The translations under genes were made by a program, and so were the position numbers. From Streptomyces roseifaciens (GTDB taxonomy: Bacteria > Actinomycetota > Actinomycetes > Streptomycetales > Streptomycetaceae), in contig NZ_LNBE01000007.1 of the NCBI RefSeq assembly GCF_001445655.1, positions 1 through 64,000 of the forward strand: a stretch of 64,000 bases of DNA, in the 5' to 3' direction. The notes beneath the pieces were generated by a model. The model had not been told where the DNA came from and did not search any database. It saw only the letters and a list, made by a program, of their open reading frames with translations. Positions 1 to 64,000 of this stretch are shown one piece after another. Position 1 is the first letter of the stretch. Every line of letters starts with the position of its first letter.

Positions 1-17
1 CGCCGAACAATTTTTCA

Positions 18-61
18 GCCTCAGGCCCTGAGTGTTATCACTCGGGGCCTGAGGCATTTTT
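18..61 (+). terminator. Rho-independent terminator
   Basis: A 15-bp stem (18-32 pairs with 41-55, one G-U pair) with an 8-nt loop is followed by a run of five T. It probably ends transcription from a gene to the left of the window and insulates the HAD gene that starts at 88. Confidence 0.8.
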
Positions 62-87
62 GCGTTCCGGGCCTCTAGGGTGACGTC

Positions 88-741
88 ATGATGCGCTATG
101 ACCTCGTCATCTTCGACAACGACGGTGTGCTCGTCGACAGCGAGCCGATCGCCAACCGGGTCCTCGCCGACTACCTCACCGAACTCGGGCACCCCACCAC
201 GTACGAGGAATCCGTCCGGGACTACATGGGGTCGGCCGTGCACCGCGTCCACGACCTGGTGCTCGAGCGCACCGGCCGGCAGCTGCCCGCCGACTTCGAC
301 ACCACCCTGCACTCCCGCACCTTCGATGCCTTCGACCGCGAGCTGCAGCCCATAAAGGGTGCTGTGGAGGTTCTCGAGTATCTGGTGGCCACCGGCGTTC
401 CGTACTGCGTCGCCTCCTCCGGGACCCATGAGCGGATCCGGTACGGCCATGGCCGTACCGGGCTGGACGAATGGTTCGAGGAATCCTGGATTTTCAGCGC
501 GGAGGACGTCGGCAGGGGCAAGCCGGCCCCGGACCTCTTTCTTCACGCCGCTCGTTCCATGGGCGTCGATCCCGCCCGCTGTGTCGTCGTCGAGGACAGC
601 CCGCTGGGCGTCCAGGCCGCGCTCGCCGCCGGAATGGACGTCTACGGCTACACCGGTATGACTCCGGCGGAGCGGTTGACCGAGGCCGGCGCCAAGGGAT
701 TGTTCGGCGACATGACCGAACTTGCTCGGCTCCTCGTCTGA
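88..741 (+). CDS. HAD-family phosphatase (beta-phosphoglucomutase-like)
   Basis: A 217-residue haloacid-dehalogenase hydrolase of the beta-phosphoglucomutase/phosphoglycolate phosphatase type, expected to be cytosolic. Motif I is FDNDGVLVDS near residues 9-18, with Asp10 as nucleophile and Asp12 as acid/base. The helical cap follows, then the motif II region VASSGT and the acidic motif IV VVEDSPLGVQAA near residue 167. Length and domain order are those of the family. Two ATGs are adjacent at 88 and 91, and either could be the start. The gene stands alone between a terminator and acuC. The substrate cannot be read from sequence; a small sugar phosphate is the usual guess. Confidence 0.85.
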   Translation: MMRYDLVIFDNDGVLVDSEPIANRVLADYLTELGHPTTYEESVRDYMGSAVHRVHDLVLERTGRQLPADFDTTLHSRTFDAFDRELQPIKGAVEVLEYLVATGVPYCVASSGTHERIRYGHGRTGLDEWFEESWIFSAEDVGRGKPAPDLFLHAARSMGVDPARCVVVEDSPLGVQAALAAGMDVYGYTGMTPAERLTEAGAKGLFGDMTELARLLV

Positions 742-823
742 CCCACTCGTCCACCCATTCATCTCATCGCCTTGTCCGAACCTCCTCCGATTTCCGTCCG
801 GCCCATCCACTACGGTGACGCTC

Positions 824-1996
824 ATGAGCGGCCGTGCGCAGTTGATGTGGGACGAGGCGGTAACGGGCTACGACTTCGGGCCCGGCCACCCCATGGATCC
901 GGTGCGGCTCGCGCTCACCATGCGGCTCGTCGAGGCGCTCGGCCTGGACCGTGCCGTACGCGTCGCCGCGGCCCGGCCCGCGGGGGATTCCACGCTGCGG
1001 CTGGTGCACCGCGAGGACTACATCGCCGCCGTGCGTGCCGCGGCCGCCGACCCCGCGTCCGCCGACGGCTCGTACGGTCTCGGGACGCCCGACGTCCCGG
1101 CCTTCCCGGCCGTGCACGACGCCTCGGCGCTGATCGCCGGGCAGTCGGTGGGCGCCGCGGAATCCGTATGGCGCGGTGAGGCCCTGCACGCGGTGAACTT
1201 CGCCGGCGGGCTGCACCATGCGATGCCCGGCGCGGCGTCCGGGTTCTGCGTGTACAACGATGCGGCCCTCGCCGTGGCCCGGCTGCTGGAGCTCGGGGCC
1301 GAGCGGGTCGCGTACGTCGACGTGGACGTGCACCACGGTGACGGCGTCCAGGCGGCCTTCTGGGAGGACCCGCGCGTCCTCACCGTCTCCCTGCACGAGC
1401 ACCCCAGCACGCTCTTCCCGCAGACCGGCTGGCCCCAGGAGACCGGTGGTCCGGGAGCCGAGGGGAGTGCCGTGAACGTGGCGCTGCCGGCGGGGACGGG
1501 TGATGCGGGGTGGCTGCGGGCGTTCCATGCCGTGGTGCCGGAGCTGCTGGCCGCCTTCCGTCCGCAGGTGCTGGTGACGCAGCACGGCGCCGACACGCAC
1601 TTCGAGGATCCGCTGGCCCATCTGGCGGTGTCCTTGGACGCCCAGCGGATGGTGGCCGAGGCCTGTCACGCGCTGGCTCACGAGCATGCGGAGGGGCGGT
1701 GGGTCGCCCTGGGCGGTGGCGGGTACGCGGTGGTCGACGTCGTGCCGCGGTCCTGGGCCCATCTGGTGGGGATCGCCGCGGGGGTGCCGGTGACTCCCGA
1801 GAGTGCCGTTCCGGAGGAGTGGCGGGCCGAAGTGTTCCGTCGTACGAGGCAGTTGGGGCCGTACCGGATGACGGACGGGCGCCGGCCGGAGTGGAAGGAC
1901 TTCACGGATTCGGGGTACGACCCGGGGGACCGGCTCGACCAGTCGATCCTCGCGACGCGGCGTGCGGTGTTCCCGGCCCACGGTCTGCTCCCGTAA
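824..1996 (+). CDS. acuC: Acetoin utilisation protein AcuC (histone-deacetylase superfamily)
   Basis: A 390-residue class I/II histone-deacetylase-like amidohydrolase, probably a zinc protein deacylase. In Bacillus and Streptomyces AcuC acts on acetylated proteins such as acetyl-CoA synthetase. Visible motifs are NFAGGLHHAM, the metal-binding YVDVDVHHGDG and later TQHGADTHFEDPL with GGGGY near the C-terminus, all in the order expected of the fold. The reading frame is open from 722, but the ATG at 824 begins the conserved part (SGRAQLMWDE); a GTG at 815 is an alternative. It lies 82 nt after the HAD gene in the same direction and could share its transcript. Confidence 0.88.
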   Translation: MSGRAQLMWDEAVTGYDFGPGHPMDPVRLALTMRLVEALGLDRAVRVAAARPAGDSTLRLVHREDYIAAVRAAAADPASADGSYGLGTPDVPAFPAVHDASALIAGQSVGAAESVWRGEALHAVNFAGGLHHAMPGAASGFCVYNDAALAVARLLELGAERVAYVDVDVHHGDGVQAAFWEDPRVLTVSLHEHPSTLFPQTGWPQETGGPGAEGSAVNVALPAGTGDAGWLRAFHAVVPELLAAFRPQVLVTQHGADTHFEDPLAHLAVSLDAQRMVAEACHALAHEHAEGRWVALGGGGYAVVDVVPRSWAHLVGIAAGVPVTPESAVPEEWRAEVFRRTRQLGPYRMTDGRRPEWKDFTDSGYDPGDRLDQSILATRRAVFPAHGLLP

Positions 1997-2125
1997 TCGG
2001 AGGAAGATGACGCTGCGTCACGCGGGCCGTGCCGCGGCGTGCAGGCCGTGCAGGCCGTTAGGCCGACCGTGGGATCCTGCGCGAATCCCCTTCGGCCCGG
2101 GGGCGGTTCCGTCAGCATCGGAACC

Positions 2126-2965
2126 GTGCTGACCGAGCTGCCCGCCCAGTCCTGTGCTCAACGTGCCCTCCGTAGCCACCTCCTCCACTCCCGTATCGCC
2201 GGTGTCGTATCCACCTCCCGGGAGCGGAGTCTGAGCCGCTATCGGATGTTCGTGGCCGGAGACCCCCGGGCGTTGCTCGGGCTGGAGCCGGAACGGGACT
2301 GGCGGCTGGGGGACTTGTTACAACTGATGGGCCGCAAGTGTGGGGTTTCGGCCGATCCCGGTCACACTTCGGGGCAGGATGTCATCGACCCCGACCGTAC
2401 GATCGTGGCACTGAGTGCCTTGGCGGACCGGCTCCCCGCGGCGGCCGCGGCCGCCGCGCCGGTGCTGATCGGCACCGGTCACCCGCACCGGCTCCTGGGC
2501 TTCTACGCCGGGTTGGCCGCCGGTCTCTCGGCGGCGGGATGCACTGTCCTCCGTCCGGCGCAGGGTCGAAGTGTCGACATAACGACCCGGTTCGGGGTAC
2601 GTACCTACAACCTGGACTACGTTCGAGGCGTCGCGCTGGTGCGTGAACCCGGCGCACGTGGGTGTGGAAGTGAGCCCGGCGTACATACGCATTCTCCGCT
2701 CCCGCTTCGGGTGGCCCTGGGAGCGGCGATGGACGGTGACGGACCGCTTCCGGCGGTGGTCATCGGGGACCACGGCTGGGTCTGCGGGGCAGGTCAGCTG
2801 GGTATTGAGGCCCTTGGCCTGGCGGATGCGGACGACCCGGCGCCGTTCGTCGGGCAGGCGGAGGGGCGGGTGTCCGTCGTCGTTCCGCTTGATGACACTG
2901 TGCGGTCTGATTACTACCGACCGCTTACTCGCTATGTACTCAATCGAGCGTGTCTGTCACAGTAG
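2126..2965 (+). CDS. Conserved actinobacterial protein, phosphatase-like; contains a TTA codon
   Basis: A 279-residue protein when started at the GTG at 2126 (an in-frame GTG at 2039 would add 29 low-quality residues). I recall relatives annotated loosely as phosphatases beside acuC and the excisionase-like regulator in Streptomyces. Readable segments are LIGTGHPHRLLGFYAGLA, a TGHPH motif before a small-residue helix, and a C-terminal VVIGDHGWVCGAGQLG stretch. No transmembrane segment or signal peptide is visible. Function is not established. It contains the rare leucine codon TTA at 2318-2320, which in Streptomyces needs the bldA tRNA, so translation may be restricted to late growth or development. 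Confidence 0.7.
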   Translation: MLTELPAQSCAQRALRSHLLHSRIAGVVSTSRERSLSRYRMFVAGDPRALLGLEPERDWRLGDLLQLMGRKCGVSADPGHTSGQDVIDPDRTIVALSALADRLPAAAAAAAPVLIGTGHPHRLLGFYAGLAAGLSAAGCTVLRPAQGRSVDITTRFGVRTYNLDYVRGVALVREPGARGCGSEPGVHTHSPLPLRVALGAAMDGDGPLPAVVIGDHGWVCGAGQLGIEALGLADADDPAPFVGQAEGRVSVVVPLDDTVRSDYYRPLTRYVLNRACLSQ

Positions 2966-3093
2966 GCGGCCGATGGCTGCTCCTCTTCCCCACTCGCATC
3001 ACCCGCCCCTAACCTGGGGAGTGAGCGCGCAGCGACGAGGAGTCACCGGAGGGGAAGCCGGTGCGCGTCATGTGCGGAAGGTTCAGGTGTGTC

Positions 3094-3303
3094 ATGGCTG
3101 CTGACCAGAGGCCTCTCAACGAGGTCGTGTTCCTGACCGTGGCGGAAGTCGCCGCGGTGATGCGAGTGTCCAAGATGACCGTGTACCGCTTGGTGCACAG
3201 CGGTCATCTGCCGGCGATCAGGGTGGGCAGGTCGTTCCGGGTCCCGGAGCAAGCGGTGCACGAGTACCTCCGAGAGTCCTACGTGGGGGTGGAAACAGCC
3301 TGA
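3094..3303 (+). CDS. Small excisionase-type helix-turn-helix DNA-binding protein (BdtA-like)
   Basis: A 69-residue protein consisting almost only of a MerR/excisionase-type winged helix: FLTVAEVAAVMRVSKMTVYRLVHSG is the HTH and LPAIRVGRSFRV the wing. The ATG at 3094 is preferred to the in-frame GTG at 3061, because the conserved sequence begins MAADQRPLNE. It resembles BldC in architecture, and I believe it corresponds to the BldD target bdtA of S. coelicolor, which lies in the same neighbourhood; that identification is from memory. It probably binds DNA cooperatively as a small regulator. The 95 nt between it and the upstream phosphatase-like gene leave room for its own promoter. Confidence 0.85.
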   Translation: MAADQRPLNEVVFLTVAEVAAVMRVSKMTVYRLVHSGHLPAIRVGRSFRVPEQAVHEYLRESYVGVETA

Positions 3304-3413
3304 CGGGGGCCCTGGATTACGCTGATCGCCCGGTGCCGGGTAGGCTGGCCCGATGTAGGTCGTGTGGGCTCGGACGCCCCGCACCGAGTGAATCGATGTA
3401 AGCGAGGGTAGTC

Positions 3414-3512
3414 GTGGGCTCTGTTATCAAGAAGCGGCGTAAGCGGATGGCCAAGAAGAAGCACCGCAAGCTGCTCAAGCGCACGCGCGTTCAGCGTCGC
3501 AACAAGAAGTAA
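3414..3512 (+). CDS. Ribosomal protein bS22 (AURKAIP1/COX24-domain micro-protein)
   Basis: A 32-residue, extremely basic protein: [16 protein letters not shown], then [16 protein letters not shown]. It starts at GTG 3414 and stops with TAA at 3510. More than half of its residues are Lys or Arg. The family is annotated as AURKAIP1/COX24 domain, and its mycobacterial member was seen as small-subunit protein bS22 in ribosome structures (established knowledge). A strong hairpin follows 22 nt after the stop. It is easily missed by gene callers because of its length. It follows the excisionase-like gene by about 110 nt, a region that may hold its own promoter. Confidence 0.9.
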
Positions 3513-3534
3513 GCGGCACGCCGCTGTGCTCGTC

Positions 3535-3572
3535 CCGCAGCCCTTCCACCGATCATGGTGGGAGGGCTGCGG
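3535..3572 (+). terminator. Hairpin terminator after bS22 gene
   Basis: A 16-bp stem (3535-3550 with 3557-3572, one G-U pair) with a 6-nt GATCAT loop lies just downstream of the bS22 stop codon. No T-run follows, as is common for Streptomyces terminators. Confidence 0.65.
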
Positions 3573-3738
3573 TGCATTGCGGGCAGGTTGCAGTGAGTGA
3601 AGCCTCGGCTACGGCTTGAAATGTAGCTCCCCGCATCGGCCGGTCATCACAGCGCAACAACGACCCGCTACGGTGGCCGCGGCAGCACCACTCATGGGTA
3701 GGTCGTGGGCGGATCGTGGGCAGAGGAAGGCGCTGATC

Positions 3739-4785
3739 TTGGGCAAGGTCGTGCTCGTCACCGGAGTCGCACGGCAGCTGGGGGGCCGGTTCGTCCGCCG
3801 CATCCAGCGCGAGCCCGATGTGGACCGGGTGATCGGGGTGGACGCGGTGCCACCCGCGCACCATCTGGGCGGGGCCGATTTCGTACGGGCGGACATTCGC
3901 CATCCCAGGATCGCGCGGGTTCTGGCCGAACACGCTGTGGACACGGTGGTCCACATGGATGTGAACGGCACCCCGCTGGGCAAGCGCGGCAGCCGGGCGT
4001 CGGTCAAGGAGACCAACGTCATCGGCACGATGCAGCTGCTCGGCGCCTGCCAGAAGACGCCCTCGGTCAAGCGCCTGGTGGTCAAGTCGAGCACCAATGT
4101 CTACGGATCCGCGCCACGCGATCCCGCGATCTTCACCGAGACCACCCCGCCGAAGTCGCTGCCCAGCGGGGGCTTCGCCAAGGACGTGGTGGAGGTCGAG
4201 GGGTACGTGCGCGGCTTCGCCCGGCGCCGGCCCGACGTGGCGGTGTGCGTGCTGCGCTTCGCGAACATCCTCGGGCCCTGCGCCGACTCGCCGCTCGCGG
4301 AGTACTTCGCGCTGCCCGTGCTGCCCACCGTCCTCGGCTTCGACCCCCGGCTGCAGTTCGCCCACGAGGACGATGTGATCGAGGTGCTGCGGATCGCCTC
4401 GGGCGAGCCGCGCAGGGGCACGCTCAACAGCGGCACCTTCAACGTCGCGGGGGACGGGGTGCTGCTGCTCTCGCAGGCGGCCCGCCGCCTCGGGCGTCCC
4501 ACGCTCCCCTTCTTCCTGCCGACCGTCACCTGGGTCGGCTCCGCACTGCGTTCGGTCGGCGTGACGGACTTCTCGCCCGAGCAGATCCGGCTCCTCACGC
4601 ACGGGCGGGTCGTCCGGACCACCCAGATGCGCGAGGTCCTCGGCTTCGATCCGCGCTACACCACGGCGGGGGCCTTCGAGGACTATGCGCGCAGCCGAGG
4701 GCCCGGGCTGCTGCCGCCCGAGACCCTTGCCCGTACCGTCGACCGGATCGCTGCGGCACTGCCTGCCGGCCGCGGCCAGAAGTGA
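3739..4785 (+). CDS. Extended SDR, NAD-dependent epimerase/dehydratase-like
   Basis: A 348-residue extended short-chain dehydrogenase-like protein with an N-terminal Rossmann fold (KVVLVTGVARQLGGRF, residues 3-18). The frame is open from 3616, but a GGAAGG ribosome site at 3725-3730 sits 8 nt before the TTG at 3739, so that start was chosen. The nucleotide loop is atypical, and the position of the catalytic Tyr in the YxxxK motif is Gly144 while Lys148 remains (GGFAK). It may therefore bind NAD without oxidoreductase chemistry, or act on an unusual substrate. Its stop is 14 nt from the acyltransferase start, which suggests co-transcription and a shared envelope-lipid or cell-surface role. Confidence 0.8.
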   Translation: MGKVVLVTGVARQLGGRFVRRIQREPDVDRVIGVDAVPPAHHLGGADFVRADIRHPRIARVLAEHAVDTVVHMDVNGTPLGKRGSRASVKETNVIGTMQLLGACQKTPSVKRLVVKSSTNVYGSAPRDPAIFTETTPPKSLPSGGFAKDVVEVEGYVRGFARRRPDVAVCVLRFANILGPCADSPLAEYFALPVLPTVLGFDPRLQFAHEDDVIEVLRIASGEPRRGTLNSGTFNVAGDGVLLLSQAARRLGRPTLPFFLPTVTWVGSALRSVGVTDFSPEQIRLLTHGRVVRTTQMREVLGFDPRYTTAGAFEDYARSRGPGLLPPETLARTVDRIAAALPAGRGQK

Positions 4786-4799
4786 GGAGCGCACCCACC

Positions 4800-5852
4800 A
4801 TGGCGGACGCGAAGGTCATCCCGTTCGGCGGCGAGGAGCCGCGGTCCAAGCGCAAGGGCAAGCGGACGGGGCGGGCCCGTACGAACCGCGTCTCGTCCCT
4901 CGCGCCCGTGCCGCCGCAGCGGGACGTGGACCAGGCCGCGGCGGCCGAGCCCGAGCAGCCGGTGGCCGCGGACGGCAGCACCCGGGGGCGGGGGCCTGAG
5001 GCCGCGCAGGAGGGCGGCTGGGACCGGAAGCTGGCGCACGGGCTGAGCTTCCTGCGGCGGCGGATCACCGGCGAGTACGAGGTCGACGAGTTCGGCTACG
5101 ACGAGGAGCTGACCGACCAGGTCCTGATGTCCGCGCTGCGGCCGTTCTACGAGAAGTACTTCCGGGTCGAGGTGAAGGGCATCGAGAACATCCCGGAGAA
5201 GGGCGCGGCCCTGGTCGTCGCCAACCACTCCGGGACGCTTCCGGTGGACGGGCTGATGCTGCAGGTCGCGGTGCACGACCACCACCCGGCCGACCGGCAC
5301 ATCCGGATGCTCGCCGCGGACCTGGTCTTCATGCTGCCGGGCGTCAACGAGGTCTCCCGCAAGCTCGGGCACACCCTCGCCTGCGCGGAGGACGCGCAGC
5401 AGCTCCTGGAGCGGGGCGAGGTGGTCGGGGTGATGCCGGAGGGGTTCAAGGGGATCGGGAAGCCGTTCTCGGAGCGGTACAAGCTCCAGCGCTTCGGCCG
5501 GGGCGGCTTCGTGTCGACGGCACTGCGTGCCGGGGCGCCGATCGTGCCGTGCTCGATCGTCGGGGCCGAGGAGATCTATCCGATGCTCGGCAATTCCCGG
5601 ACGGTCGCGCGGCTGCTGGGGATTCCGTACTTCCCGCTGACGCCCGCGTTCCCCTGGCTGGGGCCGCTGGGGCTGGTGCCGCTGCCGACGAAGTGGACGA
5701 TCCAGTTCGGGGAGCCGATTCCCACGGACGGGTATCCGCCGGAGGCCGCGGACGACCCCATGCTGATGTTCAACCTGACCGACCAGGTACGAGAAACGAT
5801 TCAGCACACGTTGTACAAGCTGCTTGTGCAGCGGCGATCTGTGTTTTTCTGA
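4800..5852 (+). CDS. Lysophospholipid / 1-acylglycerol-3-phosphate acyltransferase family protein
   Basis: A 350-residue PlsC-superfamily acyltransferase that would transfer an acyl chain to a glycerolipid at the membrane. The first 75 residues are basic and low-complexity. The catalytic domain starts near residue 110, with VVANHSGTLPVDG holding the catalytic His143 and Asp150. The spacing is HX6D instead of the HX4D of classical PlsC. Downstream come GVMPEGFKGIGKP (substrate-phosphate motif) and the hydrophobic motif APIVPCSIVG. ATG 4800 follows a GAGGAG-like ribosome site. It is the last gene of a two-gene unit with the SDR and converges on rsbN, with a large hairpin between them. Confidence 0.85.
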   Translation: MADAKVIPFGGEEPRSKRKGKRTGRARTNRVSSLAPVPPQRDVDQAAAAEPEQPVAADGSTRGRGPEAAQEGGWDRKLAHGLSFLRRRITGEYEVDEFGYDEELTDQVLMSALRPFYEKYFRVEVKGIENIPEKGAALVVANHSGTLPVDGLMLQVAVHDHHPADRHIRMLAADLVFMLPGVNEVSRKLGHTLACAEDAQQLLERGEVVGVMPEGFKGIGKPFSERYKLQRFGRGGFVSTALRAGAPIVPCSIVGAEEIYPMLGNSRTVARLLGIPYFPLTPAFPWLGPLGLVPLPTKWTIQFGEPIPTDGYPPEAADDPMLMFNLTDQVRETIQHTLYKLLVQRRSVFF

Positions 5853-5862
5853 CCGGACCATG

Positions 5863-5917
5863 GCGGCCGGCGTTCTTCTGAGCCCCGTATCTTCCGGGGC
5901 CGAAGAACGCCGGCCGC
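5863..5917. terminator. Bidirectional terminator between acyltransferase gene and rsbN
   Basis: An outer 16-bp perfect stem (5863-5878 with 5902-5917) encloses an inner 6-bp stem (5882-5887 with 5895-5900). It lies between two convergent genes and can serve both. Confidence 0.75.
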
Positions 5918-5928
5918 CTGCCGCGCTG

Positions 5929-7140
5929 CTACTTCGGATCGTCGCCGTGGATGCCCAGGCCCGGGAGGATGTCCGGGAGGACCGGCGGGATCGTGATGCT
6001 CGGCTGCTTGGCCGGCTTGCTCTCCTTGCCGTGCGACGTGCCCTCCGGGCTGGCGCTGCCGGGCGCCGAGGGGGGCTTCAGCAGCCCCGTACCCCCGAGG
6101 AGGCCCTCGTGCTCCTCATGGCCGCCGGGGGCCGCCGGGTGCTGCCGGCCGCCGCCCGCGTGCTTGCCCTCGCCGCTGGACGAGGACGACGGCTTGGGCG
6201 CGGCGTGGCCCGAGCGGGCGGACGTGCCCGGGGAGGGGACGTCCGGCCGGACGGACGAGCCGTGCTTGCCGTGGTGGGCGGGCAGCAGGGACTGCAGCGG
6301 CTTGACCTCTTCGTCTATGGCGAAGAGGACCGAGCTCACTTCGGCTCCCACGTCGGCCAGTTGGACCGGGAGCTTCTCGCGCAGCTGGCTCCAGCTCTCG
6401 CGGTGCGAGGACGCGAAGCTGGAGAGGCGCTGGATGGGGCCGAGCGAGCGGTCGCGCTTGTAGGCGGTGTGCAGCAGGCGGTGGCCTTCGGAGGCGTCCT
6501 GGCGCATGCCCGAGAGCGTCTTGCGGATCTCGCCCAGGACCTCGTGGTCCAGGGTGCTGCCCAGCTTGCCGCGCTCCATCAGGCGGCGCGCCTCCTGCAG
6601 GCGGGTGGAGGCCCGGTCGAGCAGCAGGCCGCCGCGGTCGGAGTCGTCGTCGGCCATGCCGAGGCGGAGATCCTCCATGCCGCGCTTGAGCGGATAGAGC
6701 GAATCGCCGGGCAGGGCATTGGAACTGGCGGCCGCCACGCCGCCGAACGCACCCGCTGCCACACCCACGGTCAGCCCGCCCGCGGCGAGCCCCTTCGACC
6801 AGCGGGAGCGCGGCCGGAGCCGGCCCAGCGCGCGGTGGGCGCCGCGCCCCGACCGGCGGGCCTTCTGCTCGGGGAGGGCGGCGGAGTCACCCCCTGCGAA
6901 CTGGGTCTCCATGGCAGCGATGAGCTGTGCCCGCTGCACGGTCTTGGTCTCCGGATCGAGCCCGGGGCGGGGCAGCTCACCGAGCCGGCCCGTGAGGGCC
7001 AGCAGCCTGCCCGGCTCCGCGCCTTCGGCCGGCGGATCGGGCTGTGTGGCCGCCGCGTCCTGGACTTCCTGCTGCTCCAGGGACCGGGCGAAGGCGTTCG
7101 CCCGCCGGTGCGCCGATACGTTCGCGATCACAGGCGGCAC
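5929..7140 (-). CDS. rsbN: Anti-sigma factor RsbN (binds sigma BldN)
   Basis: A 403-residue membrane-anchored anti-sigma factor. The N-terminal cytoplasmic region (about residues 1-110) should hold the sigma-binding part, followed by one hydrophobic segment near residues 116-138 (GLAAGGLTVGVAAGAFGG). A DUF5667-type extracytoplasmic domain follows (about 140-280), then a Pro/Ser/Gly-rich tail. It lies downstream of bldN on the same strand, as in other Streptomyces, where RsbN sequesters sigma BldN and delays sporulation (established knowledge). Starts are GTG at 7140 or 7131. A promoter resembling the sigma-BldN consensus lies at 7263-7291, which fits the known feedback loop in which BldN transcribes its own inhibitor. 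Confidence 0.9.
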   Translation of the reverse strand: MPPVIANVSAHRRANAFARSLEQQEVQDAAATQPDPPAEGAEPGRLLALTGRLGELPRPGLDPETKTVQRAQLIAAMETQFAGGDSAALPEQKARRSGRGAHRALGRLRPRSRWSKGLAAGGLTVGVAAGAFGGVAAASSNALPGDSLYPLKRGMEDLRLGMADDDSDRGGLLLDRASTRLQEARRLMERGKLGSTLDHEVLGEIRKTLSGMRQDASEGHRLLHTAYKRDRSLGPIQRLSSFASSHRESWSQLREKLPVQLADVGAEVSSVLFAIDEEVKPLQSLLPAHHGKHGSSVRPDVPSPGTSARSGHAAPKPSSSSSGEGKHAGGGRQHPAAPGGHEEHEGLLGGTGLLKPPSAPGSASPEGTSHGKESKPAKQPSITIPPVLPDILPGLGIHGDDPK

Positions 7141-7262
7141 CTCCTCTCGTCATGACGGTCGACTCCTCTGAACACCTGGAGGGTTGCACGCCGTGATGAG
7201 CCTCCACTCGATCGAGTGAGTGGCTGCGGGCATGGCGTGACCGCAGGGAGTCTGCAACCCGC

Positions 7263-7291
7263 ACAACGACTGGCGCGCCAGCCGGGTTACG
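7263..7291 (-). promoter_or_regulatory. Probable sigma-BldN promoter of rsbN
   Basis: On the minus strand CGTAAC (7291-7286) and CGTTGT (7268-7263) are separated by 17 nt. The reported sigma-BldN consensus, from memory, is CGTAAC for -35 and CGTTGA for -10 with about 16 nt between. The predicted start would be near 7255, leaving a leader of about 115 nt before rsbN. Confidence 0.6.
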
Positions 7292-7336
7292 CGCCTTGGG
7301 CGATGTGACCGCTGGTGAGTGAACGGGCGCGCACGG

Positions 7337-8170
7337 TTAACGCGCGTCGTCGGGAAGGAGGCGGGCCAGGGTGCGGACCGCGCGGTACTGGAGGGTCTTG
7401 ATGGCGCCCTCGTTCTTGCCCATGACGCGGGCGGTTTCGGCGACCGAGAGCCCCTGCAGGAAGCGCAGGGTGACGCACTCCTGCTGCTGGGGGTTGAGCT
7501 TGCGCACCGCCTCCAGCAGCGCGGCGTTGGACAGGGACTCGAGGACGGAGTCCTCCGGGCTGCGCTCGACCTCATTGGCGTCGAGCATCTCGCCGGTGGT
7601 CACTTCGAGCCGGAACCTCGACGACTTGAAGTGGTCGGCGACCAGATTGCGGGCGATCGTCACGAGCCAGGCGCCGAAGTCGCGGCCCTGCCAGGTGAAG
7701 GTGCCGATGCGGCGCAGGGCGCGCAGGAACGTCTCGCTGGTGAGGTCCTCCGCGGTGGCCCGGCCGCCTACCCGGTAGTAGATATAGCGGTAGACCGTAT
7801 CGGCGTACTGGTCGTAGAGACGGCCGAAGGCCTCGGCCTCCCCGGCCTGGGCGCGCTCGACCAGGTCGAGCATGCGGGCGCTGTCGCTGTCCGCGCTGGG
7901 GCGGCGCGTTGACGTGGCGGAGCCGGAGGGCGCGGCGGACGACGCGGTGGCCGCACCGCCCCGGCGGGCGGCTCGTCTGCCCACCGCCGCGCTGCTCTCG
8001 GCGAGGGCGTAGCAGGGGCCGGCGTGGCCGGCACGGCCGCCTCCTGCAGGGGCGAGCGTGGCGAGGGCGGGGACGGCGTACGCGGTGGGGACGAAACCGC
8101 GCAGGCGGTCGAGGACCGTTGCGCGAAGCGTAGCCAGGCCCGAGGCGTCAACCCCGACGTGTGGGTACAC
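7337..8170 (-). CDS. bldN: Developmental ECF sigma factor BldN with N-terminal pro-sequence
   Basis: A 277-residue RNA polymerase sigma factor needed for aerial hyphae; known targets are bldM and the chaplin and rodlin genes. Residues about 1-95 are an Ala-rich extension unusual for ECF factors. In S. coelicolor the equivalent extension of about 86 residues is removed by proteolysis. Region sigma-2 starts near residue 100 (ARMLDLVERAQAGEAEAFGR), with YIYYRVGGRATAEDLTSETF inside it. Region sigma-4 (NPQQQECVTLRFLQGLSV, then ETARVMGKNEGAIKTLQYRA) carries the -35-reading HTH. Start is GTG 8170 with a GGGAG site. rsbN lies downstream. Expression is classically repressed by BldD. Confidence 0.95.
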   Translation of the reverse strand: MYPHVGVDASGLATLRATVLDRLRGFVPTAYAVPALATLAPAGGGRAGHAGPCYALAESSAAVGRRAARRGGAATASSAAPSGSATSTRRPSADSDSARMLDLVERAQAGEAEAFGRLYDQYADTVYRYIYYRVGGRATAEDLTSETFLRALRRIGTFTWQGRDFGAWLVTIARNLVADHFKSSRFRLEVTTGEMLDANEVERSPEDSVLESLSNAALLEAVRKLNPQQQECVTLRFLQGLSVAETARVMGKNEGAIKTLQYRAVRTLARLLPDDAR

Positions 8171-8651
8171 GGGACTCCCAGAGGCAGAGCTTCCATCACG
8201 TGCAGTACGGAACCGTTCACTCGTCGTAGGGACAAGGGGGTACCGGTTTGCGTCTGAGGAGAATAACGCTTCGTACAGGCAGCACTACACCGAGTTGCTC
8301 AAATCATCGTTTCCGTTCGATCTCTTACCGGTTGGGGATCGATCAAATATCGAACTATGAAAGGAGGTTGAACAGATTTGGTCATGGTGTGGCCGAATGG
8401 GCGGCGTGTTGTGGCAATCCGGACGCGGAAGGACTGAGGAGGAGGATGTGAGGGTATGAAGACAGGATTGCCTGAGAGTGACGCCCGGCTACGCGCTGTT
8501 GCCGAACCTTTGTGGCGACGACGCGGCGTGGTGGCGTGAAGTGGACGGCGCGGTACGGCGCGCCGCCGCATGAATCCGCCCGGGAGCCGCTAGAGCGGGC
8601 CGGGCGGGGGAGCGGGACGTGCCCGCGTCGGTTCCGGTGTCGGCGCCCGCG
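8171..8651. other. Long intergenic region upstream of bldN with two candidate micro-ORFs
   Basis: This 481-bp region holds the bldN promoter, which I cannot place exactly. On the plus strand there is a perfect Shine-Dalgarno AAGGAGGT (8361-8368), followed at 9 nt by TTG 8378 (19-codon ORF to 8437), and AGGAGGAGG (8437-8445) followed at 10 nt by ATG 8456 (27-codon ORF to 8539). A single BldD-like half site AGTGA occurs at about 8477. The 8280-8390 stretch is unusually A/T-rich for this genome. Confidence 0.35.
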
Positions 8652-9590
8652 TCAGTGCCGGCGCCGGTGCAGGGCCACGGCCGCGGCCGCGCCGCCCGCC
8701 AGGGCGCCCACGCCGGCCGCCGCCGGGATGCCGACCTTGGCCGCCTTGCGGCCCGTACGGTAGTCGCGCAGCCGCCATCCGCGCTCGCGGGCGTGCTTGC
8801 GCAGCCGGCTGTCGGGGTTGACGGCGTAGGGGTGGCCCACGAGCGAGAGCATCGGGATGTCGTTGGCCGAGTCGCTGTAGGCGGCGCAGCGCGAGAGGTC
8901 GAGCCCCTCGGCCGCGGCCAGGGCGCGGACGGCCTCGGCCTTCGCCGGGCCGTGCAGCGGCTCGCCGACGAGCTTGCCGGTGTAGACGCCGCCGATCGAC
9001 TCGGCGACGGTGCCGAGCGCGCCGGTCAGCCCGAGGCGGCGGGCGATGATCGTCGCGGCCTCGACGGGCGCGGCGGTCACGAGCCAGACCTTCTGTCCCG
9101 CGTCGAGGTGGGCCTGGGCGAGGGCCCGGGTGCCGGGCCAGATCCGCTCGGCCATGTACTCGTCGTAGATCTCCTCGCCGATGGTCATCAGCTCGGAGAC
9201 GCGGTGGCCCTTGACGATGGACAGGGCGCTGTCGCGGGCGTCCTGCATGTGCTCGGCGTCCTCGCCGGCCAGCCGGAACCACACCTGCTGCCAGGCGAAG
9301 CGGGCGAGCTCGCGCTTCTGGAAGAACCGCCGCTTGTACAGCCCGCGGCCGAAGTGGAAGAGGGAGGCGCCCTGCATGACCGTGTTGTCGAGGTCGAAGA
9401 AGGCGGCGGCGTGCATGTCGCCGACGACGGGGAAGTCCGGCTCGGACGGCTGCTGCGCGGCGCCCTCGGCGCTCTCGGCAGCGCTCTCCTGAGCGGTTTT
9501 GCGGGCTGCTTCCGCCGCGGCCTCGCCTGCCAGCACGCTGCGTGCCGTGGCTGAGCGCCTGCGCGGAGTGATCCATCCCAGTGCGGCCAT
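8652..9590 (-). CDS. HAD-IB family hydrolase (phosphoserine phosphatase-like), C-terminal hydrophobic tail
   Basis: A 312-residue HAD subfamily IB phosphatase. After a basic, Ala-rich N-terminus, motif I is AAFFDLDNTVMQG (about residues 62-74). The cap domain follows, then motif II LVTAAPVEAA and motif III/IV YSDSANDIPMLSLVG near residue 240. A Gly/Ala-rich hydrophobic segment near the C-terminus (GIPAAAGVGALAGGAAAAVA) may associate with the membrane. Relatives in actinomycetes act in lipid or CDP-alcohol metabolism or as phosphoserine phosphatases; the substrate is unknown. The minus-strand hexamer TATGCT (9602-9597) lies only 6 nt before ATG 9590, so the transcript may be leaderless. Confidence 0.85.
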   Translation of the reverse strand: MAALGWITPRRRSATARSVLAGEAAAEAARKTAQESAAESAEGAAQQPSEPDFPVVGDMHAAAFFDLDNTVMQGASLFHFGRGLYKRRFFQKRELARFAWQQVWFRLAGEDAEHMQDARDSALSIVKGHRVSELMTIGEEIYDEYMAERIWPGTRALAQAHLDAGQKVWLVTAAPVEAATIIARRLGLTGALGTVAESIGGVYTGKLVGEPLHGPAKAEAVRALAAAEGLDLSRCAAYSDSANDIPMLSLVGHPYAVNPDSRLRKHARERGWRLRDYRTGRKAAKVGIPAAAGVGALAGGAAAAVALHRRRH

Positions 9591-9596
9591 GGCCCG

Positions 9597-9675
9597 AGCA
9601 TAGCCAGTTTGTTCGGGGTAACCGGAGTCGGGATGATTCCGGGGCGTGAACTTCCCTTGACGCTCCGGTTACCCC
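9597..9675 (-). promoter_or_regulatory. -10 element and widely spaced 13-bp inverted repeat upstream of HAD-IB gene
   Basis: TATGCT at 9602-9597 is a good -10 hexamer. Arm GGGGTAACCGGAG (9615-9627) has its exact inverse CTCCGGTTACCCC at 9663-9675, 35 nt away. The proximal arm covers the place of the -35 box. It could be an operator pair or a foldback structure after the glutaredoxin-like gene. Confidence 0.4.
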
Positions 9676-9708
9676 CGGCGGGTCCGCGTGCGCGCGGGCG
9701 GGGAGGGG

Positions 9709-9996
9709 TCAGCCCGCGAGGGCCTTGCGCAGCCGGTCGGGGTCCACGCGCCAGAAGTCGTGCTGGGCGCCGTCGACGAGGATCACCGGGATCTGCTCCC
9801 AGTACTTGCGGTGGAGCTCCTCGTCCTGGGTGATGTCCTTCTTCTCCCAGTGGGCGCCGAGTTCGCCGCAGACCTCGGCGATCACGGCCTCGGCGGCGTC
9901 GCACAGGTGGCAGCCGGGCTTGCCGATCAGGGTGACCGTGCTGTCGGCGGGGTTCTTGCGGGGGCGGCGGCGCAGCAGGGGGGTCATGCCCGCCAT
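9709..9996 (-). CDS. Glutaredoxin-like thiol-redox protein
   Basis: A 95-residue thioredoxin-fold protein. The active site GKPGCHLCD holds a CxxC pair (Cys29 and Cys32 counted from ATG 9996), and IPVILVDG is the cis-proline region. This matches the glutaredoxin family/DUF836 group. Start ATG 9996 has a G-rich ribosome site; ATG 9987 is a shorter alternative. It is divergent from rex. The conserved pairing of a thiol-redox protein with the NADH-sensing rex-hem operon suggests a role in redox homeostasis, but its partners are unknown. The C-terminal WRVDPDRLRKAL helix completes the fold. Confidence 0.85.
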   Translation of the reverse strand: MAGMTPLLRRRPRKNPADSTVTLIGKPGCHLCDAAEAVIAEVCGELGAHWEKKDITQDEELHRKYWEQIPVILVDGAQHDFWRVDPDRLRKALAG

Positions 9997-10434
9997 TGTG
10001 CCCGCCCCTGGTGCCCGTCCGTGTGCGCCCGTATGCAATGGCGTGCTCCCGGCTCGTTCAAACGTGCGGGATGGGTGCCTGGGTCGACTACCATCATGTG
10101 GCGATTTATTGGTGTCCGGGGTTTTTTCTGGGCGGGGTCCGGGGTTTCCTCCGGTAAGCAAGCAGTGAGTCAGGAGTGAGCGCCCGTGTCCCCGTGGACG
10201 CTCCCCTGGGTCGTGTGTGACGGGTGTGGCTGCTGTTGCAGTGCGGCCGGTCGTCCCCGGGAGGGGCCGAATGGTTCCCGGAGAGGGCCGAAAGGCCGCG
10301 TGACCCCGGTCACTTTGACCGGGCAAAACGGACACCATCTTTGTGCACGCGTTCACAAAGGCATAGCCTGCGTTCGACGGGGCGGTCCTGGGACGAGGCG
10401 CCGCCCGCAGCCCCGCTCTACCCGCAGGAGCACC
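9997..10434. other. Divergent intergenic region between glutaredoxin-like gene and rex
   Basis: This 438-bp region contains the Rex operator/promoter at 10341-10369. A continuous open frame in phase with rex starts at GTG 10186 with AGGAG upstream and encodes a Cys-rich stretch (CDGCGCCC). An A/T-rich patch lies at about 10101-10130. Nothing else is recognised. Confidence 0.5.
10341..10369 (+). promoter_or_regulatory. Rex operator (ROP) overlapping the rex-hem promoter
   Basis: TGTGCACGCGTTCACA at 10342-10357 matches the known Streptomyces Rex operator TGTGAACNNNTTCACA at 12 of 13 defined positions. It overlaps a possible -35 (TTGTGC, 10341-10346), and TAGCCT (10364-10369) is a possible -10 at 17 nt. 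This implies autorepression relieved by high NADH. Confidence 0.85.
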
Positions 10435-11226
10435 GTGGCAACTGGCCGAACTCACCGACCGGCGACCCGAAGCCGAGGGATTCCCGAGGCCACCGTCGCC
10501 CGGCTTCCGCTGTACCTGCGCGCACTGACCGCGCTCTCCGAGCGCTCGGTGCCCACGGTCTCCTCCGAGGAGCTCGCGACCGCGGCGGGGGTCAACTCCG
10601 CCAAGCTGCGCAAGGACTTCAGCTACCTCGGTTCCTACGGCACCCGCGGTGTGGGCTACGACGTCGAGTACCTCGTCTACCAGATCTCCCGCGAGCTCGG
10701 CCTGACCCAGGACTGGCCGGTCGTCATCGTCGGCATCGGAAACCTCGGCGCGGCCCTCGCCAACTACGGCGGCTTCGCCTCCCGCGGCTTCCGCGTCGCG
10801 GCCCTGATCGACGCCGACCCCGCCATGGCCGGCAAGCCGGTCGCCGGGCTGCCCGTGCGTCACACCGACGAGCTCGAGTCGATCATCACGGACAACGGCG
10901 TCTCCATCGGTGTCATCGCCACCCCGGCCGGCGCCGCCCAGCAGGTCTGCGACCGGCTCGTGGCTGCCGGGGTCACCTCGATCCTCAACTTCGCGCCCAC
11001 CGTGCTCTCCGTGCCCGAGGGCGTCGACGTGCGCAAGGTCGACCTGTCGATCGAGCTGCAGATCCTCGCCTTCCACGAGCAGCGCAAGGCGGGCGAGGAG
11101 ACCTCCCCCGCACAGGAGACCGCCGTGGCCGCCACGGCGCAGCCCCGCTCCGGCGCGGGCGTGCGCTCGGCCGCGGGCGGCAGGAAGGGACCGGACGGGG
11201 ACGTACCCGCCGTGATGCCGGCATGA
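10435..11226 (+). CDS. rex: Redox-sensing transcriptional repressor Rex
   Basis: A 263-residue NADH/NAD+-sensing repressor. The N-terminal winged helix includes VSSEELATAAGVNSAKLRKD with the strictly conserved FSYLGSYGTRGVGYDV. The C-terminal Rossmann domain has VVIVGIGNLGAALANY near residue 100 and the domain-swapped helix ELQILAFHEQRK. Its C-terminal tail is long and Ala-rich. Start GTG 10435 follows AGGAG (10426-10430). Rex releases DNA when NADH is high and controls cydABCD, nuo and its own rex-hem operon in S. coelicolor. Its stop overlaps the hemA start by ATGA, so it heads the haem operon. Confidence 0.95.
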   Translation: MATGRTHRPATRSRGIPEATVARLPLYLRALTALSERSVPTVSSEELATAAGVNSAKLRKDFSYLGSYGTRGVGYDVEYLVYQISRELGLTQDWPVVIVGIGNLGAALANYGGFASRGFRVAALIDADPAMAGKPVAGLPVRHTDELESIITDNGVSIGVIATPAGAAQQVCDRLVAAGVTSILNFAPTVLSVPEGVDVRKVDLSIELQILAFHEQRKAGEETSPAQETAVAATAQPRSGAGVRSAAGGRKGPDGDVPAVMPA

Positions 11227-12665
11227 GCCTTCTCGTCGTCGGACTGAGCCACCGCAGCGCGCCGGTGAGCGTGCTGGAGCGCGCCGCCCTCGCGCGCGAG
11301 GCGCAGGCCAAGCTGCTGCAGGACACCCTCGCGGCCGAGCCCGCCACCGAGGCGGCCGTCCTCGCCACCTGCAACCGCATCGAGCTCTACGCCGACGTGG
11401 ACAAGTTCCACGCCGGTGTGGCCGAGCTGTCCACGCTCCTCGCCCAGCACTCGGGCGTCGGGCTGGAGGAGCTCACTCCGTATCTCTATGTGCACTACGA
11501 GGACCGCGCCGTCCACCACCTGTTCTCGGTGGCCTGCGGGCTGGACTCGATGGTCGTCGGCGAGGGCCAGATCCTCGGCCAGATCAAGGACGCCCTCGCC
11601 CTCGGCCAGGAGCTGCACACCGCCGGGCGGCTGCTGAACGACCTGTTCCAGCAGGCCCTGCGGGTCGGCAAGCGCGCCCACAGCGAGACCGGGATCGACC
11701 GGGCGGGCCAGTCCCTGGTCACCTTCGGCCTGGAGCGCCTGGCCGACGGCGTGCCGCTGGGCGACTGGGCCGGCGGCAGGCGGGCCCTCGTCATCGGCGC
11801 CGGCTCGATGTCCTCCCTCGCCGCGGCGACGCTGGCGCGGGCGGGCGTCGCCCACGTGGCCGTCGCCAACCGCACGCTCGCTCGCGCGGAGCGCCTGGCG
11901 GAGATCCTCACCGAGCCGGGTGCCCGGGCCGCCGCCGGCTTCACGGCCTCGGCCGTGGAGATGGCCGCGGTGCCGAAGGAGCTCGCGTTGGCGGACGTCG
12001 TGGTCAGCTGCACCGGCGCCATGGGCGTCGTGCTGACGGCCGAGGCCATACGCGCTGCGCTCGCCTCCCGTCCGGAGGCGGCCGGCGCCGGTCGTACGGA
12101 CGCGGCCTGCGCTCTCGACGCCGCCTGCGGCGACGCGGCCCGCACCGGCGACCGCCTCGCCCTCCTCGACCTCGCCATGCCGCGCGACATCGACGCCGCC
12201 GTCCACCGCTTGGAGGGCGCACGGCTCGTCGACATCGAGTCGCTCGCCGAGGCCTCCGCCGACGCGCCCATGGCCGCCGACGTCGACCGGGTGCGCGCCA
12301 TCGTCTCCGACGAGGTCGCCGCCTTCGGCGCCGCCCAGCGCGCCGCCCACATCACCCCCACCGTGGTCGCCCTGCGCACCATGGCCGCGGACGTCGTCGC
12401 GAGCGAGATCGCCCGCCTCGACGGCCGCCTGCCCGACCTGGACGACAAGCAGCGCGCGGAGATCACCCAGACCGTGCGCCGCGTCGTCGACAAGCTCCTC
12501 CACGCGCCCACCGTGCGCGTCAAGGAGCTGGCCTCCACCCCCGGCGGCGCCGGCTATGCCGACGCGCTGCGAGAGCTCTTCGACCTCGACCCGCAGGCGG
12601 TCGCCGCCGTCAGCCGGGCCGACTCGCAGGCCGGTACGCACAACACGGCACGGGAGCCGGCATGA
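11223..12665 (+). CDS. hemA: Glutamyl-tRNA reductase
   Basis: A 480-residue enzyme that reduces glutamyl-tRNA(Glu) to glutamate-1-semialdehyde with NADPH, the first committed step of C5-pathway haem synthesis. The catalytic nucleophile is Cys50 in ATCNRIELY. GEGQILGQIKDA and the NADPH-binding ALVIGAGSMSSLAA follow, and the C-terminal dimerisation helices end near residue 430. An Ala-rich insertion sits in the NADPH domain (about residues 280-305). ATG overlaps the rex stop, and its own stop overlaps hemC. Being in the Rex operon ties haem supply to respiratory state. The product passes to HemL, encoded separately at 27884. Confidence 0.97.
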   Translation: MSLLVVGLSHRSAPVSVLERAALAREAQAKLLQDTLAAEPATEAAVLATCNRIELYADVDKFHAGVAELSTLLAQHSGVGLEELTPYLYVHYEDRAVHHLFSVACGLDSMVVGEGQILGQIKDALALGQELHTAGRLLNDLFQQALRVGKRAHSETGIDRAGQSLVTFGLERLADGVPLGDWAGGRRALVIGAGSMSSLAAATLARAGVAHVAVANRTLARAERLAEILTEPGARAAAGFTASAVEMAAVPKELALADVVVSCTGAMGVVLTAEAIRAALASRPEAAGAGRTDAACALDAACGDAARTGDRLALLDLAMPRDIDAAVHRLEGARLVDIESLAEASADAPMAADVDRVRAIVSDEVAAFGAAQRAAHITPTVVALRTMAADVVASEIARLDGRLPDLDDKQRAEITQTVRRVVDKLLHAPTVRVKELASTPGGAGYADALRELFDLDPQAVAAVSRADSQAGTHNTAREPA

Positions 12666-13630
12666 ACGACAACTCTTCGCGGCCGCTGCGCCTCGGCACG
12701 CGCCGCAGCAAGCTCGCCATGGCCCAGTCGGGCCAGGTGGCGCAGGCCGTGCAGCAGCTGACCGGTCGCCCGGTGGAGCTGGTGGAGATCACCACCTACG
12801 GCGACGTCTCGCGCGAGTCCCTCGCGCAGATCGGCGGCACCGGCGTCTTCGTCTCCGCGCTGCGCGACGCGCTGCTCGCGGGCGAGATCGACTTCGCCGT
12901 GCACTCCCTGAAGGACCTGCCCACCAAGCAGCCCGAGGAGCTGGCCCTCGCGGCGATCCCGCCGCGCGAGGACCCGCGCGACGTGCTGATCGCCCGCGAC
13001 GGCCTGACCTTCGAGACCCTTCCCGAGGGTGCCCGCATCGGCACCGGCTCCCCGCGCCGCATGGCCCAGCTCAACGCCTGGGCCCGCGAGCTCGGCAAGG
13101 ACATCGAGACCGTGCCCATCCGCGGCAACATCGACACCCGCATCGGCTTCGTCACCGACGGCGAGCTCGATGCCGTGGTGCTCGCCGCTGCGGGGCTGTC
13201 GCGGATCGGCCGCAGCGCCGAGGTCTCGCAGTTCCTGGAGCCCGACGCAGTTTTGCCCGCCCCCGGCCAGGGGGCCCTGGCGATCGAGTGCGCCATGACC
13301 AACGCACCCCTCGCCGCGACGCTCGCCGAGCTCGACGACCCGTACACCCGGGTCGCCGTGACGGCCGAGCGTTCCCTGCTCGCCGCCCTGGAGGCCGGCT
13401 GCTCCGCACCCGTGGGTGCGCTGGCCGACCTGTTGGCCGACGGGCAGATTGTCACCGAAATGCGCCTGCGGGGCGTCGTCGGCACGACCGACGGCAAGAC
13501 GCTGGTGCAGCTGTCCACCACCGGCCCCGTGCCGTCGTCCAGCGAAGAAGCCGTGGCCATGGGCCGCGAGCTCGCCGCAGCGATGCTCGACAAGGGAGCG
13601 GCCGGTCTTATGGGGGAGCGAGCACTTTGA
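12662..13630 (+). CDS. hemC: Hydroxymethylbilane synthase (porphobilinogen deaminase)
   Basis: A 322-residue enzyme that polymerises four porphobilinogens into hydroxymethylbilane. Recognisable parts are LRLGTRRSKLAMAQ at the N-terminus, HSLKDLPT, GTGSPRRMAQL, IRGNIDTRI, PAPGQGALAIEC and the dipyrromethane-cofactor cysteine Cys247 in LEAGCSAPVGA. Length is normal. The ATG start overlaps the hemA stop and its stop overlaps the TTG start of hemD, so translation is probably coupled across the operon. Confidence 0.97.
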   Translation: MNDNSSRPLRLGTRRSKLAMAQSGQVAQAVQQLTGRPVELVEITTYGDVSRESLAQIGGTGVFVSALRDALLAGEIDFAVHSLKDLPTKQPEELALAAIPPREDPRDVLIARDGLTFETLPEGARIGTGSPRRMAQLNAWARELGKDIETVPIRGNIDTRIGFVTDGELDAVVLAAAGLSRIGRSAEVSQFLEPDAVLPAPGQGALAIECAMTNAPLAATLAELDDPYTRVAVTAERSLLAALEAGCSAPVGALADLLADGQIVTEMRLRGVVGTTDGKTLVQLSTTGPVPSSSEEAVAMGRELAAAMLDKGAAGLMGERAL

Positions 13631-15276
13631 ACCCCACCGCCCCGAACCACCCCGTGCACGGGCACGTCACCTTTCTCGGTGCCGGCCCCGGAGACCCGGG
13701 ACTGCTGACGCTCCGCGCCGTGGAGGCGCTCGCGGCCGCGGACGTCCTGATCGCCGATCCGCAGGTGCTCGACGTGGTGCGCACGCATGCGCGCGCCCAT
13801 GTGGACATGCCTGCCCAGACGGTTACTGACGAGGCATCAAAAACCGCGGACGTCCCCGTCCTTAGGGACACCGCCAATCTTGTCATGACGGCCGCGCGCA
13901 GCGGCAAGCGGGTCGTCCGTGCCGTTCTCGGCGACCCCGGTCTCGACGGCGACGCCGCCGACGAGATGCTCGCCTGCGCGGCCGAGGGCATCACCTTCGA
14001 GGTGGTTCCCGGCGTCGCCACGGCCGTCGGCGTGCCCGCCTACGCCGGTGTGCCGCTGCGTGACGGCAAGGGCGGCGACGTGCGCTTCGTCGACGCCCGC
14101 ACGGCCTCGGCCACCTGCTGGTCCGAGGTGGGTGCCAGCGAGGTCACCGCTGTCGTCTCCACCACGCTCGACTCCGTCGTCTCCGCCGCCGGCGAACTGG
14201 TCTCCGCCGGCCGCGGTCCCGACACGCCGATGACCGTCACGGTCGCCGGCACCACCACGCGCCAGCGCACCTGGACCGCCACCCTCGGCACCCTGGCCCA
14301 GGTGCTCAAGGCCGCCAAGGTGCTGCCCTCGGCCGACGGCGCCCAGCCGGTCATAGCCGTGGTCGGCGAGCGCAGCGCTGCCGAGCAGCGCGACCGGCTC
14401 TCCTGGTTCGAGTCCAAGCCGCTCTTCGGCTGGAACGTCCTCGTGCCGCGCACCAAGGAGCAGTCCGCCTCGCTCTCCGACCAGCTCCGTTCCTACGGCG
14501 CCGTGCCCAGCGAGGTCCCGACCATCGCCGTCGAGCCGCCGCGCACCCCCCAGCAGATGGAGCGCGCGGTCAAGGGCCTGGTCACCGGCCGCTACGAGTG
14601 GATCGCCTTCACCTCGGTGAACGCCGTCAAGGCGGTGCGCGAGAAGTTCGAGGAGTACGGGCTCGACGCGCGTGCCTTCGCCGGCATCAAGGTCGCGGCC
14701 GTCGGCGAGCAGACCGCCAGGTCGCTGATCGAGTTCGGCGTCAAGCCCGATCTCGTGCCGTCCGGCGAGCAGTCCGCCGCCGGCCTGCTGGAGGACTGGC
14801 CGCCCTACGACCCGGTCTTCGACCCGATCGACCGCGTCTTCCTGCCGCGCGCCGACATCGCCACCGAGACCCTGGTGGCCGGCCTGATCGAGCTGGGCTG
14901 GGAGGTCGACGACGTCACCGCCTACCGCACCGTCCGGGCCTCGCCGCCGCCGGCCGAGACCCGCGAGGCCATCAAGGGCGGCGGTTTCGACGCCGTGCTC
15001 TTCACCTCGTCGAGCACGGTGCGCAACCTCGTCGGCATCGCCGGCAAGCCCCACAATGTCACCGTCATCGCCTGTATCGGCCCGGCCACCGCGAAGACCG
15101 CGGAGGAACACGGCCTGCGGGTGGACGTGCTGTCGCCCGAGCCTTCGGTGCTCAAGCTCGCCGAGGCGCTCGCGGACTTCGGCGCGGCCCGCCGGGACGC
15201 CGCCCTGGAGGCCGGCGACCCGGTCACCCGCCCGAGCGAGCGACGGCCCGGATCGCGTAGAAGGGCACGGAGTTGA
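13627..15276 (+). CDS. hemD: Uroporphyrinogen-III synthase fused to a divergent SUMT (CobA-like) domain
   Basis: A 549-residue fusion. Residues about 10-240 have a tetrapyrrole-methylase fold ([16 protein letters not shown], then [20 protein letters not shown]). Residues about 270-530 are uroporphyrinogen-III synthase ([33 protein letters not shown]). The methylase part has lost the usual GKRGG and GGDPFVFGRGGEE signatures: the second site reads [17 protein letters not shown]-dependent methylation is therefore doubtful, while the HemD half looks intact. It starts at TTG 13627, overlapping hemC. Divergence of this domain is, as far as I recall, shared by other actinobacterial HemD fusions. Confidence 0.93.
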
Positions 15277-16268
15277 GCACCACCTACGGCACGTTCCCGG
15301 GGTCCCGCCCCCGGCGCCTGCGCACCAGCCCCGCCATGCGCCGCATGGTCGCGGAGACCCGTCTGCACCCGGCCGACCTGATCCTTCCCGCCTTCGTGCG
15401 GGAGGGCATCGGCACGCCGGTGCCGATCACCTCCATGCCGGGGGTCGTCCAGCACACCCGTGACACCCTGCGCAAGGCGGCCGTCGAGGCGCTGGAGGCC
15501 GGCGTCTCCGGGATCATGCTCTTCGGCGTCCCGGAGGAGTCCAAGAAGGACGCCGCCGGCACCGCCGGCACGGACCCGGACGGCATCCTGCAGGTCGCCA
15601 TCCGCGACGTGAAGGCCGAGGTCGGCGACGAGCTCGTCATCATGTCCGACCTGTGCCTGGACGAGTTCACCGACCACGGCCACTGCGGCGTCCTCGACGC
15701 CTCCGGCCGCGTCGACAACGACGCCACGCTCGAGCGCTACGCCGAGATGGCGCAGGTCCAGGCCGACGCGGGCGTCCACGCCGTGGGCCCCAGCGGCATG
15801 ATGGACGGCCAGGTCGGCGTCATCCGCGACGCCCTCGACCAGACCGGCCACGAGGACGTCTCCGTCCTGGCCTACACCGCCAAGTACGCCTCCGCGTTCT
15901 ACGGCCCCTTCCGCGAGGCCGTCGGCTCCTCGCTGCAGGGCGACCGCAAGACCTACCAGCAGGACCCCGCCAACAGCCGCGAGTCGCTGCGCGAGCTCGC
16001 GCTCGACCTCGCCGAGGGCGCGGACATGGTCATGGTCAAGCCGGCCCTGCCGTACCTGGACATCCTGGCCAAGGTCGCCGAGGCCGTCGACGTGCCGGTC
16101 GCCGCGTACCAGATCAGCGGCGAGTACGCGATGGTCGAGGCCGCCGCCGCCAACGGCTGGATCGACCGCGACCGCGCGATCATGGAGACCCTGACCAGCG
16201 TCAAGCGCGCCGGGGCCAACATGATCCTCACCTACTGGGCGACCGAGGTCGCGCGGCAGCTCCGGTAG
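15273..16268 (+). CDS. hemB: Delta-aminolevulinic acid dehydratase (porphobilinogen synthase)
   Basis: A 331-residue enzyme that condenses two 5-aminolevulinates into porphobilinogen. The metal-site stretch is [15 protein letters not shown]: Cys128 and Cys138 are kept, but the middle ligand of the zinc form is Asp130. The two active-site lysines lie in YTAKYAS and [12 protein letters not shown] 15273 overlaps the hemD stop. It is last in the rex-hemACDB unit and is followed by a strong inverted repeat. An allosteric magnesium requirement is typical for such hybrid sites, but this is not shown here. Confidence 0.96.
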
Positions 16269-16302
16269 GGGCCGTCGGTTCCGGTAAACGTTGTAGACAG
16301 CA

Positions 16303-16361
16303 AGGGCCGGTGCCCGGGGGAATTCCGCCGAAACAGTGGAAAGCCCCCGGGCACCGGCCCT
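16303..16361. terminator. 18-bp perfect inverted repeat after the hem operon
   Basis: 16303-16320 and 16344-16361 are perfect inverse copies with a 23-nt loop; there is no T-run. It probably terminates the rex-hem operon, and it lies 40 nt upstream of the next start. Confidence 0.65.
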
Positions 16362-16401
16362 AGCTTGTGGCGCACACCGTTCCCTCTGCGGAGACGCGCC
16401 C

Positions 16402-16833
16402 ATGAGCACCGACCCCGAGCTCCCCGAGAGCTGGGAGTACACCCTCCAGGTCCCCTGCGACCCGCTCGCCCCCTGCATCGCCCGCCGCACCCTCCGCACG
16501 ATCTTCGAGGAGCACGGCTTCGCCCGCGTGGCCGAGACCGCCGAGCTGCTCACCTCGGAGCTGGTCACCAACTCCTACCGGCACTCCGAAGGGCCCGCCT
16601 CCGTACGCGTCAGGCGCGAAGGCAAGGGAAAGGGGGTGCGGGTGACCGTGTGGGACACCAACCCCGCGCTGCCCGGCCTGCAGGCCACCGCGCTGCCCCG
16701 GGAGGACGCCGAGGAGGGCCGCGGGCTCGCGCTCGTGATGCGCTGCGCCGACAGCTGGGGAGGGTTCGCCCTGCGCCGGCAGCCCCAGGGGCTCACCGGC
16801 AAGCTGGTGTGGTTCGAACTGGGGGCGGGGTGA
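16402..16833 (+). CDS. RsbW-like ATP-binding protein (GHKL kinase fold, possible anti-sigma factor)
   Basis: A 143-residue HATPase_c_2 protein. The N-box is ELVTNSYRHS, the G1 region VTVWDTNPALPG and the G2 region EEGRGLALVMRCAD. Streptomyces encode many such stand-alone GHKL proteins, some of which are serine kinases that bind and inhibit sigma factors and are countered by STAS-domain antagonists. No sigma or STAS gene is adjacent here; the nearest STAS gene is at 25846. Start ATG 16402 was chosen over the upstream in-frame ATG at 16336, which falls inside the terminator loop. Partner unknown. Confidence 0.8.
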   Translation: MSTDPELPESWEYTLQVPCDPLAPCIARRTLRTIFEEHGFARVAETAELLTSELVTNSYRHSEGPASVRVRREGKGKGVRVTVWDTNPALPGLQATALPREDAEEGRGLALVMRCADSWGGFALRRQPQGLTGKLVWFELGAG

Positions 16834-16867
16834 GGGACCCCGCCCCCGGTCCGGTCGGTCCGGTGTC

Positions 16868-18622
16868 TCAGAGCTGCTCGGGCGTCCGGATGCCCAGCAG
16901 CGACATGCCCTGACGCAGGGTGCGGGCCGTCAGGTCGCACAGGAAGAGGCGGTTCTCCACCTGCTGCGGCGTCTCGGCCTTGAGGACCGGGCACTCGGCG
17001 TAGAACGTCGTGTAGAGCGAGGCCAGCTGGTAGAGGTACCCGGCGAGCTTGTGCGGCTCGTAGGAGGCCGTGACCTCGGCCAGGTTCTCCCCGAACTGGT
17101 CCAGGTGCATGCCCAGGGCGCGCTCGGCCGGGGCCAGCGCGAGCTCCGGGTGGGCGACCGGCCGGGCCTCGCCCGCCTTGCGGAGGATCGACTGGATCCG
17201 GGCGAAGGCGTACTGGAGGTAGACGCTGGTGTCGCCGTTGAGGGACACCATCTGGTCCAGGTCGAACTTGTAGTCGCGCGAGACGGACGTCGACAGGTCC
17301 GCGTACTTCACCGCGCCGATGCCCACCTGGGCGCCGCGCTCGGCGATCTGCTCCTCCGTCAGGTCCTGGGCCTTCTCCCGGACGACGGCCGTCGCGCGGT
17401 CGATCGCCTCGTCGAGCAGGTCGACCAGGCGGACCGTCTCGCCCTCACGGGTCTTGAACGGCTTGCCGTCCTTGCCGAGGACCGTGCCGAAGCCGAGCTG
17501 GACGGCCTTGACGTCGTCGGTCAGCCAGCCGGCCCGGCGGGCGGTCTCGAAGACCATCTTGAAGTGCAGGGACTGCCGGGCGTCCACCACGTACAGCAGG
17601 GTGTCGGCCTTCAGGTTGCCCACGCGGTCGCGGATCGCGGACAGGTCCGTGGCCGCGTAGCCGAAGCCGCCGTCGGACTTCTGGACGATCAGCGGCGAGG
17701 GCTTGCCGTCCGGGCCCTTGACGTCGTCGAAGAAGACGCAGAGCGCGCCGTTGGAGCGGACCGCGACGCCGGACTCCTCCAGCAGGCGGCAGGTCTCGGC
17801 GAGCATGTCGTTGTAGCCGGACTCGCCGACGATGTCCTCGTCGCGGATCTCCACGTCGAGCTTGTCGAAGACCGAGTAGAAGTAGATCTTCGACTCGTCG
17901 ACGAACCGCTGCCACAGCGCGAGGGTCTCCTCGTCGCCGGCCTGGAGGTCGACGACCCGGCGGCGGGCGCGGGCCTTGAACTCCTCGTCGGAGTCGAAGA
18001 GCGTCCGCGACGCCTTGTACAGCCGGTTGAGGGAGGACATGGCCTCCTCGCCGGAGACCTCGCCCTCGTGGTCCAGCTCGTGCGGGTGCTCGATCAGGTA
18101 CTGGATGAGCATGCCGAACTGGGTGCCCCAGTCGCCGATGTGGTGACGGCGCACGACCTGCTCGCCGGAGAACTCCAGGATCCGCACCACCGCGTCACCG
18201 ATGACCGAGTTGCGCAGGTGGCCGACGTGCATCTCCTTGGCCACGTTCGGCTGGGCGTAGTCGATGACGGTGGTGCCCGGGTGCTCCGCGAACGGCACGC
18301 CCAGGCGGTCGTCGGCGGCGCGCGCGGCCAGGGTCTTCACGATCGCCTCGTCCGTGATCGTGATGTTCAGGAAGCCGGGGCCCGAGACCTCGACCTCCTT
18401 GATCAGATCACCGGCCGGAAGGCCCTCGACGACCTTCGCCGCCAGCTCGCGCGGATTGCCCTTCAGCTTCTTGGCCAGCGCCAGCATCCCGTTGGCCTGG
18501 AAATCGGCCCGGTCGCTTCGGCGCAGCAGCGGATCGGCGGCACCGGCCTCCGGCAGGGCTGCCGAGAGCGCGTCCGCGATGCGCTGGTGGAGCGAGGAAG
18601 CGAGGGAGGGAACCGAAGCCAT
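16868..18622 (-). CDS. argS: Arginyl-tRNA synthetase
   Basis: A 584-residue class I synthetase that charges tRNA(Arg). The N-terminal Add1 domain covers about residues 1-100. The HIGH-type motif is HVGH at 132-135 within [15 protein letters not shown]. The Rossmann catalytic domain contains [11 protein letters not shown], and the C-terminal anticodon-binding DALR domain includes [16 protein letters not shown]. Like most ArgRS it lacks a canonical KMSKS. Start is ATG 18622. It is divergent from lysS across 160 bp. Confidence 0.97.
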
Positions 18623-18782
18623 GGGAAGGTGCCATTCCGGTAGGCGGCATGTGATGGTCCCCCCGATTATCCCATGCGCCTACCACGGCCCCCGCGGTAA
18701 TTTCGCCGCAGCCGGGCAACCCCGGAGCCACCCCTCCCGTCTGGGACAATGGTCATGCCAGGACCGTAAGGAAGGAAGTGCC

Positions 18783-20519
18783 GTGGCTCAGGCTCAGAGC
18801 ACCGAGGCCGATTGGGTCTCCCGTTTCGCCGACGAGGTCATTGCCGAAGCGGAGCGCCGCGCCCCCGGCAAACCGATCGTCGTTGCCTCCGGCCTGTCCC
18901 CCTCCGGCCCGATCCACCTCGGCAACCTGCGCGAGGTCATGACCCCGCACCTCGTTGCCGACGAGATCCGCCGCCGGGGCCACGAGGTCCGGCACCTGAT
19001 CTCCTGGGACGACTACGACCGGTACCGCAAGGTGCCCAATGGCGTCCCGGGCATCGACGAGTCCTGGGCCGCCCACATCGGCAAGCCCCTGACCTCCGTC
19101 CCGGCCCCGGCCGGCTCGGCGTTCCCGAACTGGGCCGAGCACTTCAAGGCCGCGATGGTCGAGGCGCTCGCCGAGCTCGGCATCGAGTACGACCCGATCA
19201 GCCAGACCGAGCAGTACACCTCCGGTGTCTACCGCGAGCAGGTCCTGCACGCGATGAAGCACCGCGCCGACATCGACGCGATCCTCGACCAGTACCGGAC
19301 GAAGGACAAGGCGACCGGCAAGCCCAAGAAGCAGCAGCAGAAGCCCGTCGACGAGGCCGAGCTGGAGGCCGCCGAGGGCTCCGGCGCCGCCGCCGAGGAC
19401 GACGGGAGCGCCGGCGGTGCGGGCTACTTCCCGTACAAGCCGTACTGCGGCGCCTGCGAGCGCGACCTCACCACCGTCACCGCGTACGACGACGAGTCCA
19501 CCGAGCTGGCCTACACCTGCGTGTGCGGCCACTCCGAGACCGTCCGCCTCAGCGAGTTCAACCGCGGCAAGCTGGTCTGGAAGGTCGACTGGCCGATGCG
19601 CTGGGCCTACGAGGGCGTGATCTTCGAGCCTTCGGGCGTGGACCACTCCTCCCCGGGCTCGTCCTTCGTCGTCGGCGGCCAGATCGTCCGCAAGGTCTTC
19701 GGCGGCGAGCAGCCCATCGGCCCGATGTACGCCTTCGTCGGCATCAGCGGCATGGCCAAGATGTCGTCCTCGAAGGGCGGGGTCCCGACCCCCGGCGACG
19801 CTCTGAAGATCATGGAAGCGCCGCTGCTGCGCTGGCTGTACGCCCGCCGCAAGCCCAACCAGTCCTTCAAGATCGCCTTCGACCAGGAGATCCAGCGGCT
19901 CTACGACGAGTGGGACAAGCTGGAGGCCAAGGTCGCCGACGGCAGCGTGCTGCCCGCCGACGCCGCCGCCCACGCCCGTGCCGCCCGCACGGCCGCCGGC
20001 GAGCTGCCCCGCACGCCGCGCCCGCTGCCGTACCGCACGCTCGCCTCGGTCGTCGACATCACCGCCGGCCACGACGAGCAGACCCTGCGCATCCTCAGCG
20101 ACCTCGACCCGGCGCACCCGGTCACCTCGCTCGACGAGGTCCGCCCGCGCCTGGGCAAGGCCGAGCACTGGATCAACACCCAGGTCCCGGCCGAGTCCCG
20201 CACCATCGTGCGCTCCGAGCCCGACACGGAGCTGCTCGGCTCGCTCGACGAGCAGGGCCGCGAGTCGCTGCGGCTGCTCCTGGAAGGCCTGGACGACCAC
20301 TGGTCGCTCGACGGCCTCACCACGCTCGTCTACGGCGTGCCCAAGGTCCAGGCCGGCCTGGAGCCCGACGCCAAGCCGACCCCGGAGCTCAAGGTCGCCC
20401 AGCGGTCCTTCTTCGCTCTGCTCTACCACCTGCTGGTGAGCCGCGACACCGGCCCGCGCCTGCCCACGCTGCTGCTCGCGGTGGGGGCGGACCGGGTGCG
20501 GAAGCTGCTCGCCGCGTAG
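18783..20519 (+). CDS. lysS: Class I lysyl-tRNA synthetase
   Basis: A 578-residue LysRS of the archaeal-type class I, not the common bacterial class II enzyme. The HIGH motif is SGPIHLGN (residues 41-48) and the KMSKS motif is KMSSS at 326-330. Four cysteines (PYCGACERD and YTCVCG) form a likely zinc site. A low-complexity insertion rich in Lys, Gln, Glu, Ala and Gly lies at about residues 175-220. Start GTG 18783 follows AGGAAGG. Streptomyces are known to carry this form, sometimes with a second LysRS elsewhere. It ends at a long palindrome shared with the convergent lipoprotein gene. Confidence 0.95.
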   Translation: MAQAQSTEADWVSRFADEVIAEAERRAPGKPIVVASGLSPSGPIHLGNLREVMTPHLVADEIRRRGHEVRHLISWDDYDRYRKVPNGVPGIDESWAAHIGKPLTSVPAPAGSAFPNWAEHFKAAMVEALAELGIEYDPISQTEQYTSGVYREQVLHAMKHRADIDAILDQYRTKDKATGKPKKQQQKPVDEAELEAAEGSGAAAEDDGSAGGAGYFPYKPYCGACERDLTTVTAYDDESTELAYTCVCGHSETVRLSEFNRGKLVWKVDWPMRWAYEGVIFEPSGVDHSSPGSSFVVGGQIVRKVFGGEQPIGPMYAFVGISGMAKMSSSKGGVPTPGDALKIMEAPLLRWLYARRKPNQSFKIAFDQEIQRLYDEWDKLEAKVADGSVLPADAAAHARAARTAAGELPRTPRPLPYRTLASVVDITAGHDEQTLRILSDLDPAHPVTSLDEVRPRLGKAEHWINTQVPAESRTIVRSEPDTELLGSLDEQGRESLRLLLEGLDDHWSLDGLTTLVYGVPKVQAGLEPDAKPTPELKVAQRSFFALLYHLLVSRDTGPRLPTLLLAVGADRVRKLLAA

Positions 20520-20528
20520 TTCCGGTTA

Positions 20529-20580
20529 CGCAAAGGCGCCGGTGAGCTCGATTCGAATCGAGCTCACCGGCGCCTTTGCG
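20529..20580. terminator. Perfect 52-bp palindrome, bidirectional terminator
   Basis: The 26-bp arms 20529-20554 and 20555-20580 are exact reverse complements with no spacer; only the central TTCGAA would form the loop. The position between convergent lysS and a lipoprotein gene, and the flanking CGCAAAGG/CCTTTGCG, suit termination in both directions. Confidence 0.85.
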
Positions 20581-20585
20581 TTTGC

Positions 20586-21299
20586 TCAGCTCTTGTTCGC
20601 CGCGGCGACCGCGGCCACCGCCTCCTTGGCCGCGTCCTGCGCGCCCTTGGCGATCTCGTCCGCCGCCGGGTTCTTCGCGCCCTGGAAGCCGGCGCCGCTG
20701 TACTTCACCGTGACCACGACGTTGCCCGTGCGGGCGACGACGGTCGCATTGCGGTAGTCGTCGTCGTCCTTCTTGGTGTCCGTGGCGACCAGGTTCGCGC
20801 CCTCGCCGATGCCCTCGGCCTTCTCGGTCTTCGCGTCCTTGGCGCCGTCGGCGGTCGTCGCCTTGGTCACCTGCTGCTCGGCGAACTTCTCGGCGCGCTT
20901 CTCGCCCGAGCCCAGCGTCGGGTCGGAGGCCAGCCGCTTGTAGGAGACGGTCAGCGAGCGGAACTGCAGGTCCTTGACGTCCTCGTCGTTCAGGCCGTTC
21001 CAGAAGCAGCTCGCCGAGTCGTTCGCGTCGCTGGTGGGGAGGGCCTCGCCCTCCTTCTTCTTCGCCTTCGGCACCAGCTTGTCGATCGTCTTCTCGTCGA
21101 TGGTCTTGCAGACCTCCGGCGGCAGCTTGGCGAACGTCGCCGCCTTCACCGACGGCGAGGCGCTGGGGGCCGGTGCCGAGGCGGAGGGCGAGGACTTCTT
21201 CTTGTCGCCGTCGTCGTCCGAGCAGCCGGTGGCGACGAGCATCACCGGTACTGCGGCGCAGGCGAGGAGTCGGGCGAGTCGCGGGGCTGTTCGGTGCAT
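20586..21299 (-). CDS. DUF3558 lipoprotein (first of a pair)
   Basis: A 237-residue predicted lipoprotein. The signal peptide ends in the lipobox LVATGC (Cys26). A short Asp/Lys/Ser/Pro-rich linker follows, then a DUF3558 domain with paired cysteines (PPEVCKTID and SASCFWNG). The frame is open upstream to 21404, but ATG 21299 begins the signal peptide MHRTAPRLARLLACAA. It would sit on the outer face of the membrane. It is adjacent to a second DUF3558 lipoprotein in the same orientation, so the two may be co-expressed. Function of the family in Streptomyces is unknown. Confidence 0.85.
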   Translation of the reverse strand: MHRTAPRLARLLACAAVPVMLVATGCSDDDGDKKKSSPSASAPAPSASPSVKAATFAKLPPEVCKTIDEKTIDKLVPKAKKKEGEALPTSDANDSASCFWNGLNDEDVKDLQFRSLTVSYKRLASDPTLGSGEKRAEKFAEQQVTKATTADGAKDAKTEKAEGIGEGANLVATDTKKDDDDYRNATVVARTGNVVVTVKYSGAGFQGAKNPAADEIAKGAQDAAKEAVAAVAAANKS

Positions 21300-21407
21300 G
21301 GGTCCTTCGCTCGTTCGGTGTCGAGGGGCGGGGCGCCTGGGCGCCCTCACCCCGCCTGATCGGCACGGTACGCGGCCGACGCGGGCCGGTGGGGGATTGC
21401 CCACCGG

Positions 21408-22268
21408 CTAGTTGTTGAAGTTCCCCGCGTCGAGCTCCCGGGCCAGGGCCTGGGCCTTGCCCTGGAGGTCCTCGCTCCCGGGGATGTGCTGCTTGTCGGC
21501 CGACCACTGGTCGTAGGCGATGGTCACGATGACGTTCGCGGACCGGAAGACGATGTTGATGTCACGGTGCACGCCCGAACCGGCAGTGATCAGCTTGTCG
21601 TCGATGAAGGCGTCGTCGCCCAGGTCGTCCAGGACGCGCGGGGCCAGCGAGGCGCCGCCCGCCGGCGAACCGGAGGCCGAGGGCGCGCCCGGCCGGGACG
21701 CGGAGGGCGCCGGGGAGCCGCTCTGCGCTCCGCCCTGCGGGTGCGGGCCCGAGCTCGCGCCCTTCGAGGCCGAGGCCGAGGCCGAGGGCGCGGACGGGGA
21801 GCCGGAGGAGACCGGGATGTGCGCGGCGCCGGCCCGGCGGCCGTAGAGCTGCTCCGCGCGCTGCTCGTCGCTGACGCCGGGCTGGTACGAGACGACGCGC
21901 TCGAAGTCGACGGTCAGGTGCCGGGAGCCCTCCGGGGCCTCCAGATTCCAGCGGCAGCCGACGCGGCGGTCTGTGTCGTAGGTGATGGCGGCCTGGCCCT
22001 TGTAGAGCTTCGCGAGGGTGTCGCGGTCGGCCTCGTCGTCACCCGGGGTGGGCAGGAGCCTGCGCAGCGTCTCGCGGTTCACGTAGCCGCAGGGCTCGGG
22101 GAGGCTGCGGTACTTGCCGGGCTGTGCGGCGGGCGCGGTGGAGCCCGCCTGGCCGGGCTTGGAGTCGTCGCCGCCGTCGGCGCCCGCCCCGCCGCTGCAG
22201 GCGGTGAGCGCTGCGGCCAGCACGGCGGCGGCCAGTGCGGCGGCCGGTGCGTGAGCCCTTCGCTGCAC
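21408..22268 (-). CDS. DUF3558 lipoprotein (second of a pair)
   Basis: A 286-residue predicted lipoprotein. The signal peptide AAALAAAVLAAALTAC ends in the lipobox LTAC (Cys24). The conserved region has EPCGYVNRETLRRLLP and VGCRWNLEAPEG, which supply the cysteine pair of DUF3558. A Ser/Ala/Pro/Gly-rich linker of about 60 residues (SPSAPSASASASKG and similar) is inserted, and the C-terminus reads NVIVTIAYDQW. GTG 22268 is the start, with GGAAGGAG about 11 nt upstream. A tandem duplicate of the neighbouring gene, with low identity but the same layout. Confidence 0.83.
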   Translation of the reverse strand: MQRRAHAPAAALAAAVLAAALTACSGGAGADGGDDSKPGQAGSTAPAAQPGKYRSLPEPCGYVNRETLRRLLPTPGDDEADRDTLAKLYKGQAAITYDTDRRVGCRWNLEAPEGSRHLTVDFERVVSYQPGVSDEQRAEQLYGRRAGAAHIPVSSGSPSAPSASASASKGASSGPHPQGGAQSGSPAPSASRPGAPSASGSPAGGASLAPRVLDDLGDDAFIDDKLITAGSGVHRDINIVFRSANVIVTIAYDQWSADKQHIPGSEDLQGKAQALARELDAGNFNN

Positions 22269-22431
22269 GGTCCGTGGCTCCTTCCACCGAAAACGTGTTG
22301 CTGCCGCGGAGGCGGCGGCTGGACAGTATGTCTACCGCACGTGCCGCTGCGTCTGCCGGTTCACTGTCGTGAATCGTGATATATGTCCGGCTTTTGCGTT
22401 ATCTTGCTTTTACGGGGTTATGAGGAAAACC

Positions 22432-23625
22432 ATGTCCTACACCGAGGTGCCCGGCGCCCGTGTTCCGATCCGCATGTGGACCGACCCGGCCACGGTCGAG
22501 GACGTCGCCATGCAGCAGCTGCGCAACGTCTCCACCCTCCCATGGATCAAGGGACTCGCGGTCATGCCGGACGTCCACTTCGGCAAGGGGGCCACGGTCG
22601 GCTCGGTGATCGCCATGCAGGGCGCGGTGTGCCCGGCGGCGGTCGGCGTCGACATCGGCTGCGGGATGTCGGCGGTGAGGACGTCGCTGACCGCGAACGA
22701 CCTGCCCGGTGACCTCTCCCGGCTGCGTTCGAAGATCGAGGAGGCCATCCCGGTGGGCTTCTCGATGCACGACGACCCGGTCGACCCGCGACGGCTGCAC
22801 GGGCTGCCGACGGCCGGGTGGGACGACTTCTGGGGGCGGTTCGACGGGGTCGCGGAAGCGGTCAAGTTCCGTCAGGGCCGTGCGCTGAAGCAGATGGGGT
22901 CGCTCGGCGGGGGAAACCACTTCATCGAATTCTGTCTCGACGAGACGGGTGCGGTCTGGCTGATGCTGCACTCCGGCTCCCGCAACATCGGCAAGGAGCT
23001 GGCCGAGTACCACATCGGCGAGGCCCGGAAGCTCTCGCACAACCAGAACCTGGTCGACCGCGACCTCGCGGTCTTCGTCGCGGACACCCCGCAGATGGCC
23101 GCCTACCGGCACGACCTGTTCTGGGCCCAGGAGTACGCGCGGCACAACCGCGAGATCATGATGGCGCTCTTCAAGGACGTGGTCCGCAAGGAGTTCAAGA
23201 AGGCCAAGCCCATGTTCGAGCAGACCATCTCCTGCCACCACAACTACGTGTCGGAGGAGCGGTACGAGGGCATGGACCTGCTGGTCACCCGCAAGGGCGC
23301 GATCCGCGCGGGCGGCGGCGAGTACGGCATCATCCCGGGCTCGATGGGCACCGGTTCGTACATCGTGCGCGGCCTGGGCAACGAGGACTCCTTCAACTCC
23401 GCCTCGCACGGCGCCGGCCGCCGGATGAGCCGCAACCAGGCGAAGAAGCGGTTCTCCGAGCGGGATCTGGCCGAGCAGACGCGGGGCGTGGAGTGCCGCA
23501 AGGACCGCGGCGTGGTCGACGAGATCCCGGCCGCGTACAAGCCGATCGAGCAGGTCATGGACCAGCAGCGGGATCTCGTCGAGGTCGTCGCCAAGCTGAA
23601 GCAGGTCGTCTGCGTCAAGGGCTGA
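22432..23625 (+). CDS. rtcB: RtcB family RNA ligase
   Basis: A 397-residue RNA ligase that joins 2',3'-cyclic-phosphate ends to 5'-OH ends with GTP and Mn2+. Metal and guanylation motifs are all visible: VGVDIGCGMSAV, SLGGGNHFIE, MLHSGSRNIGKE, SCHHNYVSEE, GSMGTGSY and the guanylated histidine His326 in SASHGAGRRMSRNQAKK. ATG 22432 with GAGGAAA upstream is preferred to ATG 22420. No archease or RtcA gene is adjacent. It probably acts in tRNA or rRNA repair after ribonuclease damage. The upstream 160 bp is A/T-rich compared with its surroundings. Confidence 0.93.
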   Translation: MSYTEVPGARVPIRMWTDPATVEDVAMQQLRNVSTLPWIKGLAVMPDVHFGKGATVGSVIAMQGAVCPAAVGVDIGCGMSAVRTSLTANDLPGDLSRLRSKIEEAIPVGFSMHDDPVDPRRLHGLPTAGWDDFWGRFDGVAEAVKFRQGRALKQMGSLGGGNHFIEFCLDETGAVWLMLHSGSRNIGKELAEYHIGEARKLSHNQNLVDRDLAVFVADTPQMAAYRHDLFWAQEYARHNREIMMALFKDVVRKEFKKAKPMFEQTISCHHNYVSEERYEGMDLLVTRKGAIRAGGGEYGIIPGSMGTGSYIVRGLGNEDSFNSASHGAGRRMSRNQAKKRFSERDLAEQTRGVECRKDRGVVDEIPAAYKPIEQVMDQQRDLVEVVAKLKQVVCVKG

Positions 23626-23700
23626 CGCCTCCGGAGCTCCGGCGCTCCGGAGCTCCGACCCCGGTTGCCCGGGTCCGGCCGTCCGGACCCGGGCTTCCTG

Positions 23701-24096
23701 CTACTGCTGCACGTCCTGCGGGTACCAGCGCAGTTCGACGGTGTTGCCGTCCGGGTCGAGGACGTAGACCGACTCGGCGTCGCCGCGGGCGCCGTAGCGC
23801 TTGCCGGGGCCGTCGACGACGGTGAAGGTGCCGGCGTCGATGACGGCCTGCCAGTCCAGGGGCTCGACGACGAGGCAGATGTGGTCGACGTTGGAGGCGG
23901 CCGTGTCACCGCGCTCGCGCTCCACCAGGTCGATGATCGTGGTGGGGGCGACGCGCACCGACGGGAAGGGCACCCGGCCCGCGCGCCAGTCGTCCACGCG
24001 GACGGGGTCGAGGCCGAGCGGGCCGGTGTAGAAGGCGAGGGACCGCTCCGCGTCGGAGACGTTGAGGACGAGGTGGTCGAAGGCGATCACGCGCAT
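23701..24096 (-). CDS. VOC-family (glyoxalase/bleomycin-resistance fold) metalloprotein
   Basis: A 131-residue protein with two beta-alpha-beta-beta-beta modules. Likely metal ligands are His8 (FDHLVLNV), His72 (SNVDHICLVVE) and Glu121 (DGNTVELRW). This is the pattern of small VOC enzymes resembling glyoxalase I, fosfomycin-resistance proteins or dioxygenases. ATG 24096 follows AGGGGAA. It is convergent with rtcB. The substrate cannot be told from sequence. Confidence 0.88.
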   Translation of the reverse strand: MRVIAFDHLVLNVSDAERSLAFYTGPLGLDPVRVDDWRAGRVPFPSVRVAPTTIIDLVERERGDTAASNVDHICLVVEPLDWQAVIDAGTFTVVDGPGKRYGARGDAESVYVLDPDGNTVELRWYPQDVQQ

Positions 24097-24212
24097 GGGG
24101 TTCCCCTGTTCGATGCGGGCCGCCCGTCCGGGGGCGGCGTCGGTACGACGGTAGCCCGGGAATGATCGTTTCCGCTTCGGTCGCGGGTCCTGGGACCGAG
24201 GTCCCGGCCGGG

Positions 24213-24956
24213 TCAGGCCTCGCGGTGGACCTTGTGGTTCGAGGCCTGGGCGCGGGGGCGGACGACGAGCAGGTCGACGTTCACGTGCGGCGGCCGGGTG
24301 ACGGCCCAGCCGATGGTGTCGGCGACGTCCTCGGCGGTGAGCGGCTCGGCGACGCCCGCGTAGACGGCGTCGGCCTTGGCGCGGTCGCCGCGGAAGCGGG
24401 TGAGGGCGAACTCGTCGGTGCGCACCATGCCGGGGGCGATCTCGATGACGCGGACGGGCTGCCCGCACAGCTCCAGGCGGAGGGTTTCGGCGACGGCGTG
24501 GGCGCCGTGCTTGGCGGCGGCGTAACCGCTGCCGCCTTCGTAGGTGCCGAGGGCGGCGGTGGAGGAGAGGATCAGGACCGTTCCGTCGCCGCTCGCGGTG
24601 AGGGCGGGGAGCAGGGCCTGGGTCATGTGGAGCACGCCGAGGACGTTGACCTCGTACATGGTGCGCCAGTCGGCGGGGTCGGCGGTGGCGACGGGGTCGG
24701 CGCCGTGGGCGCCGCCGGCGTTGTTGATGAGGACGTCGACGCGGTCGAGGCCGGCGGCGAAGGCCTCGACGGCGGCGCGGTCGGTGACGTCGAGGGCGTG
24801 GGCGCGGGCGCCGGGGAGCTCCTCGGCGAGGGCCGTGATGCGGTCGGCGCGGCGGGCCGTGAGGACGACGCGGTAGCCCTCGGCGGCGAGCCGGCGGGCG
24901 GTGGCGGCGCCGATGCCGCTGCTGGCGCCGGTGATGACGGCGGTGCGGGTGCTCAT
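24213..24956 (-). CDS. Short-chain dehydrogenase/reductase (YdfG/serine-dehydrogenase type)
   Basis: A 247-residue classical SDR. TGASSGIG at residues 9-16 binds the dinucleotide, NNAG follows near residue 88, the catalytic Ser is in LILSSTAALG, and Tyr and Lys are in GYAAAKHGA. The C-terminus (PPHVNVDLLVVRPRAQ) is like that of 3-hydroxy acid dehydrogenases of the YdfG group, which usually prefer NADP. ATG 24956 with GGAGG upstream. It lies 61 nt after the YnfA gene on the same strand and may be co-transcribed with it. Confidence 0.9.
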   Translation of the reverse strand: MSTRTAVITGASSGIGAATARRLAAEGYRVVLTARRADRITALAEELPGARAHALDVTDRAAVEAFAAGLDRVDVLINNAGGAHGADPVATADPADWRTMYEVNVLGVLHMTQALLPALTASGDGTVLILSSTAALGTYEGGSGYAAAKHGAHAVAETLRLELCGQPVRVIEIAPGMVRTDEFALTRFRGDRAKADAVYAGVAEPLTAEDVADTIGWAVTRPPHVNVDLLVVRPRAQASNHKVHREA

Positions 24957-25017
24957 GGTGATGCCTCCTGGGGCGCGGCGCGGCCGATGTGGCGTGGGTG
25001 GTCCCCGGGCAGGATAT

Positions 25018-25368
25018 TCAGCGGTTGCGGGGCACGTACATGATGATCGCCACGCCGACGAGGCAGACGAGCGCGCCGAGGACGTCGTAGCGGTCGGGCC
25101 GGTAGCCGTCGGCGACCATGCCCCAGGCGAGGGAGCCGGCGACGAAGACCCCGCCGTAGGCGGCGAGGATGCGGCCGAAGTGGGCGTCGGGCTGGAGGGT
25201 GGCGACGAAGCCGTAGGCGCCGAGGGCGACGATGCCGGCGCCGATCCAGGCCCAGCCGCGCCCCTCTCCGGAATGGCTGCCGCGCACGCCCTGCCAGACG
25301 AGCCAGGCGCCGCCGATCTCCAGGAGCGCGGCGAGGACGAAGAGGCCGATGGAGCGGGCGATGAGCAT
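25018..25368 (-). CDS. YnfA family (UPF0060) membrane protein
   Basis: A 116-residue integral membrane protein with four predicted helices: [53 protein letters not shown] and [16 protein letters not shown]. The family is related to small multidrug-resistance type transporters; YnfA homologues have been linked to efflux, but the substrate here is unknown. The glutamate in LLEIGGAW is the usual conserved acidic residue. It is followed by the SDR gene on the same strand. Confidence 0.9.
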
Positions 25369-25845
25369 GTCCGCAGGCTACGGGCCGGGGTGGGGCTGCA
25401 GAACCGGCCGGTGCTCCTGCCTTCCCCTGGCAGGGGCCTCCGGCCGGCTCGTTCTCCACCGCGGAGGTACCGGCTTGGCGGGAGGCATGTCCGGTGCGTC
25501 GGCGGGAGGCGGTGACCGGGGGCCGGGGCCACGGGCTTCACCCTAGGGCGTGGGCGGGACCTCCGGAAGGCTGGCGGAGGAGGCTTCGGGGAACGGCGGA
25601 AAGTAGGGGTTCGAGGGGTGAGGACCCGGATGGGGGCACGGGTGGAAGCACGGGTGGAAGCACGGCGGTGGGTTTCGCGAGGCCGTTCCGGCAACTTTCA
25701 TTCGTTCGAGCGTTGCACTCCCACCACCCTCGGCTGCGCAAGCATCCGGCCATAGCCTCGCAGGAGCTGCCCCGGACCCTGGTGGCAACGGTGCGCGGGG
25801 TCGGCTTCGTGCACTGTTCCATGCAGCCCGAACTGGGGAGCAGTC
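25369..25845. other. Divergent intergenic region, no gene seen
   Basis: This 477-bp stretch separates ynfA (minus) from the STAS gene (plus) and should carry both promoters. It contains two adjacent copies of the 12-mer CGGGTGGAAGCA (about 25639-25662). No open frame with convincing codon use and no RNA gene was recognised. Confidence 0.4.
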
Positions 25846-26229
25846 GTGGCGGAGTGGCAGGGCACGGCCCGTATCCGGGCAGTGGGCCGGTGGAGCGTTC
25901 TGGAGCTCGCCGGGGAGATCGACCTCGCGGCGGTTCCGGAGGTGGAGGAGCTGCTGGCCCGGCTGGTGGCGCGGGAGCAGCCGGCCGTGGTGATCGATCT
26001 GAGCGGGGTGACGTTCTTCGACTGCGCCCTGCTGGGGCTGCTCGTCCGGGGCCGGACGAGGGTGCTCGGGGCCGGGGGCAGCTTCGATGTGCTGTGCATC
26101 CGGCCGTGGTCGTTGAAGCTTCTGCGGGTGGCCGGGTTGCTGGAGGTCTTCTGCCCGGTCGCCTCCCTCGCGGATCTGGCCGATCTCGACGCCCTCGGAG
26201 GCCGCCGGCACCGTGGTGCCAGGGCGTAA
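25846..26229 (+). CDS. STAS-domain protein lacking the phosphorylatable serine
   Basis: A 127-residue STAS protein of the anti-anti-sigma/SpoIIAA fold: WSVLELAGEIDLAAVPEVEELL, then VVIDLSGVTFFDCALLGLLVRG. In antagonists of this type the DSSGL motif carries the phosphorylated serine; here the sequence is Asp59-Cys60-Ala61-Leu62, so the classical RsbW-type switch cannot work. It starts at GTG 25846. It is followed 60 nt later by a GAF-ANTAR gene in the same direction. It may still bind a partner constitutively or respond through Cys60. Confidence 0.85.
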   Translation: MAEWQGTARIRAVGRWSVLELAGEIDLAAVPEVEELLARLVAREQPAVVIDLSGVTFFDCALLGLLVRGRTRVLGAGGSFDVLCIRPWSLKLLRVAGLLEVFCPVASLADLADLDALGGRRHRGARA

Positions 26230-26289
26230 CGTGAACCTCGCGGGCCGTTCGTCCGGGAGACCGGCAGGGCCCGTCCGCGAGCGGAGGGG

Positions 26290-27027
26290 ATGGTGGCCGT
26301 GGCAGGCCGGCAACGCATGCTGGAGATCCTCGTCGAGGCCGTCGATTCGCTGATCGACGACTTCGATCTGATCGACTTTCTGCACCGGCTGACCGCTCAC
26401 TGTGTCGAGTTGCTCGACATCGACGCCGTGGGCGTGATGATCGTCAACTCGTGCGGTGAGCTGCAGGTCATCGCGGCCTCGGACGAGCACACCCGGCTGC
26501 TGGAGCTGTTCGCCCTCCAGCACGATCAGGGCCCCTGTGCCGAGTGCTACCGCACGGGGCTGCCGCAGCTGGACATCGACCTGGAGTCCCCGCGGGCCGG
26601 GGCGGCCTTCGGCGCGTTCGCGGAGTACGCCCGCGGGGCGGGTTTCCGCGTCACGCACGCCATTCCCATGCGGCTGCGCCATCAGGTCATCGGCGCGCTG
26701 AACCTCCTCCACTCCCGGCCCGGCGGCATCGCCGAGCCGGACGTCCGGCTGGCGCAGGCGCTGGCGGACGTGGCGACGATCGCCATCCTCCAGCAGCGCA
26801 CCATCGAGCGGGGCAATGTCGACAAGGCGCAGTTGCAGGCGGCGCTGAACAGCCGTGTGGTCATCGAGCAGGCCAAGGGCGTGCTGGCCGAGCGCTGGCA
26901 GATCGGCCCGGACGAGGCGTTCGAGAGGCTGCGGGGCTATGCCCGTCCGCGTCAGCTGCGGCTGTCGGAGCTTGCCCGGCAGGTGGTCGAGGGCACGCTG
27001 GACACGACGGTGCTGGCACCGGGCTGA
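26290..27027 (+). CDS. GAF and ANTAR domain RNA-binding antiterminator
   Basis: A 245-residue two-domain regulator. The GAF sensor covers about residues 20-165 (VELLDIDAVGVMIVNS, HDQGPCAECYRTGLP, IPMRLRHQVIGALNLLH). The ANTAR domain covers about 175-235 (ALNSRVVIEQAKGVLAERW, then DEAFERLRGYARPRQLRLS). ANTAR proteins bind paired hexaloop hairpins in mRNA to block termination. ATG 26290 follows GGAGGGG. The two cysteines in PCAECYRTG could give redox or ligand sensing. With the STAS gene just upstream it probably forms a two-gene signalling unit; targets unknown. Confidence 0.92.
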   Translation: MVAVAGRQRMLEILVEAVDSLIDDFDLIDFLHRLTAHCVELLDIDAVGVMIVNSCGELQVIAASDEHTRLLELFALQHDQGPCAECYRTGLPQLDIDLESPRAGAAFGAFAEYARGAGFRVTHAIPMRLRHQVIGALNLLHSRPGGIAEPDVRLAQALADVATIAILQQRTIERGNVDKAQLQAALNSRVVIEQAKGVLAERWQIGPDEAFERLRGYARPRQLRLSELARQVVEGTLDTTVLAPG

Positions 27028-27121
27028 GCGCCCTGGCGCGGGATCCGGTGGCCGGTGGCCGGTGCGGCGGATCCGGTCACGCCGGTCCGGGGGCCGGGTG
27101 GGCCCGGGGGACCCGTGGGGG

Positions 27122-27559
27122 TCAGGGCCAGACGAGGCAGTAGGGCTGGTGGCCGTTCTCGTGCAGGCGGTGGGAGAAGTCCTGCCACTCGCGCAGGAGC
27201 TGGTAGACGCCGAAGGCGTCGCGGGGGCCGCCGCGGTCGGGGACGGTGGACCAGATGAAGGCGGCGGCGCCGACGGACTCCTCGCCGACGCCGCGCAGCG
27301 GGTCGACGACGGTCATGGGGAGCTTCACGACGGCGTAGTCGGGGTGGAGGACGACCAGCTCGAGCGGGGGGACCTTGTGCAGGGGTATGCCCTCGATGCC
27401 GGTGAGCACCATGGCGGCCACGGTCTCCGGCTTGATGCGGGTGAACATGCCGCCCATGCCGAGCTCGTCGCCGCCGAGCTCCTCGGGGCGCATGGAGATG
27501 GGGACGTTGGCTGCGGCCGCGCTGTTGGGTGCCCCGAAGTACTTGTAGGTCACCCCCAC
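27122..27559 (-). CDS. Conserved Streptomyces protein of unknown function
   Basis: A 145-residue protein starting at GTG 27559, which has AGGAG at a spacing of 7; GTG 27553 is an alternative and the frame stays open to 27787 with poor composition. The conserved body reads TYKYFGAPNSAAAANVPISM, then GGMFTRIKPETVAAMV and ends QPYCLVWP. I recognise it as a frequent hypothetical of streptomycetes but know no function. It has no signal peptide or transmembrane helix. It is divergent from hemL across 324 bp. Confidence 0.75.
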   Translation of the reverse strand: MGVTYKYFGAPNSAAAANVPISMRPEELGGDELGMGGMFTRIKPETVAAMVLTGIEGIPLHKVPPLELVVLHPDYAVVKLPMTVVDPLRGVGEESVGAAAFIWSTVPDRGGPRDAFGVYQLLREWQDFSHRLHENGHQPYCLVWP

Positions 27560-27883
27560 TCGGCCACTCCTGCTTCCTGTGCCTGCCTTGCTGCTCGCGA
27601 GGCCGTCCGTACCGCCCGCGAGGCCGTCCGTCCTGCCCGCGAGGTCTTCTTCGCGCCGGTCGCGCCGGCCCCTGTGGCGCCCCCTGCGGGACTGCCGGGC
27701 GCGCTCGGGGCCCAGGTCTCCGGTGCCCTCACCCACTCCGCCACCGCGCTGCATATCTCCACCTGACCGCTTTTTCCTACGCAGCACTGCCCCCGCCGCG
27801 CAACCCGATCATCGTCTCAGAGACCTCCCCCGTGAAGGGCATGTGAAACGCCCGGATCGGACTCGTCGCGAGGCTCTGAGACC
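27560..27883. other. Divergent intergenic region upstream of hemL
   Basis: This 324-bp region should hold promoters for hemL and the unknown gene. Two imperfect copies of GCGAGGCCGTCCGTnC (about 27597-27632) form a direct repeat. No Rex-type operator was found. Confidence 0.35.
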
Positions 27884-29218
27884 ATGGCTAGCGTGAGCTA
27901 CCCATACCCCATGCATGCGCCAGTCTCGCAGACACTCTTCGACCGCGCCGCTGTCGTGACGCCCGGCGGCGTGAACTCCCCGGTCCGGGCGTTCCGTGCC
28001 GTGGGTGGTACGCCCCGGTTCATGGTGTCCGGTACCGGTCCGTACCTCACCGACGCCGATGGCCGGGAGTACGTCGACCTCGTGTGTTCGTGGGGTCCGA
28101 TGATCCTCGGGCACGCGCATCCCGAGGTGATCGCGGCCGTCCAGGAGGCGGTGGCCCGCGGTACGTCGTTCGGTACGCCGGGTGAGGGGGAGGTCGCGCT
28201 CGCCGAGGAGATCGTCGCGCGCATCGAGCCCGTGGAGCAGGTGCGCCTGGTGTCGTCGGGCACCGAGGCGACGATGTCGGCGATCCGGCTGGCGCGCGGT
28301 TTCACCGGCCGGGCCAAGGTGATCAAGTTCGCGGGCTGCTACCACGGCCATGTGGACGCGCTGCTGGCCGCGGCGGGCTCGGGCGTGGCGACGTTCGGGC
28401 TGCCGGACACGCCGGGGGTCACGGGTGCGCAGGCCGGGGACACCATCGTGCTGCCGTACAACGACCTGGAGGCGGTGCACGAGGCGTTCCACGCGTTCCC
28501 CGGCGAGATCGCCTGTGTGATCACGGAGGCGTCGCCGGGCAACATGGGCGTGGTGCCGCCGATGCCGGGCTTCAACCAGGGGCTGAAGGACGCGTGCGCC
28601 AAGAACGGCGCGCTGTTCATCTCCGACGAGGTGATGACGGGCTTCCGCACGAGCAAGGCGGGCTGGTACGGCGTCGACGGCGTGAAGCCGGACCTGATGA
28701 CGTTCGGCAAGGTCATGGGTGGCGGTTTCCCGGCGGCGGCCTTCGGCGGCCGGGCCGATGTGATGGCGCACCTGGCTCCGGCGGGCCCGGTGTACCAGGC
28801 GGGCACGCTCTCGGGAAACCCCGTGGCGACGGCGGCGGGCCTGGCGCAGCTGCGGCTGCTGGACGACGCGGCGTACGAGAAGGTCGACGCGGTGTCCGCC
28901 GAGATCAGCGGCCTGGTGAGCGAGGCGCTGAGCAAGGAGGGCGTGGCGCACCGCCTGCAGACGGCGAGCAACATGTTCTCGGTGTTCTTCACGGGCCGTG
29001 AGGTGCGGAACTACGACGACGCGAAGGCGCAGGAGGCGTTCCGTTTCAACGCCTTCTTCCATTCGATGCTGTCGCAGGGCGTGTACCTGCCGCCGTCGGC
29101 GTTCGAATCGTGGTTCGTGTCGACGGCGCACGACACGGCGGCGATCGAGCGGATCGCCGCGGCGCTGCCGGCGGCGGCGCGGGCGGCGGCCGGGGCGACC
29201 GAGGAGGGGGCCAAGTGA
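27884..29218 (+). CDS. hemL: Glutamate-1-semialdehyde 2,1-aminomutase
   Basis: A 444-residue PLP enzyme that converts glutamate-1-semialdehyde, the HemA product, to 5-aminolevulinate. Visible features are [16 protein letters not shown] at the N-terminus, [16 protein letters not shown], the PLP aspartate in [12 protein letters not shown] and the Schiff-base Lys276 in [11 protein letters not shown]. It completes the C5 route with hemA-hemC-hemD-hemB, although it lies 12 kb away. The stop overlaps the histidine phosphatase start (GTGA), and the cytochrome c maturation genes follow, so its neighbourhood concerns haem use. Confidence 0.97.
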
Positions 29219-29919
29219 GCTCGGCGAAGGACGCGGAGAAGAAGCAGGACGAGATCACCGTGGTGCACCTGATGCGCCACGGCGAGGTCCACAACCCGGA
29301 GGGCGTGCTCTACGGGCGCCGGGCGGGCTACCACCTGTCGGACCTGGGCCGCCGGATGGCGGACCGGGTGGCCGAGCACCTGGCGGGGCGGGACGTCACC
29401 CATGTGGTGGCTTCGCCGCTGGAGCGTGCGCAGGAGACGGCGACGCCGATCGCCAAGACGCACGGTCTGGACCTGGCGACGGACGAGCGGCTGATCGAGG
29501 CGGCGAACGTCTTCGAGGGCAAGACGTTCGGCGTGGGCGACGGCGCGCTGAAGAAGCCGGCCAACTGGAAGTACCTGACGAATCCTTTCCGTCCGTCGTG
29601 GGGCGAGCCCTACGTGGAGCAGGTCGTCCGGATGATGCGTGCGCTGGATGCGGCGCGCGATGCCGCGCGGGGCCACGAGGCGGTGTGCGTGAGCCATCAG
29701 CTGCCGATCTGGATCGTGCGCAGTTTCGTGGAGCGGCGGCGGCTGTGGCACGACCCGCGAAAGCGCGAGTGCACGCTGGCGAGTCTGACGACGTTCACCT
29801 ATAGGGGGGACAAAATCGTCTCGGTCGGCTACAGCGAACCGGCCCGGGATCTGGTGCCGGCGCACCTTCTCGCGGGGGCCAAGCCGGTGAAGGGCGGGGC
29901 CAAGGCGTTCGGCGCCTGA
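29215..29919 (+). CDS. Histidine phosphatase (phosphoglycerate-mutase family)
   Basis: A 234-residue histidine phosphatase with the catalytic [12 protein letters not shown] near residues 19-30, [10 protein letters not shown] in the middle and the second catalytic His in CVSHQLPIW. It starts at GTG 29215, overlapping the hemL stop by 4 nt. Such proteins dephosphorylate small metabolites. The strict coupling to hemL suggests a co-regulated function, but the substrate is unknown. The C-terminus is Lys/Ala-rich. Confidence 0.88.
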
Positions 29920-30096
29920 GGGCCGTTCGGGGGCCGCGGTTGCTCCATTGGGCCGTGGCGACTGCGTAAATGCGGGGCAACTCCCTGAAGAGGGGGGAAA
30001 CTGCGCAACCGTCGTACTCGACGCGCCCTCTCACGCAATGTCGTTTTATATGGACGACATACGGCGTGGGGCACGGCGAGTACGGACGGAGTCGAC

Positions 30097-31305
30097 ATGC
30101 GCGACATCAGCCGACGAGGTCTCCTCGGATGGGGAATGGGAGCGGCCGCGGCGCTGGGCGGCGTCGCCGGCTGCTCGGCGGAAGCGGTGCCCGAGCGGCA
30201 CGATCAGGCGGCGAAGGCGGTCGAGCGGGCGAAGGCGAAGCCGATCGGCGACGGCTCGACGGCCGACGCCGGGCCCCAGCCGCATCAGCCGCCGGAGCCG
30301 GAGCGGCTGGAGCCGGGGCAGAAGCCGCCGCAGTTCGTGATCTTCTCGTGGGACGGGGCGGGAGAGGTCGGCAACGGCCTCTTCCCGCGGTTCCGGAAGC
30401 TGGCGCAGGACCACGGCGCGCGGATGACGTTCTTCCTCTCCGGGGTCTACCTGCTGCCGGAGTCGAAGAAGCGGCTGTACAAGCCGCCCAACAACCCGGT
30501 CGGCGCCTCCGACATCGGCTACCTCACGGACGAGCACGTCCGGGCGACGCTGACGAACCTGCGGGAGGCGTGGCTGGAGGGGCACGAGGTCGGCACGCAC
30601 TTCAACGGCCACTTCTGCTCGGGCGAGGGGTCGGTCGGGAAGTGGGACGGGGACGACTGGGAGTCGGAGATCGAGCAGGCGGTCTCCTTCGTCACGGAGT
30701 GGCGGACGAACACCGGGTTCACCGATCTGGACCCGCTGCCGTTCGATTACCGCAAGGAGCTCGTGGGCGCCCGGACGCCGTGTCTGCTGGGGCAGGAGAA
30801 CCTGCTGCCGACCGCTGCGAAACTGGGCTGGCGCTATGACGCGAGTTCGCCGGGCGGGACGCAGGTGTGGCCGTCGAAGAAACACGGTCTGTGGGATCTC
30901 CCGCTGCAGCAGATTCCCTTTCCCGGGCATTCGTTCGAAGTCCTGTCGATGGACTACAACATCCTCGCCAATCAGTCGAAGAACACCACGCGCGGTCCCT
31001 CGGTGCATTACCCGCACTGGCGGCAGCAGGCCACCGACGCCTATCTCGCCGGATTCGAGCGGGCGTACGAGACGAATCGCGCGCCGTTCTTCGTCGGCAA
31101 CCACTTCGAGGAGTGGAACGGCGGCATTTATATGGATGCGGTGGAGGAAGCCATCAAACGCATCGCCGACGATCGTCACAAGGACGTGCGCCTGGTCTCC
31201 TTCCGGCAGTTCGTCGACTGGCTGGACGCCCAGGACCCGGCCGTGCTGAGCGGCCTGCGCCGGCTCGAGGTCGGCGAGAAGTGGCACGCCCGGGCGGCCG
31301 GCTGA
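30097..31305 (+). CDS. Tat-exported lipoprotein with NodB/polysaccharide-deacetylase-like domain
   Basis: A 402-residue protein with a twin-arginine signal (ISRRGLLGWG) that ends in the lipobox GVAGC (Cys26), so it should be exported folded and lipid-anchored. A Pro-rich linker precedes a NodB-like domain starting near residue 78. The first metal motif is FSWDGAGE, with Asp86 but no second Asp, and the metal His pair is in GTHFNGHF. It retains part of a metal site, so activity is uncertain. The gene sits between hemL and the System II genes, an order I recall as conserved in Streptomyces. Confidence 0.8.
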   Translation: MRDISRRGLLGWGMGAAAALGGVAGCSAEAVPERHDQAAKAVERAKAKPIGDGSTADAGPQPHQPPEPERLEPGQKPPQFVIFSWDGAGEVGNGLFPRFRKLAQDHGARMTFFLSGVYLLPESKKRLYKPPNNPVGASDIGYLTDEHVRATLTNLREAWLEGHEVGTHFNGHFCSGEGSVGKWDGDDWESEIEQAVSFVTEWRTNTGFTDLDPLPFDYRKELVGARTPCLLGQENLLPTAAKLGWRYDASSPGGTQVWPSKKHGLWDLPLQQIPFPGHSFEVLSMDYNILANQSKNTTRGPSVHYPHWRQQATDAYLAGFERAYETNRAPFFVGNHFEEWNGGIYMDAVEEAIKRIADDRHKDVRLVSFRQFVDWLDAQDPAVLSGLRRLEVGEKWHARAAG

Positions 31306-31410
31306 ACCGGCGGGCGGCCGGAGCCGCTCCCGGACGGCCGCCCGGACCCGTACGAAGTGCCTGCAGGGGGGCGCGGAAGATCCCTAAACGGACCATGCGA
31401 AACTTTTCAC

Positions 31411-32034
31411 ATGAGTGCCTGCCGCGCCTTTCGACGCCCCGGACCACGCCGGCGTATCACCATGCCGGCCATCCTCGCCGCCGTTGCGGCGCTGTCCCTG
31501 ACCGCCTGCGGCTCGGGTGACAACCCGAAGAGCGGCGGCCAGACCCAGTTCGTGCAGGGAACGGGCGGCGTCAGCGTCGTCAACGACAAGAGCGGGCGGC
31601 AGGACGCGCCCGACCTCTCCGGCAAGACGCTGGACGGCAAGGCGCTCGACATCGCCGAGGACTACAAGGGCAAGATCGTCGTCCTTAACGTCTGGGGTTC
31701 GTGGTGCGCCCCGTGCCGCGCCGAGGCCAAGAACCTCGTCAACGTCGCCAACGACTACAAGGACAAGGGCGTGCAGTTCGTCGGGCTCAACACCCGCGAC
31801 TCCGACCCCGCGCCGGCGATCAAGTTCGAGAAGGAGTTCGAGGTCCCGTACCCGAGCCTCTACGACTCCGCCGGCAAGCTGCTGCTGCGCTTCCCCGCCG
31901 GCAGCCTCAACCCGCAGTCCATCCCCTCCACCGTCTTCATCGACCGCGACGGCAAGATCGCCGCACGCGCGATCAAGGCGCTGACCGAGGAAGAGCTGCG
32001 CAAGACGCTCGACCCGCTGGTCGCGGAGAAGTGA
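31411..32034 (+). CDS. resA: ResA/TlpA-like thioredoxin lipoprotein for cytochrome c maturation
   Basis: A 207-residue lipoprotein. The signal peptide ends in LSLTAC (Cys33). The thioredoxin fold carries WCAPC with Cys99 and Cys102, then PSTVFIDRDGKIAAR with the cis-Pro region. ResA-type proteins reduce the CxxCH thiols of apocytochrome c outside the membrane using electrons from CcdA. ATG 31411 was chosen because it starts the signal peptide. It is first in the ordered set ResA-CcdA-ResB-CcsB; ccdA begins 4 nt after its stop. Confidence 0.93.
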   Translation: MSACRAFRRPGPRRRITMPAILAAVAALSLTACGSGDNPKSGGQTQFVQGTGGVSVVNDKSGRQDAPDLSGKTLDGKALDIAEDYKGKIVVLNVWGSWCAPCRAEAKNLVNVANDYKDKGVQFVGLNTRDSDPAPAIKFEKEFEVPYPSLYDSAGKLLLRFPAGSLNPQSIPSTVFIDRDGKIAARAIKALTEEELRKTLDPLVAEK

Positions 32035-32038
32035 TCCG

Positions 32039-32821
32039 GTGACCCCCGCCACCTCCGCCGCCGTCACGGTCGCCGTCGGCGAGATGAACCAGACGGTGCT
32101 CTCCGGGGCGCTGCTGCTGGCCCTGCCCGTCGCCCTGCTCGGCGGGCTGGTCTCGTTCTTCTCGCCCTGCGTGCTGCCGCTCGTCCCGGGCTACCTGTCG
32201 TACGTGACGGGGGTCAGCGGAGCGGACCTGGCCGAGTCCCGCAAGGGGCGGATGATCGCCGGGTCCACCCTGTTCGTGCTCGGCTTCACCTTCGTCTTCG
32301 TCTCCATGGGCACCCTCTTCGGCTGGGTCGGCCGGGCGCTCCTGGTGCACCAGGAGACGATCACCAAGGTGATGGGGTTCCTCACCATCGCGATGGGCCT
32401 CGCCTTCATGGGGCTGCTCAGCAAATTCGGGCAGCGCGAATTCCGCTTCCACACCCGGCCCACGATGGGCCTGGTGGGGGCGCCGCTGCTGGGGGCGCTC
32501 TTCGGGCTCGGCTGGGCGCCGTGCATCGGCCCGACGCTCGCCTCCGTCCTCTCCCTCTCCTCGACCCAGGCCAGCGCGGGCCGCGGGGCGCTGCTGACCG
32601 TGGCCTACTGCCTCGGCCTCGGCCTGCCGTTCATCCTGACCGCGGTGGCCTTCCGGCGCGCGCTCGGCGCGTTCGGCTGGGTCAAGCGGCACTATGCATG
32701 GGTCATGCGCGCCGGCGGGCTGATGCTGGTCGCGGTCGGCGTGCTCCTCGTCACCGGGGTGTGGGACAGCCTCATCCGCGAACTGCAGACGTGGTCCAAC
32801 TCCTTCGTCCCCGAGGTCTGA
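32039..32821 (+). CDS. ccdA: CcdA-type thiol-disulfide transmembrane reductase
   Basis: A 260-residue membrane protein with six hydrophobic segments. The two essential cysteines lie in SFFSPCVLPLVPGYLSY and GLGWAPCIGPTLA, the pattern of CcdA/DsbD cores. It carries reducing equivalents from cytosolic thioredoxin to the extracytoplasmic ResA-like protein. GTG 32039 starts 4 nt after the ResA stop, and ResB starts 4 nt after its own stop, a tightly packed operon. Confidence 0.95.
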   Translation: MTPATSAAVTVAVGEMNQTVLSGALLLALPVALLGGLVSFFSPCVLPLVPGYLSYVTGVSGADLAESRKGRMIAGSTLFVLGFTFVFVSMGTLFGWVGRALLVHQETITKVMGFLTIAMGLAFMGLLSKFGQREFRFHTRPTMGLVGAPLLGALFGLGWAPCIGPTLASVLSLSSTQASAGRGALLTVAYCLGLGLPFILTAVAFRRALGAFGWVKRHYAWVMRAGGLMLVAVGVLLVTGVWDSLIRELQTWSNSFVPEV

Positions 32822-32825
32822 TCAG

Positions 32826-34685
32826 ATGGGCAACACGAACGGCTCCGCCGGCACCGACGGCCGGCCCCCCGGCTCCGGCGCCGCCACGGACATCCCGGCC
32901 GCCCGGGCCGCCCCGGCCACGGCCGAGGCCGAGAGCGCGGCCGACGCCGCGGGGGTGGAGTCCGCGGGTTCCGCGATGTCGACCGCGCCCCGCGAGGACG
33001 CCGACGCCGGCCAGGCCGTGCCCGGCTCCTTCGGCGGCGTCCGCAAGCCCGGCGTGCTCGGGGGAGCGGCCTGGTCCGCCCGCGAGGCGATCGGCTGGGC
33101 CCGCTGGTTCTGGCGGCAGCTGACCTCCATGCGGGTCGCCCTGATCCTGCTCTTCCTGCTCTCCCTGGCCACCATCCCCGGCTCCCTCGTCCCGCAGACC
33201 AGCGTGGACGCGGTCAAGGCCGAGGCGTGGCACAAGAGCCACGAGACGCTCGGGCCGCTCTACGAAAAGCTCGGCCTCTTCCACGTCTACAGCTCGGTGT
33301 GGTTCTCCGCGATCTACATCCTGCTGTTCACGTCCCTGGTCGGCTGCATCATCCCGCGCACCTGGCAGTTCGTCGGCCAGCTGCGCGGCCGCCCGCCGGC
33401 CGCCCCGCGCAACCTCAGGCGGCTGCCCGCCCACACCACGTGGCGCACGGACGCCGGGCCCGAGGAGGTCCTGGCCGCGGCCCGCAAGCTGCTGAAGAAG
33501 CAGCGCTTCCGCACGGAGGCGGCGGGCGACGCGGTGGCCTCCGAGAAGGGCTACCTGCGCGAGGCCGGCAACCTCGTCTTCCACATCGCGCTGATCGTGA
33601 TGCTCGTGGCCTTTGCCTCCGGGCAGCTGTGGAAGTCCGAGGGCCAGAAGCTGATCGTCGAGGGCGACGGGTTCGCCAACACGCTCGTCCAGTACGACGA
33701 CTTCAAGTCCGGCTCGCTCTTCAAGGCGGACGACCTCAAGCCCTTCAGCTTCTACCTCGACAGCTTCGAGGCCAGCTACGAGCGCACCGGCCCGCAGCGC
33801 GGCACCCCGCGGACCTACGAGGCCCACGTCACCTACCACGAGGGCTCCGACGGCCCCGGCCGCAAGGCGACGATCAAGGTCAACGAGCCGCTGGAGACGT
33901 CCGGCTCCAAGGTCTACCTGATCGGCCACGGCTACGCCCCGGTGGTCACCGTCCGCGACGGGCAGGGCGACATCTCCTTCCGCGGCGGGATCCCCTCGCT
34001 GCCCATCGACAACAACATCACCGAGTCGACCGTCCTGAAGGTGGGCGACTACCGCACCAAGGACGGCAAGAAGGACCAGATCGGCTTCAAGGGCAACTTC
34101 GTGCCCACCATGGACCTGACGACCGGCTCGATGCTGTCCCAGTTCCCCGACCTGGACAACCCGCGCCTCGTCCTCACGGCCTACCACGGCAGCCTCGGCA
34201 CCGACGCCGGCACGCCGCAGAACATCTACCAGCTCGACGTGTCCAAGATGACGCAGTTCAAGGGCAAGAACGGCAAACCCTTCGCGCAGGCCCTCAAGGT
34301 CGGCGACACCATGACGCTGCCCGACGGCGGCACCCTGAAGTTCGACGGCATCAAGCCCTGGGCCACCTTCCAGGTCTCCCAGCAGCCCGGCAACGTCACC
34401 GCCCTCGTCGGAGCGGTCGCAGCCCTCGTCGGCGTGGCCGGCTCCCTGTTCATCCAGCGCCGCCGCGTGTGGGTGCGGGCCGTCCGCGGCGCCGACGGGC
34501 ACACCGTCGTCGAGGTGGCCGGCCTCGGCCGCAGCGAGTCCGCGAAACTCCCCGAGGAGCTCGCCGACCTCGCCGCCGACCTGCAGGCCGACGCCCCGCC
34601 CGTGCCCGCCACGGACGCCCCCGACCCCGCGGAGTCCGCCGAGTCCGCGGATTCCTCCGCAGCATCCGAAGGAGCGCGCGCGTGA
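32826..34685 (+). CDS. resB: Cytochrome c biogenesis protein ResB (Ccs1)
   Basis: A 619-residue System II component. The N-terminal 75 residues are Ala/Gly/Pro-rich. Transmembrane helices are MRVALILLFLLSLATIPGS, FSAIYILLFTSLVGCIIPR, LVFHIALIVMLVAFASGQL and, after the large extracytoplasmic domain, ALVGAVAALVGVAGSLF. Together with CcsB it forms the haem export and ligation complex that attaches haem to apocytochrome c. The C-terminal tail is acidic and Ala-rich. Its stop overlaps the ccsB start. Confidence 0.95.
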   Translation: MGNTNGSAGTDGRPPGSGAATDIPAARAAPATAEAESAADAAGVESAGSAMSTAPREDADAGQAVPGSFGGVRKPGVLGGAAWSAREAIGWARWFWRQLTSMRVALILLFLLSLATIPGSLVPQTSVDAVKAEAWHKSHETLGPLYEKLGLFHVYSSVWFSAIYILLFTSLVGCIIPRTWQFVGQLRGRPPAAPRNLRRLPAHTTWRTDAGPEEVLAAARKLLKKQRFRTEAAGDAVASEKGYLREAGNLVFHIALIVMLVAFASGQLWKSEGQKLIVEGDGFANTLVQYDDFKSGSLFKADDLKPFSFYLDSFEASYERTGPQRGTPRTYEAHVTYHEGSDGPGRKATIKVNEPLETSGSKVYLIGHGYAPVVTVRDGQGDISFRGGIPSLPIDNNITESTVLKVGDYRTKDGKKDQIGFKGNFVPTMDLTTGSMLSQFPDLDNPRLVLTAYHGSLGTDAGTPQNIYQLDVSKMTQFKGKNGKPFAQALKVGDTMTLPDGGTLKFDGIKPWATFQVSQQPGNVTALVGAVAALVGVAGSLFIQRRRVWVRAVRGADGHTVVEVAGLGRSESAKLPEELADLAADLQADAPPVPATDAPDPAESAESADSSAASEGARA

Positions 34686-35836
34686 TCCCCATCGCTGCCG
34701 CAGCCAACGAGAACCTGGCGAACATCAGCAACGTGCTGATCTATTCGGCCATGGCCGTCTACACCCTGGCCTTCCTCGCCCACATCGCCGAGTGGGTGTT
34801 CGGCAGCCGCAGCGCCGTGGGCCGCACCGCCGCCGCGATCACCACCGAGGCGGCCGGCGCCACGGGCACCGCGGGCGCCGCGAGCGCACAGGGCGGCGGC
34901 ACCGCCGTCCTGGAGCGCCCCAAGGTCGTCACCCGCTCCGGCCCCGGCAGCCGCGACGTGCCCGACGGCCCGGGCGCCGCGGGCACCAGCGAGAAGGGCG
35001 ACGTCTACGGCCGCATCGCCATCTCGCTGACCGTGCTGTCCTTCCTGCTGCACGCGGGCTCGGTGCTCACCCGGGCGCTGTCCGTGGAGCGGGCGCCCTG
35101 GGGCAACATGTACGAGTTCTCCACGACCTTCGGCATGACGGTCGTCGGCGTCTACCTCGGCCTGCTGGCCTTCAAGAAGAACGTGCGCTGGCTCGGCCTG
35201 CCGCTGACCACCACGATCCTCCTGGACCTCGGCCTCGCCGTCTCCGTGCTCTACACCGAGAGCGACCAGCTCGTCCCGGCCCTGCACTCGTACTGGCTGT
35301 GGATCCACGTCTCCACCGCCATCCTGTGCGGCGCCGCGTTCTGGGTCGGCGCCTGCTCCACCCTGCTCTACCTCTTCCGCGACGGCTACGAGGCCCGCCT
35401 GGTCGAGGGCCGCACCGGCGCCGGCCTGCGCCGCTACCTGAACGAGCTGCCGCAGGACCGCAAGTACGCCCGCTTCAAGGCCAAGCTCGCGCTGCGCACC
35501 GACAACCCCATGTCGCGCCTGCCCTCCGCCGCCACCCTCGACAAGCTGGGCTACCGCATCAACGCCACGGTCTTCCCGCTGTGGACCTTCACGATCGTCG
35601 CGGGCGCCATCTGGGCCGAGGCCGCCTGGGGCCGCTACTGGGGCTGGGACCCCAAGGAGGTCTGGTCCTTCATCACCTGGGTCGCCTACGCCTGCTTCCT
35701 GCACGCCCGCGCGACCGCCGGCTGGAAGGGCCGCAAGGCCGCCTACATCGCGCTCGCCGCGTTCGGCTGCTACATCTTCAACTACTACGGCGTGAACATC
35801 TTCGTCACCGGCAAGCACTCCTACGCCGGCGTCTGA
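34682..35836 (+). CDS. ccsB: Cytochrome c biogenesis protein CcsB/CcsA (haem handling)
   Basis: A 384-residue multispanning protein of the haem-handling family. The WWD haem domain reads WGRYWGWDPKEVWSFITW (about residues 317-334). Likely haem-ligand histidines are in LLHAGSVLT and WLWIHVST, with a further one in CFLHARAT. The N-terminal loop between helices 1 and 2 is long and Ala/Gly-rich (about residues 40-105). GTG 34682 overlaps resB. It ends the ResA-CcdA-ResB-CcsB operon and is followed by a hairpin. Confidence 0.95.
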   Translation: MIPIAAAANENLANISNVLIYSAMAVYTLAFLAHIAEWVFGSRSAVGRTAAAITTEAAGATGTAGAASAQGGGTAVLERPKVVTRSGPGSRDVPDGPGAAGTSEKGDVYGRIAISLTVLSFLLHAGSVLTRALSVERAPWGNMYEFSTTFGMTVVGVYLGLLAFKKNVRWLGLPLTTTILLDLGLAVSVLYTESDQLVPALHSYWLWIHVSTAILCGAAFWVGACSTLLYLFRDGYEARLVEGRTGAGLRRYLNELPQDRKYARFKAKLALRTDNPMSRLPSAATLDKLGYRINATVFPLWTFTIVAGAIWAEAAWGRYWGWDPKEVWSFITWVAYACFLHARATAGWKGRKAAYIALAAFGCYIFNYYGVNIFVTGKHSYAGV

Positions 35837-35871
35837 GCGGTCACCCGCACCCCGCACAGCAGCCCCCCGTA

Positions 35872-35913
35872 CGGCCCGTTTCCCGCACTCCCCGGAGCGC
35901 GGGAGGCGGGCCG
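35872..35913 (+). terminator. Probable terminator of the cytochrome c operon
   Basis: An outer 7-bp stem (35872-35878 with 35907-35913) and an inner 5-bp stem (35882-35886 with 35899-35903) are separated by a small internal loop. The site is 35 nt after the ccsB stop. No T-run. Confidence 0.45.
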
Positions 35914-35932
35914 CGGTGGTAGAGCTGGACCC

Positions 35933-36493
35933 ATGGAGATCCCCTCCCTGTACGGCAAGTCCGAGCCCCGGGGCGAGGACAGCCACCTGCTGCGCTACGA
36001 GCTGTCGCTCCCCTTCCCCAAGGCCGAGGTGTGGCTGGCCATCGCCACCCCCGAGGGCCTGCCGACCTGGCTGGCCGCGGCCGAGCCCTTCGAGCAGCGC
36101 GAGGGCGGGGCCATCACCCTGCGCTGGCTGAACACCGACGCGGCCGGGCACTCCACGGTCGCCCCCGGCCGGGTCACCGCCTGGCAGCCGCAGCGGCTGG
36201 CCGAGTACACCGTCGACATCCACGGCCGGATCCGCTTCGAGCTGGAGGACGCCCCCGCCAGCGTCGGCGGCACCCTGCTGCACTTCACCAACGAGTTCGC
36301 CGGCCCCGACAACGTCCGCCTGGACTGCCTTGCGGGCTGGCACCACCACTTCGAGTACCTCCTGGAGGCCCTCGCCGGCCGGCCCGCCGACTGGACGGGG
36401 TGGACCCTCGAACGGTGGCGGAAGCTGCGCGCGGAGTACGAGCTGCGCGGCACCGGCGACCCGGGCGAGCCGCCGGGCGGCGCCACCGGCTGA
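35933..36493 (+). CDS. SRPBCC (START/AHSA1-like) domain protein
   Basis: A 186-residue helix-grip-fold protein: YELSLPFPKAEVWLAIATPEGL is the first strand and helix, GRVTAWQPQRLAEYTVDIHG lies in the middle, and GTLLHFTNEFAG then GWHHHFEYLLEAL form the final strand and long helix. AHSA1-like proteins bind hydrophobic ligands or act as co-chaperones. Start ATG 35933 is only 20 nt after the preceding hairpin, so its promoter may overlap the terminator. It converges on the phospholipase gene. Confidence 0.82.
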   Translation: MEIPSLYGKSEPRGEDSHLLRYELSLPFPKAEVWLAIATPEGLPTWLAAAEPFEQREGGAITLRWLNTDAAGHSTVAPGRVTAWQPQRLAEYTVDIHGRIRFELEDAPASVGGTLLHFTNEFAGPDNVRLDCLAGWHHHFEYLLEALAGRPADWTGWTLERWRKLRAEYELRGTGDPGEPPGGATG

Positions 36494-36525
36494 CGTCCAC
36501 GGGCTGCGCAGGCCCCGCCGGTCCG

Positions 36526-37953
36526 TCAGCGCCGGGGCCGGCTGCCCTTCTCCTGCTCGGGCGGCTGCTGGCGGGCGCCCGGCAGCGTGGGCTTGGGCAG
36601 GTGGGCGACCTTCCAGCGGGCCTCGTCGAGCTGCTCCTTGGTGTCCGCGGGCAGCCGCGGCGGCCGCGGGGCCTTGTCGGTGAAGCCGAAGGCCGAGGTC
36701 AGGTCGCCGAAGGTGCGGCGGCGCCAGGCGCTGATGTTCGGCTCCCGCACCCCCGTCCACACCTCCAGGAAGCGCAGCACCGAGGTGTGGTCGAAGGCGT
36801 CGCCCGCGGCCCAGCCGCCCACCGTCCACGGCGAGACGATCAGGCACGGCACCCGGAAGCCGCCGCCGATCGGCAGCTTCCCCACGAACTCGTCCGCGGT
36901 GCCCGCCGGGGGGACCGGCGGCGGCACGTGGTCGAAGAGCCCGTCGTTCTCGTCGTAGTTCAGGATGAACGCCGTCTTCGCCCACACCTCGGGGTTGTCG
37001 GCGATGGCCTCGATCTTCTTGGCCACGTAGTCCGCGCCGGCGGCCGGCAGGTAGCGCGGGTGCTCGGACTGCGCCGCGGTCGGGATGATCCAGGAGACGG
37101 CCGGCAGCCGGCCGTTCCGGGCGTCGTCCTCGAAGGTGCCCGCGGGCAGCCGGCGCATCCCCCGCTCGTACAGCGGATCGCCCGGCTTGGCGTCCTTGAA
37201 CTGGGCGAACTGCTCCAGGAGGTTGCAGCCGTAGTTGTCCTCCTCCTGGTAGACGCGCCAGCTGACGCCCGCCGCCTGCAGCCGCTCGGCGTAGGTGGTC
37301 CAGCGGTAGGGGGAGGGGGCGGTGTTGTCGATGACCGGGCCGCCGCGGGTGGCACCGGGGTCGATGGTGCCCGTCATCCAGTAGAGCCGGTTGGGCCAGG
37401 TGGGGCCGAGGACCGAGCAGAAGTAGTTGTCGCAGAGGGTGAAGGTCTCCGCGAGCGCGAACTGGAAGGGGATGTCCTCGCGCGTGTGGTAGCCCATCAC
37501 GTACGGGCCGTTCGCGCCGTCGGCCTTGCGGTGCGCCGGCATCCAGCGGTCCATCTTCCCGCCGTTCCACGCCTCGTGCTGGACGGCCCAGGCATGGCTG
37601 GTGGACGGGATGGCCTGGGCGCTCGTCTTCTGCGTGTCGAGCCGGAACGGCAGCAGGTAGCCGGCCGGGTTCTTCTCGTCCGGCTGGTGGAAGACGTCGC
37701 GGCCGCCCGGCAGCTTGACGGCGTCGGGGTCGGCGAAGCCCCGTACGCCCTTGAGGGTGCCGAAGTAGTGGTCGAAGGACCGGTTCTCCTGCATGAGCAG
37801 GACCACGTGCTCGATGTCGCGCAACGAGCCGCGCCGGGCCGGTCCGGCGGCGACCGCCCGCCGCACGCTCGGCGGCAGCAGCGACAGTGCCGCGGCGCCG
37901 CCCACGGCGCCCGCGGCGGAGCCGATGAGTCTGCGTCGGGTCATGTCGGGCAT
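36526..37953 (-). CDS. Tat-exported phospholipase C (alkaline-phosphatase-fold, bacterial PLC family)
   Basis: A 475-residue secreted phosphoesterase. The N-terminus MTRRRLIGSAAGAVGG is a twin-arginine signal. Family motifs are VVLLMQENRSFDHYFG (about residues 50-65), LYWMTGTI, ILNYDENDGLFDHVPPP and CLIVSPW. It hydrolyses phosphatidylcholine-type lipids or related phosphodiesters outside the cell. Pseudomonas-type relatives have two extra C-terminal DUF756 domains that are absent here, making this a short form. Possible PHO-box repeats and a TTGACA -35 box lie upstream (38024-38073), so phosphate starvation may induce it. Confidence 0.92.
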   Translation of the reverse strand: MPDMTRRRLIGSAAGAVGGAAALSLLPPSVRRAVAAGPARRGSLRDIEHVVLLMQENRSFDHYFGTLKGVRGFADPDAVKLPGGRDVFHQPDEKNPAGYLLPFRLDTQKTSAQAIPSTSHAWAVQHEAWNGGKMDRWMPAHRKADGANGPYVMGYHTREDIPFQFALAETFTLCDNYFCSVLGPTWPNRLYWMTGTIDPGATRGGPVIDNTAPSPYRWTTYAERLQAAGVSWRVYQEEDNYGCNLLEQFAQFKDAKPGDPLYERGMRRLPAGTFEDDARNGRLPAVSWIIPTAAQSEHPRYLPAAGADYVAKKIEAIADNPEVWAKTAFILNYDENDGLFDHVPPPVPPAGTADEFVGKLPIGGGFRVPCLIVSPWTVGGWAAGDAFDHTSVLRFLEVWTGVREPNISAWRRRTFGDLTSAFGFTDKAPRPPRLPADTKEQLDEARWKVAHLPKPTLPGARQQPPEQEKGSRPRR

Positions 37954-38023
37954 GGCGTGTGCCCCTCTCCCTGGAGTCGCGTGAGGCCTCAGTGTGGCCT
38001 GTCGGACTCTCCCGGCACGGGTG

Positions 38024-38073
38024 TGTCAAAGGCAGGAGAGGGTGCGTGAACGGGGTGCCAAATGGCTGTGAAG
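38024..38073 (-). promoter_or_regulatory. Possible PHO box and -35 element of phospholipase C gene
   Basis: Read on the minus strand, 11-nt units begin CTTCACA (38073), TTTGGCA (38062) and GTTCACG (38051). Units one and three resemble the Streptomyces PhoP direct repeat GTTCACC at exactly 22 nt. A perfect TTGACA (38029-38024) follows 11 nt later. No good -10 is seen. Confidence 0.45.
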
Positions 38074-38112
38074 AGGGACGAGTTGATCTCTGAGGCGGCG
38101 TACGGCGGCCGG

Positions 38113-38137
38113 GATCGGGTTTTCTTATTACCCGATC
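38113..38137. repeat. 25-bp palindrome with 9-nt A/T-rich centre
   Basis: GATCGGGT (38113-38120) and ACCCGATC (38130-38137) are exact inverse copies around TTTCTTATT, an unusually A/T-rich core for this genome. It has the look of an operator; no regulator gene adjoins it. Confidence 0.5.
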
Positions 38138-38269
38138 GGGCGATGGGCGGCTACGCCGTACGGCGGGTGACTGCCGTGACACCGGGTGACGGCCGGACGG
38201 GCGAATCCTCCGACCGGCCGTCAGGGCGCGGCCGCGGGGGCGGATCCGGGGGCGGATCCCGGGGCGGGA

Positions 38270-38575
38270 TCAGGCCGCGGGCGGCGGGTCGCCCTGGTCG
38301 CGCCGGAGGGACTTCAGGAACTCGGGGTTGTCGTCGGGCGCGACCCACTTCCGCTCGCCGCCCCGCCCGTGGCCGCGCGGCCCGGCCGCGGCACGCGGGC
38401 GCCCCGCGATCAGCCAGGCGACCGGCCCGATCAGCACCTCGCCGAAGAGCAGGATGACGATCACCCAGGCGATCTTCGGCAGGCCGCGGACCTCTTTCTC
38501 CGGGGTGTTCAGACAGTCCACGAAGGCGTAGATCCACAGCGCCAGGATCAGCAGGAACGGCAGATACCTGAGCAT
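38270..38575 (-). CDS. PLDc_N-domain small membrane protein
   Basis: A 101-residue protein with two hydrophobic segments (YLPFLLILALWIYAFVDC and IAWVIVILLFGEVLIGPVAWL) separated by NTPEKEVRGLPK, the signature of the phospholipase D nuclease N-terminal (PLDc_N) domain. The C-terminal 40 residues are cytosolic, basic and Pro-rich. It starts at ATG 38575, divergent from the UbiD gene 87 nt away. Stand-alone PLDc_N proteins are common in actinomycetes; their function is unknown. Confidence 0.88.
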   Translation of the reverse strand: MLRYLPFLLILALWIYAFVDCLNTPEKEVRGLPKIAWVIVILLFGEVLIGPVAWLIAGRPRAAAGPRGHGRGGERKWVAPDDNPEFLKSLRRDQGDPPPAA

Positions 38576-38662
38576 GTCGGACGGCTCCCCGGGGACGGCG
38601 GTACGGGCCGCTCGGCGGCCCCGATACCGGTCCAGCGTAGTGCGTGCTTGATACTGGAGCGC

Positions 38663-40114
38663 ATGGCTTACGACGACCTTCGCTCGTTCCTCCGGGCGCT
38701 GGAGCGCGACGGCGACCTCAAGCGCATCAAGGCGGAAGTCGATCCGTACCTGGAAATCGGTGAGATCACCGACAGGGTGAACAAGGCGGGCGGCCCCGCG
38801 CTGCTCTTCGAGAACGTCAAGGGCGCGGACATGCCGCTCGCCATGAACGTCTTCGGGACCGACCGCCGGCTGCTCAAGGCGCTCGGACTGACGTCCTACG
38901 ACGAGATCAGCGACAAGATCGGCGGACTGCTCAAGCCCGAGCTGCCGCAGGGCTTCGTCGGCATCCGCGAGGCGTTCGGCAAGCTCGGCTCGATGACGCA
39001 CGTGCCCCCGCGGAAGATCAAGGACGCTCCGGTGCAGGAGGTCGTCCTCACCGGCGACGACGTCGACCTCGACAAGCTGCCGGCGCTCTTCACCTGGCCC
39101 GAGGACGGCGGCTCCTTCTTCAACCTGGGCCTGACCCACACCAAGCACCCGGAGACGGGCGTGCGGAACCTGGGCCTGTACCGCCTGCAGCGCCACGACA
39201 AGCGCACCATCGGCATGCACTGGCAGATCCACAAGGACAGCCGCAACCACTACCAGGTCGCCGCCAAGCGCGGCGAGCGGCTGCCGGTCGCCATCGCCTT
39301 CGGCTGCCCGCCGGCCGTCACCTACGCCTCCACGGCGCCGCTGCCCGGCGACATCGACGAGTACCTCTTCGCCGGCTTCGTCTCCGGCAAGCGCATCGAG
39401 ATGGTCGACTGCAAGACCGTTCCGCTGCAGGTCCCCGCCAACGCCGAGGTCGTCGTCGAGGGCTGGCTGGAGCCGGGCGAGATGCTCCCGGAGGGCCCCT
39501 TCGGCGACCACACCGGCTTCTACACGCCGCAGGAGCCGTTCCCGGCGCTGACGATCGACTGCGTGACGATGCGCAAGCGGCCGCTGCTGCAGTCCATCGT
39601 GGTCGGCCGCCCGCCGACGGAGGACGGCCCGCTGGGCCGGGCCACGGAGCGGTTCTTCCTGCCCCTGCTGAAGATCATCATTCCGGACATCGTGGACTAC
39701 CACCTGCCGGAGTCCGGCGGCTTCCACAACTGCGCGATCGTCTCGATCGACAAGAAGTACCCCAAGCACGCGCAGAAGGTCATGCACGCGATCTGGGGCG
39801 CGCACATGATGTCGCTGACCAAGCTGATCATCGTGGTGGACGCGGACTGCGACGTGCACGACCTGCACGAGGTGTCCTGGCGGGCCCTCGGCAACACGGA
39901 CTACGCCCGCGACCTGACGGTCGTCGAGGGCCCGGTCGACCACCTCGACCACGCCTCGTACCAGCAGTTCTGGGGCGGCAAGGCGGGCATCGACGCGACG
40001 GCGAAGTGGCCCGAGGAGGGCTACACGCGCGACGGGGGGTGGCCGCACATGGTCGAGTCCGATCCGGAGACGGCGGCGAAGGTCGACCGCAGGTGGAAGG
40101 AGTACGGGCTGTGA
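38663..40114 (+). CDS. mqnL: UbiD-family menaquinone biosynthesis decarboxylase (futalosine route)
   Basis: A 483-residue prenylated-FMN-dependent decarboxylase. It begins MAYDDLRSFLRALERDGDL, the UbiD N-terminus. GLYRLQRHDKRTIGMHWQIH, PFGDHTGFYTPQEPFPAL and TDYARDLTVVEGPVDHLDH mark the catalytic and dimer regions. In the futalosine pathway it decarboxylates the prenylated dihydroxynaphthoate. The stop overlaps the start of the prenyltransferase, and the UbiX-like prFMN synthase gene follows, so enzyme, cofactor maker and preceding step are co-transcribed. Confidence 0.92.
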   Translation: MAYDDLRSFLRALERDGDLKRIKAEVDPYLEIGEITDRVNKAGGPALLFENVKGADMPLAMNVFGTDRRLLKALGLTSYDEISDKIGGLLKPELPQGFVGIREAFGKLGSMTHVPPRKIKDAPVQEVVLTGDDVDLDKLPALFTWPEDGGSFFNLGLTHTKHPETGVRNLGLYRLQRHDKRTIGMHWQIHKDSRNHYQVAAKRGERLPVAIAFGCPPAVTYASTAPLPGDIDEYLFAGFVSGKRIEMVDCKTVPLQVPANAEVVVEGWLEPGEMLPEGPFGDHTGFYTPQEPFPALTIDCVTMRKRPLLQSIVVGRPPTEDGPLGRATERFFLPLLKIIIPDIVDYHLPESGGFHNCAIVSIDKKYPKHAQKVMHAIWGAHMMSLTKLIIVVDADCDVHDLHEVSWRALGNTDYARDLTVVEGPVDHLDHASYQQFWGGKAGIDATAKWPEEGYTRDGGWPHMVESDPETAAKVDRRWKEYGL

Positions 40115-41031
40115 CGTCCGCAGCGGAAGGGGTCCTCAACCCGGGCCCGGCGCCGTCGAGCGGCAAGGTGAAGGCATTCCTCCGGCTCGTGATGATCGAG
40201 CACTCGGTCTTTGCGTTGCCCTTCGCCTACATCGCCACCCTCACCGCGATGTTCCGCACCTACGGCAACGTCCACTGGACGCGGCTGCTGCTGGTCACCG
40301 TCGCGATGGTGGGCCTGCGCACCTTCGCGATGGCCTGCAACCGCATCATCGACCGCGAGATCGACGCCCGGAACCCGCGCACCGCGAACCGCGAGCTGGT
40401 CACCGGCGCGGTGTCCGTGCGCTCGGCGTGGACCGGCGCCGGGATCGCCGTCTTCTTCTTCCTGGGCGCGGCGGCCCTGCTGAACCCGCTGTGCCTGGCG
40501 CTGGCCCCGATCGCGGTCGTGCCGATGGTGGTCTACCCGTACGGGAAACGATTCACCGACTTCCCGCACGCGATCCTGGGCCTGGCCCAGGCGATGGGCC
40601 CGGTGGGCGCGTGGCTCGCGGTGACGGGGGAGTGGTCCTGGGAGGCGGTGGTCCTGGGGCTCGCGGTGGGCGTGTGGATCGGCGGCTTCGACCTGATCTT
40701 CGCCTGCCAGGACGTGATGGCGGACCGCGCGCACGGGGTGAAGTCGACGCCGGCCCGCTTCGGCGTCCCGGCGGCGCTGCACGGCGCGCGCGTGTGCCAT
40801 GTGATCACCACGGGCCTGCTGGCCTGGTACGGGGCGATGACGGATGCGGGGGTGTTCTTCTGGGTCGGTCTGGCCGTCGTGGCCGGGGCGTTCCTCTACG
40901 AGCACACGATCGTCAAGCCGCACGACCTGTCCCGCCTGAACAGGGCATTTTTCACGGTCAACGGCTTCATCGGCATTGCGCTTTTCGTGTGCGCCCTGCT
41001 GGATCTGGTGGCGCGGGGCCTCGGCGTCTAG
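40111..41031 (+). CDS. mqnP: UbiA-family prenyltransferase MqnP (menaquinone synthesis)
   Basis: A 306-residue membrane prenyltransferase with about eight to nine helices. The first Asp-rich motif is NRIIDREIDARNPRTANR, the second DVMADRAHGVKSTPARFG. It would attach the polyprenyl chain to 1,4-dihydroxy-6-naphthoate in the inner leaflet. GTG 40111 overlaps the UbiD stop. It lies between UbiD and UbiX, as in other futalosine-pathway actinomycetes. Confidence 0.92.
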   Translation: MTSAAEGVLNPGPAPSSGKVKAFLRLVMIEHSVFALPFAYIATLTAMFRTYGNVHWTRLLLVTVAMVGLRTFAMACNRIIDREIDARNPRTANRELVTGAVSVRSAWTGAGIAVFFFLGAAALLNPLCLALAPIAVVPMVVYPYGKRFTDFPHAILGLAQAMGPVGAWLAVTGEWSWEAVVLGLAVGVWIGGFDLIFACQDVMADRAHGVKSTPARFGVPAALHGARVCHVITTGLLAWYGAMTDAGVFFWVGLAVVAGAFLYEHTIVKPHDLSRLNRAFFTVNGFIGIALFVCALLDLVARGLGV

Positions 41032-41082
41032 CCGGGGCCGCCTCGCGCGGGCGCTCCCGGGCCTGCGGCTAGGCTCGGGGGC

Positions 41083-41778
41083 GTGGAGCCGTACGAACGA
41101 GTAACGCAGCGCCCGGAGCGCCGGCCGTGGGTGGTCGGGGTGTCCGGGGCGTCCGGGACGCCGTACGCCGCCGCCGTGGTGCGGGGGCTGCTGGCGGCCG
41201 GGGAGGCCGTCGACCTGGTGGTGAGCCGCGCGTCGCGGCTGACGCTGCTGGACGAGACCGGGATCAAGTTCCGCGACGCGCACTGGCAGGACGACCTGCG
41301 CGAGTGGCTGGCGCTGGGGGCCGACGGGAAGCCGCACTTCGGGGAGGCCGTCCTCGACGACGTCCGGTTCTGGCCCGCCGGGGATCTCGCCGCGGGGCCG
41401 TCGTCCGGCTCGTACCCGGCGAAGGGGATGCTGATCGTCCCGGCGAGCACGGCCTGTGTGGCCGGTGTGGCGCTGGGGTTGTCGAAGGACCTGCTGCAGC
41501 GGGTCGCGAGCGTGACGCTGAAGGAGCGGCGGCCGCTGGTCGTCGCCGTGCGGGAGACGCCGCTGAGCGGTCAGACGCTGCGGCAGCTGGTGGCGCTCGA
41601 CGAGGCGGGCGCAGTGGTGCTGCCCGCCTCTCCGGCGTTCTACGCGGGTGCGACGCACATCCAGGATCTGGTGGACTTCGTCGCGGGGCGGGTGCTCGAT
41701 GCGGCGGGTGTGCCGCACCGGCTGTACCGCCGGTGGAAGGGAGAGCTGGGTGGTGCGCGCTCCCCGGAGGGGGACTAG
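41083..41778 (+). CDS. ubiX: UbiX-family flavin prenyltransferase
   Basis: A 231-residue flavoprotein that makes prenylated FMN for the UbiD enzyme encoded two genes upstream. VGVSGASGTPYAAAVVRGL is the FMN-binding N-terminus; LIVPASTACVAGVALGLS and LVVAVRETPLSGQTLRQL are the other family blocks. A 25-residue insertion around residues 85-105 is slightly longer than in E. coli UbiX. It starts at GTG 41083, 51 nt after mqnP. Its stop codon shares the CTAG with the stop of the convergent small gene. Confidence 0.92.
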   Translation: MEPYERVTQRPERRPWVVGVSGASGTPYAAAVVRGLLAAGEAVDLVVSRASRLTLLDETGIKFRDAHWQDDLREWLALGADGKPHFGEAVLDDVRFWPAGDLAAGPSSGSYPAKGMLIVPASTACVAGVALGLSKDLLQRVASVTLKERRPLVVAVRETPLSGQTLRQLVALDEAGAVVLPASPAFYAGATHIQDLVDFVAGRVLDAAGVPHRLYRRWKGELGGARSPEGD

Positions 41779-41921
41779 CGCTTATTGGCGCGCGCGGCCC
41801 GGCTGATGCTGCGCGCGGCCCTGGCCTCGGCGCGGCGCTCGGCGGTCTGGTGGGCACGCGAGCGGTTGGCCAGGTCCTGCATCTCACGCATGCGGGCGTA
41901 GGCCATCTCGATCGTGTACAC
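41775..41921 (-). CDS. Small basic protein of unknown function
   Basis: A 48-residue protein from GTG 41921: VYTIEMAYARMREMQDLANR, followed by an Arg/Ala-rich helix ending RAARANKR. AGGAG lies about 12 nt upstream of the start. It is probably a single amphipathic, strongly basic helix. I recall similar short proteins in many streptomycetes near this locus, without function. The stop shares CTAG with the ubiX stop. The region upstream, shared with the Lrp-type regulator, is A/T-rich. Confidence 0.6.
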   Translation of the reverse strand: MYTIEMAYARMREMQDLANRSRAHQTAERRAEARAARSISRAARANKR

Positions 41922-42053
41922 GGTTACGTCACTCCTGAAGGATCGTCGTTGATCTAGCGAGTTGAGCGAAGATTTACGGGCTACAAAGCCCCGCATGCCT
42001 TAGATTCTACATGAAACGCGGCGAGTTCGCCGATTATTGAAAGGTGCCAGGTT

Positions 42054-42509
42054 ATGGACGCGGTGGACAGGCAGCTCATCCAGGCCCTCCGGGAGAACGG
42101 CCGGGCCTCGTACGCGGAGCTGGGCCGGCTCGTGGGCCTCTCCGGGCCGAGCGTCACCGACCGGATCAACCGCCTGGAGGCGGCCGGCGTCATCACGGGG
42201 TACCGCGCGACCGTCAACGCCGCGTCGCTCGGCCTCGGCGTCACCGCCCTGATCGGCCTGCAGCTGTCGGACAGCGCCGACCACGAGGACGTGGCGCGCC
42301 GGCTGCGCGACCTGGCCGAGATCGAGGACTGCTGGTTCATCGCGGGCGACGACTCGTACATGCTCAAGGTCCGCGTCAGCGACGTGGACGGCCTGGAGCG
42401 CACCATCCGCCGGCTCTCCGGCACCAAGGGCGTGAGCCGCACCCGCACCACGATCGTGCTGTCCACGAAGTGGGAGAACCGGGTCGGCGAACTGCCGGAC
42501 GAGGCGTAG
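42054..42509 (+). CDS. Lrp/AsnC-family transcriptional regulator
   Basis: A 151-residue feast/famine regulator. The N-terminal HTH is DRQLIQALRENGRASYAELG then SGPSVTDRINRLEAAGVI. The C-terminal RAM domain includes LGLGVTALIGLQL and WFIAGDDSYMLKVRV, where an amino acid or similar effector would bind. It is likely octameric. The gene lies 51 nt before mqnE and may regulate the menaquinone genes on both sides or respond to aromatic amino acids; that is inference. Confidence 0.9.
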   Translation: MDAVDRQLIQALRENGRASYAELGRLVGLSGPSVTDRINRLEAAGVITGYRATVNAASLGLGVTALIGLQLSDSADHEDVARRLRDLAEIEDCWFIAGDDSYMLKVRVSDVDGLERTIRRLSGTKGVSRTRTTIVLSTKWENRVGELPDEA

Positions 42510-42560
42510 GGATACGCTCGGAGAGTTGCGTAAAGCGGAAGTATCGGAGAGGCGGACGTC

Positions 42561-43724
42561 ATGGACGCTGGGCTCAAGCGCGAGCTGGAGGAGAAGGTCC
42601 TCGCCGGGGAGCGGCTGACCCGTGAGGACGGCATCGCCCTCTACGAGTCCGACGACCTGGCCTGGCTGGGCGGGCTCGCCCACCACGTCCGCACGCAGAA
42701 GAACGGCGACGTCGTCCACTTCAACGTCAACCGTCATCTGAACATGACGAACGTGTGCACGGCGTCGTGCGCGTACTGCTCGTTCCAGCGCAAGCCGGGC
42801 GAGAAGGACGCGTACACGATGCGCATCGAGGAGGCCGTGCGCCTCGCCAAGGCGATGGAGAGCGAGAACCTCACCGAGCTGCACATCGTCAACGGCCTGC
42901 ACCCGACGCTGCCCTGGCGCTACTACCCGCGCTCCCTGAAGGCCCTCAAGGAAGCGCTGCCGAACGTCTCGCTGAAGGCCTTCACCGCCACCGAGATCCA
43001 GCACTTCGAGAAGATCTCCGGCCTGCCCGCCGACGAGATCCTCGACGAGCTGATCGACGCCGGCCTGGAGTCGCTGACCGGCGGCGGCGCGGAGATCTTC
43101 GACTGGGAGGTCCGCCAGCACATCGTCGACCACGACACCCACTGGGAGGACTGGTCGCGCATCCACCGCCTGGCGCACTCCAAGGGGCTCAAGGGCCCGG
43201 CGACGATGCTCTACGGCCACATCGAGGAGCCGCGGCACCGCGTCGACCACGTCCTGCGGCTGCGTGAGCTGCAGGACGAGACCGGCGGCTTCCACGTCTT
43301 CATCCCGCTGCGCTACCAGCACGACTTCGTGGACATGAAGGACGGCAAGGTCCGCAACCGCCTGCAGGCCCGGACCACGATGGCGACGGGCGCCGAGGCG
43401 CTGAAGACCTTCGCGGTCTCGCGGCTGCTGTTCGACAACGTGCCGCACGTCAAGGTGTTCTGGGTGATGCACGGCGTGCAGACCGCGCAGCTCGCCCTGC
43501 AGCACGGTGCGGACGACATGGACGGCTCGGTCGTCGAGTACAAGATCACGCACGATGCGGACAACTACGGCACGCCCAACAAGCTGACCCGTGACGATCT
43601 GCTGGAGCTGATCCGCGAGGCGGGCTTCCGCCCGGTGGAGCGGAACACCCGCTACGAGATCATCCGCGAGTACCCGGGCCCGGACGCCTCGCTGCGCGAA
43701 TCGCCGCAGCCGATGCGGGTCTGA
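42561..43724 (+). CDS. mqnE: Aminofutalosine synthase MqnE (radical SAM)
   Basis: A 387-residue radical SAM enzyme that adds the adenosyl radical to the MqnA product to form aminodeoxyfutalosine. The 4Fe-4S cluster cysteines are Cys66, Cys70 and Cys73 in NVCTASCAYCSF. LHIVNGLHPTLPWRYY, SLTGGGAEIF and VFIPLRYQHDF are MqnE-specific blocks. ATG 42561 follows GGAGAGG. Partners MqnA (54451) and MqnC (58272) are in this window; MqnB and MqnD are not. Confidence 0.95.
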   Translation: MDAGLKRELEEKVLAGERLTREDGIALYESDDLAWLGGLAHHVRTQKNGDVVHFNVNRHLNMTNVCTASCAYCSFQRKPGEKDAYTMRIEEAVRLAKAMESENLTELHIVNGLHPTLPWRYYPRSLKALKEALPNVSLKAFTATEIQHFEKISGLPADEILDELIDAGLESLTGGGAEIFDWEVRQHIVDHDTHWEDWSRIHRLAHSKGLKGPATMLYGHIEEPRHRVDHVLRLRELQDETGGFHVFIPLRYQHDFVDMKDGKVRNRLQARTTMATGAEALKTFAVSRLLFDNVPHVKVFWVMHGVQTAQLALQHGADDMDGSVVEYKITHDADNYGTPNKLTRDDLLELIREAGFRPVERNTRYEIIREYPGPDASLRESPQPMRV

Positions 43725-43806
43725 GATCCACTTCGGGGCGTGCTGTACTGGTTTGGCTGAAGAAGCGCGCCCCCCTTCGGTCGTCGTCGAGAAGAAGGTC
43801 CCGTCC

Positions 43807-44094
43807 GTGAGTAGCCAGAAGTACGCGTCGCTCCGTTACACCGCCCTGCGATTCGCCCTGCTCATCGGCTGCTTCGCCCTCGTCTACGTGCTCTGCTACG
43901 CGCACGTCATCCCGCTGGGCGTGGGCAGTTCGAACCTCATGTGGATGGTGCTGCTGTCGCTGATCCTGTCGGCGCCGCTGAGCTGGGTGCTGCTGCGCAA
44001 GCAGCGCGACGCGATGTCCGTGCAGATCGTCGAGCGCGTGGACCGGGCGAAGGACCGCATCAACTCCAACGCCGCTCAGGAGGACGGGGCGTGA
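43807..44094 (+). CDS. DUF4229 membrane protein
   Basis: A 95-residue protein with two transmembrane segments (RFALLIGCFALVYVLCYA and LMWMVLLSLILSAPLSWVLL) and a short charged C-terminus. The frame is open from TTG 43753, but that codon has no ribosome site. GTG 43807 has GAAGG at about 11 nt and begins the conserved SSQKYASLRYTALR. The family is actinobacterial and of unknown function. It lies downstream of mqnE in the same direction and ends at a strong terminator. Confidence 0.8.
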   Translation: MSSQKYASLRYTALRFALLIGCFALVYVLCYAHVIPLGVGSSNLMWMVLLSLILSAPLSWVLLRKQRDAMSVQIVERVDRAKDRINSNAAQEDGA

Positions 44095-44138
44095 CCGACG
44101 AGGTGTAACCCTCGTCACGTTTGCCCGATTTTTCGCCG

Positions 44139-44177
44139 ATGCCCCGGCGTGGAGCTTCCCGCTCCACGCCGGGGCAT
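44139..44177 (+). terminator. Strong hairpin terminator after DUF4229 gene
   Basis: A perfect 17-bp stem (44139-44155 with 44161-44177) closes on a 5-nt TTCCC loop. It ends the mqnE-DUF4229 unit and isolates the leader-peptide/symporter unit downstream. Confidence 0.85.
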
Positions 44178-44225
44178 CCGGCGTTTCGGGGGCGTACGGG
44201 TGCCCCGCGTACCCAAAGAAGACCT

Positions 44226-44262
44226 TTGGGCTCCTCAAAGTCCGAGTGTTAACGTATTGGAC
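44226..44262 (+). promoter_or_regulatory. Promoter of the leader peptide, probably leaderless transcript
   Basis: TTGGGC (44226-44231) and TAACGT (44250-44255) are spaced 18 nt. A start 7-8 nt after the -10 falls on or just before the ATG at 44263, and no ribosome-binding site precedes that ATG. Confidence 0.5.
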
Positions 44263-44367
44263 ATGAAGACAGCAGCAGCGCACCAGTTCCCCACGGGCCC
44301 CGTGCTCGTGGCGCGCCTGCACGTCGATCTTTGCCGCTGTGTCTCCGCGGCCTGTTGTCGCCGCTGA
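44263..44367 (+). CDS. Cysteine-rich leader peptide (putative cysteine-responsive attenuator)
   Basis: A 34-codon ORF beginning MKTAAAHQF and ending HVDLCRCVSAACCRR, with four cysteines in the last 11 residues. Streptomyces genomes contain many short 'putative leader peptide' ORFs with an HVDLCR-type C-terminus, and mycobacteria have polycysteine leaderless ORFs that attenuate sulfur-metabolism operons when cysteine is plentiful (recalled literature). This ORF has no ribosome site and starts at the predicted transcription start. It precedes a DAACS symporter by 90 nt, so ribosome stalling at its Cys codons could control that transporter. Confidence 0.7.
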   Translation: MKTAAAHQFPTGPVLVARLHVDLCRCVSAACCRR

Positions 44368-44432
44368 CGCCATGTCCACCGCGGCCGGAGATCCTGCGCA
44401 AACGGATTTCCCCGGCGCCTCACGCCCTTTTT
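44342..44432 (+). promoter_or_regulatory. Possible attenuator structures between leader peptide and symporter
   Basis: TCTCC-GC-GGCC (44342-44352) inside the leader can pair with GGCCGGAGA downstream (about 44380-44391), spanning the leader's last Cys codons. Further on, GGCG (44414-44417) and CGCC (44423-44426) are followed by five T (44428-44432), a short terminator-like element. Both are weak and not folded computationally. Confidence 0.3.
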
Positions 44433-44457
44433 CTTCCGTCTGTAACCGGAGCTTCCG

Positions 44458-45789
44458 TTGTCATCGACACCCCCGTCCCCCACGGCGTCCCTGCGCGGGC
44501 GCATACCCAACGTCCCGTTCTGGGCCCAGATCCTGCTCGGTCTCGTCCTCGGCGCCCTGCTCGGCTGGGCCGCCAAGAGCGGTGACATCTCCTGGCTGTC
44601 CACCACGCTGGGCAAGATCGGCGACATCTTCGTCCAGCTGCTGATGCTGGTGATCGCGCCGCTGGTGTTCTTCGCGATCCTGGTGTCGATCACCAACCTG
44701 CGGAACGTCTCCAACGCCGCCCGGCTGGCCACCCGCACCCTGATGTGGTTCATGATCACGTCGCTGATCGCGGTCGTCATCGGCCTCGGCATCGGCCTGC
44801 TCACGGACCCGGGCGCGGGCACCGGCCTGACCGCCGCCGACGGCGCCGAGCCCAAGAAGCACGGCTCCTGGATCGACTTCCTCACCGGGATCGTCCCGAC
44901 CGACATCGTCACGCCCTTCACCGAGCTCAAGGTCCTGCAGATCGTCTTCATGGCCGTGGTCGTGGGCATCGCGATCCTGAAGGTCGGCGAGAAGGCGCAG
45001 CCGGTCCTCACCCTCAGCCACTCCGTGCTGGAGCTGCTGCAGAAGGCCCTGTGGTGGGTCATCAAGCTCGCCCCGCTGGGCACGCTCGGCCTGGTCGGCA
45101 CGGCCATCTCCACGTACGGCTGGAACCTGCTGAGCAAGTACGCGACGTTCACCGCGGACATCTACGTGGGCTGCGCCATCGTGATGTTCGGCGTGTACCC
45201 GCTGCTGCTGGCCGGCGTCGCCAAGGTCAACCCGCTGCAGTTCTTCAAGGGCGCCTGGCCGGCCATCCAGCTGGCCTTCGTCTCCCGCTCCTCGGTCGGC
45301 ACGATGCCGCTGACGCAGAAGGTCACCGAGCGGCTCGGCGTGCCCAAGGAGTACGCGTCCTTCGCGGTGCCGTTCGGCTCGACGACCAAGATGGACGGCT
45401 GCGCCTCGATCTACCCGGCCATCGCCGCGATCTTCGTCGCGCAGGTCTTCGACGTGCCGCTGGAGGTCAAGGACTACATCCTGATCGCCTTCGTCTCGGT
45501 GATCGGCTCTGCCGCGACCGCCGGCCTGACCGGCGCCACGGTGATGCTGACCCTGACGCTGTCGACGCTGGGGCTGCCGATGGCGGGCGTGGGCCTGCTG
45601 CTGGCGATCGACCCGATCGTGGACATGATGCGCACCGCCACGAACGTTGCAGGTCAGTCGGTCGTGCCGATCCTGGTGGCCTCCCGGGAGGGGATCCTGG
45701 ACCGCGCGGCGTACGCGACGGCCGACGGTTCCCGTCTGGAGGACGGCGAGTCCCGCGTGGACGCGCAGCCCCAGCCCGTGGCCGCCTGA
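44458..45789 (+). CDS. Dicarboxylate/amino acid:cation symporter (DAACS/GltP-TcyP family)
   Basis: A 443-residue secondary transporter. About eight helices are visible, with the family re-entrant loop Ser-rich motif SRSSVGTMPLTQ (HP1), the TM7-like FGSTTKMDGCA, HP2 GLTGATVMLTLTLSTLG and TM8 DPIVDMMRTATNVAGQ. Members carry dicarboxylates, glutamate/aspartate or cystine with H+ or Na+. Start TTG 44458 has GGAG at 6 nt. The Cys-rich leader just upstream suggests cystine or another sulfur-linked substrate, but the dicarboxylate residues cannot be excluded by eye. Confidence 0.9.
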   Translation: MSSTPPSPTASLRGRIPNVPFWAQILLGLVLGALLGWAAKSGDISWLSTTLGKIGDIFVQLLMLVIAPLVFFAILVSITNLRNVSNAARLATRTLMWFMITSLIAVVIGLGIGLLTDPGAGTGLTAADGAEPKKHGSWIDFLTGIVPTDIVTPFTELKVLQIVFMAVVVGIAILKVGEKAQPVLTLSHSVLELLQKALWWVIKLAPLGTLGLVGTAISTYGWNLLSKYATFTADIYVGCAIVMFGVYPLLLAGVAKVNPLQFFKGAWPAIQLAFVSRSSVGTMPLTQKVTERLGVPKEYASFAVPFGSTTKMDGCASIYPAIAAIFVAQVFDVPLEVKDYILIAFVSVIGSAATAGLTGATVMLTLTLSTLGLPMAGVGLLLAIDPIVDMMRTATNVAGQSVVPILVASREGILDRAAYATADGSRLEDGESRVDAQPQPVAA

Positions 45790-45852
45790 CGGTCCGGTTC
45801 CCGGCTGCCTGACGGGGCCGGTCCACGCCGCCTGACGGGATCTTGACTGACC
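45784..45852. repeat. Three tandem 23-bp imperfect repeats across the symporter stop codon
   Basis: The 9-mer GCCTGACGG begins at 45784, 45807 and 45830, an exact 23-nt period. The bases between are partly conserved (GGTCC, CCGG). The first copy includes the symporter stop codon. Confidence 0.6.
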
Positions 45853-45907
45853 CGTCCGTAGGGAGTGGACCGAACGGCCCTACCCCGCATCCCTCCACCC
45901 CGTAACA

Positions 45908-45921
45908 TTACCTGCCGGTAA
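45908..45921. promoter_or_regulatory. Likely TetR operator upstream of the TetR gene
   Basis: TTACCTGCCGGTAA is a palindrome with TTACC/GGTAA arms, flanked by GTAAC (45902-45906) and GTGAC (45923-45927), which extend the symmetry to about 26 bp. It lies just upstream of the TetR start and suggests autoregulation. Confidence 0.55.
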
Positions 45922-45939
45922 CGTGACGGGGGCGGAGGG

Positions 45940-46638
45940 ATGTTTGTCGTGAATGCTGCACAGACCGACGTACTTCAGGCCCAGGGGAAGCCGAAGGGCA
46001 GGACGAAGCGCATGCCGCGGGAGGTGCGCGAGCGCCAGATGCTCGACGCCGCCGTGGCCGTGTTCGCGCGCCGGGGGTACCGGGCCGCGTCGATGGACGA
46101 GATAGCCGAGCTGGCCGGGGCGTCCAAGCCCCTGGTCTACCTCTACCTGCACTCGAAGGAAGACCTCTTCAGCGCCTGCATCCGGCGCGAGGCGGAGGCG
46201 CTCATCGCGGCCGTCCAGGCGGCGGTGGACCCGGGAGCCCCGGCCGACCGGCGGCTGTGGAACGGGCTGCGCGGGTTCTTCGCGCACACCGCCGCGCACC
46301 CCGACGGCTGGGCGGTGCTGCACTGCCAGGCGCGCACCCACGGGGAGCCCTTCGCGCTGGAGGTGGCCGCGCTGCGGCAGCGGCTCGTGGACGTCGTCAC
46401 CCGGCTGATCACGGAGACGGCCGAGGCCGGCGGCTGCACCGAGCCGCTGCCCGAGGTCGAGGTCGCGGGCCTCGCCCACGCCCTGGTGGGTGCGGCCGAG
46501 TCGCTCGCGGGGTGGTCCAACGAGCGTGACGGCACCGGCTCCTGCGAGCGGCAGACGGCGGAGACGCTCATGAACTTCGCCTGGACGGGGCTGGAGAATC
46601 TGAGGAACGGGCGGCGCTGGGCGCCCGCCCGTTCCTGA
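45940..46638 (+). CDS. TetR-family transcriptional regulator
   Basis: A 232-residue repressor. The HTH occupies about residues 30-75: RQMLDAAVAVFARRGYRAAS then MDEIAELAGASKPLVYLYLH. The ligand domain has LWNGLRGFFAHTAAHPDGWA and ends in a basic tail. ATG 45940 (GGAGG upstream) is used; the conserved part starts only near residue 20. With an operator-like palindrome in its own upstream region and acyl-CoA synthetase genes nearby, it may control fatty-acid use, but the ligand is unknown. Confidence 0.9.
   Translation: MFVVNAAQTDVLQAQGKPKGRTKRMPREVRERQMLDAAVAVFARRGYRAASMDEIAELAGASKPLVYLYLHSKEDLFSACIRREAEALIAAVQAAVDPGAPADRRLWNGLRGFFAHTAAHPDGWAVLHCQARTHGEPFALEVAALRQRLVDVVTRLITETAEAGGCTEPLPEVEVAGLAHALVGAAESLAGWSNERDGTGSCERQTAETLMNFAWTGLENLRNGRRWAPARS
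46603..46636. terminator. Hairpin terminator between TetR gene and the convergent surface-protein gene
   Basis: AGGAACGGGCGG (46603-46614) pairs with CCGCCCGTTCCT (46625-46636), with further pairing toward the loop through a bulge. It overlaps the tetR stop codon and lies 39 nt from the end of the convergent gene. Confidence 0.5.
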
Positions 46639-46674
46639 CGCCGGCGGAGTCCGGGTGCGGGGCCTGCGGCCCGC

Positions 46675-47397
46675 TCAGCGCTGCACGCCCTTGCGGCGGC
46701 GCGCGGTGAGCACCCCGGCCCCGCCGAGGACGCCCGCCGCCGCCAGCGCGCCGCCGATGAGGGCGGGGTCGGTGTCCGGGCGCTCCTGGGGCGCCTCGCC
46801 GGCGGCGACGCCGCCCTTGGGGGGCGTTTTGCCGGTGGCGTCGCCGGTCTTCCCGTGGTCGGCGGTCTTCTTCGCGGTCTTCTCCGCGGCCTTCCCGGTG
46901 TTCCCGGTGTTCCCGGCGGCGGTGTCGCGGGCGGCCTCGCCGTTCCTGCTCTTGACGGTGGTCTGGGTGATCAGGCCGGTCTTCCGGTCGAGGGTCACCT
47001 TCAGGCCGCCGTCGAGGGTGACGGAGGGGGCGGAGGCGGTGAGCGTGGCGAAGACGAAGCCGTCCGGGCCGGTGACGACGGCCTTGTAGGAGCCGTCGCC
47101 GAGCTTGGTGATGACGGCGTACTTGCCGTCCTTCAGCTGCACGGTGCGCCGTGAGCCGCCGGTGTCGCCCTTCCGGGCGTCCTGCTTCGTGTCGTTGCCG
47201 GTGTCCCTGGCGGTCTCCTCGGCGGTGTCCTGTCCGGTGTCCGGCCGGGACGGCGCCCCGGAGGTCGCGCCCGGCGTGCCGGCGGTGCCGCCGCCGTCCG
47301 CGGCGAGCGCCGCGGTGGGCACGGCGACCGTGCCGGCGAGCACGGCGGTGGCTATGGCGGTACGGAGTGCGGTGCGGGTGCTTCGCGTGGTGTTCAT
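46675..47397 (-). CDS. Secreted or wall-anchored protein with C-terminal hydrophobic segment
   Basis: A 240-residue protein. The Sec signal TALRTAIATAVLAGTVAVPT ends near Ala-Leu-Ala-Ala (cleavage about residue 33). A Thr/Asp/Lys/Gly-rich low-complexity region follows. The middle part RTVQLKDGKYAVITKLGDGS, then AVVTGPDGFVFATL forms likely beta strands. The C-terminus has DPALIGGALAAAGVLGGAG then TARRRKG, like a sorting signal's helix and basic tail, but no LPxTG or LAxTG motif is present. ATG 47397 was chosen because it starts the signal peptide. Function unknown. Confidence 0.75.
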   Translation of the reverse strand: MNTTRSTRTALRTAIATAVLAGTVAVPTAALAADGGGTAGTPGATSGAPSRPDTGQDTAEETARDTGNDTKQDARKGDTGGSRRTVQLKDGKYAVITKLGDGSYKAVVTGPDGFVFATLTASAPSVTLDGGLKVTLDRKTGLITQTTVKSRNGEAARDTAAGNTGNTGKAAEKTAKKTADHGKTGDATGKTPPKGGVAAGEAPQERPDTDPALIGGALAAAGVLGGAGVLTARRRKGVQR

Positions 47398-47542
47398 GGC
47401 CACGACGCTAAAACGGGCGCAACGGGGCACGTATCGGCAAAACGGGCAGACGGCGGGTGGCCGTAAGGACTAGCGGCGGTCTGGAGGGAGCGGCTCCCGA
47501 GGCGTAGATTGCCGCCATTTACCGCCCAGTAGGGAGCCGCAC

Positions 47543-49426
47543 GTGTCCGTACCGCACAGCGTCGCCCCACCCCGCGTCACCTTCGTCGAGGGAGTCGTCC
47601 GCGAGGCGTCCCTCCCGCCGCTCGTCCCGCCCGTCTCCCGGGGGTCCCTCGGCGACCTGCCCTTCGACAACGCCGCCGAGGCCCCCGCCGACCCCGTCCT
47701 CAGCCGCAAGCAGCCCGACGGCACCTGGCGCGACGTCAGCGCCGCCACCTTCGCGGCCGAGGTGCTCGCCACCGCCAAGGGCCTGATCGCCCACGGGCTG
47801 CGGCCCGGCGACCGGCTCGCCATCATGGCCCGCACCCGCTACGAGTGGACGCTCCTGGACTTCGCCGCCTGGGCCGCCGGGCTGGTCACCGTCCCCGTCT
47901 ACCCCACCTCCTCCGCCGCGCAGGTCCGCTGGATCCTGCACGACTCCGGGGCCGCCGCCTGCGTCGTCGAGGGGCCGGAGCAGGCGCGGCTCGTGGCGGC
48001 CGAGCGCAGTGCCCTCCCGGGCCTCGCCCACCTGTGGGAGTTCGACGCGGGCGCCGTTCCCCGCCTGATGGCCGCGGGCCGCGGCCTGCCCGGGACGGCC
48101 GTCACCGAGGCCCGCGCCACCCGCGGCCCCGACGACATCGCGACCCTCATCTACACCTCGGGTACCACCGGCCGGCCCAAGGGCTGTGTCCTCACCCACG
48201 CCAACTTCTTCACCGAAGTCGACAATTCCACCGAGCTGCTGCACCCCCTCTTCAAGGCCGCCGGCAAGGCGCCCGCCGCCACGCTCCTCTTCCTCCCCCT
48301 CTCGCACGTCTTCGGCCGGACCGTCGCCGTCGGCTGTATGCGAGCCCGCGTCCGCGTGGGCCACGCCCCCTCCCTGCGCACCGAGGACCTGCTCGCGGAC
48401 CTCGCCGGCTTCCGGCCCACCTTCCTGCTCGTGATCCCCTACGTGCTGGAGAAGGTCTACAACACCGGCCGGGCGACCGCCGAGAAGCTGGGCCGCGCCG
48501 CCTCCTTCGACCGCGCCGCCCGCGTCGCCCGGCGCTGGGGCGAGGCGGAGGCGGCCCGCCGGCACGGCACCGGCCCGGGTCCCGGCCCGGCGCTGCGCGC
48601 GGCCCGCGCCCTGTACGACCCGCTGGTCTACCGCCGGATCCGCGCCGCCCTGGGCGGCGAGGTGCGCTACGTGCTCAGCGGCGGTTCCCCGCTCGGCGAG
48701 CGCCTCGCGGCCTTCTGCACGGGCGCGGGCATCGAGGTGTTCGAGGGCTACGGCCTCACCGAGACCACGGCCGCCGCCACCGTCACCCCGCCGCACCGTC
48801 CCCGCCTCGGCACGGTCGGCTGGCCGCTGCCCGGCGGCGCCGTGCGGATCGCGGAGGACGGCGAGGTGCTGCTGCGCGGCGGGCACGTCTTCGCCGGCTA
48901 CTGGGACGGCGAGCTGGGGAAGGCGGTGCCCGCGGCGCCGGGGGAGTGGTTCCCCACCGGCGACTTGGGGGCGCTCGACGCGGACGGCTACCTCACCATC
49001 ACCGGCCGGAAGAAGGAGCTGCTCGTCACCTCCGGGGGCAAGAACGTCGCGCCCGCGCCGCTGGAGGACCGGCTGCGCGCGCATCCCCTGGTCGGCCAGT
49101 GCATGGTCGTCGGCGACAACCGCCCCTGCATCACCGCCCTCCTCACCCTGGAGGCCGACGGTATCGCCCACTGGTGCCGCATGCACGGCAAGGAGGGCCT
49201 GCCGCCGGAGGAGCTGGTGCGGGACGGCGAGCTCCTGGCCGAGCTGCAGACGGCGGTGGATGACGCGAACGCCCTGGTCTCGCGGGCGGAATCGATTCGC
49301 CGCTTCGCCGTCCTGCCCGTGGACTTCACGGAGGAGGCCGGCCACCTCACGCCGTCCATGAAGCTCAAGCGGGAGGTCATCGCCCGGGACTTCGCGGAGG
49401 AGGTGGAGCGGCTGTACGAGCGCTGA
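47543..49426 (+). CDS. Long-chain fatty acid-CoA ligase (AMP-binding)
   Basis: A 627-residue adenylate-forming enzyme that activates fatty acids to acyl-CoA. The P-loop is LIYTSGTTGRPKGC near residue 205, then FEGYGLTETTAA, then the adenylate motif FPTGDLGALDADGYLTITGR, and the C-terminal catalytic lysine region PSMKLKREVI. It starts at GTG 47543. A second synthetase of the same subfamily lies at 52049; both share AEDGEVL, GDLGALDADGYLTITGRKK and TSGGKN blocks, so they are paralogues from an old duplication. Confidence 0.92.
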   Translation: MSVPHSVAPPRVTFVEGVVREASLPPLVPPVSRGSLGDLPFDNAAEAPADPVLSRKQPDGTWRDVSAATFAAEVLATAKGLIAHGLRPGDRLAIMARTRYEWTLLDFAAWAAGLVTVPVYPTSSAAQVRWILHDSGAAACVVEGPEQARLVAAERSALPGLAHLWEFDAGAVPRLMAAGRGLPGTAVTEARATRGPDDIATLIYTSGTTGRPKGCVLTHANFFTEVDNSTELLHPLFKAAGKAPAATLLFLPLSHVFGRTVAVGCMRARVRVGHAPSLRTEDLLADLAGFRPTFLLVIPYVLEKVYNTGRATAEKLGRAASFDRAARVARRWGEAEAARRHGTGPGPGPALRAARALYDPLVYRRIRAALGGEVRYVLSGGSPLGERLAAFCTGAGIEVFEGYGLTETTAAATVTPPHRPRLGTVGWPLPGGAVRIAEDGEVLLRGGHVFAGYWDGELGKAVPAAPGEWFPTGDLGALDADGYLTITGRKKELLVTSGGKNVAPAPLEDRLRAHPLVGQCMVVGDNRPCITALLTLEADGIAHWCRMHGKEGLPPEELVRDGELLAELQTAVDDANALVSRAESIRRFAVLPVDFTEEAGHLTPSMKLKREVIARDFAEEVERLYER

Positions 49427-49459
49427 ACCGGGGGCCGCCCGGTCCAGCGCCCGACGCGA

Positions 49460-50626
49460 TCAGCAGTTGCCCGCCGCGGACCTGCCGGCGAACCGGTCGG
49501 CGAGCCAGTTCGCCGCCGGGACGGACTCCGCGATCACGCCCACGACGTGCTCGGCCAGCGGCAGCGACTTCCACTGCACGGCTGCCCTCTTCGTGCACCA
49601 GGCGGCGCGCAGCTGCTGGGCGCCCTTGTAGGGGATGAGCTCGTCGAGGGTGCCGTGGTAGAGGTAGACGGGCCGGTCGGGGGCGCGGGTGCCGAGGTCG
49701 GATGAGTGCAGCATGCGCTGCCAGTCCGGCTCGTGCAGCGGGTTCCTGACCGTCACGTCCGAGATCCGCTTGAACAGGCCCGCGGCGGCGTTCGCGACCA
49801 CGCAGTGCTTCTTGAGGAAGTCGACGTGCCGCCTGCCCTTGTCGTTGAGGTAGGAGCCGAGGCGCAGCTCGGGGAAGGCCGCGTCCTGCCCGATCGCGCC
49901 CATGAGGACCAGGCCGCCGCCGATGCCGCCGTCGTTGTACTCGGCGACCTCGACGAGGTCGGCGGGGACGCCGCCCGCGGCCGTGCCCTTGAGGTTCAGC
50001 TCGGGGGCGTACGACGCGTGCAGCTCGGCGGCCCAGCCGGCGGCCTGGCCGCCCTGCGAGTAGCCCATGATGCCGACCGGCGAGCTCTCGGCCAGCCCGG
50101 CCTCCGGCAGCCGCAGGGCGGCGCGGGCCGCGTCGAGGACGGCGTGGCCCTCGGCCCGGCCGACGGTGTACGTGTGGTCGCCGGGCGTCCCGAGGCCCTC
50201 GTAGTCGGTGACGGCCACCGCCCAGCCGCGCAGCGTGAGCTGCTGGATCAGGTTCGCCTCCACCGTCGTCCCGTACGGGAAGCCGGCCGACGGGGCGCAG
50301 TGGTCGGCGAGCCCGATCGTCCCCACGGCGTACGTCACGAGCGGGCGCGGCCCCTTTCTGCCGTCCTGGGGGACGATCACCGTCCCGGAGACGACGTTGG
50401 GGGCGCCCTTGGCCGTGGTGGAGCGGTAGGTGACGTGCCAGGCCTTGGTGCCGGTGGGCTGGCCGGGCAGCGGGTGAAAGGACGTCGGCGCGGAGGTGAC
50501 GACGTCACCCGGCGCGGTGGCGGGCACGGGCCCGGCGGCGCCCGCCGTGCCCGCGAGGCCCAGTGAGACGGCCAGCGCGGCGACGGCGGCCCAGGCCTTC
50601 GTACGCAGGTGCCTACGCAAGTGCAT
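49460..50626 (-). CDS. Secreted lipase family alpha/beta hydrolase
   Basis: A 388-residue secreted hydrolase. The signal peptide is basic HLRRHLRTK plus AAVAALAVSLGLAGTAGA, cleaved near residue 31. The nucleophile elbow is GYSQGG, the acidic residue is in YLYHGTLDELIPY, and the histidine in LAEHVVGVI. It fits the secretory lipase (LIP) family with its lid region between. The reading frame is open far upstream, but ATG 50626 begins the signal. The gene lies downstream of an AraC regulator on the same strand and between two fatty acid-CoA ligase genes, suggesting release and activation of extracellular fatty acids. Confidence 0.9.
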   Translation of the reverse strand: MHLRRHLRTKAWAAVAALAVSLGLAGTAGAAGPVPATAPGDVVTSAPTSFHPLPGQPTGTKAWHVTYRSTTAKGAPNVVSGTVIVPQDGRKGPRPLVTYAVGTIGLADHCAPSAGFPYGTTVEANLIQQLTLRGWAVAVTDYEGLGTPGDHTYTVGRAEGHAVLDAARAALRLPEAGLAESSPVGIMGYSQGGQAAGWAAELHASYAPELNLKGTAAGGVPADLVEVAEYNDGGIGGGLVLMGAIGQDAAFPELRLGSYLNDKGRRHVDFLKKHCVVANAAAGLFKRISDVTVRNPLHEPDWQRMLHSSDLGTRAPDRPVYLYHGTLDELIPYKGAQQLRAAWCTKRAAVQWKSLPLAEHVVGVIAESVPAANWLADRFAGRSAAGNC

Positions 50627-50781
50627 GCGGCTCTCCCGACAGTGCAGTGGTGAGGGGTCACTCATGTCTCGTCGCGGATCCCCTCCGCGAAACTCCCCGG
50701 GGACGGCGGGAGTCGGGGAGACCGTAGTGACTGACGGGTAGGAAAGAAGCTGACCGGAAAGCTCAGCTTTGCTGACCCCGT

Positions 50782-51840
50782 TCACGGTCGGCCTTGCTGA
50801 CCCCGTTCGCGCCCGCCCCGGAGCCGGTACGCCCCCGGCGTGGTGCCCGTCCAGCGGCGGAACGCGCGGTGGAAGGCCGTGTCCTCCGAGAAGCCCAGCC
50901 GCGCCGATAGCTCCGCGATCGGCTCCCGCCCCTCCGCCAGCCCGGCCACCGCCGCCTCCCGCAGCACCTGGTCGCGCAGCCGCCGGTAGGACGTGCCCTC
51001 CTCCTGCAGCCGCCGCCGCAGCGTCGCCGGGCTGACCGCGAGCCGCGCGGCGAGCTGCGCCACCTCCGGCAGCCGGGCCGCCCGGCGCTGCGGGGCCGCC
51101 GCCTCCCGCAGGGCCCGCGCCAGGGCGTGCCGCACCTGCTCGGCGACCGTCGTGCCGTACTCGCGGCGGCTGAGCAGCCCGGCGGGCGCGCGCCGCAGCA
51201 GCTCCGCCAGGCCGGCCTCGTCCCGGACGACGGGCGCGGCCAGCCAGCGCGGGTCGAACCCGGCGCGGGTGCGCGGCGCGCCGCAGCGGACCGGGCAGCC
51301 GAACAGCAGGCCGTACTCGCCCGCGTACGGCGGCGCCGGGTGTGCGAACTCCGCCCAGCGCAGGGGGATCCTGCGGCCGATCAGCCAGCTCGCCACGCGG
51401 TGCCAGACCAGCACCAGGCACTCGGCGACGAAGGGGGCCTCGGCGAGCGCCCGCAGATCGGTGCGCACGGCGAACGCGGCGTCGGGGCCGGTGCGTTCGA
51501 CGGCGAGGTCGGGGCCGCCGGGGAAGAGGCCGTAGAAGCGGGTGGCGCGGCGCAGGGCCGTGCCGAGGTCGGGGCAGCCGATGCTCGCGTGGCACATCAT
51601 CGCGAACGTGCCGGGCCGGCTGGGCTCGGGCCCCAGGCCCAGGAACTCGTCGCGGGTGGCCTGCCGGACGGCGGTGACCAGGCGGGTGAACTGCTCGGGC
51701 GACACGCGCGCGTGCGCGTCGCCGAGGAGCAGCGGGGGGATGCGGGCGCTCTGCAGGAGCGGCACGGTCTCGATGCCGAGTCGCCGCGGGCCGGTGAGGG
51801 TGGCGCGTACGTGATGCACGGTGATCGTGCGACTCGTCAT
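50782..51840 (-). CDS. AraC-family regulator with arabinose-binding-like N-terminal domain (VirS/OruR type)
   Basis: A 352-residue regulator. The N-terminal effector domain (about residues 10-200; FLGLGPEPSRPGTFAMMCHA, HRVASWLIGRRIPLRW) is of the type found in OruR and mycobacterial VirS. The C-terminal double HTH reads VAQLAARLAVSPATLRRRLQ then IAELSARLGFSEDTAFHRAF and TGTTPGAYR. It is divergent from the acyl-CoA synthetase at 52049; a 7-bp inverted repeat lies between them at 51911-51929. VirS controls the mymA operon with FadD13 and a lipase in mycobacteria, so fatty-acid-responsive control of the lipase and ligase genes is plausible. Confidence 0.9.
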   Translation of the reverse strand: MTSRTITVHHVRATLTGPRRLGIETVPLLQSARIPPLLLGDAHARVSPEQFTRLVTAVRQATRDEFLGLGPEPSRPGTFAMMCHASIGCPDLGTALRRATRFYGLFPGGPDLAVERTGPDAAFAVRTDLRALAEAPFVAECLVLVWHRVASWLIGRRIPLRWAEFAHPAPPYAGEYGLLFGCPVRCGAPRTRAGFDPRWLAAPVVRDEAGLAELLRRAPAGLLSRREYGTTVAEQVRHALARALREAAAPQRRAARLPEVAQLAARLAVSPATLRRRLQEEGTSYRRLRDQVLREAAVAGLAEGREPIAELSARLGFSEDTAFHRAFRRWTGTTPGAYRLRGGRERGQQGRP

Positions 51841-51910
51841 ACGGATGACGGTAACTCCGTTGAGCGCCGGGGTCAGTGGGGCCGACCGTTCCGGTCATCC
51901 CCTGCGCGGG

Positions 51911-51929
51911 CGAACGTCCCTAACGTTCG
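51911..51929. promoter_or_regulatory. Inverted repeat in the AraC / acyl-CoA synthetase divergent region
   Basis: CGAACGT (51911-51917) and ACGTTCG (51923-51929) are exact inverse copies around CCCTA. It lies about 70 nt from the AraC start and 120 nt from the synthetase start and is a candidate operator. Confidence 0.4.
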
Positions 51930-52048
51930 GGAAGGCCCCGGCACGGGGCGCGCTCGCACGCGGGTGCGCCCGTACGCGGATGCGCTCCTACGCGGGGCCC
52001 GGGTGGTCCGGCGGTGCCGAGCAGGGATCAGCCACCAGGGAGGAAGCG

Positions 52049-53797
52049 ATGCCGCGCCAGCGCCCCCGTACGCTCGCCGTTCTCGCCCGGTGGGCCGCCG
52101 GGCACCACGGCCCCGTGCCCGCCCAGCGGTTCCGCCGCGGCGAAGGGTGGGCGGAGCTCACCTACGACGCCTTGTGGGCCGCCGTGGAGGAGACCGGGCG
52201 CGGTCTGATGGCCCTCGGGGTGCGCCCCGGGGACCGTGTCGCCGTGCTCTCCGAGACCAGTCCGGCATGGACCCGTACCCACTTCGGCGCGCTGGCCGCC
52301 GGCGCCGTCGTGGTGCCCGTCTACCCGACGGCGGGCGACGAGGAACTGACCTGGGTGCTGGCCGACTCGGGGGCCTCCGTGGCCGTGTGCGGGAACGCGG
52401 ACCTGGCGGCGCGCGTGACGGCCGTCCGCGGCAAGCTGCCGGAACTGCGGCACGTGGTGCTGATGGACGACCCGCTGCCCCACGGCGAGGTGCCCGCGGC
52501 GGAACTCCTCGCCCGGAGCGCGGCCGTCACCCCGGCCGACCTGTGCGCCGTCGTCTACACCTCCGGCACCACCGGCCCGCCCAAGGGCTGTTGTCTCACG
52601 CACGGCAACTTCACGGCCGTCGACGACGCCTCCGCCGACCTCGTCGGGGGCGGGCCCGGCGACGTCACGTACCTCTACCTGCCCCTCGCGCACCTCCTCG
52701 CCCAGCTGATCCAGCTGTCGGTGTTCGTCCGCGGCGGCACCCTGTGCTACTTCGGCGGGCGGATCGAGGACGTCGTCGCCGAGCTGGCCGAGGTGCGGCC
52801 CACGCACCTGCCGTCCGTACCGCGCCTGTTCGAGAAGGTGCACGCGACGGTGGTGTCGCTGGCCGAGGCCTCGGGGCCGGACGGCCGGGCCCGCCTTGAG
52901 GCGGCGGTGCGGACCGGGCTGGAGGCCGCCGGCGTGCGCGCGCGGGGCGAGGAGCCGGCGGGTGAACTGCTCGCGGCCTGGCGGGCGGCGGACGAGAGCG
53001 TGTTCGCACGGGTCCGGGCGGCCTTCGGGGGACGGCTGAAGCTTGCCGTCACCGGAGCGGCCCCGATCGCCCCGCAGACCCTGGACTTCCTGCGCGCCTG
53101 CGGCATCGCCCTCTACGAGGGCTACGGCATGACGGAGGCCACCGGCGTGATCACCCTGAACCACCCGGGCGGGGTCCGCCCCGGGACGGTGGGCAGGCCG
53201 GTGCCCGGCGTAGAGGTGCGGATCGCGGAGGACGGCGAGGTGCTGGCCCGCGGCCCGGGGGTCTTCGCGGGCTACCGCAACGCCCCGGCCGCGACCGCCG
53301 GGATGCGGGATACGGAGGGCTGGCTGCACACGGGGGACCTCGGCGCGCTCGACGCGGACGGCTATCTCACGATCACCGGCCGGAAGAAGGACCTGATCAT
53401 CACGTCGGGCGGCAAGAACCTCGCGCCGTCGCCGGTCGAGTTCGCCGTGCAGCAGTCCCGTTGGGTCTCCCGCGCCGTGCTGATCGGCGACCGCCGCCCC
53501 TATCCGGTGGCGCTGCTCACGCTGGACGCGGAGGAGGTCGGGGCCTGGGCGGCGCGCGAGGGCGTGGACCTCGGCGGCCGGCCGGCCCGGCACCCGGCGG
53601 TGCGGGCGCTGTGCGCGGAGGCGGTGGAGGCGGCGAACGCAACGGCGTCCCGGCCGGCCCGGATTCGGGCCTTCGGGATTCTTGACGGAGATTTCACAGT
53701 GGCGGACGGGACGCTGACGCCGACCCTCAAAGTCCGGCGGTCCGTGATCGCCGAACGCTATGCGATCGAAATCAATGCGTTGTACGACAGAAAGTGA
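52049..53797 (+). CDS. Long-chain fatty acid-CoA ligase (AMP-binding), second paralogue
   Basis: A 582-residue adenylate-forming enzyme. VVYTSGTTGPPKGCCLTHGN is the P-loop near residue 175, YEGYGMTEATGV follows, and HTGDLGALDADGYLTITGRK is the adenylate motif, with GTLTPTLKVRRSVI holding the C-terminal lysine. ATG 52049 has GGAGGAAG immediately upstream. It is shorter at the N-terminus than the paralogue at 47543. It is divergent from the AraC regulator, which probably regulates it. Confidence 0.92.
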   Translation: MPRQRPRTLAVLARWAAGHHGPVPAQRFRRGEGWAELTYDALWAAVEETGRGLMALGVRPGDRVAVLSETSPAWTRTHFGALAAGAVVVPVYPTAGDEELTWVLADSGASVAVCGNADLAARVTAVRGKLPELRHVVLMDDPLPHGEVPAAELLARSAAVTPADLCAVVYTSGTTGPPKGCCLTHGNFTAVDDASADLVGGGPGDVTYLYLPLAHLLAQLIQLSVFVRGGTLCYFGGRIEDVVAELAEVRPTHLPSVPRLFEKVHATVVSLAEASGPDGRARLEAAVRTGLEAAGVRARGEEPAGELLAAWRAADESVFARVRAAFGGRLKLAVTGAAPIAPQTLDFLRACGIALYEGYGMTEATGVITLNHPGGVRPGTVGRPVPGVEVRIAEDGEVLARGPGVFAGYRNAPAATAGMRDTEGWLHTGDLGALDADGYLTITGRKKDLIITSGGKNLAPSPVEFAVQQSRWVSRAVLIGDRRPYPVALLTLDAEEVGAWAAREGVDLGGRPARHPAVRALCAEAVEAANATASRPARIRAFGILDGDFTVADGTLTPTLKVRRSVIAERYAIEINALYDRK

Positions 53798-53862
53798 AAG
53801 AAACTGGTCAACAAGAAGTCGCTAAGGGAGGGTTAACGATCAGCGACGGGTAGGGGAAAGGC

Positions 53863-53902
53863 AGGAGCCCCGCCCCTCCGCCGAAGCGGAGGAGCAGGGC
53901 TC
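53863..53902 (-). terminator. Terminator of the cold-shock gene
   Basis: GGAGCCC...CTCCGC (53863-53880) pairs with GCGGAG...GGGCTCC (53885-53902) around a CGAA tetraloop, with two small internal mismatches. It lies 59 nt beyond the cold-shock stop codon on the minus strand. Confidence 0.7.
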
Positions 53903-53961
53903 CTTGGGTACAGCGCGTCGACCGCGATCGGTCGAGCCGTCGCACCGGAGGGATCCGAGGA

Positions 53962-54165
53962 TCAGACCGGGGTGACGTTCTCCGCCTGCGGGCCCTTCGG
54001 GCCCTGCGTGACGTCAAAGTTGACCTGCTGGTTCTCCTCGAGGGAGCGGAAGCCAGAGGCGTTGATCGCGGAGTAGTGGACGAAGACGTCGGGGCCCCCG
54101 CCGTCCTGGGCGATGAAGCCAAAGCCCTTTTCAGCGTTGAACCACTTCACGGTTCCGGTAGCCAT
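53962..54165 (-). CDS. Cold-shock protein (CspA family)
   Basis: A 67-residue single-stranded nucleic-acid chaperone made of one OB fold. RNP1 is KGFGFI in [16 protein letters not shown] and RNP2 is [31 protein letters not shown] completes the family pattern. ATG 54165 follows a good AAGGAGG site. A leader of roughly 100 nt precedes it, with a promoter-like pair and a 9-bp hairpin (54232-54259), as is usual for autoregulated cold-shock genes. Confidence 0.97.
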
Positions 54166-54231
54166 AAAGCCCTCCTTGGGCCCAAAGGGTTGCCCTGCTC
54201 CAGAACCTGCGAGAAGTCTGAAAACTACAAA

Positions 54232-54287
54232 AGCCTGCGGGTCACATGCTCCGCAGGCTCTGTACTGCAAGGGAAACCAAACTGCAA
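54232..54287 (-). promoter_or_regulatory. Promoter and leader hairpin of the cold-shock gene
   Basis: On the minus strand TTGCAG (54287-54282) and TACAGA (54264-54259) are spaced 17 nt. A 9-bp stem (54259-54251 with 54240-54232) follows at once and is trailed by TTTTGTAGTTTT. If transcription starts near 54252 the stem is cut, so either the hairpin acts at the DNA level or an upstream promoter also exists. Confidence 0.5.
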
Positions 54288-54441
54288 CTTGCGGCGAGCC
54301 TAGCACGCGAGGGTTCTCGCGCGGAAGGAGTTGAAGATCACGCTGTCGGATGGTTTTCCCGGTGTTCCTGACGGAAAAGATCCCCAGTCGGGCACCGCCC
54401 GGGCGCACCCCGCCCCCGCCGTCCCGGCCGCCCGGGGCTAG

Positions 54442-55365
<924 letters not shown>

Positions 55366-55389
55366 TGGAACAAGCAGTCAGCCTGGAGG

Positions 55390-56502
55390 CTACGGGGCGA
55401 CGGGGCCCACCATGTGCTCACTGATCCACTGCATGCTGCCCGCGTTCATGCCCTCGATGTAGGTCTTGGCGTTGTGCCGACCGCCCTCGATCTTCTGCAG
55501 GCGCGTGTGGACCGGGCCCTTGTTGCCGTAGGTCGCGATGAACTTGTCCACGTGCGGGATGACGCTGGCCTCCTTCGTCCCGTACTGGAACGCGAGGTAG
55601 ACGTCGGTCCCGGGCTTGTTCGCGGCGATCAGGTTCTTCGCGAGGACCTCGGGGTTGTTCTCGGCCTTCTCCTTCTCGTGGCCCTTCCACAGCGGGGAGT
55701 CCGGGACGATGTCCGGGCCGGAGGCGATCACGGCCTTGAACTTGTCCGGGTGCTTCAGGACGGCCTTCAGGCCGGAGAAGGCGCCGGAGGAGGAGCCCAT
55801 GAACGCCCAGCCGTCGCGCGACTTCACCGTGCGGAAGTTGGCCTTCACCAGGTCCGGGACGTCCTCGGTCAGCCAGGTGCCCATCTTGGGCTGGCCCGGG
55901 ATGTCACTGCCGTCCCAGTAGAGGCCGCCGTCGTCCGGCTTCGGGTTGAGGACCGGCATGGCCAGGATGAACGGCTTGCCCTTGCCCTCGTTGTACCACT
56001 TGGTGACCGACGACTCGAGGTGCAGGCCTCCGTCGTCCATCCAGTAGTTGTTCGGGAAGCCGGGGCCGCCGGGGAGCGCGATGAGGACCGGGAAGCCGTG
56101 GTCCTTGAACTTCGGGTCGTTGTACGCCTTGGGCGCCCAGACCCACACCTTGCCCTTGAAGCCGGACTTCTTGCCGTCCAGGGTCGTCACGGCGACCTGG
56201 GTGCCGTCCGACAGGGTGCTGGTGTTCTTGAACTCGGCCTTGGGGCCCGTCGGCATCAGGACCTTGGAGTCCGCCTTCTGCGGGCCGTTGGCGCCGCCCG
56301 CCTGGCCGCCGCCGGGCTGGTCCTGGCCGAAGCTGACCGGCTTGCCCTTGTCCGAGAACGGCCCGAACTTGAAGTAGTTCATGATGCCGGCGGCTATCAG
56401 GCCGACCACGGCTATGGACGCCACGATGATCGTCCATCGTTTGGCGCGGGATGCGCGGCGGTGGCCCTGGGACTGGTAGGCCCCATCTTGCGAGTACGTC
56501 AT
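55390..56502 (-). CDS. Membrane-anchored esterase, alpha/beta hydrolase (esterase D / antigen-85-like fold)
   Basis: A 370-residue protein with a short cytosolic N-terminus, one transmembrane anchor (WTIIVASIAVVGLIAAGIM, residues about 23-41) and an extracytoplasmic hydrolase. The nucleophile motif is GSSSGAFSGLKAVL, and the likely histidine is in EGGRHNAKTY. It resembles the putative esterase family that includes mycobacterial antigen 85 and enterochelin esterases, but mycolyl transfer is not implied in Streptomyces. ATG 56502. It is divergent from the Ser/Thr kinase gene across 163 bp. Confidence 0.85.
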   Translation of the reverse strand: MTYSQDGAYQSQGHRRASRAKRWTIIVASIAVVGLIAAGIMNYFKFGPFSDKGKPVSFGQDQPGGGQAGGANGPQKADSKVLMPTGPKAEFKNTSTLSDGTQVAVTTLDGKKSGFKGKVWVWAPKAYNDPKFKDHGFPVLIALPGGPGFPNNYWMDDGGLHLESSVTKWYNEGKGKPFILAMPVLNPKPDDGGLYWDGSDIPGQPKMGTWLTEDVPDLVKANFRTVKSRDGWAFMGSSSGAFSGLKAVLKHPDKFKAVIASGPDIVPDSPLWKGHEKEKAENNPEVLAKNLIAANKPGTDVYLAFQYGTKEASVIPHVDKFIATYGNKGPVHTRLQKIEGGRHNAKTYIEGMNAGSMQWISEHMVGPVAP

Positions 56503-56665
56503 CGCGTCGCTCCGGACGTTGCTGCTGCCCCGAAGGACATGACGGTTTGTTCCGTCCTGGTGGATGGGGAAACCGCCCTGGGGGGTTCCTGGGACACCCC
56601 GTGAATTGAGTCATAGGCCGAAAAACCGGGGCCCCAGGCCCCCGCCGGGGGAGGCGAAAGGCCCG

Positions 56666-58219
56666 ATGGAACCCTTGCTGCCGGAAGATCCGCAGGTCAT
56701 CGGTGTGTACCGGCTGCTGGGCCGGCTGGGGGCGGGCGGCATGGGCCGCGTGTACCTGGGTCGCAGTGCCGGCGGCCGGACCGTCGCGGTCAAGGCCGTT
56801 CATCCCCATTTTGCCCTGGATGAGCAGTTTCGCGCGCGCTTTCGGCGCGAGGTCGAGGCCGCACGCAGCGTGGGCGGGTCGTGGACGGCTCCCGTGCTGG
56901 ACGCGGACCCGGACGCCGCCGTGCCCTGGGTGGCGACCGGCTACGTGGCCGGCCCGTCCCTCACCGAGGCCGTCCTGGCCGGCGGCCCCCAGCCCGAGCG
57001 GACGGTGCGGGCCCTCGGCGCGGGGCTCGCGGAGGCCCTGGCGGCCGTCCACGCGCTCGGCCTCGTCCACCGCGACGTCAAGCCGTCCAACGTGCTGCTC
57101 ACCCTCGACGGGCCCCGGCTGATCGACTTCGGCATCGCCCGGGCCACGGACGGCACGGCGTCGCTGACCGCCACGGGCGTCTCGGTCGGCTCACCCGGCT
57201 ACATGGCCCCGGAACAGATCCTCGGCCACGGGGTGACGGGTGCGGCGGACGTCTTCTCGCTGGGGGCCGTGCTCGCCTACGCGGCCACGGGCGAGGCGCC
57301 CTTCGCCGGGGACGGCGCGGCGGTGCTGCTCTACAAGGTCGTCCACGAGGCGCCGGTCCTCGGCCCGGGCCTCACCGGGGACCTGCGCTCCCTGGCCGGT
57401 GAATGTCTGGCCAAGGATCCGGTGGCCCGCCCGGCCCCGGAGGAGGTCGCCCGCCGGCTGGCCCCGGACGGCGCCGGTGCCCTGGTGGGCGCGGGCTGGC
57501 TGCCCGGGCCCGTGGTGGAGCGCGTGAGCCGGCGCGCGGTGGAGCTGCTGGACCTGGAAGGGGGCGCGCCCACGGCCCTGGACGCGGGCCCGCTCCGGGC
57601 GGGCGCCGCCCCGCCTCCCACCGGCGCCGCGTCCCCGGCGGACGCCGTGCCGCTCCCGTGGGGTGCCGGGCAGCCGCCCGCGGCGGAGGCCGCGGAGCCC
57701 GCCCGGAGAGCCGGAGAGGGACGGCGCAGAACGAGGGCCGTGCTCGTCGCGGTCGGTGCGCTCCTGGTCGCGGCGGCCGTCGCCGCGATCCTCGGCTCCG
57801 GCCTCCTGCGGGGCGGGGGCGGCGACAAGGGCGGGACCGGCGGCACCGGAGGCGGCCGGGCGAAGTCCGTACCCGAGCAGTTCCTCGGCACCTGGACCGG
57901 GCAGGTCGTCCAGAGCGACGGCACCCCCAACGGGACGATGACCGCCGTCATCGCCGACGGCGCCCCCGGCACCTACGTCGTCCGCACCACCTACTCCGCG
58001 CTCAACGTCCTGGAGTGCCACAGCAAGGGCAAGCTGCTCACCGCCGTCCCCACCCGGCTCACCCTGGAGGAGGCCACCGACGGCACGCCGTCGCTCGGGT
58101 GCACGGGCGAGACCGCGCGGATCACGTTCTCCCTGGCCGCCGACGGCAAGCTCATGTACACGTCCGAGGACACCAAGGGCGGCAGCCCCCATGCAACCCT
58201 CACCCGCCGGGAGGGATGA
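56666..58219 (+). CDS. Membrane Ser/Thr protein kinase (PknB type) with small extracellular domain
   Basis: A 517-residue Hanks-type kinase. The Gly loop is GRLGAGGMGRVYLG, the ATP lysine is in TVAVKAVH, the catalytic loop is LVHRDVKPSNVLL, DFGIARATDG is the Mg loop and GSPGYMAPEQ the end of the activation segment. A Pro/Ala-rich linker leads to a transmembrane helix near residues 358-380 (AVLVAVGALLVAAAVAAIL). About 110 extracellular residues with two cysteines (LECHSK and LGCTGE) follow, with no PASTA repeats. ATG 56666 begins MEPLLPEDP. It lies between mqnA and mqnC. Confidence 0.93.
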   Translation: MEPLLPEDPQVIGVYRLLGRLGAGGMGRVYLGRSAGGRTVAVKAVHPHFALDEQFRARFRREVEAARSVGGSWTAPVLDADPDAAVPWVATGYVAGPSLTEAVLAGGPQPERTVRALGAGLAEALAAVHALGLVHRDVKPSNVLLTLDGPRLIDFGIARATDGTASLTATGVSVGSPGYMAPEQILGHGVTGAADVFSLGAVLAYAATGEAPFAGDGAAVLLYKVVHEAPVLGPGLTGDLRSLAGECLAKDPVARPAPEEVARRLAPDGAGALVGAGWLPGPVVERVSRRAVELLDLEGGAPTALDAGPLRAGAAPPPTGAASPADAVPLPWGAGQPPAAEAAEPARRAGEGRRRTRAVLVAVGALLVAAAVAAILGSGLLRGGGGDKGGTGGTGGGRAKSVPEQFLGTWTGQVVQSDGTPNGTMTAVIADGAPGTYVVRTTYSALNVLECHSKGKLLTAVPTRLTLEEATDGTPSLGCTGETARITFSLAADGKLMYTSEDTKGGSPHATLTRREG

Positions 58220-58271
58220 GGGCTGGCGTAGGCTGGCGGTCGTGTCAAACCCCCTCCGAAGGGACGCCCCG

Positions 58272-59483
58272 GTGAGCGAGAAGGCCGACCTCACGACCAT
58301 TGATGTCACAGCCGTCCTCGACCGCGCCGCCGCCGGTGGCCGCATCACTCCCGAGGAGGCGCTGGAGCTCTACCGCTCCGCGCCGCTGCACGCGCTCGGC
58401 GCGGCGGCCGACGCGGCCCGCCGCAAGCGCTACGCGGGCACCGAGCACATCGCGACGTACATCATCGAGCGCAACATCAACTACACGAACTCGTGCGTCA
58501 CCGCGTGCAAGTTCTGCGCCTTCTACGCCCCGCCGAAGAGCGACAAGGTCTGGACGCGCCCCCTCGACGACATCCTGCGCCGCTGCGCGGAGACCGTGGA
58601 GCTCGGCGGCACGCAGATCATGTTCCAGGGCGGCCACCACCCGGACTACGGCGTGGAGTACTACGAGGAGCACTTCTCCGCCATCAAGAAGGAGTTCCCG
58701 CAGCTGGTGATCCACTCCCTCGGCGCGTCCGAGGTGGAGCACATGGCGCGGATCTCCGGGGTGAGCGCGGAGGAGGCCATCCGCCGCATCCACGCCGCCG
58801 GCCTGGACTCCTTCGCGGGCGCCGGCGCCGAACTCCTGCCCGCCCGGCCCCGCAAGGCCATCGCGCCGCTGAAGGAGTCCGGCGAGCGCTGGCTGGAGAT
58901 CATGGAGCTTGCCCACACCCTGGGCGTCGAGTCGACCTCCACCATGCTGATGGGCACCGGCGAGACCAACGCCGAGCGGATCGAGCACATCCGGATGATC
59001 CGTGACGTGCAGGACCGCACGGGCGGCTTCCGCGCCTTCATCCCGTACACCTACCAGCCGCAGAACAACGTGCTGAAGGGCCGTACGCAGGCGACCGTCT
59101 TCGAGTACCTGCGGATGATCGCCATCGCGCGGCTGTTCCTCGACAACGTCGCCCACATCCAGGGCTCCTGGCTGACCGTCGGCAAGGAGGCGGGCCAGCT
59201 CTCGCTGCACTACGGCGCGGACGACCTGGGCTCGGTGATGCTGGAGGAGAACGTCGTCTCCTCCGCCGGTGCCAAGCACCGCTCCAACCGCATGGAGCTC
59301 ATCGACCTCATCCGCAAGGCGGGCCGCGTCCCGGCGCAGCGCGCCACCACGTACGAGCACCTGCTCGTGCACGACGACCCGGCGAACGACCCGGTCGACG
59401 ACCGCGTCGTCTCGCACCTGTCGTCGACGGCGATCGAGGGCGGCACGGCCCACCCCGAGCTGAAGCTCATCGACGCGAGCTGA
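58272..59483 (+). CDS. mqnC: Cyclic dehypoxanthinyl futalosine synthase MqnC (radical SAM)
   Basis: A 403-residue radical SAM enzyme that cyclises dehypoxanthine futalosine. Cluster cysteines are Cys75, Cys79 and Cys82 in NSCVTACKFCAFYAP. IMFQGGHHPDYGVEYY, SFAGAGAELLPARPRK and FIPYTYQPQNN are specific blocks. GTG 58272 (AAGGGA at 8 nt) is preferred to GTG 58242. It follows the kinase gene by 52 nt. A small amidohydrolase-like gene follows. Confidence 0.95.
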   Translation: MSEKADLTTIDVTAVLDRAAAGGRITPEEALELYRSAPLHALGAAADAARRKRYAGTEHIATYIIERNINYTNSCVTACKFCAFYAPPKSDKVWTRPLDDILRRCAETVELGGTQIMFQGGHHPDYGVEYYEEHFSAIKKEFPQLVIHSLGASEVEHMARISGVSAEEAIRRIHAAGLDSFAGAGAELLPARPRKAIAPLKESGERWLEIMELAHTLGVESTSTMLMGTGETNAERIEHIRMIRDVQDRTGGFRAFIPYTYQPQNNVLKGRTQATVFEYLRMIAIARLFLDNVAHIQGSWLTVGKEAGQLSLHYGADDLGSVMLEENVVSSAGAKHRSNRMELIDLIRKAGRVPAQRATTYEHLLVHDDPANDPVDDRVVSHLSSTAIEGGTAHPELKLIDAS

Positions 59484-59507
59484 CACCGGACCCGTGCTGA
59501 CGATGCC

Positions 59508-60167
59508 GTGCTGACGATCCACACCGCCGGCCTGCTGCTGACCGCCGCCCCCGGCGCCGCCGCGGTGCCCGGCGGCGCGGTGGTGGTGGACGGCGACAGG
59601 ATCGCGGCGGCCGGCCCGTACGAGGACGTGGCCGCGGCCTTCCCGGGCGCGCGCGTGCGGCGCTGGCCGGGCGTGCTGACGCCCGGTCTGCGCCAGTGGC
59701 ACGCGGCGTGGCTGCTGGGGAACGCCTATTTCCCGGATCCGCGCGAGTACGACGAGCTGGGGGACCGCCCGCTCACCGGCGAGCGGCTGGCCGCGCTGGA
59801 GATGACCGAGACCCGCCGGGCGGGCAGCGTCCGGCGGGGGCTGCAGCAGATGCTGCGGCACGGCACCACGGCCGTGGCCGCGACGGGCGGCTTCCAGGAC
59901 CCGGTGGTGGCGACCGCGGTCGCCCGGTCGGGGATGAGGGTCGTACCGGCGCGCCTCGCGCAGGGGATCCCGGCCGGCGCTCCGGACCTCGATCCCCTGC
60001 GGGAGGGCCGGGACCTGCCCGGCTCCGTCGAGGCGCCTCTGACCGTAGGCGGCCCGGCCGACCTCGCCGCCTTCGACGTGCCGGACGAGGCGGCGCTCCT
60101 GGCGGCGGGCGCGGGCAGCTGCGTCGCCACCGTGCTCGCCGGGCGGCTGGTCCACCGGCGCCGCTGA
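59508..60167 (+). CDS. Degenerate amidohydrolase-like protein (imidazolonepropionase-like domain)
   Basis: A 219-residue protein that starts like an amidohydrolase ([44 protein letters not shown]) but lacks the HxH metal site: where PGLVNAHTHL is expected it reads [11 protein letters not shown]. The barrel is cut short and runs into a C-terminal [18 protein letters not shown] strand that rebuilds the small beta-sandwich. Streptomyces genomes carry this gene near mqnC, as far as I recall. A true amidohydrolase, aminodeoxyfutalosine deaminase, is needed in the same pathway, but this product is unlikely to do it alone. GTG 59508. Confidence 0.75.
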
Positions 60168-60537
60168 GCGGACGCCTGCGGGCGGCCGCCGGCCGGGCGC
60201 CGCACACCCGGCGTCAACGAGCCGTATGGAGGGCGTCCGCGCACGTCAGGGGCCCGTCAAGGCGGAAGATCCCGGTCCGTTCCGCGGGGCAGGATGGGCA
60301 GCGCGGGGACGGCCGCTACGGACGTCCCGCGGTGCCACTGTGGAGGGCCCTGGCAACGGTTCGTCATGCCGGGCCGCAAGGGCGCGCAACGCCGGGCGGG
60401 GGGTCCGGCGGTCCCGGGGAGCGGGGGCTCCCGGGACGTGCGCAGTCGGCACCGCAGGACGTCCGGTCCTTCCCGGGCGCGCCGTCCCCGTCCAACCCTC
60501 TGCGTCCCCTCCCGCCCCGGGGGTGAACAATGGGGTC
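60168..60537. other. Intergenic region before menG
   Basis: This 370-bp, very G/C-rich region has no convincing gene. A hairpin with 11-bp arms and one bulge lies at 60411-60437, a candidate terminator or leader structure. The menG promoter should be between it and 60538. Confidence 0.4.
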
Positions 60538-61236
60538 GTGACCCGAGCATCCCTGGACAAGCAGCCGCACGAAGTCGCCGCGATGTTCGACGACGTGGCG
60601 GCCAAATACGACCTCACCAACGACGTGCTCTCGCTCGGCCAGGCCCGTCAGTGGCGCAAGGCCGTCGCCCGGGCCGTCGACGCCCGCCCGGGGGAGAAGG
60701 TGCTGGACCTCGCGGCCGGGACGGGCACGTCCTCGCTGCCGTTCACCATGGCCGGCGCCTACGTCGTGCCGTGCGACTTCTCGGTCGGCATGCTGCGCGA
60801 GGGCAAGAAGCGCAACCCCTGGATGCCGCTGACCGCGGGCGACGCCACCCGGCTGCCCTTCGCGGACGGGGTGTTCGACGCCGTCACGATCTCCTTCGGA
60901 CTGCGCAACGTGCAGGACACCGTCGGCGCGCTGCGCGAGATGCTGCGCGTGACCCGGCCCGGCGGCCGCGTGGTGATCTGCGAGTTCTCCACGCCCACGT
61001 GGGCGCCGTTCCGCACGGTCTACAGCGAGTACCTGATGCGGGCCCTGCCGCCGGTCGCGCGGGCCGTCAGCAGCAGCCCCGACGCGTACGTCTACCTCGC
61101 CGAGTCGATCCGCGCCTGGCCCGCCCAGCCGGAGCTCGCCGCGCTGCTGCAGGAGGCGGGCTGGTCGAAGGTCGCGTGGCGCAACCTCACGGGCGGCGTC
61201 GTGGCCCTGCACCGGGGCACCAAGCTCCCGGCGTGA
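60538..61236 (+). CDS. menG: Demethylmenaquinone methyltransferase (UbiE/MenG)
   Basis: A 232-residue SAM methyltransferase that methylates the naphthoquinone ring in the last step of menaquinone synthesis. [20 protein letters not shown] is the UbiE N-terminal signature. [15 protein letters not shown] binds [15 protein letters not shown] and [14 protein letters not shown] are further family blocks, and the C-terminal [14 protein letters not shown] is typical. GTG 60538. Confidence 0.95.
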
Positions 61237-61367
61237 CGCGTCCGGAGCGGGCCGGGGCCGGGGCCGGGCCGGCGGGCTGACGGATTGTCATGGGCAGGGC
61301 GTCCGGAGTCGATACGATCAAGCCACCCCCGCCCTCCGAATGACCCGCCCGAGCTCCGGAGCGCTCC

Positions 61368-62675
61368 ATGACCTTGCCCTGCTGTCCCGACTGCGGTTCC
61401 ACGCTCCCCGCGGAAGCGCGCTTCTGCATGAAGTGCGGGCGGGAACGGCCGCGGGGCGGGGCGGAGGCCCCGCCGATACCGGGGCCGCCGGCTGCGGCGG
61501 CGATACCGGAGAAGCCGGGCGCGGCAGCGATACCGGCCCCGCCGGCCGCGTCGCCGGCCGCGTCGCCGGCTTCGGACGCGGCGGCTTCGAAGGCGGCTTC
61601 GGACGCGGCGCCTGCTCCTGCGGCGCCTGCCTCTGCGGCCCCGGCTCCTGCGGCCCCGGCCCCGGCAGCCCCTGCCCCCGCCGCCGTGCCCCCCGTTCTC
61701 CCGCCGCCCCCCGCGCCTTGGACCGTGCCGACCACCGGCGCTCCGGCCGCGCCCGCCGCCGGGCCGGCACCGGCACCCGTACCGCCGCCCGCGCCCGCGT
61801 CGACGCCCGGCGCCGCACCGGGCCACCCCGCGCCGCCCTTCCCGCCCGCGCCGGAGGCGAGCCCGCTCGCCGTCATCGGGCCCACCCCCGAGTTCTTCGT
61901 GCTCCCCAAGGCCCGCCGCAGGCTCAACCTCGGCTGGGTGGCGGCCGCCGTGGCGGTCGTGGTGATCGGCGGGGCCGTGGGCGGCGGGATCCTCCTGACG
62001 CAGGGCAAGGACGACGGCAAGCGGGACGCCGCCCGGATCGAGGACACCGAATCCGTGGAGCCGGCGCCGCCCACGGCGGCACCGAGCAACCCGCCCTCGC
62101 CGTCGCCGTCCGCCTCGCCCTCCGCGTCGCCCTCGGCCTCCGCCTCCGCATCGGCGTCCCCGTCCGCCTCCGAGTCCTCCTCGGCCTCGCCGTCGCCGTC
62201 CGCGTCGTCGTCGGCGCCCGCGACGGGCGGCCCCGCGCCCGCGGGGTACGAGAACGTGTCCGCCCCGGAGGGGTTCTCCCTCGCGGTGCCCCAGGGGTGG
62301 CGCCGGGAGGACAACGGGAGCGGCCAGATCGACTACGCGGGCCGCACCGGCAGCGAGTACCTGCGCATCGGCATCGTGCACGGCACCAAGCAGTCCGCCT
62401 ACGACCACTTCCAGGACCTGGAGAAGGGCGTGGCCCAGCTGAACGGCTACAAGCGGGTCAAGATGACGCGCAACACCTTCCAGGGCCGCCCGGGCGCCCT
62501 GTGGGAGTGGACCTGGGTCGAGAAGTCCTCGGGCCGCACCATGCACGGCCACAACCAGGCGTACGTGGACGGTTCGGGCACGGAGTACGCCATCATGTTC
62601 CGCGGCCGGGACGGCGGCGGGGACGCGTACCGCAAGCCCTTCGACACGGCGCTCGGCTCCTGGCGGGCCGGGTAG
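61368..62675 (+). CDS. Zinc-ribbon membrane protein with long Pro/Ala and Ser/Ala linkers
   Basis: A 435-residue protein with an unusual layout. An N-terminal zinc ribbon (Cys6-x2-Cys9 and Cys20-x2-Cys23) is followed by about 130 residues of Pro/Ala repeats, one transmembrane segment near residues 188-208 (LGWVAAAVAVVVIGGAVGGG), a Ser/Pro/Ala linker and an extracellular domain of about 140 residues starting GYENVSAPEGFSLAVPQGWR. The layout suggests a sensor or envelope protein with a cytosolic metal-binding module. The linkers explain several long shadow frames here. Function unknown. Confidence 0.82.
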   Translation: MTLPCCPDCGSTLPAEARFCMKCGRERPRGGAEAPPIPGPPAAAAIPEKPGAAAIPAPPAASPAASPASDAAASKAASDAAPAPAAPASAAPAPAAPAPAAPAPAAVPPVLPPPPAPWTVPTTGAPAAPAAGPAPAPVPPPAPASTPGAAPGHPAPPFPPAPEASPLAVIGPTPEFFVLPKARRRLNLGWVAAAVAVVVIGGAVGGGILLTQGKDDGKRDAARIEDTESVEPAPPTAAPSNPPSPSPSASPSASPSASASASASPSASESSSASPSPSASSSAPATGGPAPAGYENVSAPEGFSLAVPQGWRREDNGSGQIDYAGRTGSEYLRIGIVHGTKQSAYDHFQDLEKGVAQLNGYKRVKMTRNTFQGRPGALWEWTWVEKSSGRTMHGHNQAYVDGSGTEYAIMFRGRDGGGDAYRKPFDTALGSWRAG

Positions 62676-62701
62676 CCGGGCGCGCTCAGGCGCCCCCTGA
62701 A

Positions 62702-62726
62702 CGGCCGGGTGGCCCCCGCCCGGCCG
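62702..62726 (+). terminator. Possible terminator after zinc-ribbon gene
   Basis: CGGCCGGG (62702-62709) and CCCGGCCG (62719-62726) form an 8-bp stem with a 9-nt loop, 27 nt past the stop. No T-run, so modest support. Confidence 0.35.
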
Positions 62727-62784
62727 CGGCCGGGCGGCTCATAGACTCGGGTGACCAGTCCTCAGCCGAACGGGAGAGCCGACC

Positions 62785-64000
62785 GTGACCGATACCGAAC
62801 ACTCCGCGGATGTGATCGTCGTCGGGGCCGGCCCGGCCGGGTCGACCACCGCGTACTACCTCGCGAAGGCCGGACTGGACGTCCTCCTGCTGGAGAAGAC
62901 GGCGTTCCCGCGCGAGAAGGTGTGCGGCGACGGGCTGACCCCCCGTGCCACCAAGCAGCTCGTGGCGATGGGCATCGACATCTCCGAGGAGGCGGGCTGG
63001 CTGCGCAACAAGGGCCTGCGCATCATCGGCGGCGGCGTCCGGCTGCAGCTCGACTGGCCGGATCTCGCCTCCTTCCCGGACTACGGACTGGTCCGCAAGC
63101 GCGACGACTTCGACGAGCAGCTGGCCCGCAACGCGGTGAAGGCCGGCGCGCGGATGTACGAGCGCTGCAACGTGGGCGCGCCCGTCATCGACGACCGCAC
63201 GGGCCGGATCGTGGGCGTCGAGGCGAAGCTGGGCGAGGAGAAGACCCCGGTCACCTTCCGCGCCCCGCTGGTCGTCGCGGCCGACGGCAACTCCTCCCGG
63301 CTGTCGCTGGGCATGGGCCTGCACCGCCGCGAGGACCGCCCCATGGGCGTGGCCGTGCGCACGTACTTCACCTCCCCGCGCCACGACGACGACTACCTGG
63401 AGTCCTGGCTGGAGCTGTGGGACCGGCGCGGCCCGAAGGACCGGCTGCTGCCCGGCTACGGCTGGATCTTCGGCATGGGCGACGGCACGAGCAACGTCGG
63501 CCTCGGCGTGCTCAACACCTCCGATTCCTTCAAGGAGCTGGACTGGCGCGAGGTCCTCAAGGCCTGGTGCGCCTCGATGCCGGAGGACTGGGGCTACACC
63601 CCGGAGAACATGACGGGCCCGATCCGCGGCGCCGCCCTGCCCATGGCCTTCAACCGCCAGCCGCACTACACGCGCGGCCTGCTGCTGGTCGGCGACGCGG
63701 GCGGGCTGGTGAACCCGTTCAACGGCGAGGGCATCGCGTACGCCATGGAGTCCGGGCAGATCGCCGCGGACGTCATCGTCCAGGCCCACGCGCGCGCTTC
63801 GTACGCCCAGCGCGAGCTGGCCCTGCAGCGCTACCCGAAGGTCCTCAAGGACACCTACGGCGGCTACTACACGCTCGGCCGGGCCTTCGTGAAGCTCATC
63901 GGCAACCCGAAGGTGATGAAGATCGGCGCCCAGCACGGCCTGACGCACCCGCTGCTGATGAAGTTCACGCTGAAGATGCTGGCGAACCTGACGGACCCGC
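62785..64000 (+). CDS. Geranylgeranyl reductase family flavoprotein (probable menaquinone reductase), 3' end outside window
   Basis: An FAD-dependent oxidoreductase, 405 residues visible and still open at the window edge. The FAD motif is VIVVGAGPAGSTTAYYLA (residues 10-27), then KVCGDGLTPRA, the DG motif VVAADGNSSRLS and GDAGGLVNPFNGEGIAYAME near residue 305. The family saturates isoprenoid chains; MenJ reduces one double bond of menaquinone in mycobacteria. Placement with menG and the mqn genes supports side-chain reduction of menaquinone. GTG 62785 has GGGAGAG upstream. Confidence 0.9.
   Translation, partial: MTDTEHSADVIVVGAGPAGSTTAYYLAKAGLDVLLLEKTAFPREKVCGDGLTPRATKQLVAMGIDISEEAGWLRNKGLRIIGGGVRLQLDWPDLASFPDYGLVRKRDDFDEQLARNAVKAGARMYERCNVGAPVIDDRTGRIVGVEAKLGEEKTPVTFRAPLVVAADGNSSRLSLGMGLHRREDRPMGVAVRTYFTSPRHDDDYLESWLELWDRRGPKDRLLPGYGWIFGMGDGTSNVGLGVLNTSDSFKELDWREVLKAWCASMPEDWGYTPENMTGPIRGAALPMAFNRQPHYTRGLLLVGDAGGLVNPFNGEGIAYAMESGQIAADVIVQAHARASYAQRELALQRYPKVLKDTYGGYYTLGRAFVKLIGNPKVMKIGAQHGLTHPLLMKFTLKMLANLTDP

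Follow-up and report, generated by a model that had tools for sequence, protein, structure and literature searches.

A candidate cysteine-sensing leader peptide in front of a DAACS symporter gene in Streptomyces

In Streptomyces roseifaciens a DAACS symporter gene is preceded by a 34-codon ORF whose product, MKTAAAHQFPTGPVLVARLHVDLCRCVSAACCRR, contains four Cys residues, among them an adjacent pair (CC). Does this ORF encode a leader peptide, and does it connect the transporter with the cysteine supply? The window analyzed here is the whole 64,000-nt stretch of contig NZ_LNBE01000007.1. An earlier note on this DNA had described the ORF, a TTGGGC/TAACGT promoter, the lack of a ribosome site and a 90-nt gap from the leader stop to the DAACS gene, which begins with TTG at 44458, and all were found as described (Table 1). 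The ORF core is under amino-acid selection, the ORF keeps a set position relative to a conserved promoter, and it is similar to the leaders of sulfur genes. From these sequence comparisons we favor, with a probability of about 0.7, the reading that the ORF is a cis-acting leader peptide tying transporter expression to cysteine supply.

Table 1. Features of the leader-symporter locus, in window coordinates
Feature	Position	Strand	Basis
Perfect inverted repeat, 18 bp, 5-nt loop	44138..44178	.	between upstream DUF4229 gene and promoter
CAAAG-N5-CTTTG-N7-CAAAG spanning the -35 box, possible operator	44214..44240	.	comparison of loci, genome pattern search
-35 box TTGGGC	44226..44231	+	reading, alignment of loci
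-10 box TAACGT	44250..44255	+	reading, alignment of loci
Leader ORF, 34 codons, predicted leaderless	44263..44367	+	ORF reading, comparison of loci
Conserved leader core RLHVDLCRCVSAACC	44314..44358	+	locus alignment; pN/pS 0.37
UGU codon 11 codons after His (H+11), proposed stall codon	44353..44355	+	codon counts across leaders
C-rich, G-poor spacer, leader stop to Shine-Dalgarno	44368..44445	+	C>G counts
Shine-Dalgarno GGAG of transporter gene	44448..44451	+	reading, comparison of loci
DAACS (SDF, PF00375) symporter, 443 aa, TTG start	44458..45789	+	Pfam, 345.2 bits

A conserved leader ORF behind a conserved promoter

Of 295 Streptomyces genomes searched, 195 had the transporter (E <= 1e-100), and the 150 loci among these with listed coordinates, window included, formed the locus sample. 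At 142 of these 150 loci a pattern search placed an RLHVDLCR...C leader before the same transporter, and three variants were added by eye. The pattern demanded the core Leu, His and Leu (or one listed variant), limited V and D, admitted only Cys, Gly or Arg at H+4 (counting codons from the core His) and left H+11 free. Because the pattern itself demands part of the core, figures for those core positions are somewhat inflated. Of the eight pattern misses, L104 and L133 are plain variants and L078 is degenerate, all three deviating at positions that the pattern demands; L015, L016, L018, L019 and L105 are without a leader. The leader is thus dispensable in these five, which keep the promoter; in three of them the transporter ATG occupies the leader's place. 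Such natural losses with the promoter retained are ready-made comparisons. In a second set of 80 named records, which may overlap the first in genomes, the pattern found the leader in 75; the misses were L184, L185 and L213, with the transporter ATG directly after the -10 box, the leader-less L186, and a variant, L225. The transporter ATG behind the -10 box, where the leader would be, is thus an arrangement seen in L015, L016 and L018 as well as in L184, L185 and L213, and the N-terminus of the L018 transporter, MKTAVAQ, resembles that of a leader. Of seven DAACS orthologues outside Streptomyces (54-65 percent identity), four have no leader and three are preceded by one of HVDL or YVDL type, in which the H+11 codon is always TGT (L265 read by eye).

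Conservation of the Cys codons at orthologous loci had been set beforehand as a check, and it was borne out: among the 142 pattern-found leaders, Cys is present at H+4 in 140 and at H+11 in 139. Cys also stands at H+12, adjoining H+11, in 80 of the 142. Arg immediately precedes the LHVDL core in all 142, and non-Cys residues are conserved as much as the Cys codons. The core has a pN/pS of 0.37, compared with 0.95 and 1.53 in the other two frames, and the N-terminal half of the leader has a pN/pS of 1.07, with 0.83 and 0.76 in its other frames. Given this contrast, selection maintains the residues of the C-terminal part and not those of the N-terminal part: the core evolves as protein and the N-terminal half does not. 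Length differences between start and core are multiples of three, evidence of little weight since in-frame starts had been chosen. Because the leader is present in 142 of 150 listed loci and its coding constraint is frame-specific, a chance origin was rejected; the leader ORF is real and under selection.

The promoter was aligned across loci, L026 being omitted since its stretch contains no promoter. In the window 18 nt separate the -35 and -10 boxes, and 7 nt separate TAACGT from the A of the leader ATG, which has no Shine-Dalgarno sequence in front of it. A generic sigma-70 scan detected no promoter at the locus, so that the promoter assignment rests on comparison between loci. The distance from the first base of GTGTTA to the start codon (ATG in 123 and GTG in 17 of 140 loci) is 16-17 nt in 137 of 140. 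This fixed spacing between start codon and -10 box makes leaderless initiation of the leader ORF likely. Of 141 loci, 118 have the whole CAAAG-N5-CTTTG-N7-CAAAG element, 20 have part of it and 3 lack it. The genome holds one exact copy of the triple element, the next best site having two mismatches, and a search for further sites found none above the control level: with up to three mismatches allowed there were 14, and the reversed pattern had 15. As a candidate binding protein, NdgR, which regulates cysteine genes in S. coelicolor, was dismissed because its published motif (PMC4340878) is unlike CAAAG/CTTTG. By eye the element persists in the leader-less loci, with one altered base in L019. 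The inverted repeat farther upstream is probably the terminator of the upstream unit.

The UGU codon and related leaders

The Cys at H+11 is encoded almost without exception by TGT. Of the 142 Streptomyces DAACS leaders, 139 have Cys at H+11, and in 137 of these the codon is TGT; the H+4 Cys is TGC in 128 of 140. The 75 leaders of the named records have TGT at H+11 in all cases, with TGC (64) or TGT (11) at H+4. A first set of 32 leaders of the class (L003-L007 and L272-L299, L298 being a DAACS leader, minus L287, which has no Cys and falls outside the class) has TGT at H+11 in 30 and TGC in 2; in seven of the 32 a single Cys occurs from the matched motif on, and its codon is UGU in all seven. 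At the same position 40 out-of-sample leaders have TGT (36), TGA (2), TAG (1) or GGG (1) and never TGC, while their other Cys codons are TGC in 22 cases and TGT in 5. Only a few Streptomyces genomes contributed these 40, many of which are orthologous to each other and to the first set, so that nominal p-values for the H+11 counts overstate independence. TGT is rare in genes, making up 27 of 166 Cys codons in the window's likely genes and 3 of 152 in the transporter gene. The three leaders with a stop codon exactly at H+11 (L320, L321 and L322) are of HIDLLR type; L320 and L321 precede weakly glutathione-transferase-like proteins, both just below the Pfam cut-offs.

The window leader was compared with the NCBIfam family NF042934, 'putative leader peptide'. 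The match scores 23.2 bits (E 3.7e-5), below the curated cut-off of 27; the alignment covers positions 2-19 of 19, HVDLxR and a C-terminal Cys being common to both, and like the family as described, the window feature is a short ORF that precedes another gene. In a genome-wide search at E up to 1, nine places matched, five of them above the cut-off and the window sixth with 22 bits; at this threshold 6 of 14 unrelated control genomes also gave matches, all below the cut-off. At E 0.001 none of the 14 controls matched, the window's own match (E 0.002) being weaker than that threshold, and across the phylum 17 of 246 genomes matched, 13 of them above the cut-off. The claim that Streptomyces has many such leaders thus stands, with five above the cut-off in this genome.

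Behind these five leaders are genes for a nitrite/sulfite reductase-type protein, a flavin reductase, a cysteine dioxygenase, a 2OG-Fe(II) oxygenase and a rhodanese, all above the Pfam cut-offs. Of 28 new loci in the phylum, leader and gene could be parsed in 19 and not in 9. Among the genes there is one for a mercaptopyruvate-sulfurtransferase-like rhodanese, and there are gene pairs in which DUF4395 has a rhodanese-like ORF behind it, or a ThiS-type CysO-like protein a cysteine-synthase-like ORF (the second member of both pairs recognized by eye). Others encode SsuA- and SsuB-like proteins, FMN monooxygenases and sulfite/nitrite reductase. The leader of L272, LTKRRAVDLCRVAGCCCCCCSC, from another family of the class, precedes such a DUF4395 and rhodanese-like pair, and the leader of the CysO type, LLVARLHVDLCRLASAIC, closely resembles that of the window. 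DAACS itself stands behind such a leader in another family (L298). Of the gene pieces tested behind the 40 out-of-sample leaders, SsuE- and SfnG-like gene starts were found, and two others gave no match. The NCBIfam matches for leader-linked genes, obtained with pieces of 70-260 aa as queries, are all below the library cut-offs. Where tested, then, the genes behind related HVDLxR leaders are mostly sulfur genes, sulfonate-type genes among them. Together, conservation and family support the earlier note's view of a Cys-containing, translated, probably leaderless leader of the type that precedes cysteine and sulfur genes. That note did not mention the conserved non-Cys residues, the UGU rule, the C-richness of the RNA after the stop, the CAAAG/CTTTG element or the natural losses of the leader.

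Similar systems are known in other actinobacteria. Mycobacterial Cys-containing leaderless ORFs are reported as cysteine-responsive attenuators in PMC9031893 and PMC9094748, which cite Canestrari et al. 2020. As described there, these ORFs share with the present leaders the short length, the Cys residues, the probable leaderless start and the position before sulfur genes; they differ in having one long Cys run, whereas the leaders here have 2-6 Cys from the core on, a strong RLHVDLCR core and, in the window's case, a symporter downstream. The leader LTKRRAVDLCRVAGCCCCCCSC resembles an ORF that PMC4633059 describes in front of the mycobacterial cysA2, in which Cys codons are clustered. In S. 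lividans, according to PMC8079986, leuL, trpL and metL are short, mostly leaderless ORFs before amino-acid genes, and several of the leaders, like the window leader, are without a typical terminator. None of the eight listed is assigned to Cys; metL, MSTTSDRTPATEATTTPGARCMCRRMCAF, is assigned to Met and has three Cys, and it may sense cysteine besides methionine. Among the papers accessible to the literature searches none dealt with the present leaders: HVDLCR, HVDLVR and HVDLLR were absent, and HVDLRR occurred in one unrelated paper.

A proposed mechanism and its alternatives

In the mechanism that we propose, the mRNA would begin at, or within a base of, the leader ATG, and the ribosome would load on the leader without a Shine-Dalgarno sequence. 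With ample Cys-tRNA the ribosome would run to the stop codon and leave, and the C-rich RNA behind the stop, left naked, would permit attenuation, by Rho-type termination or by a hairpin in some clades, so that little transporter would be made. When Cys-tRNA is short, the ribosome would halt at the conserved UGU near the stop, perhaps with HVDLxR in the exit tunnel contributing to the arrest, and by shielding the RNA behind it would allow the transporter to be made. A tnaC-type arrest leader with Rho control likewise has a stall near the stop codon and C-rich RNA behind it. The proposed stall position and the C-rich RNA are alike in the two systems; ligand and peptide differ, and the role of Rho here is one that we infer. 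In the first 60 nt after the leader stop, C exceeds G at 140 of 140 loci, compared with 85 of 140 for a control region upstream of the promoter; the same excess is found after 32 of 32 first-set and 39 of 40 out-of-sample related leaders, against 15 of 28 generic window regions. As evidence for Rho this C-richness is indirect. Points that weigh against the proposed mechanism are the NF042934 score below the cut-off, the five loci and the four orthologues outside Streptomyces that have no leader, the low stability of the spacer RNA, the negative search for an intrinsic terminator, and the transporter's nearness to an aspartate transporter.

If the locus were instead a classical trp-type attenuator, competing hairpins near the leader end would decide termination, and the Cys codons would be needed and the peptide not. 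The SAVC clade offers some encouragement for this: a leader-internal hairpin (arms GCGGT and GCCGC) keeps its five pairs in 37 of 37 non-redundant sequences, with no double changes, and in a post-stop hairpin one pair, formed in 29 of 37 sequences, has undergone nine double changes and another pair one. The post-stop motif [AG]GCGGC is found in 39 of 40 SAVC and 30 of 43 SAAC loci against 7 percent of shuffles, yet in only 1 of 14 RR and 1 of 23 SANC loci. No intrinsic terminator was found at the locus, a hairpin common to all clades was sought in folds and alignments and not found, alifold gave no consensus structure in SAAC, the window's clade, and Rfam returned only three microRNA matches, all below the gathering scores. 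In stability the spacer RNA hardly exceeds its shuffles, with clade means of z between -0.5 and -0.7 and a z of -1.29 in the window. The conserved RLHVDL.R would moreover be left unexplained, and we consider a trp-type attenuator doubtful. Since the hairpins vary by clade and the stability is near that of shuffles, a Rho-type outcome at the C-rich spacer is what we infer and prefer. Somewhat less probable is translational attenuation, in which RNA pairing would mask the transporter's Shine-Dalgarno and a stalled ribosome would free it. A small CGGAG..TCCG hairpin is present at this site (window 44447-44457) and was seen in several loci and folds, and of the 107 transporter genes whose start codon could be assigned (35 of 142 are unassigned), 106 begin with GTG or TTG, which would suit such control; against it, inspection of 38 folds revealed no conserved pairing between leader and Shine-Dalgarno, and the near-shuffle spacer stability is no help to it.

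Two further explanations dispense with a sensing leader. That the promoter alone matters, with a protein at CAAAG/CTTTG controlling a transporter of Asp, Glu or C4-dicarboxylate and the leader as mere decoration, would agree with the element's persistence where the leader is lost and with an aspartate transporter as the nearest solved relative; frame-specific selection on the core and the UGU rule argue against it and make it unlikely. Amino-acid selection on the core would also be expected of a small protein acting in trans, a very improbable reading given the unconstrained N-terminal half, the fixed place before the transporter, the occurrence of related leaders before unrelated sulfur genes and the codon-level nature of the UGU rule.

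Returning to the cis-acting leader, we tentatively suggest that the HVDLxR leaders may form one actinobacterial family of nascent-chain-assisted stall sensors. These would halt at the fixed H+11 codon, which would be UGU in sensors of cysteine and, in a few leaders that precede glutathione-transferase-like genes, a stop codon. The stall would be made by the tunnel peptide rather than by a Cys run, in keeping with the seven first-set leaders that have a single Cys, and the stalled ribosome would guard a C-rich Rho-entry region. Sharp predictions at the codon level, namely UGU at H+11, HVDLxR at a constant distance and C-rich RNA after the stop, can tell codon counting from peptide-assisted arrest across the actinobacterial leader class.

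The transporter and its possible cargo

The PF00375 match of the transporter, 345.2 bits against a cut-off of 27.9, places it in the DAACS/SDF family; four NCBIfam models also match it, all below their cut-offs. The earlier note had proposed import of cystine or another sulfur compound and had pointed out that the family includes the cystine importers of TcyP type. The transporter has several features in common with E. coli TcyP: in TM7 a GCAxxYP motif containing one inserted residue, in HP1 RSS, in TM8 [DE]P..DM.RT, and no Asp at GltPh position 405. The GCAxxYP motif with the inserted residue was found in four of four TcyP proteins compared and in none of six other DAACS proteins outside the window's clade. 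The transporter differs in overall relatedness, with 29 percent identity to TcyP vs 38 percent to the 9bgz aspartate transporter, its nearest solved relative. In the tree it lies in its own actinobacterial DAACS clade (support 0.998), with TcyP elsewhere (node support 0.41), so that the two do not group in this tree. A profile of the window's clade scored 9bgz at 308, GltPh at 224, E. coli TcyP at 222, GltP at 197 and DctA at 170 bits. Cystine import is thus possible and not established.

Relative to GltPh, the transporter retains Arg276, Asp312, Asp394, Arg397 and Asn401; Asn310 is replaced by Lys and Asp405 by Gln, a Cys is inserted before 314, and position 314 aligns with Ala. Acidic sulfur analogues would suit the Asp and Arg residues that are kept, given the roles ascribed to these positions. 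Because the proposed mechanism ties the leader to cysteine supply, the cargo would probably be a sulfur amino acid, either cystine or cysteine or else an acidic analogue, for instance cysteate or cysteine sulfinate. The likeness of the leader to those before sulfur genes also suggests that the transporter serves cysteine supply. A secondary transporter is hereby added to the Streptomyces genes with cysteine-type leaders, and because of that leader a sulfur amino-acid importer is suggested where records read dicarboxylate/amino acid:cation symporter. Downstream of the transporter gene an imperfect palindrome, TTACCTGCCGGTAA, lies at 45908-45921 before a TetR-type gene at 45940 and is perhaps that gene's own operator.
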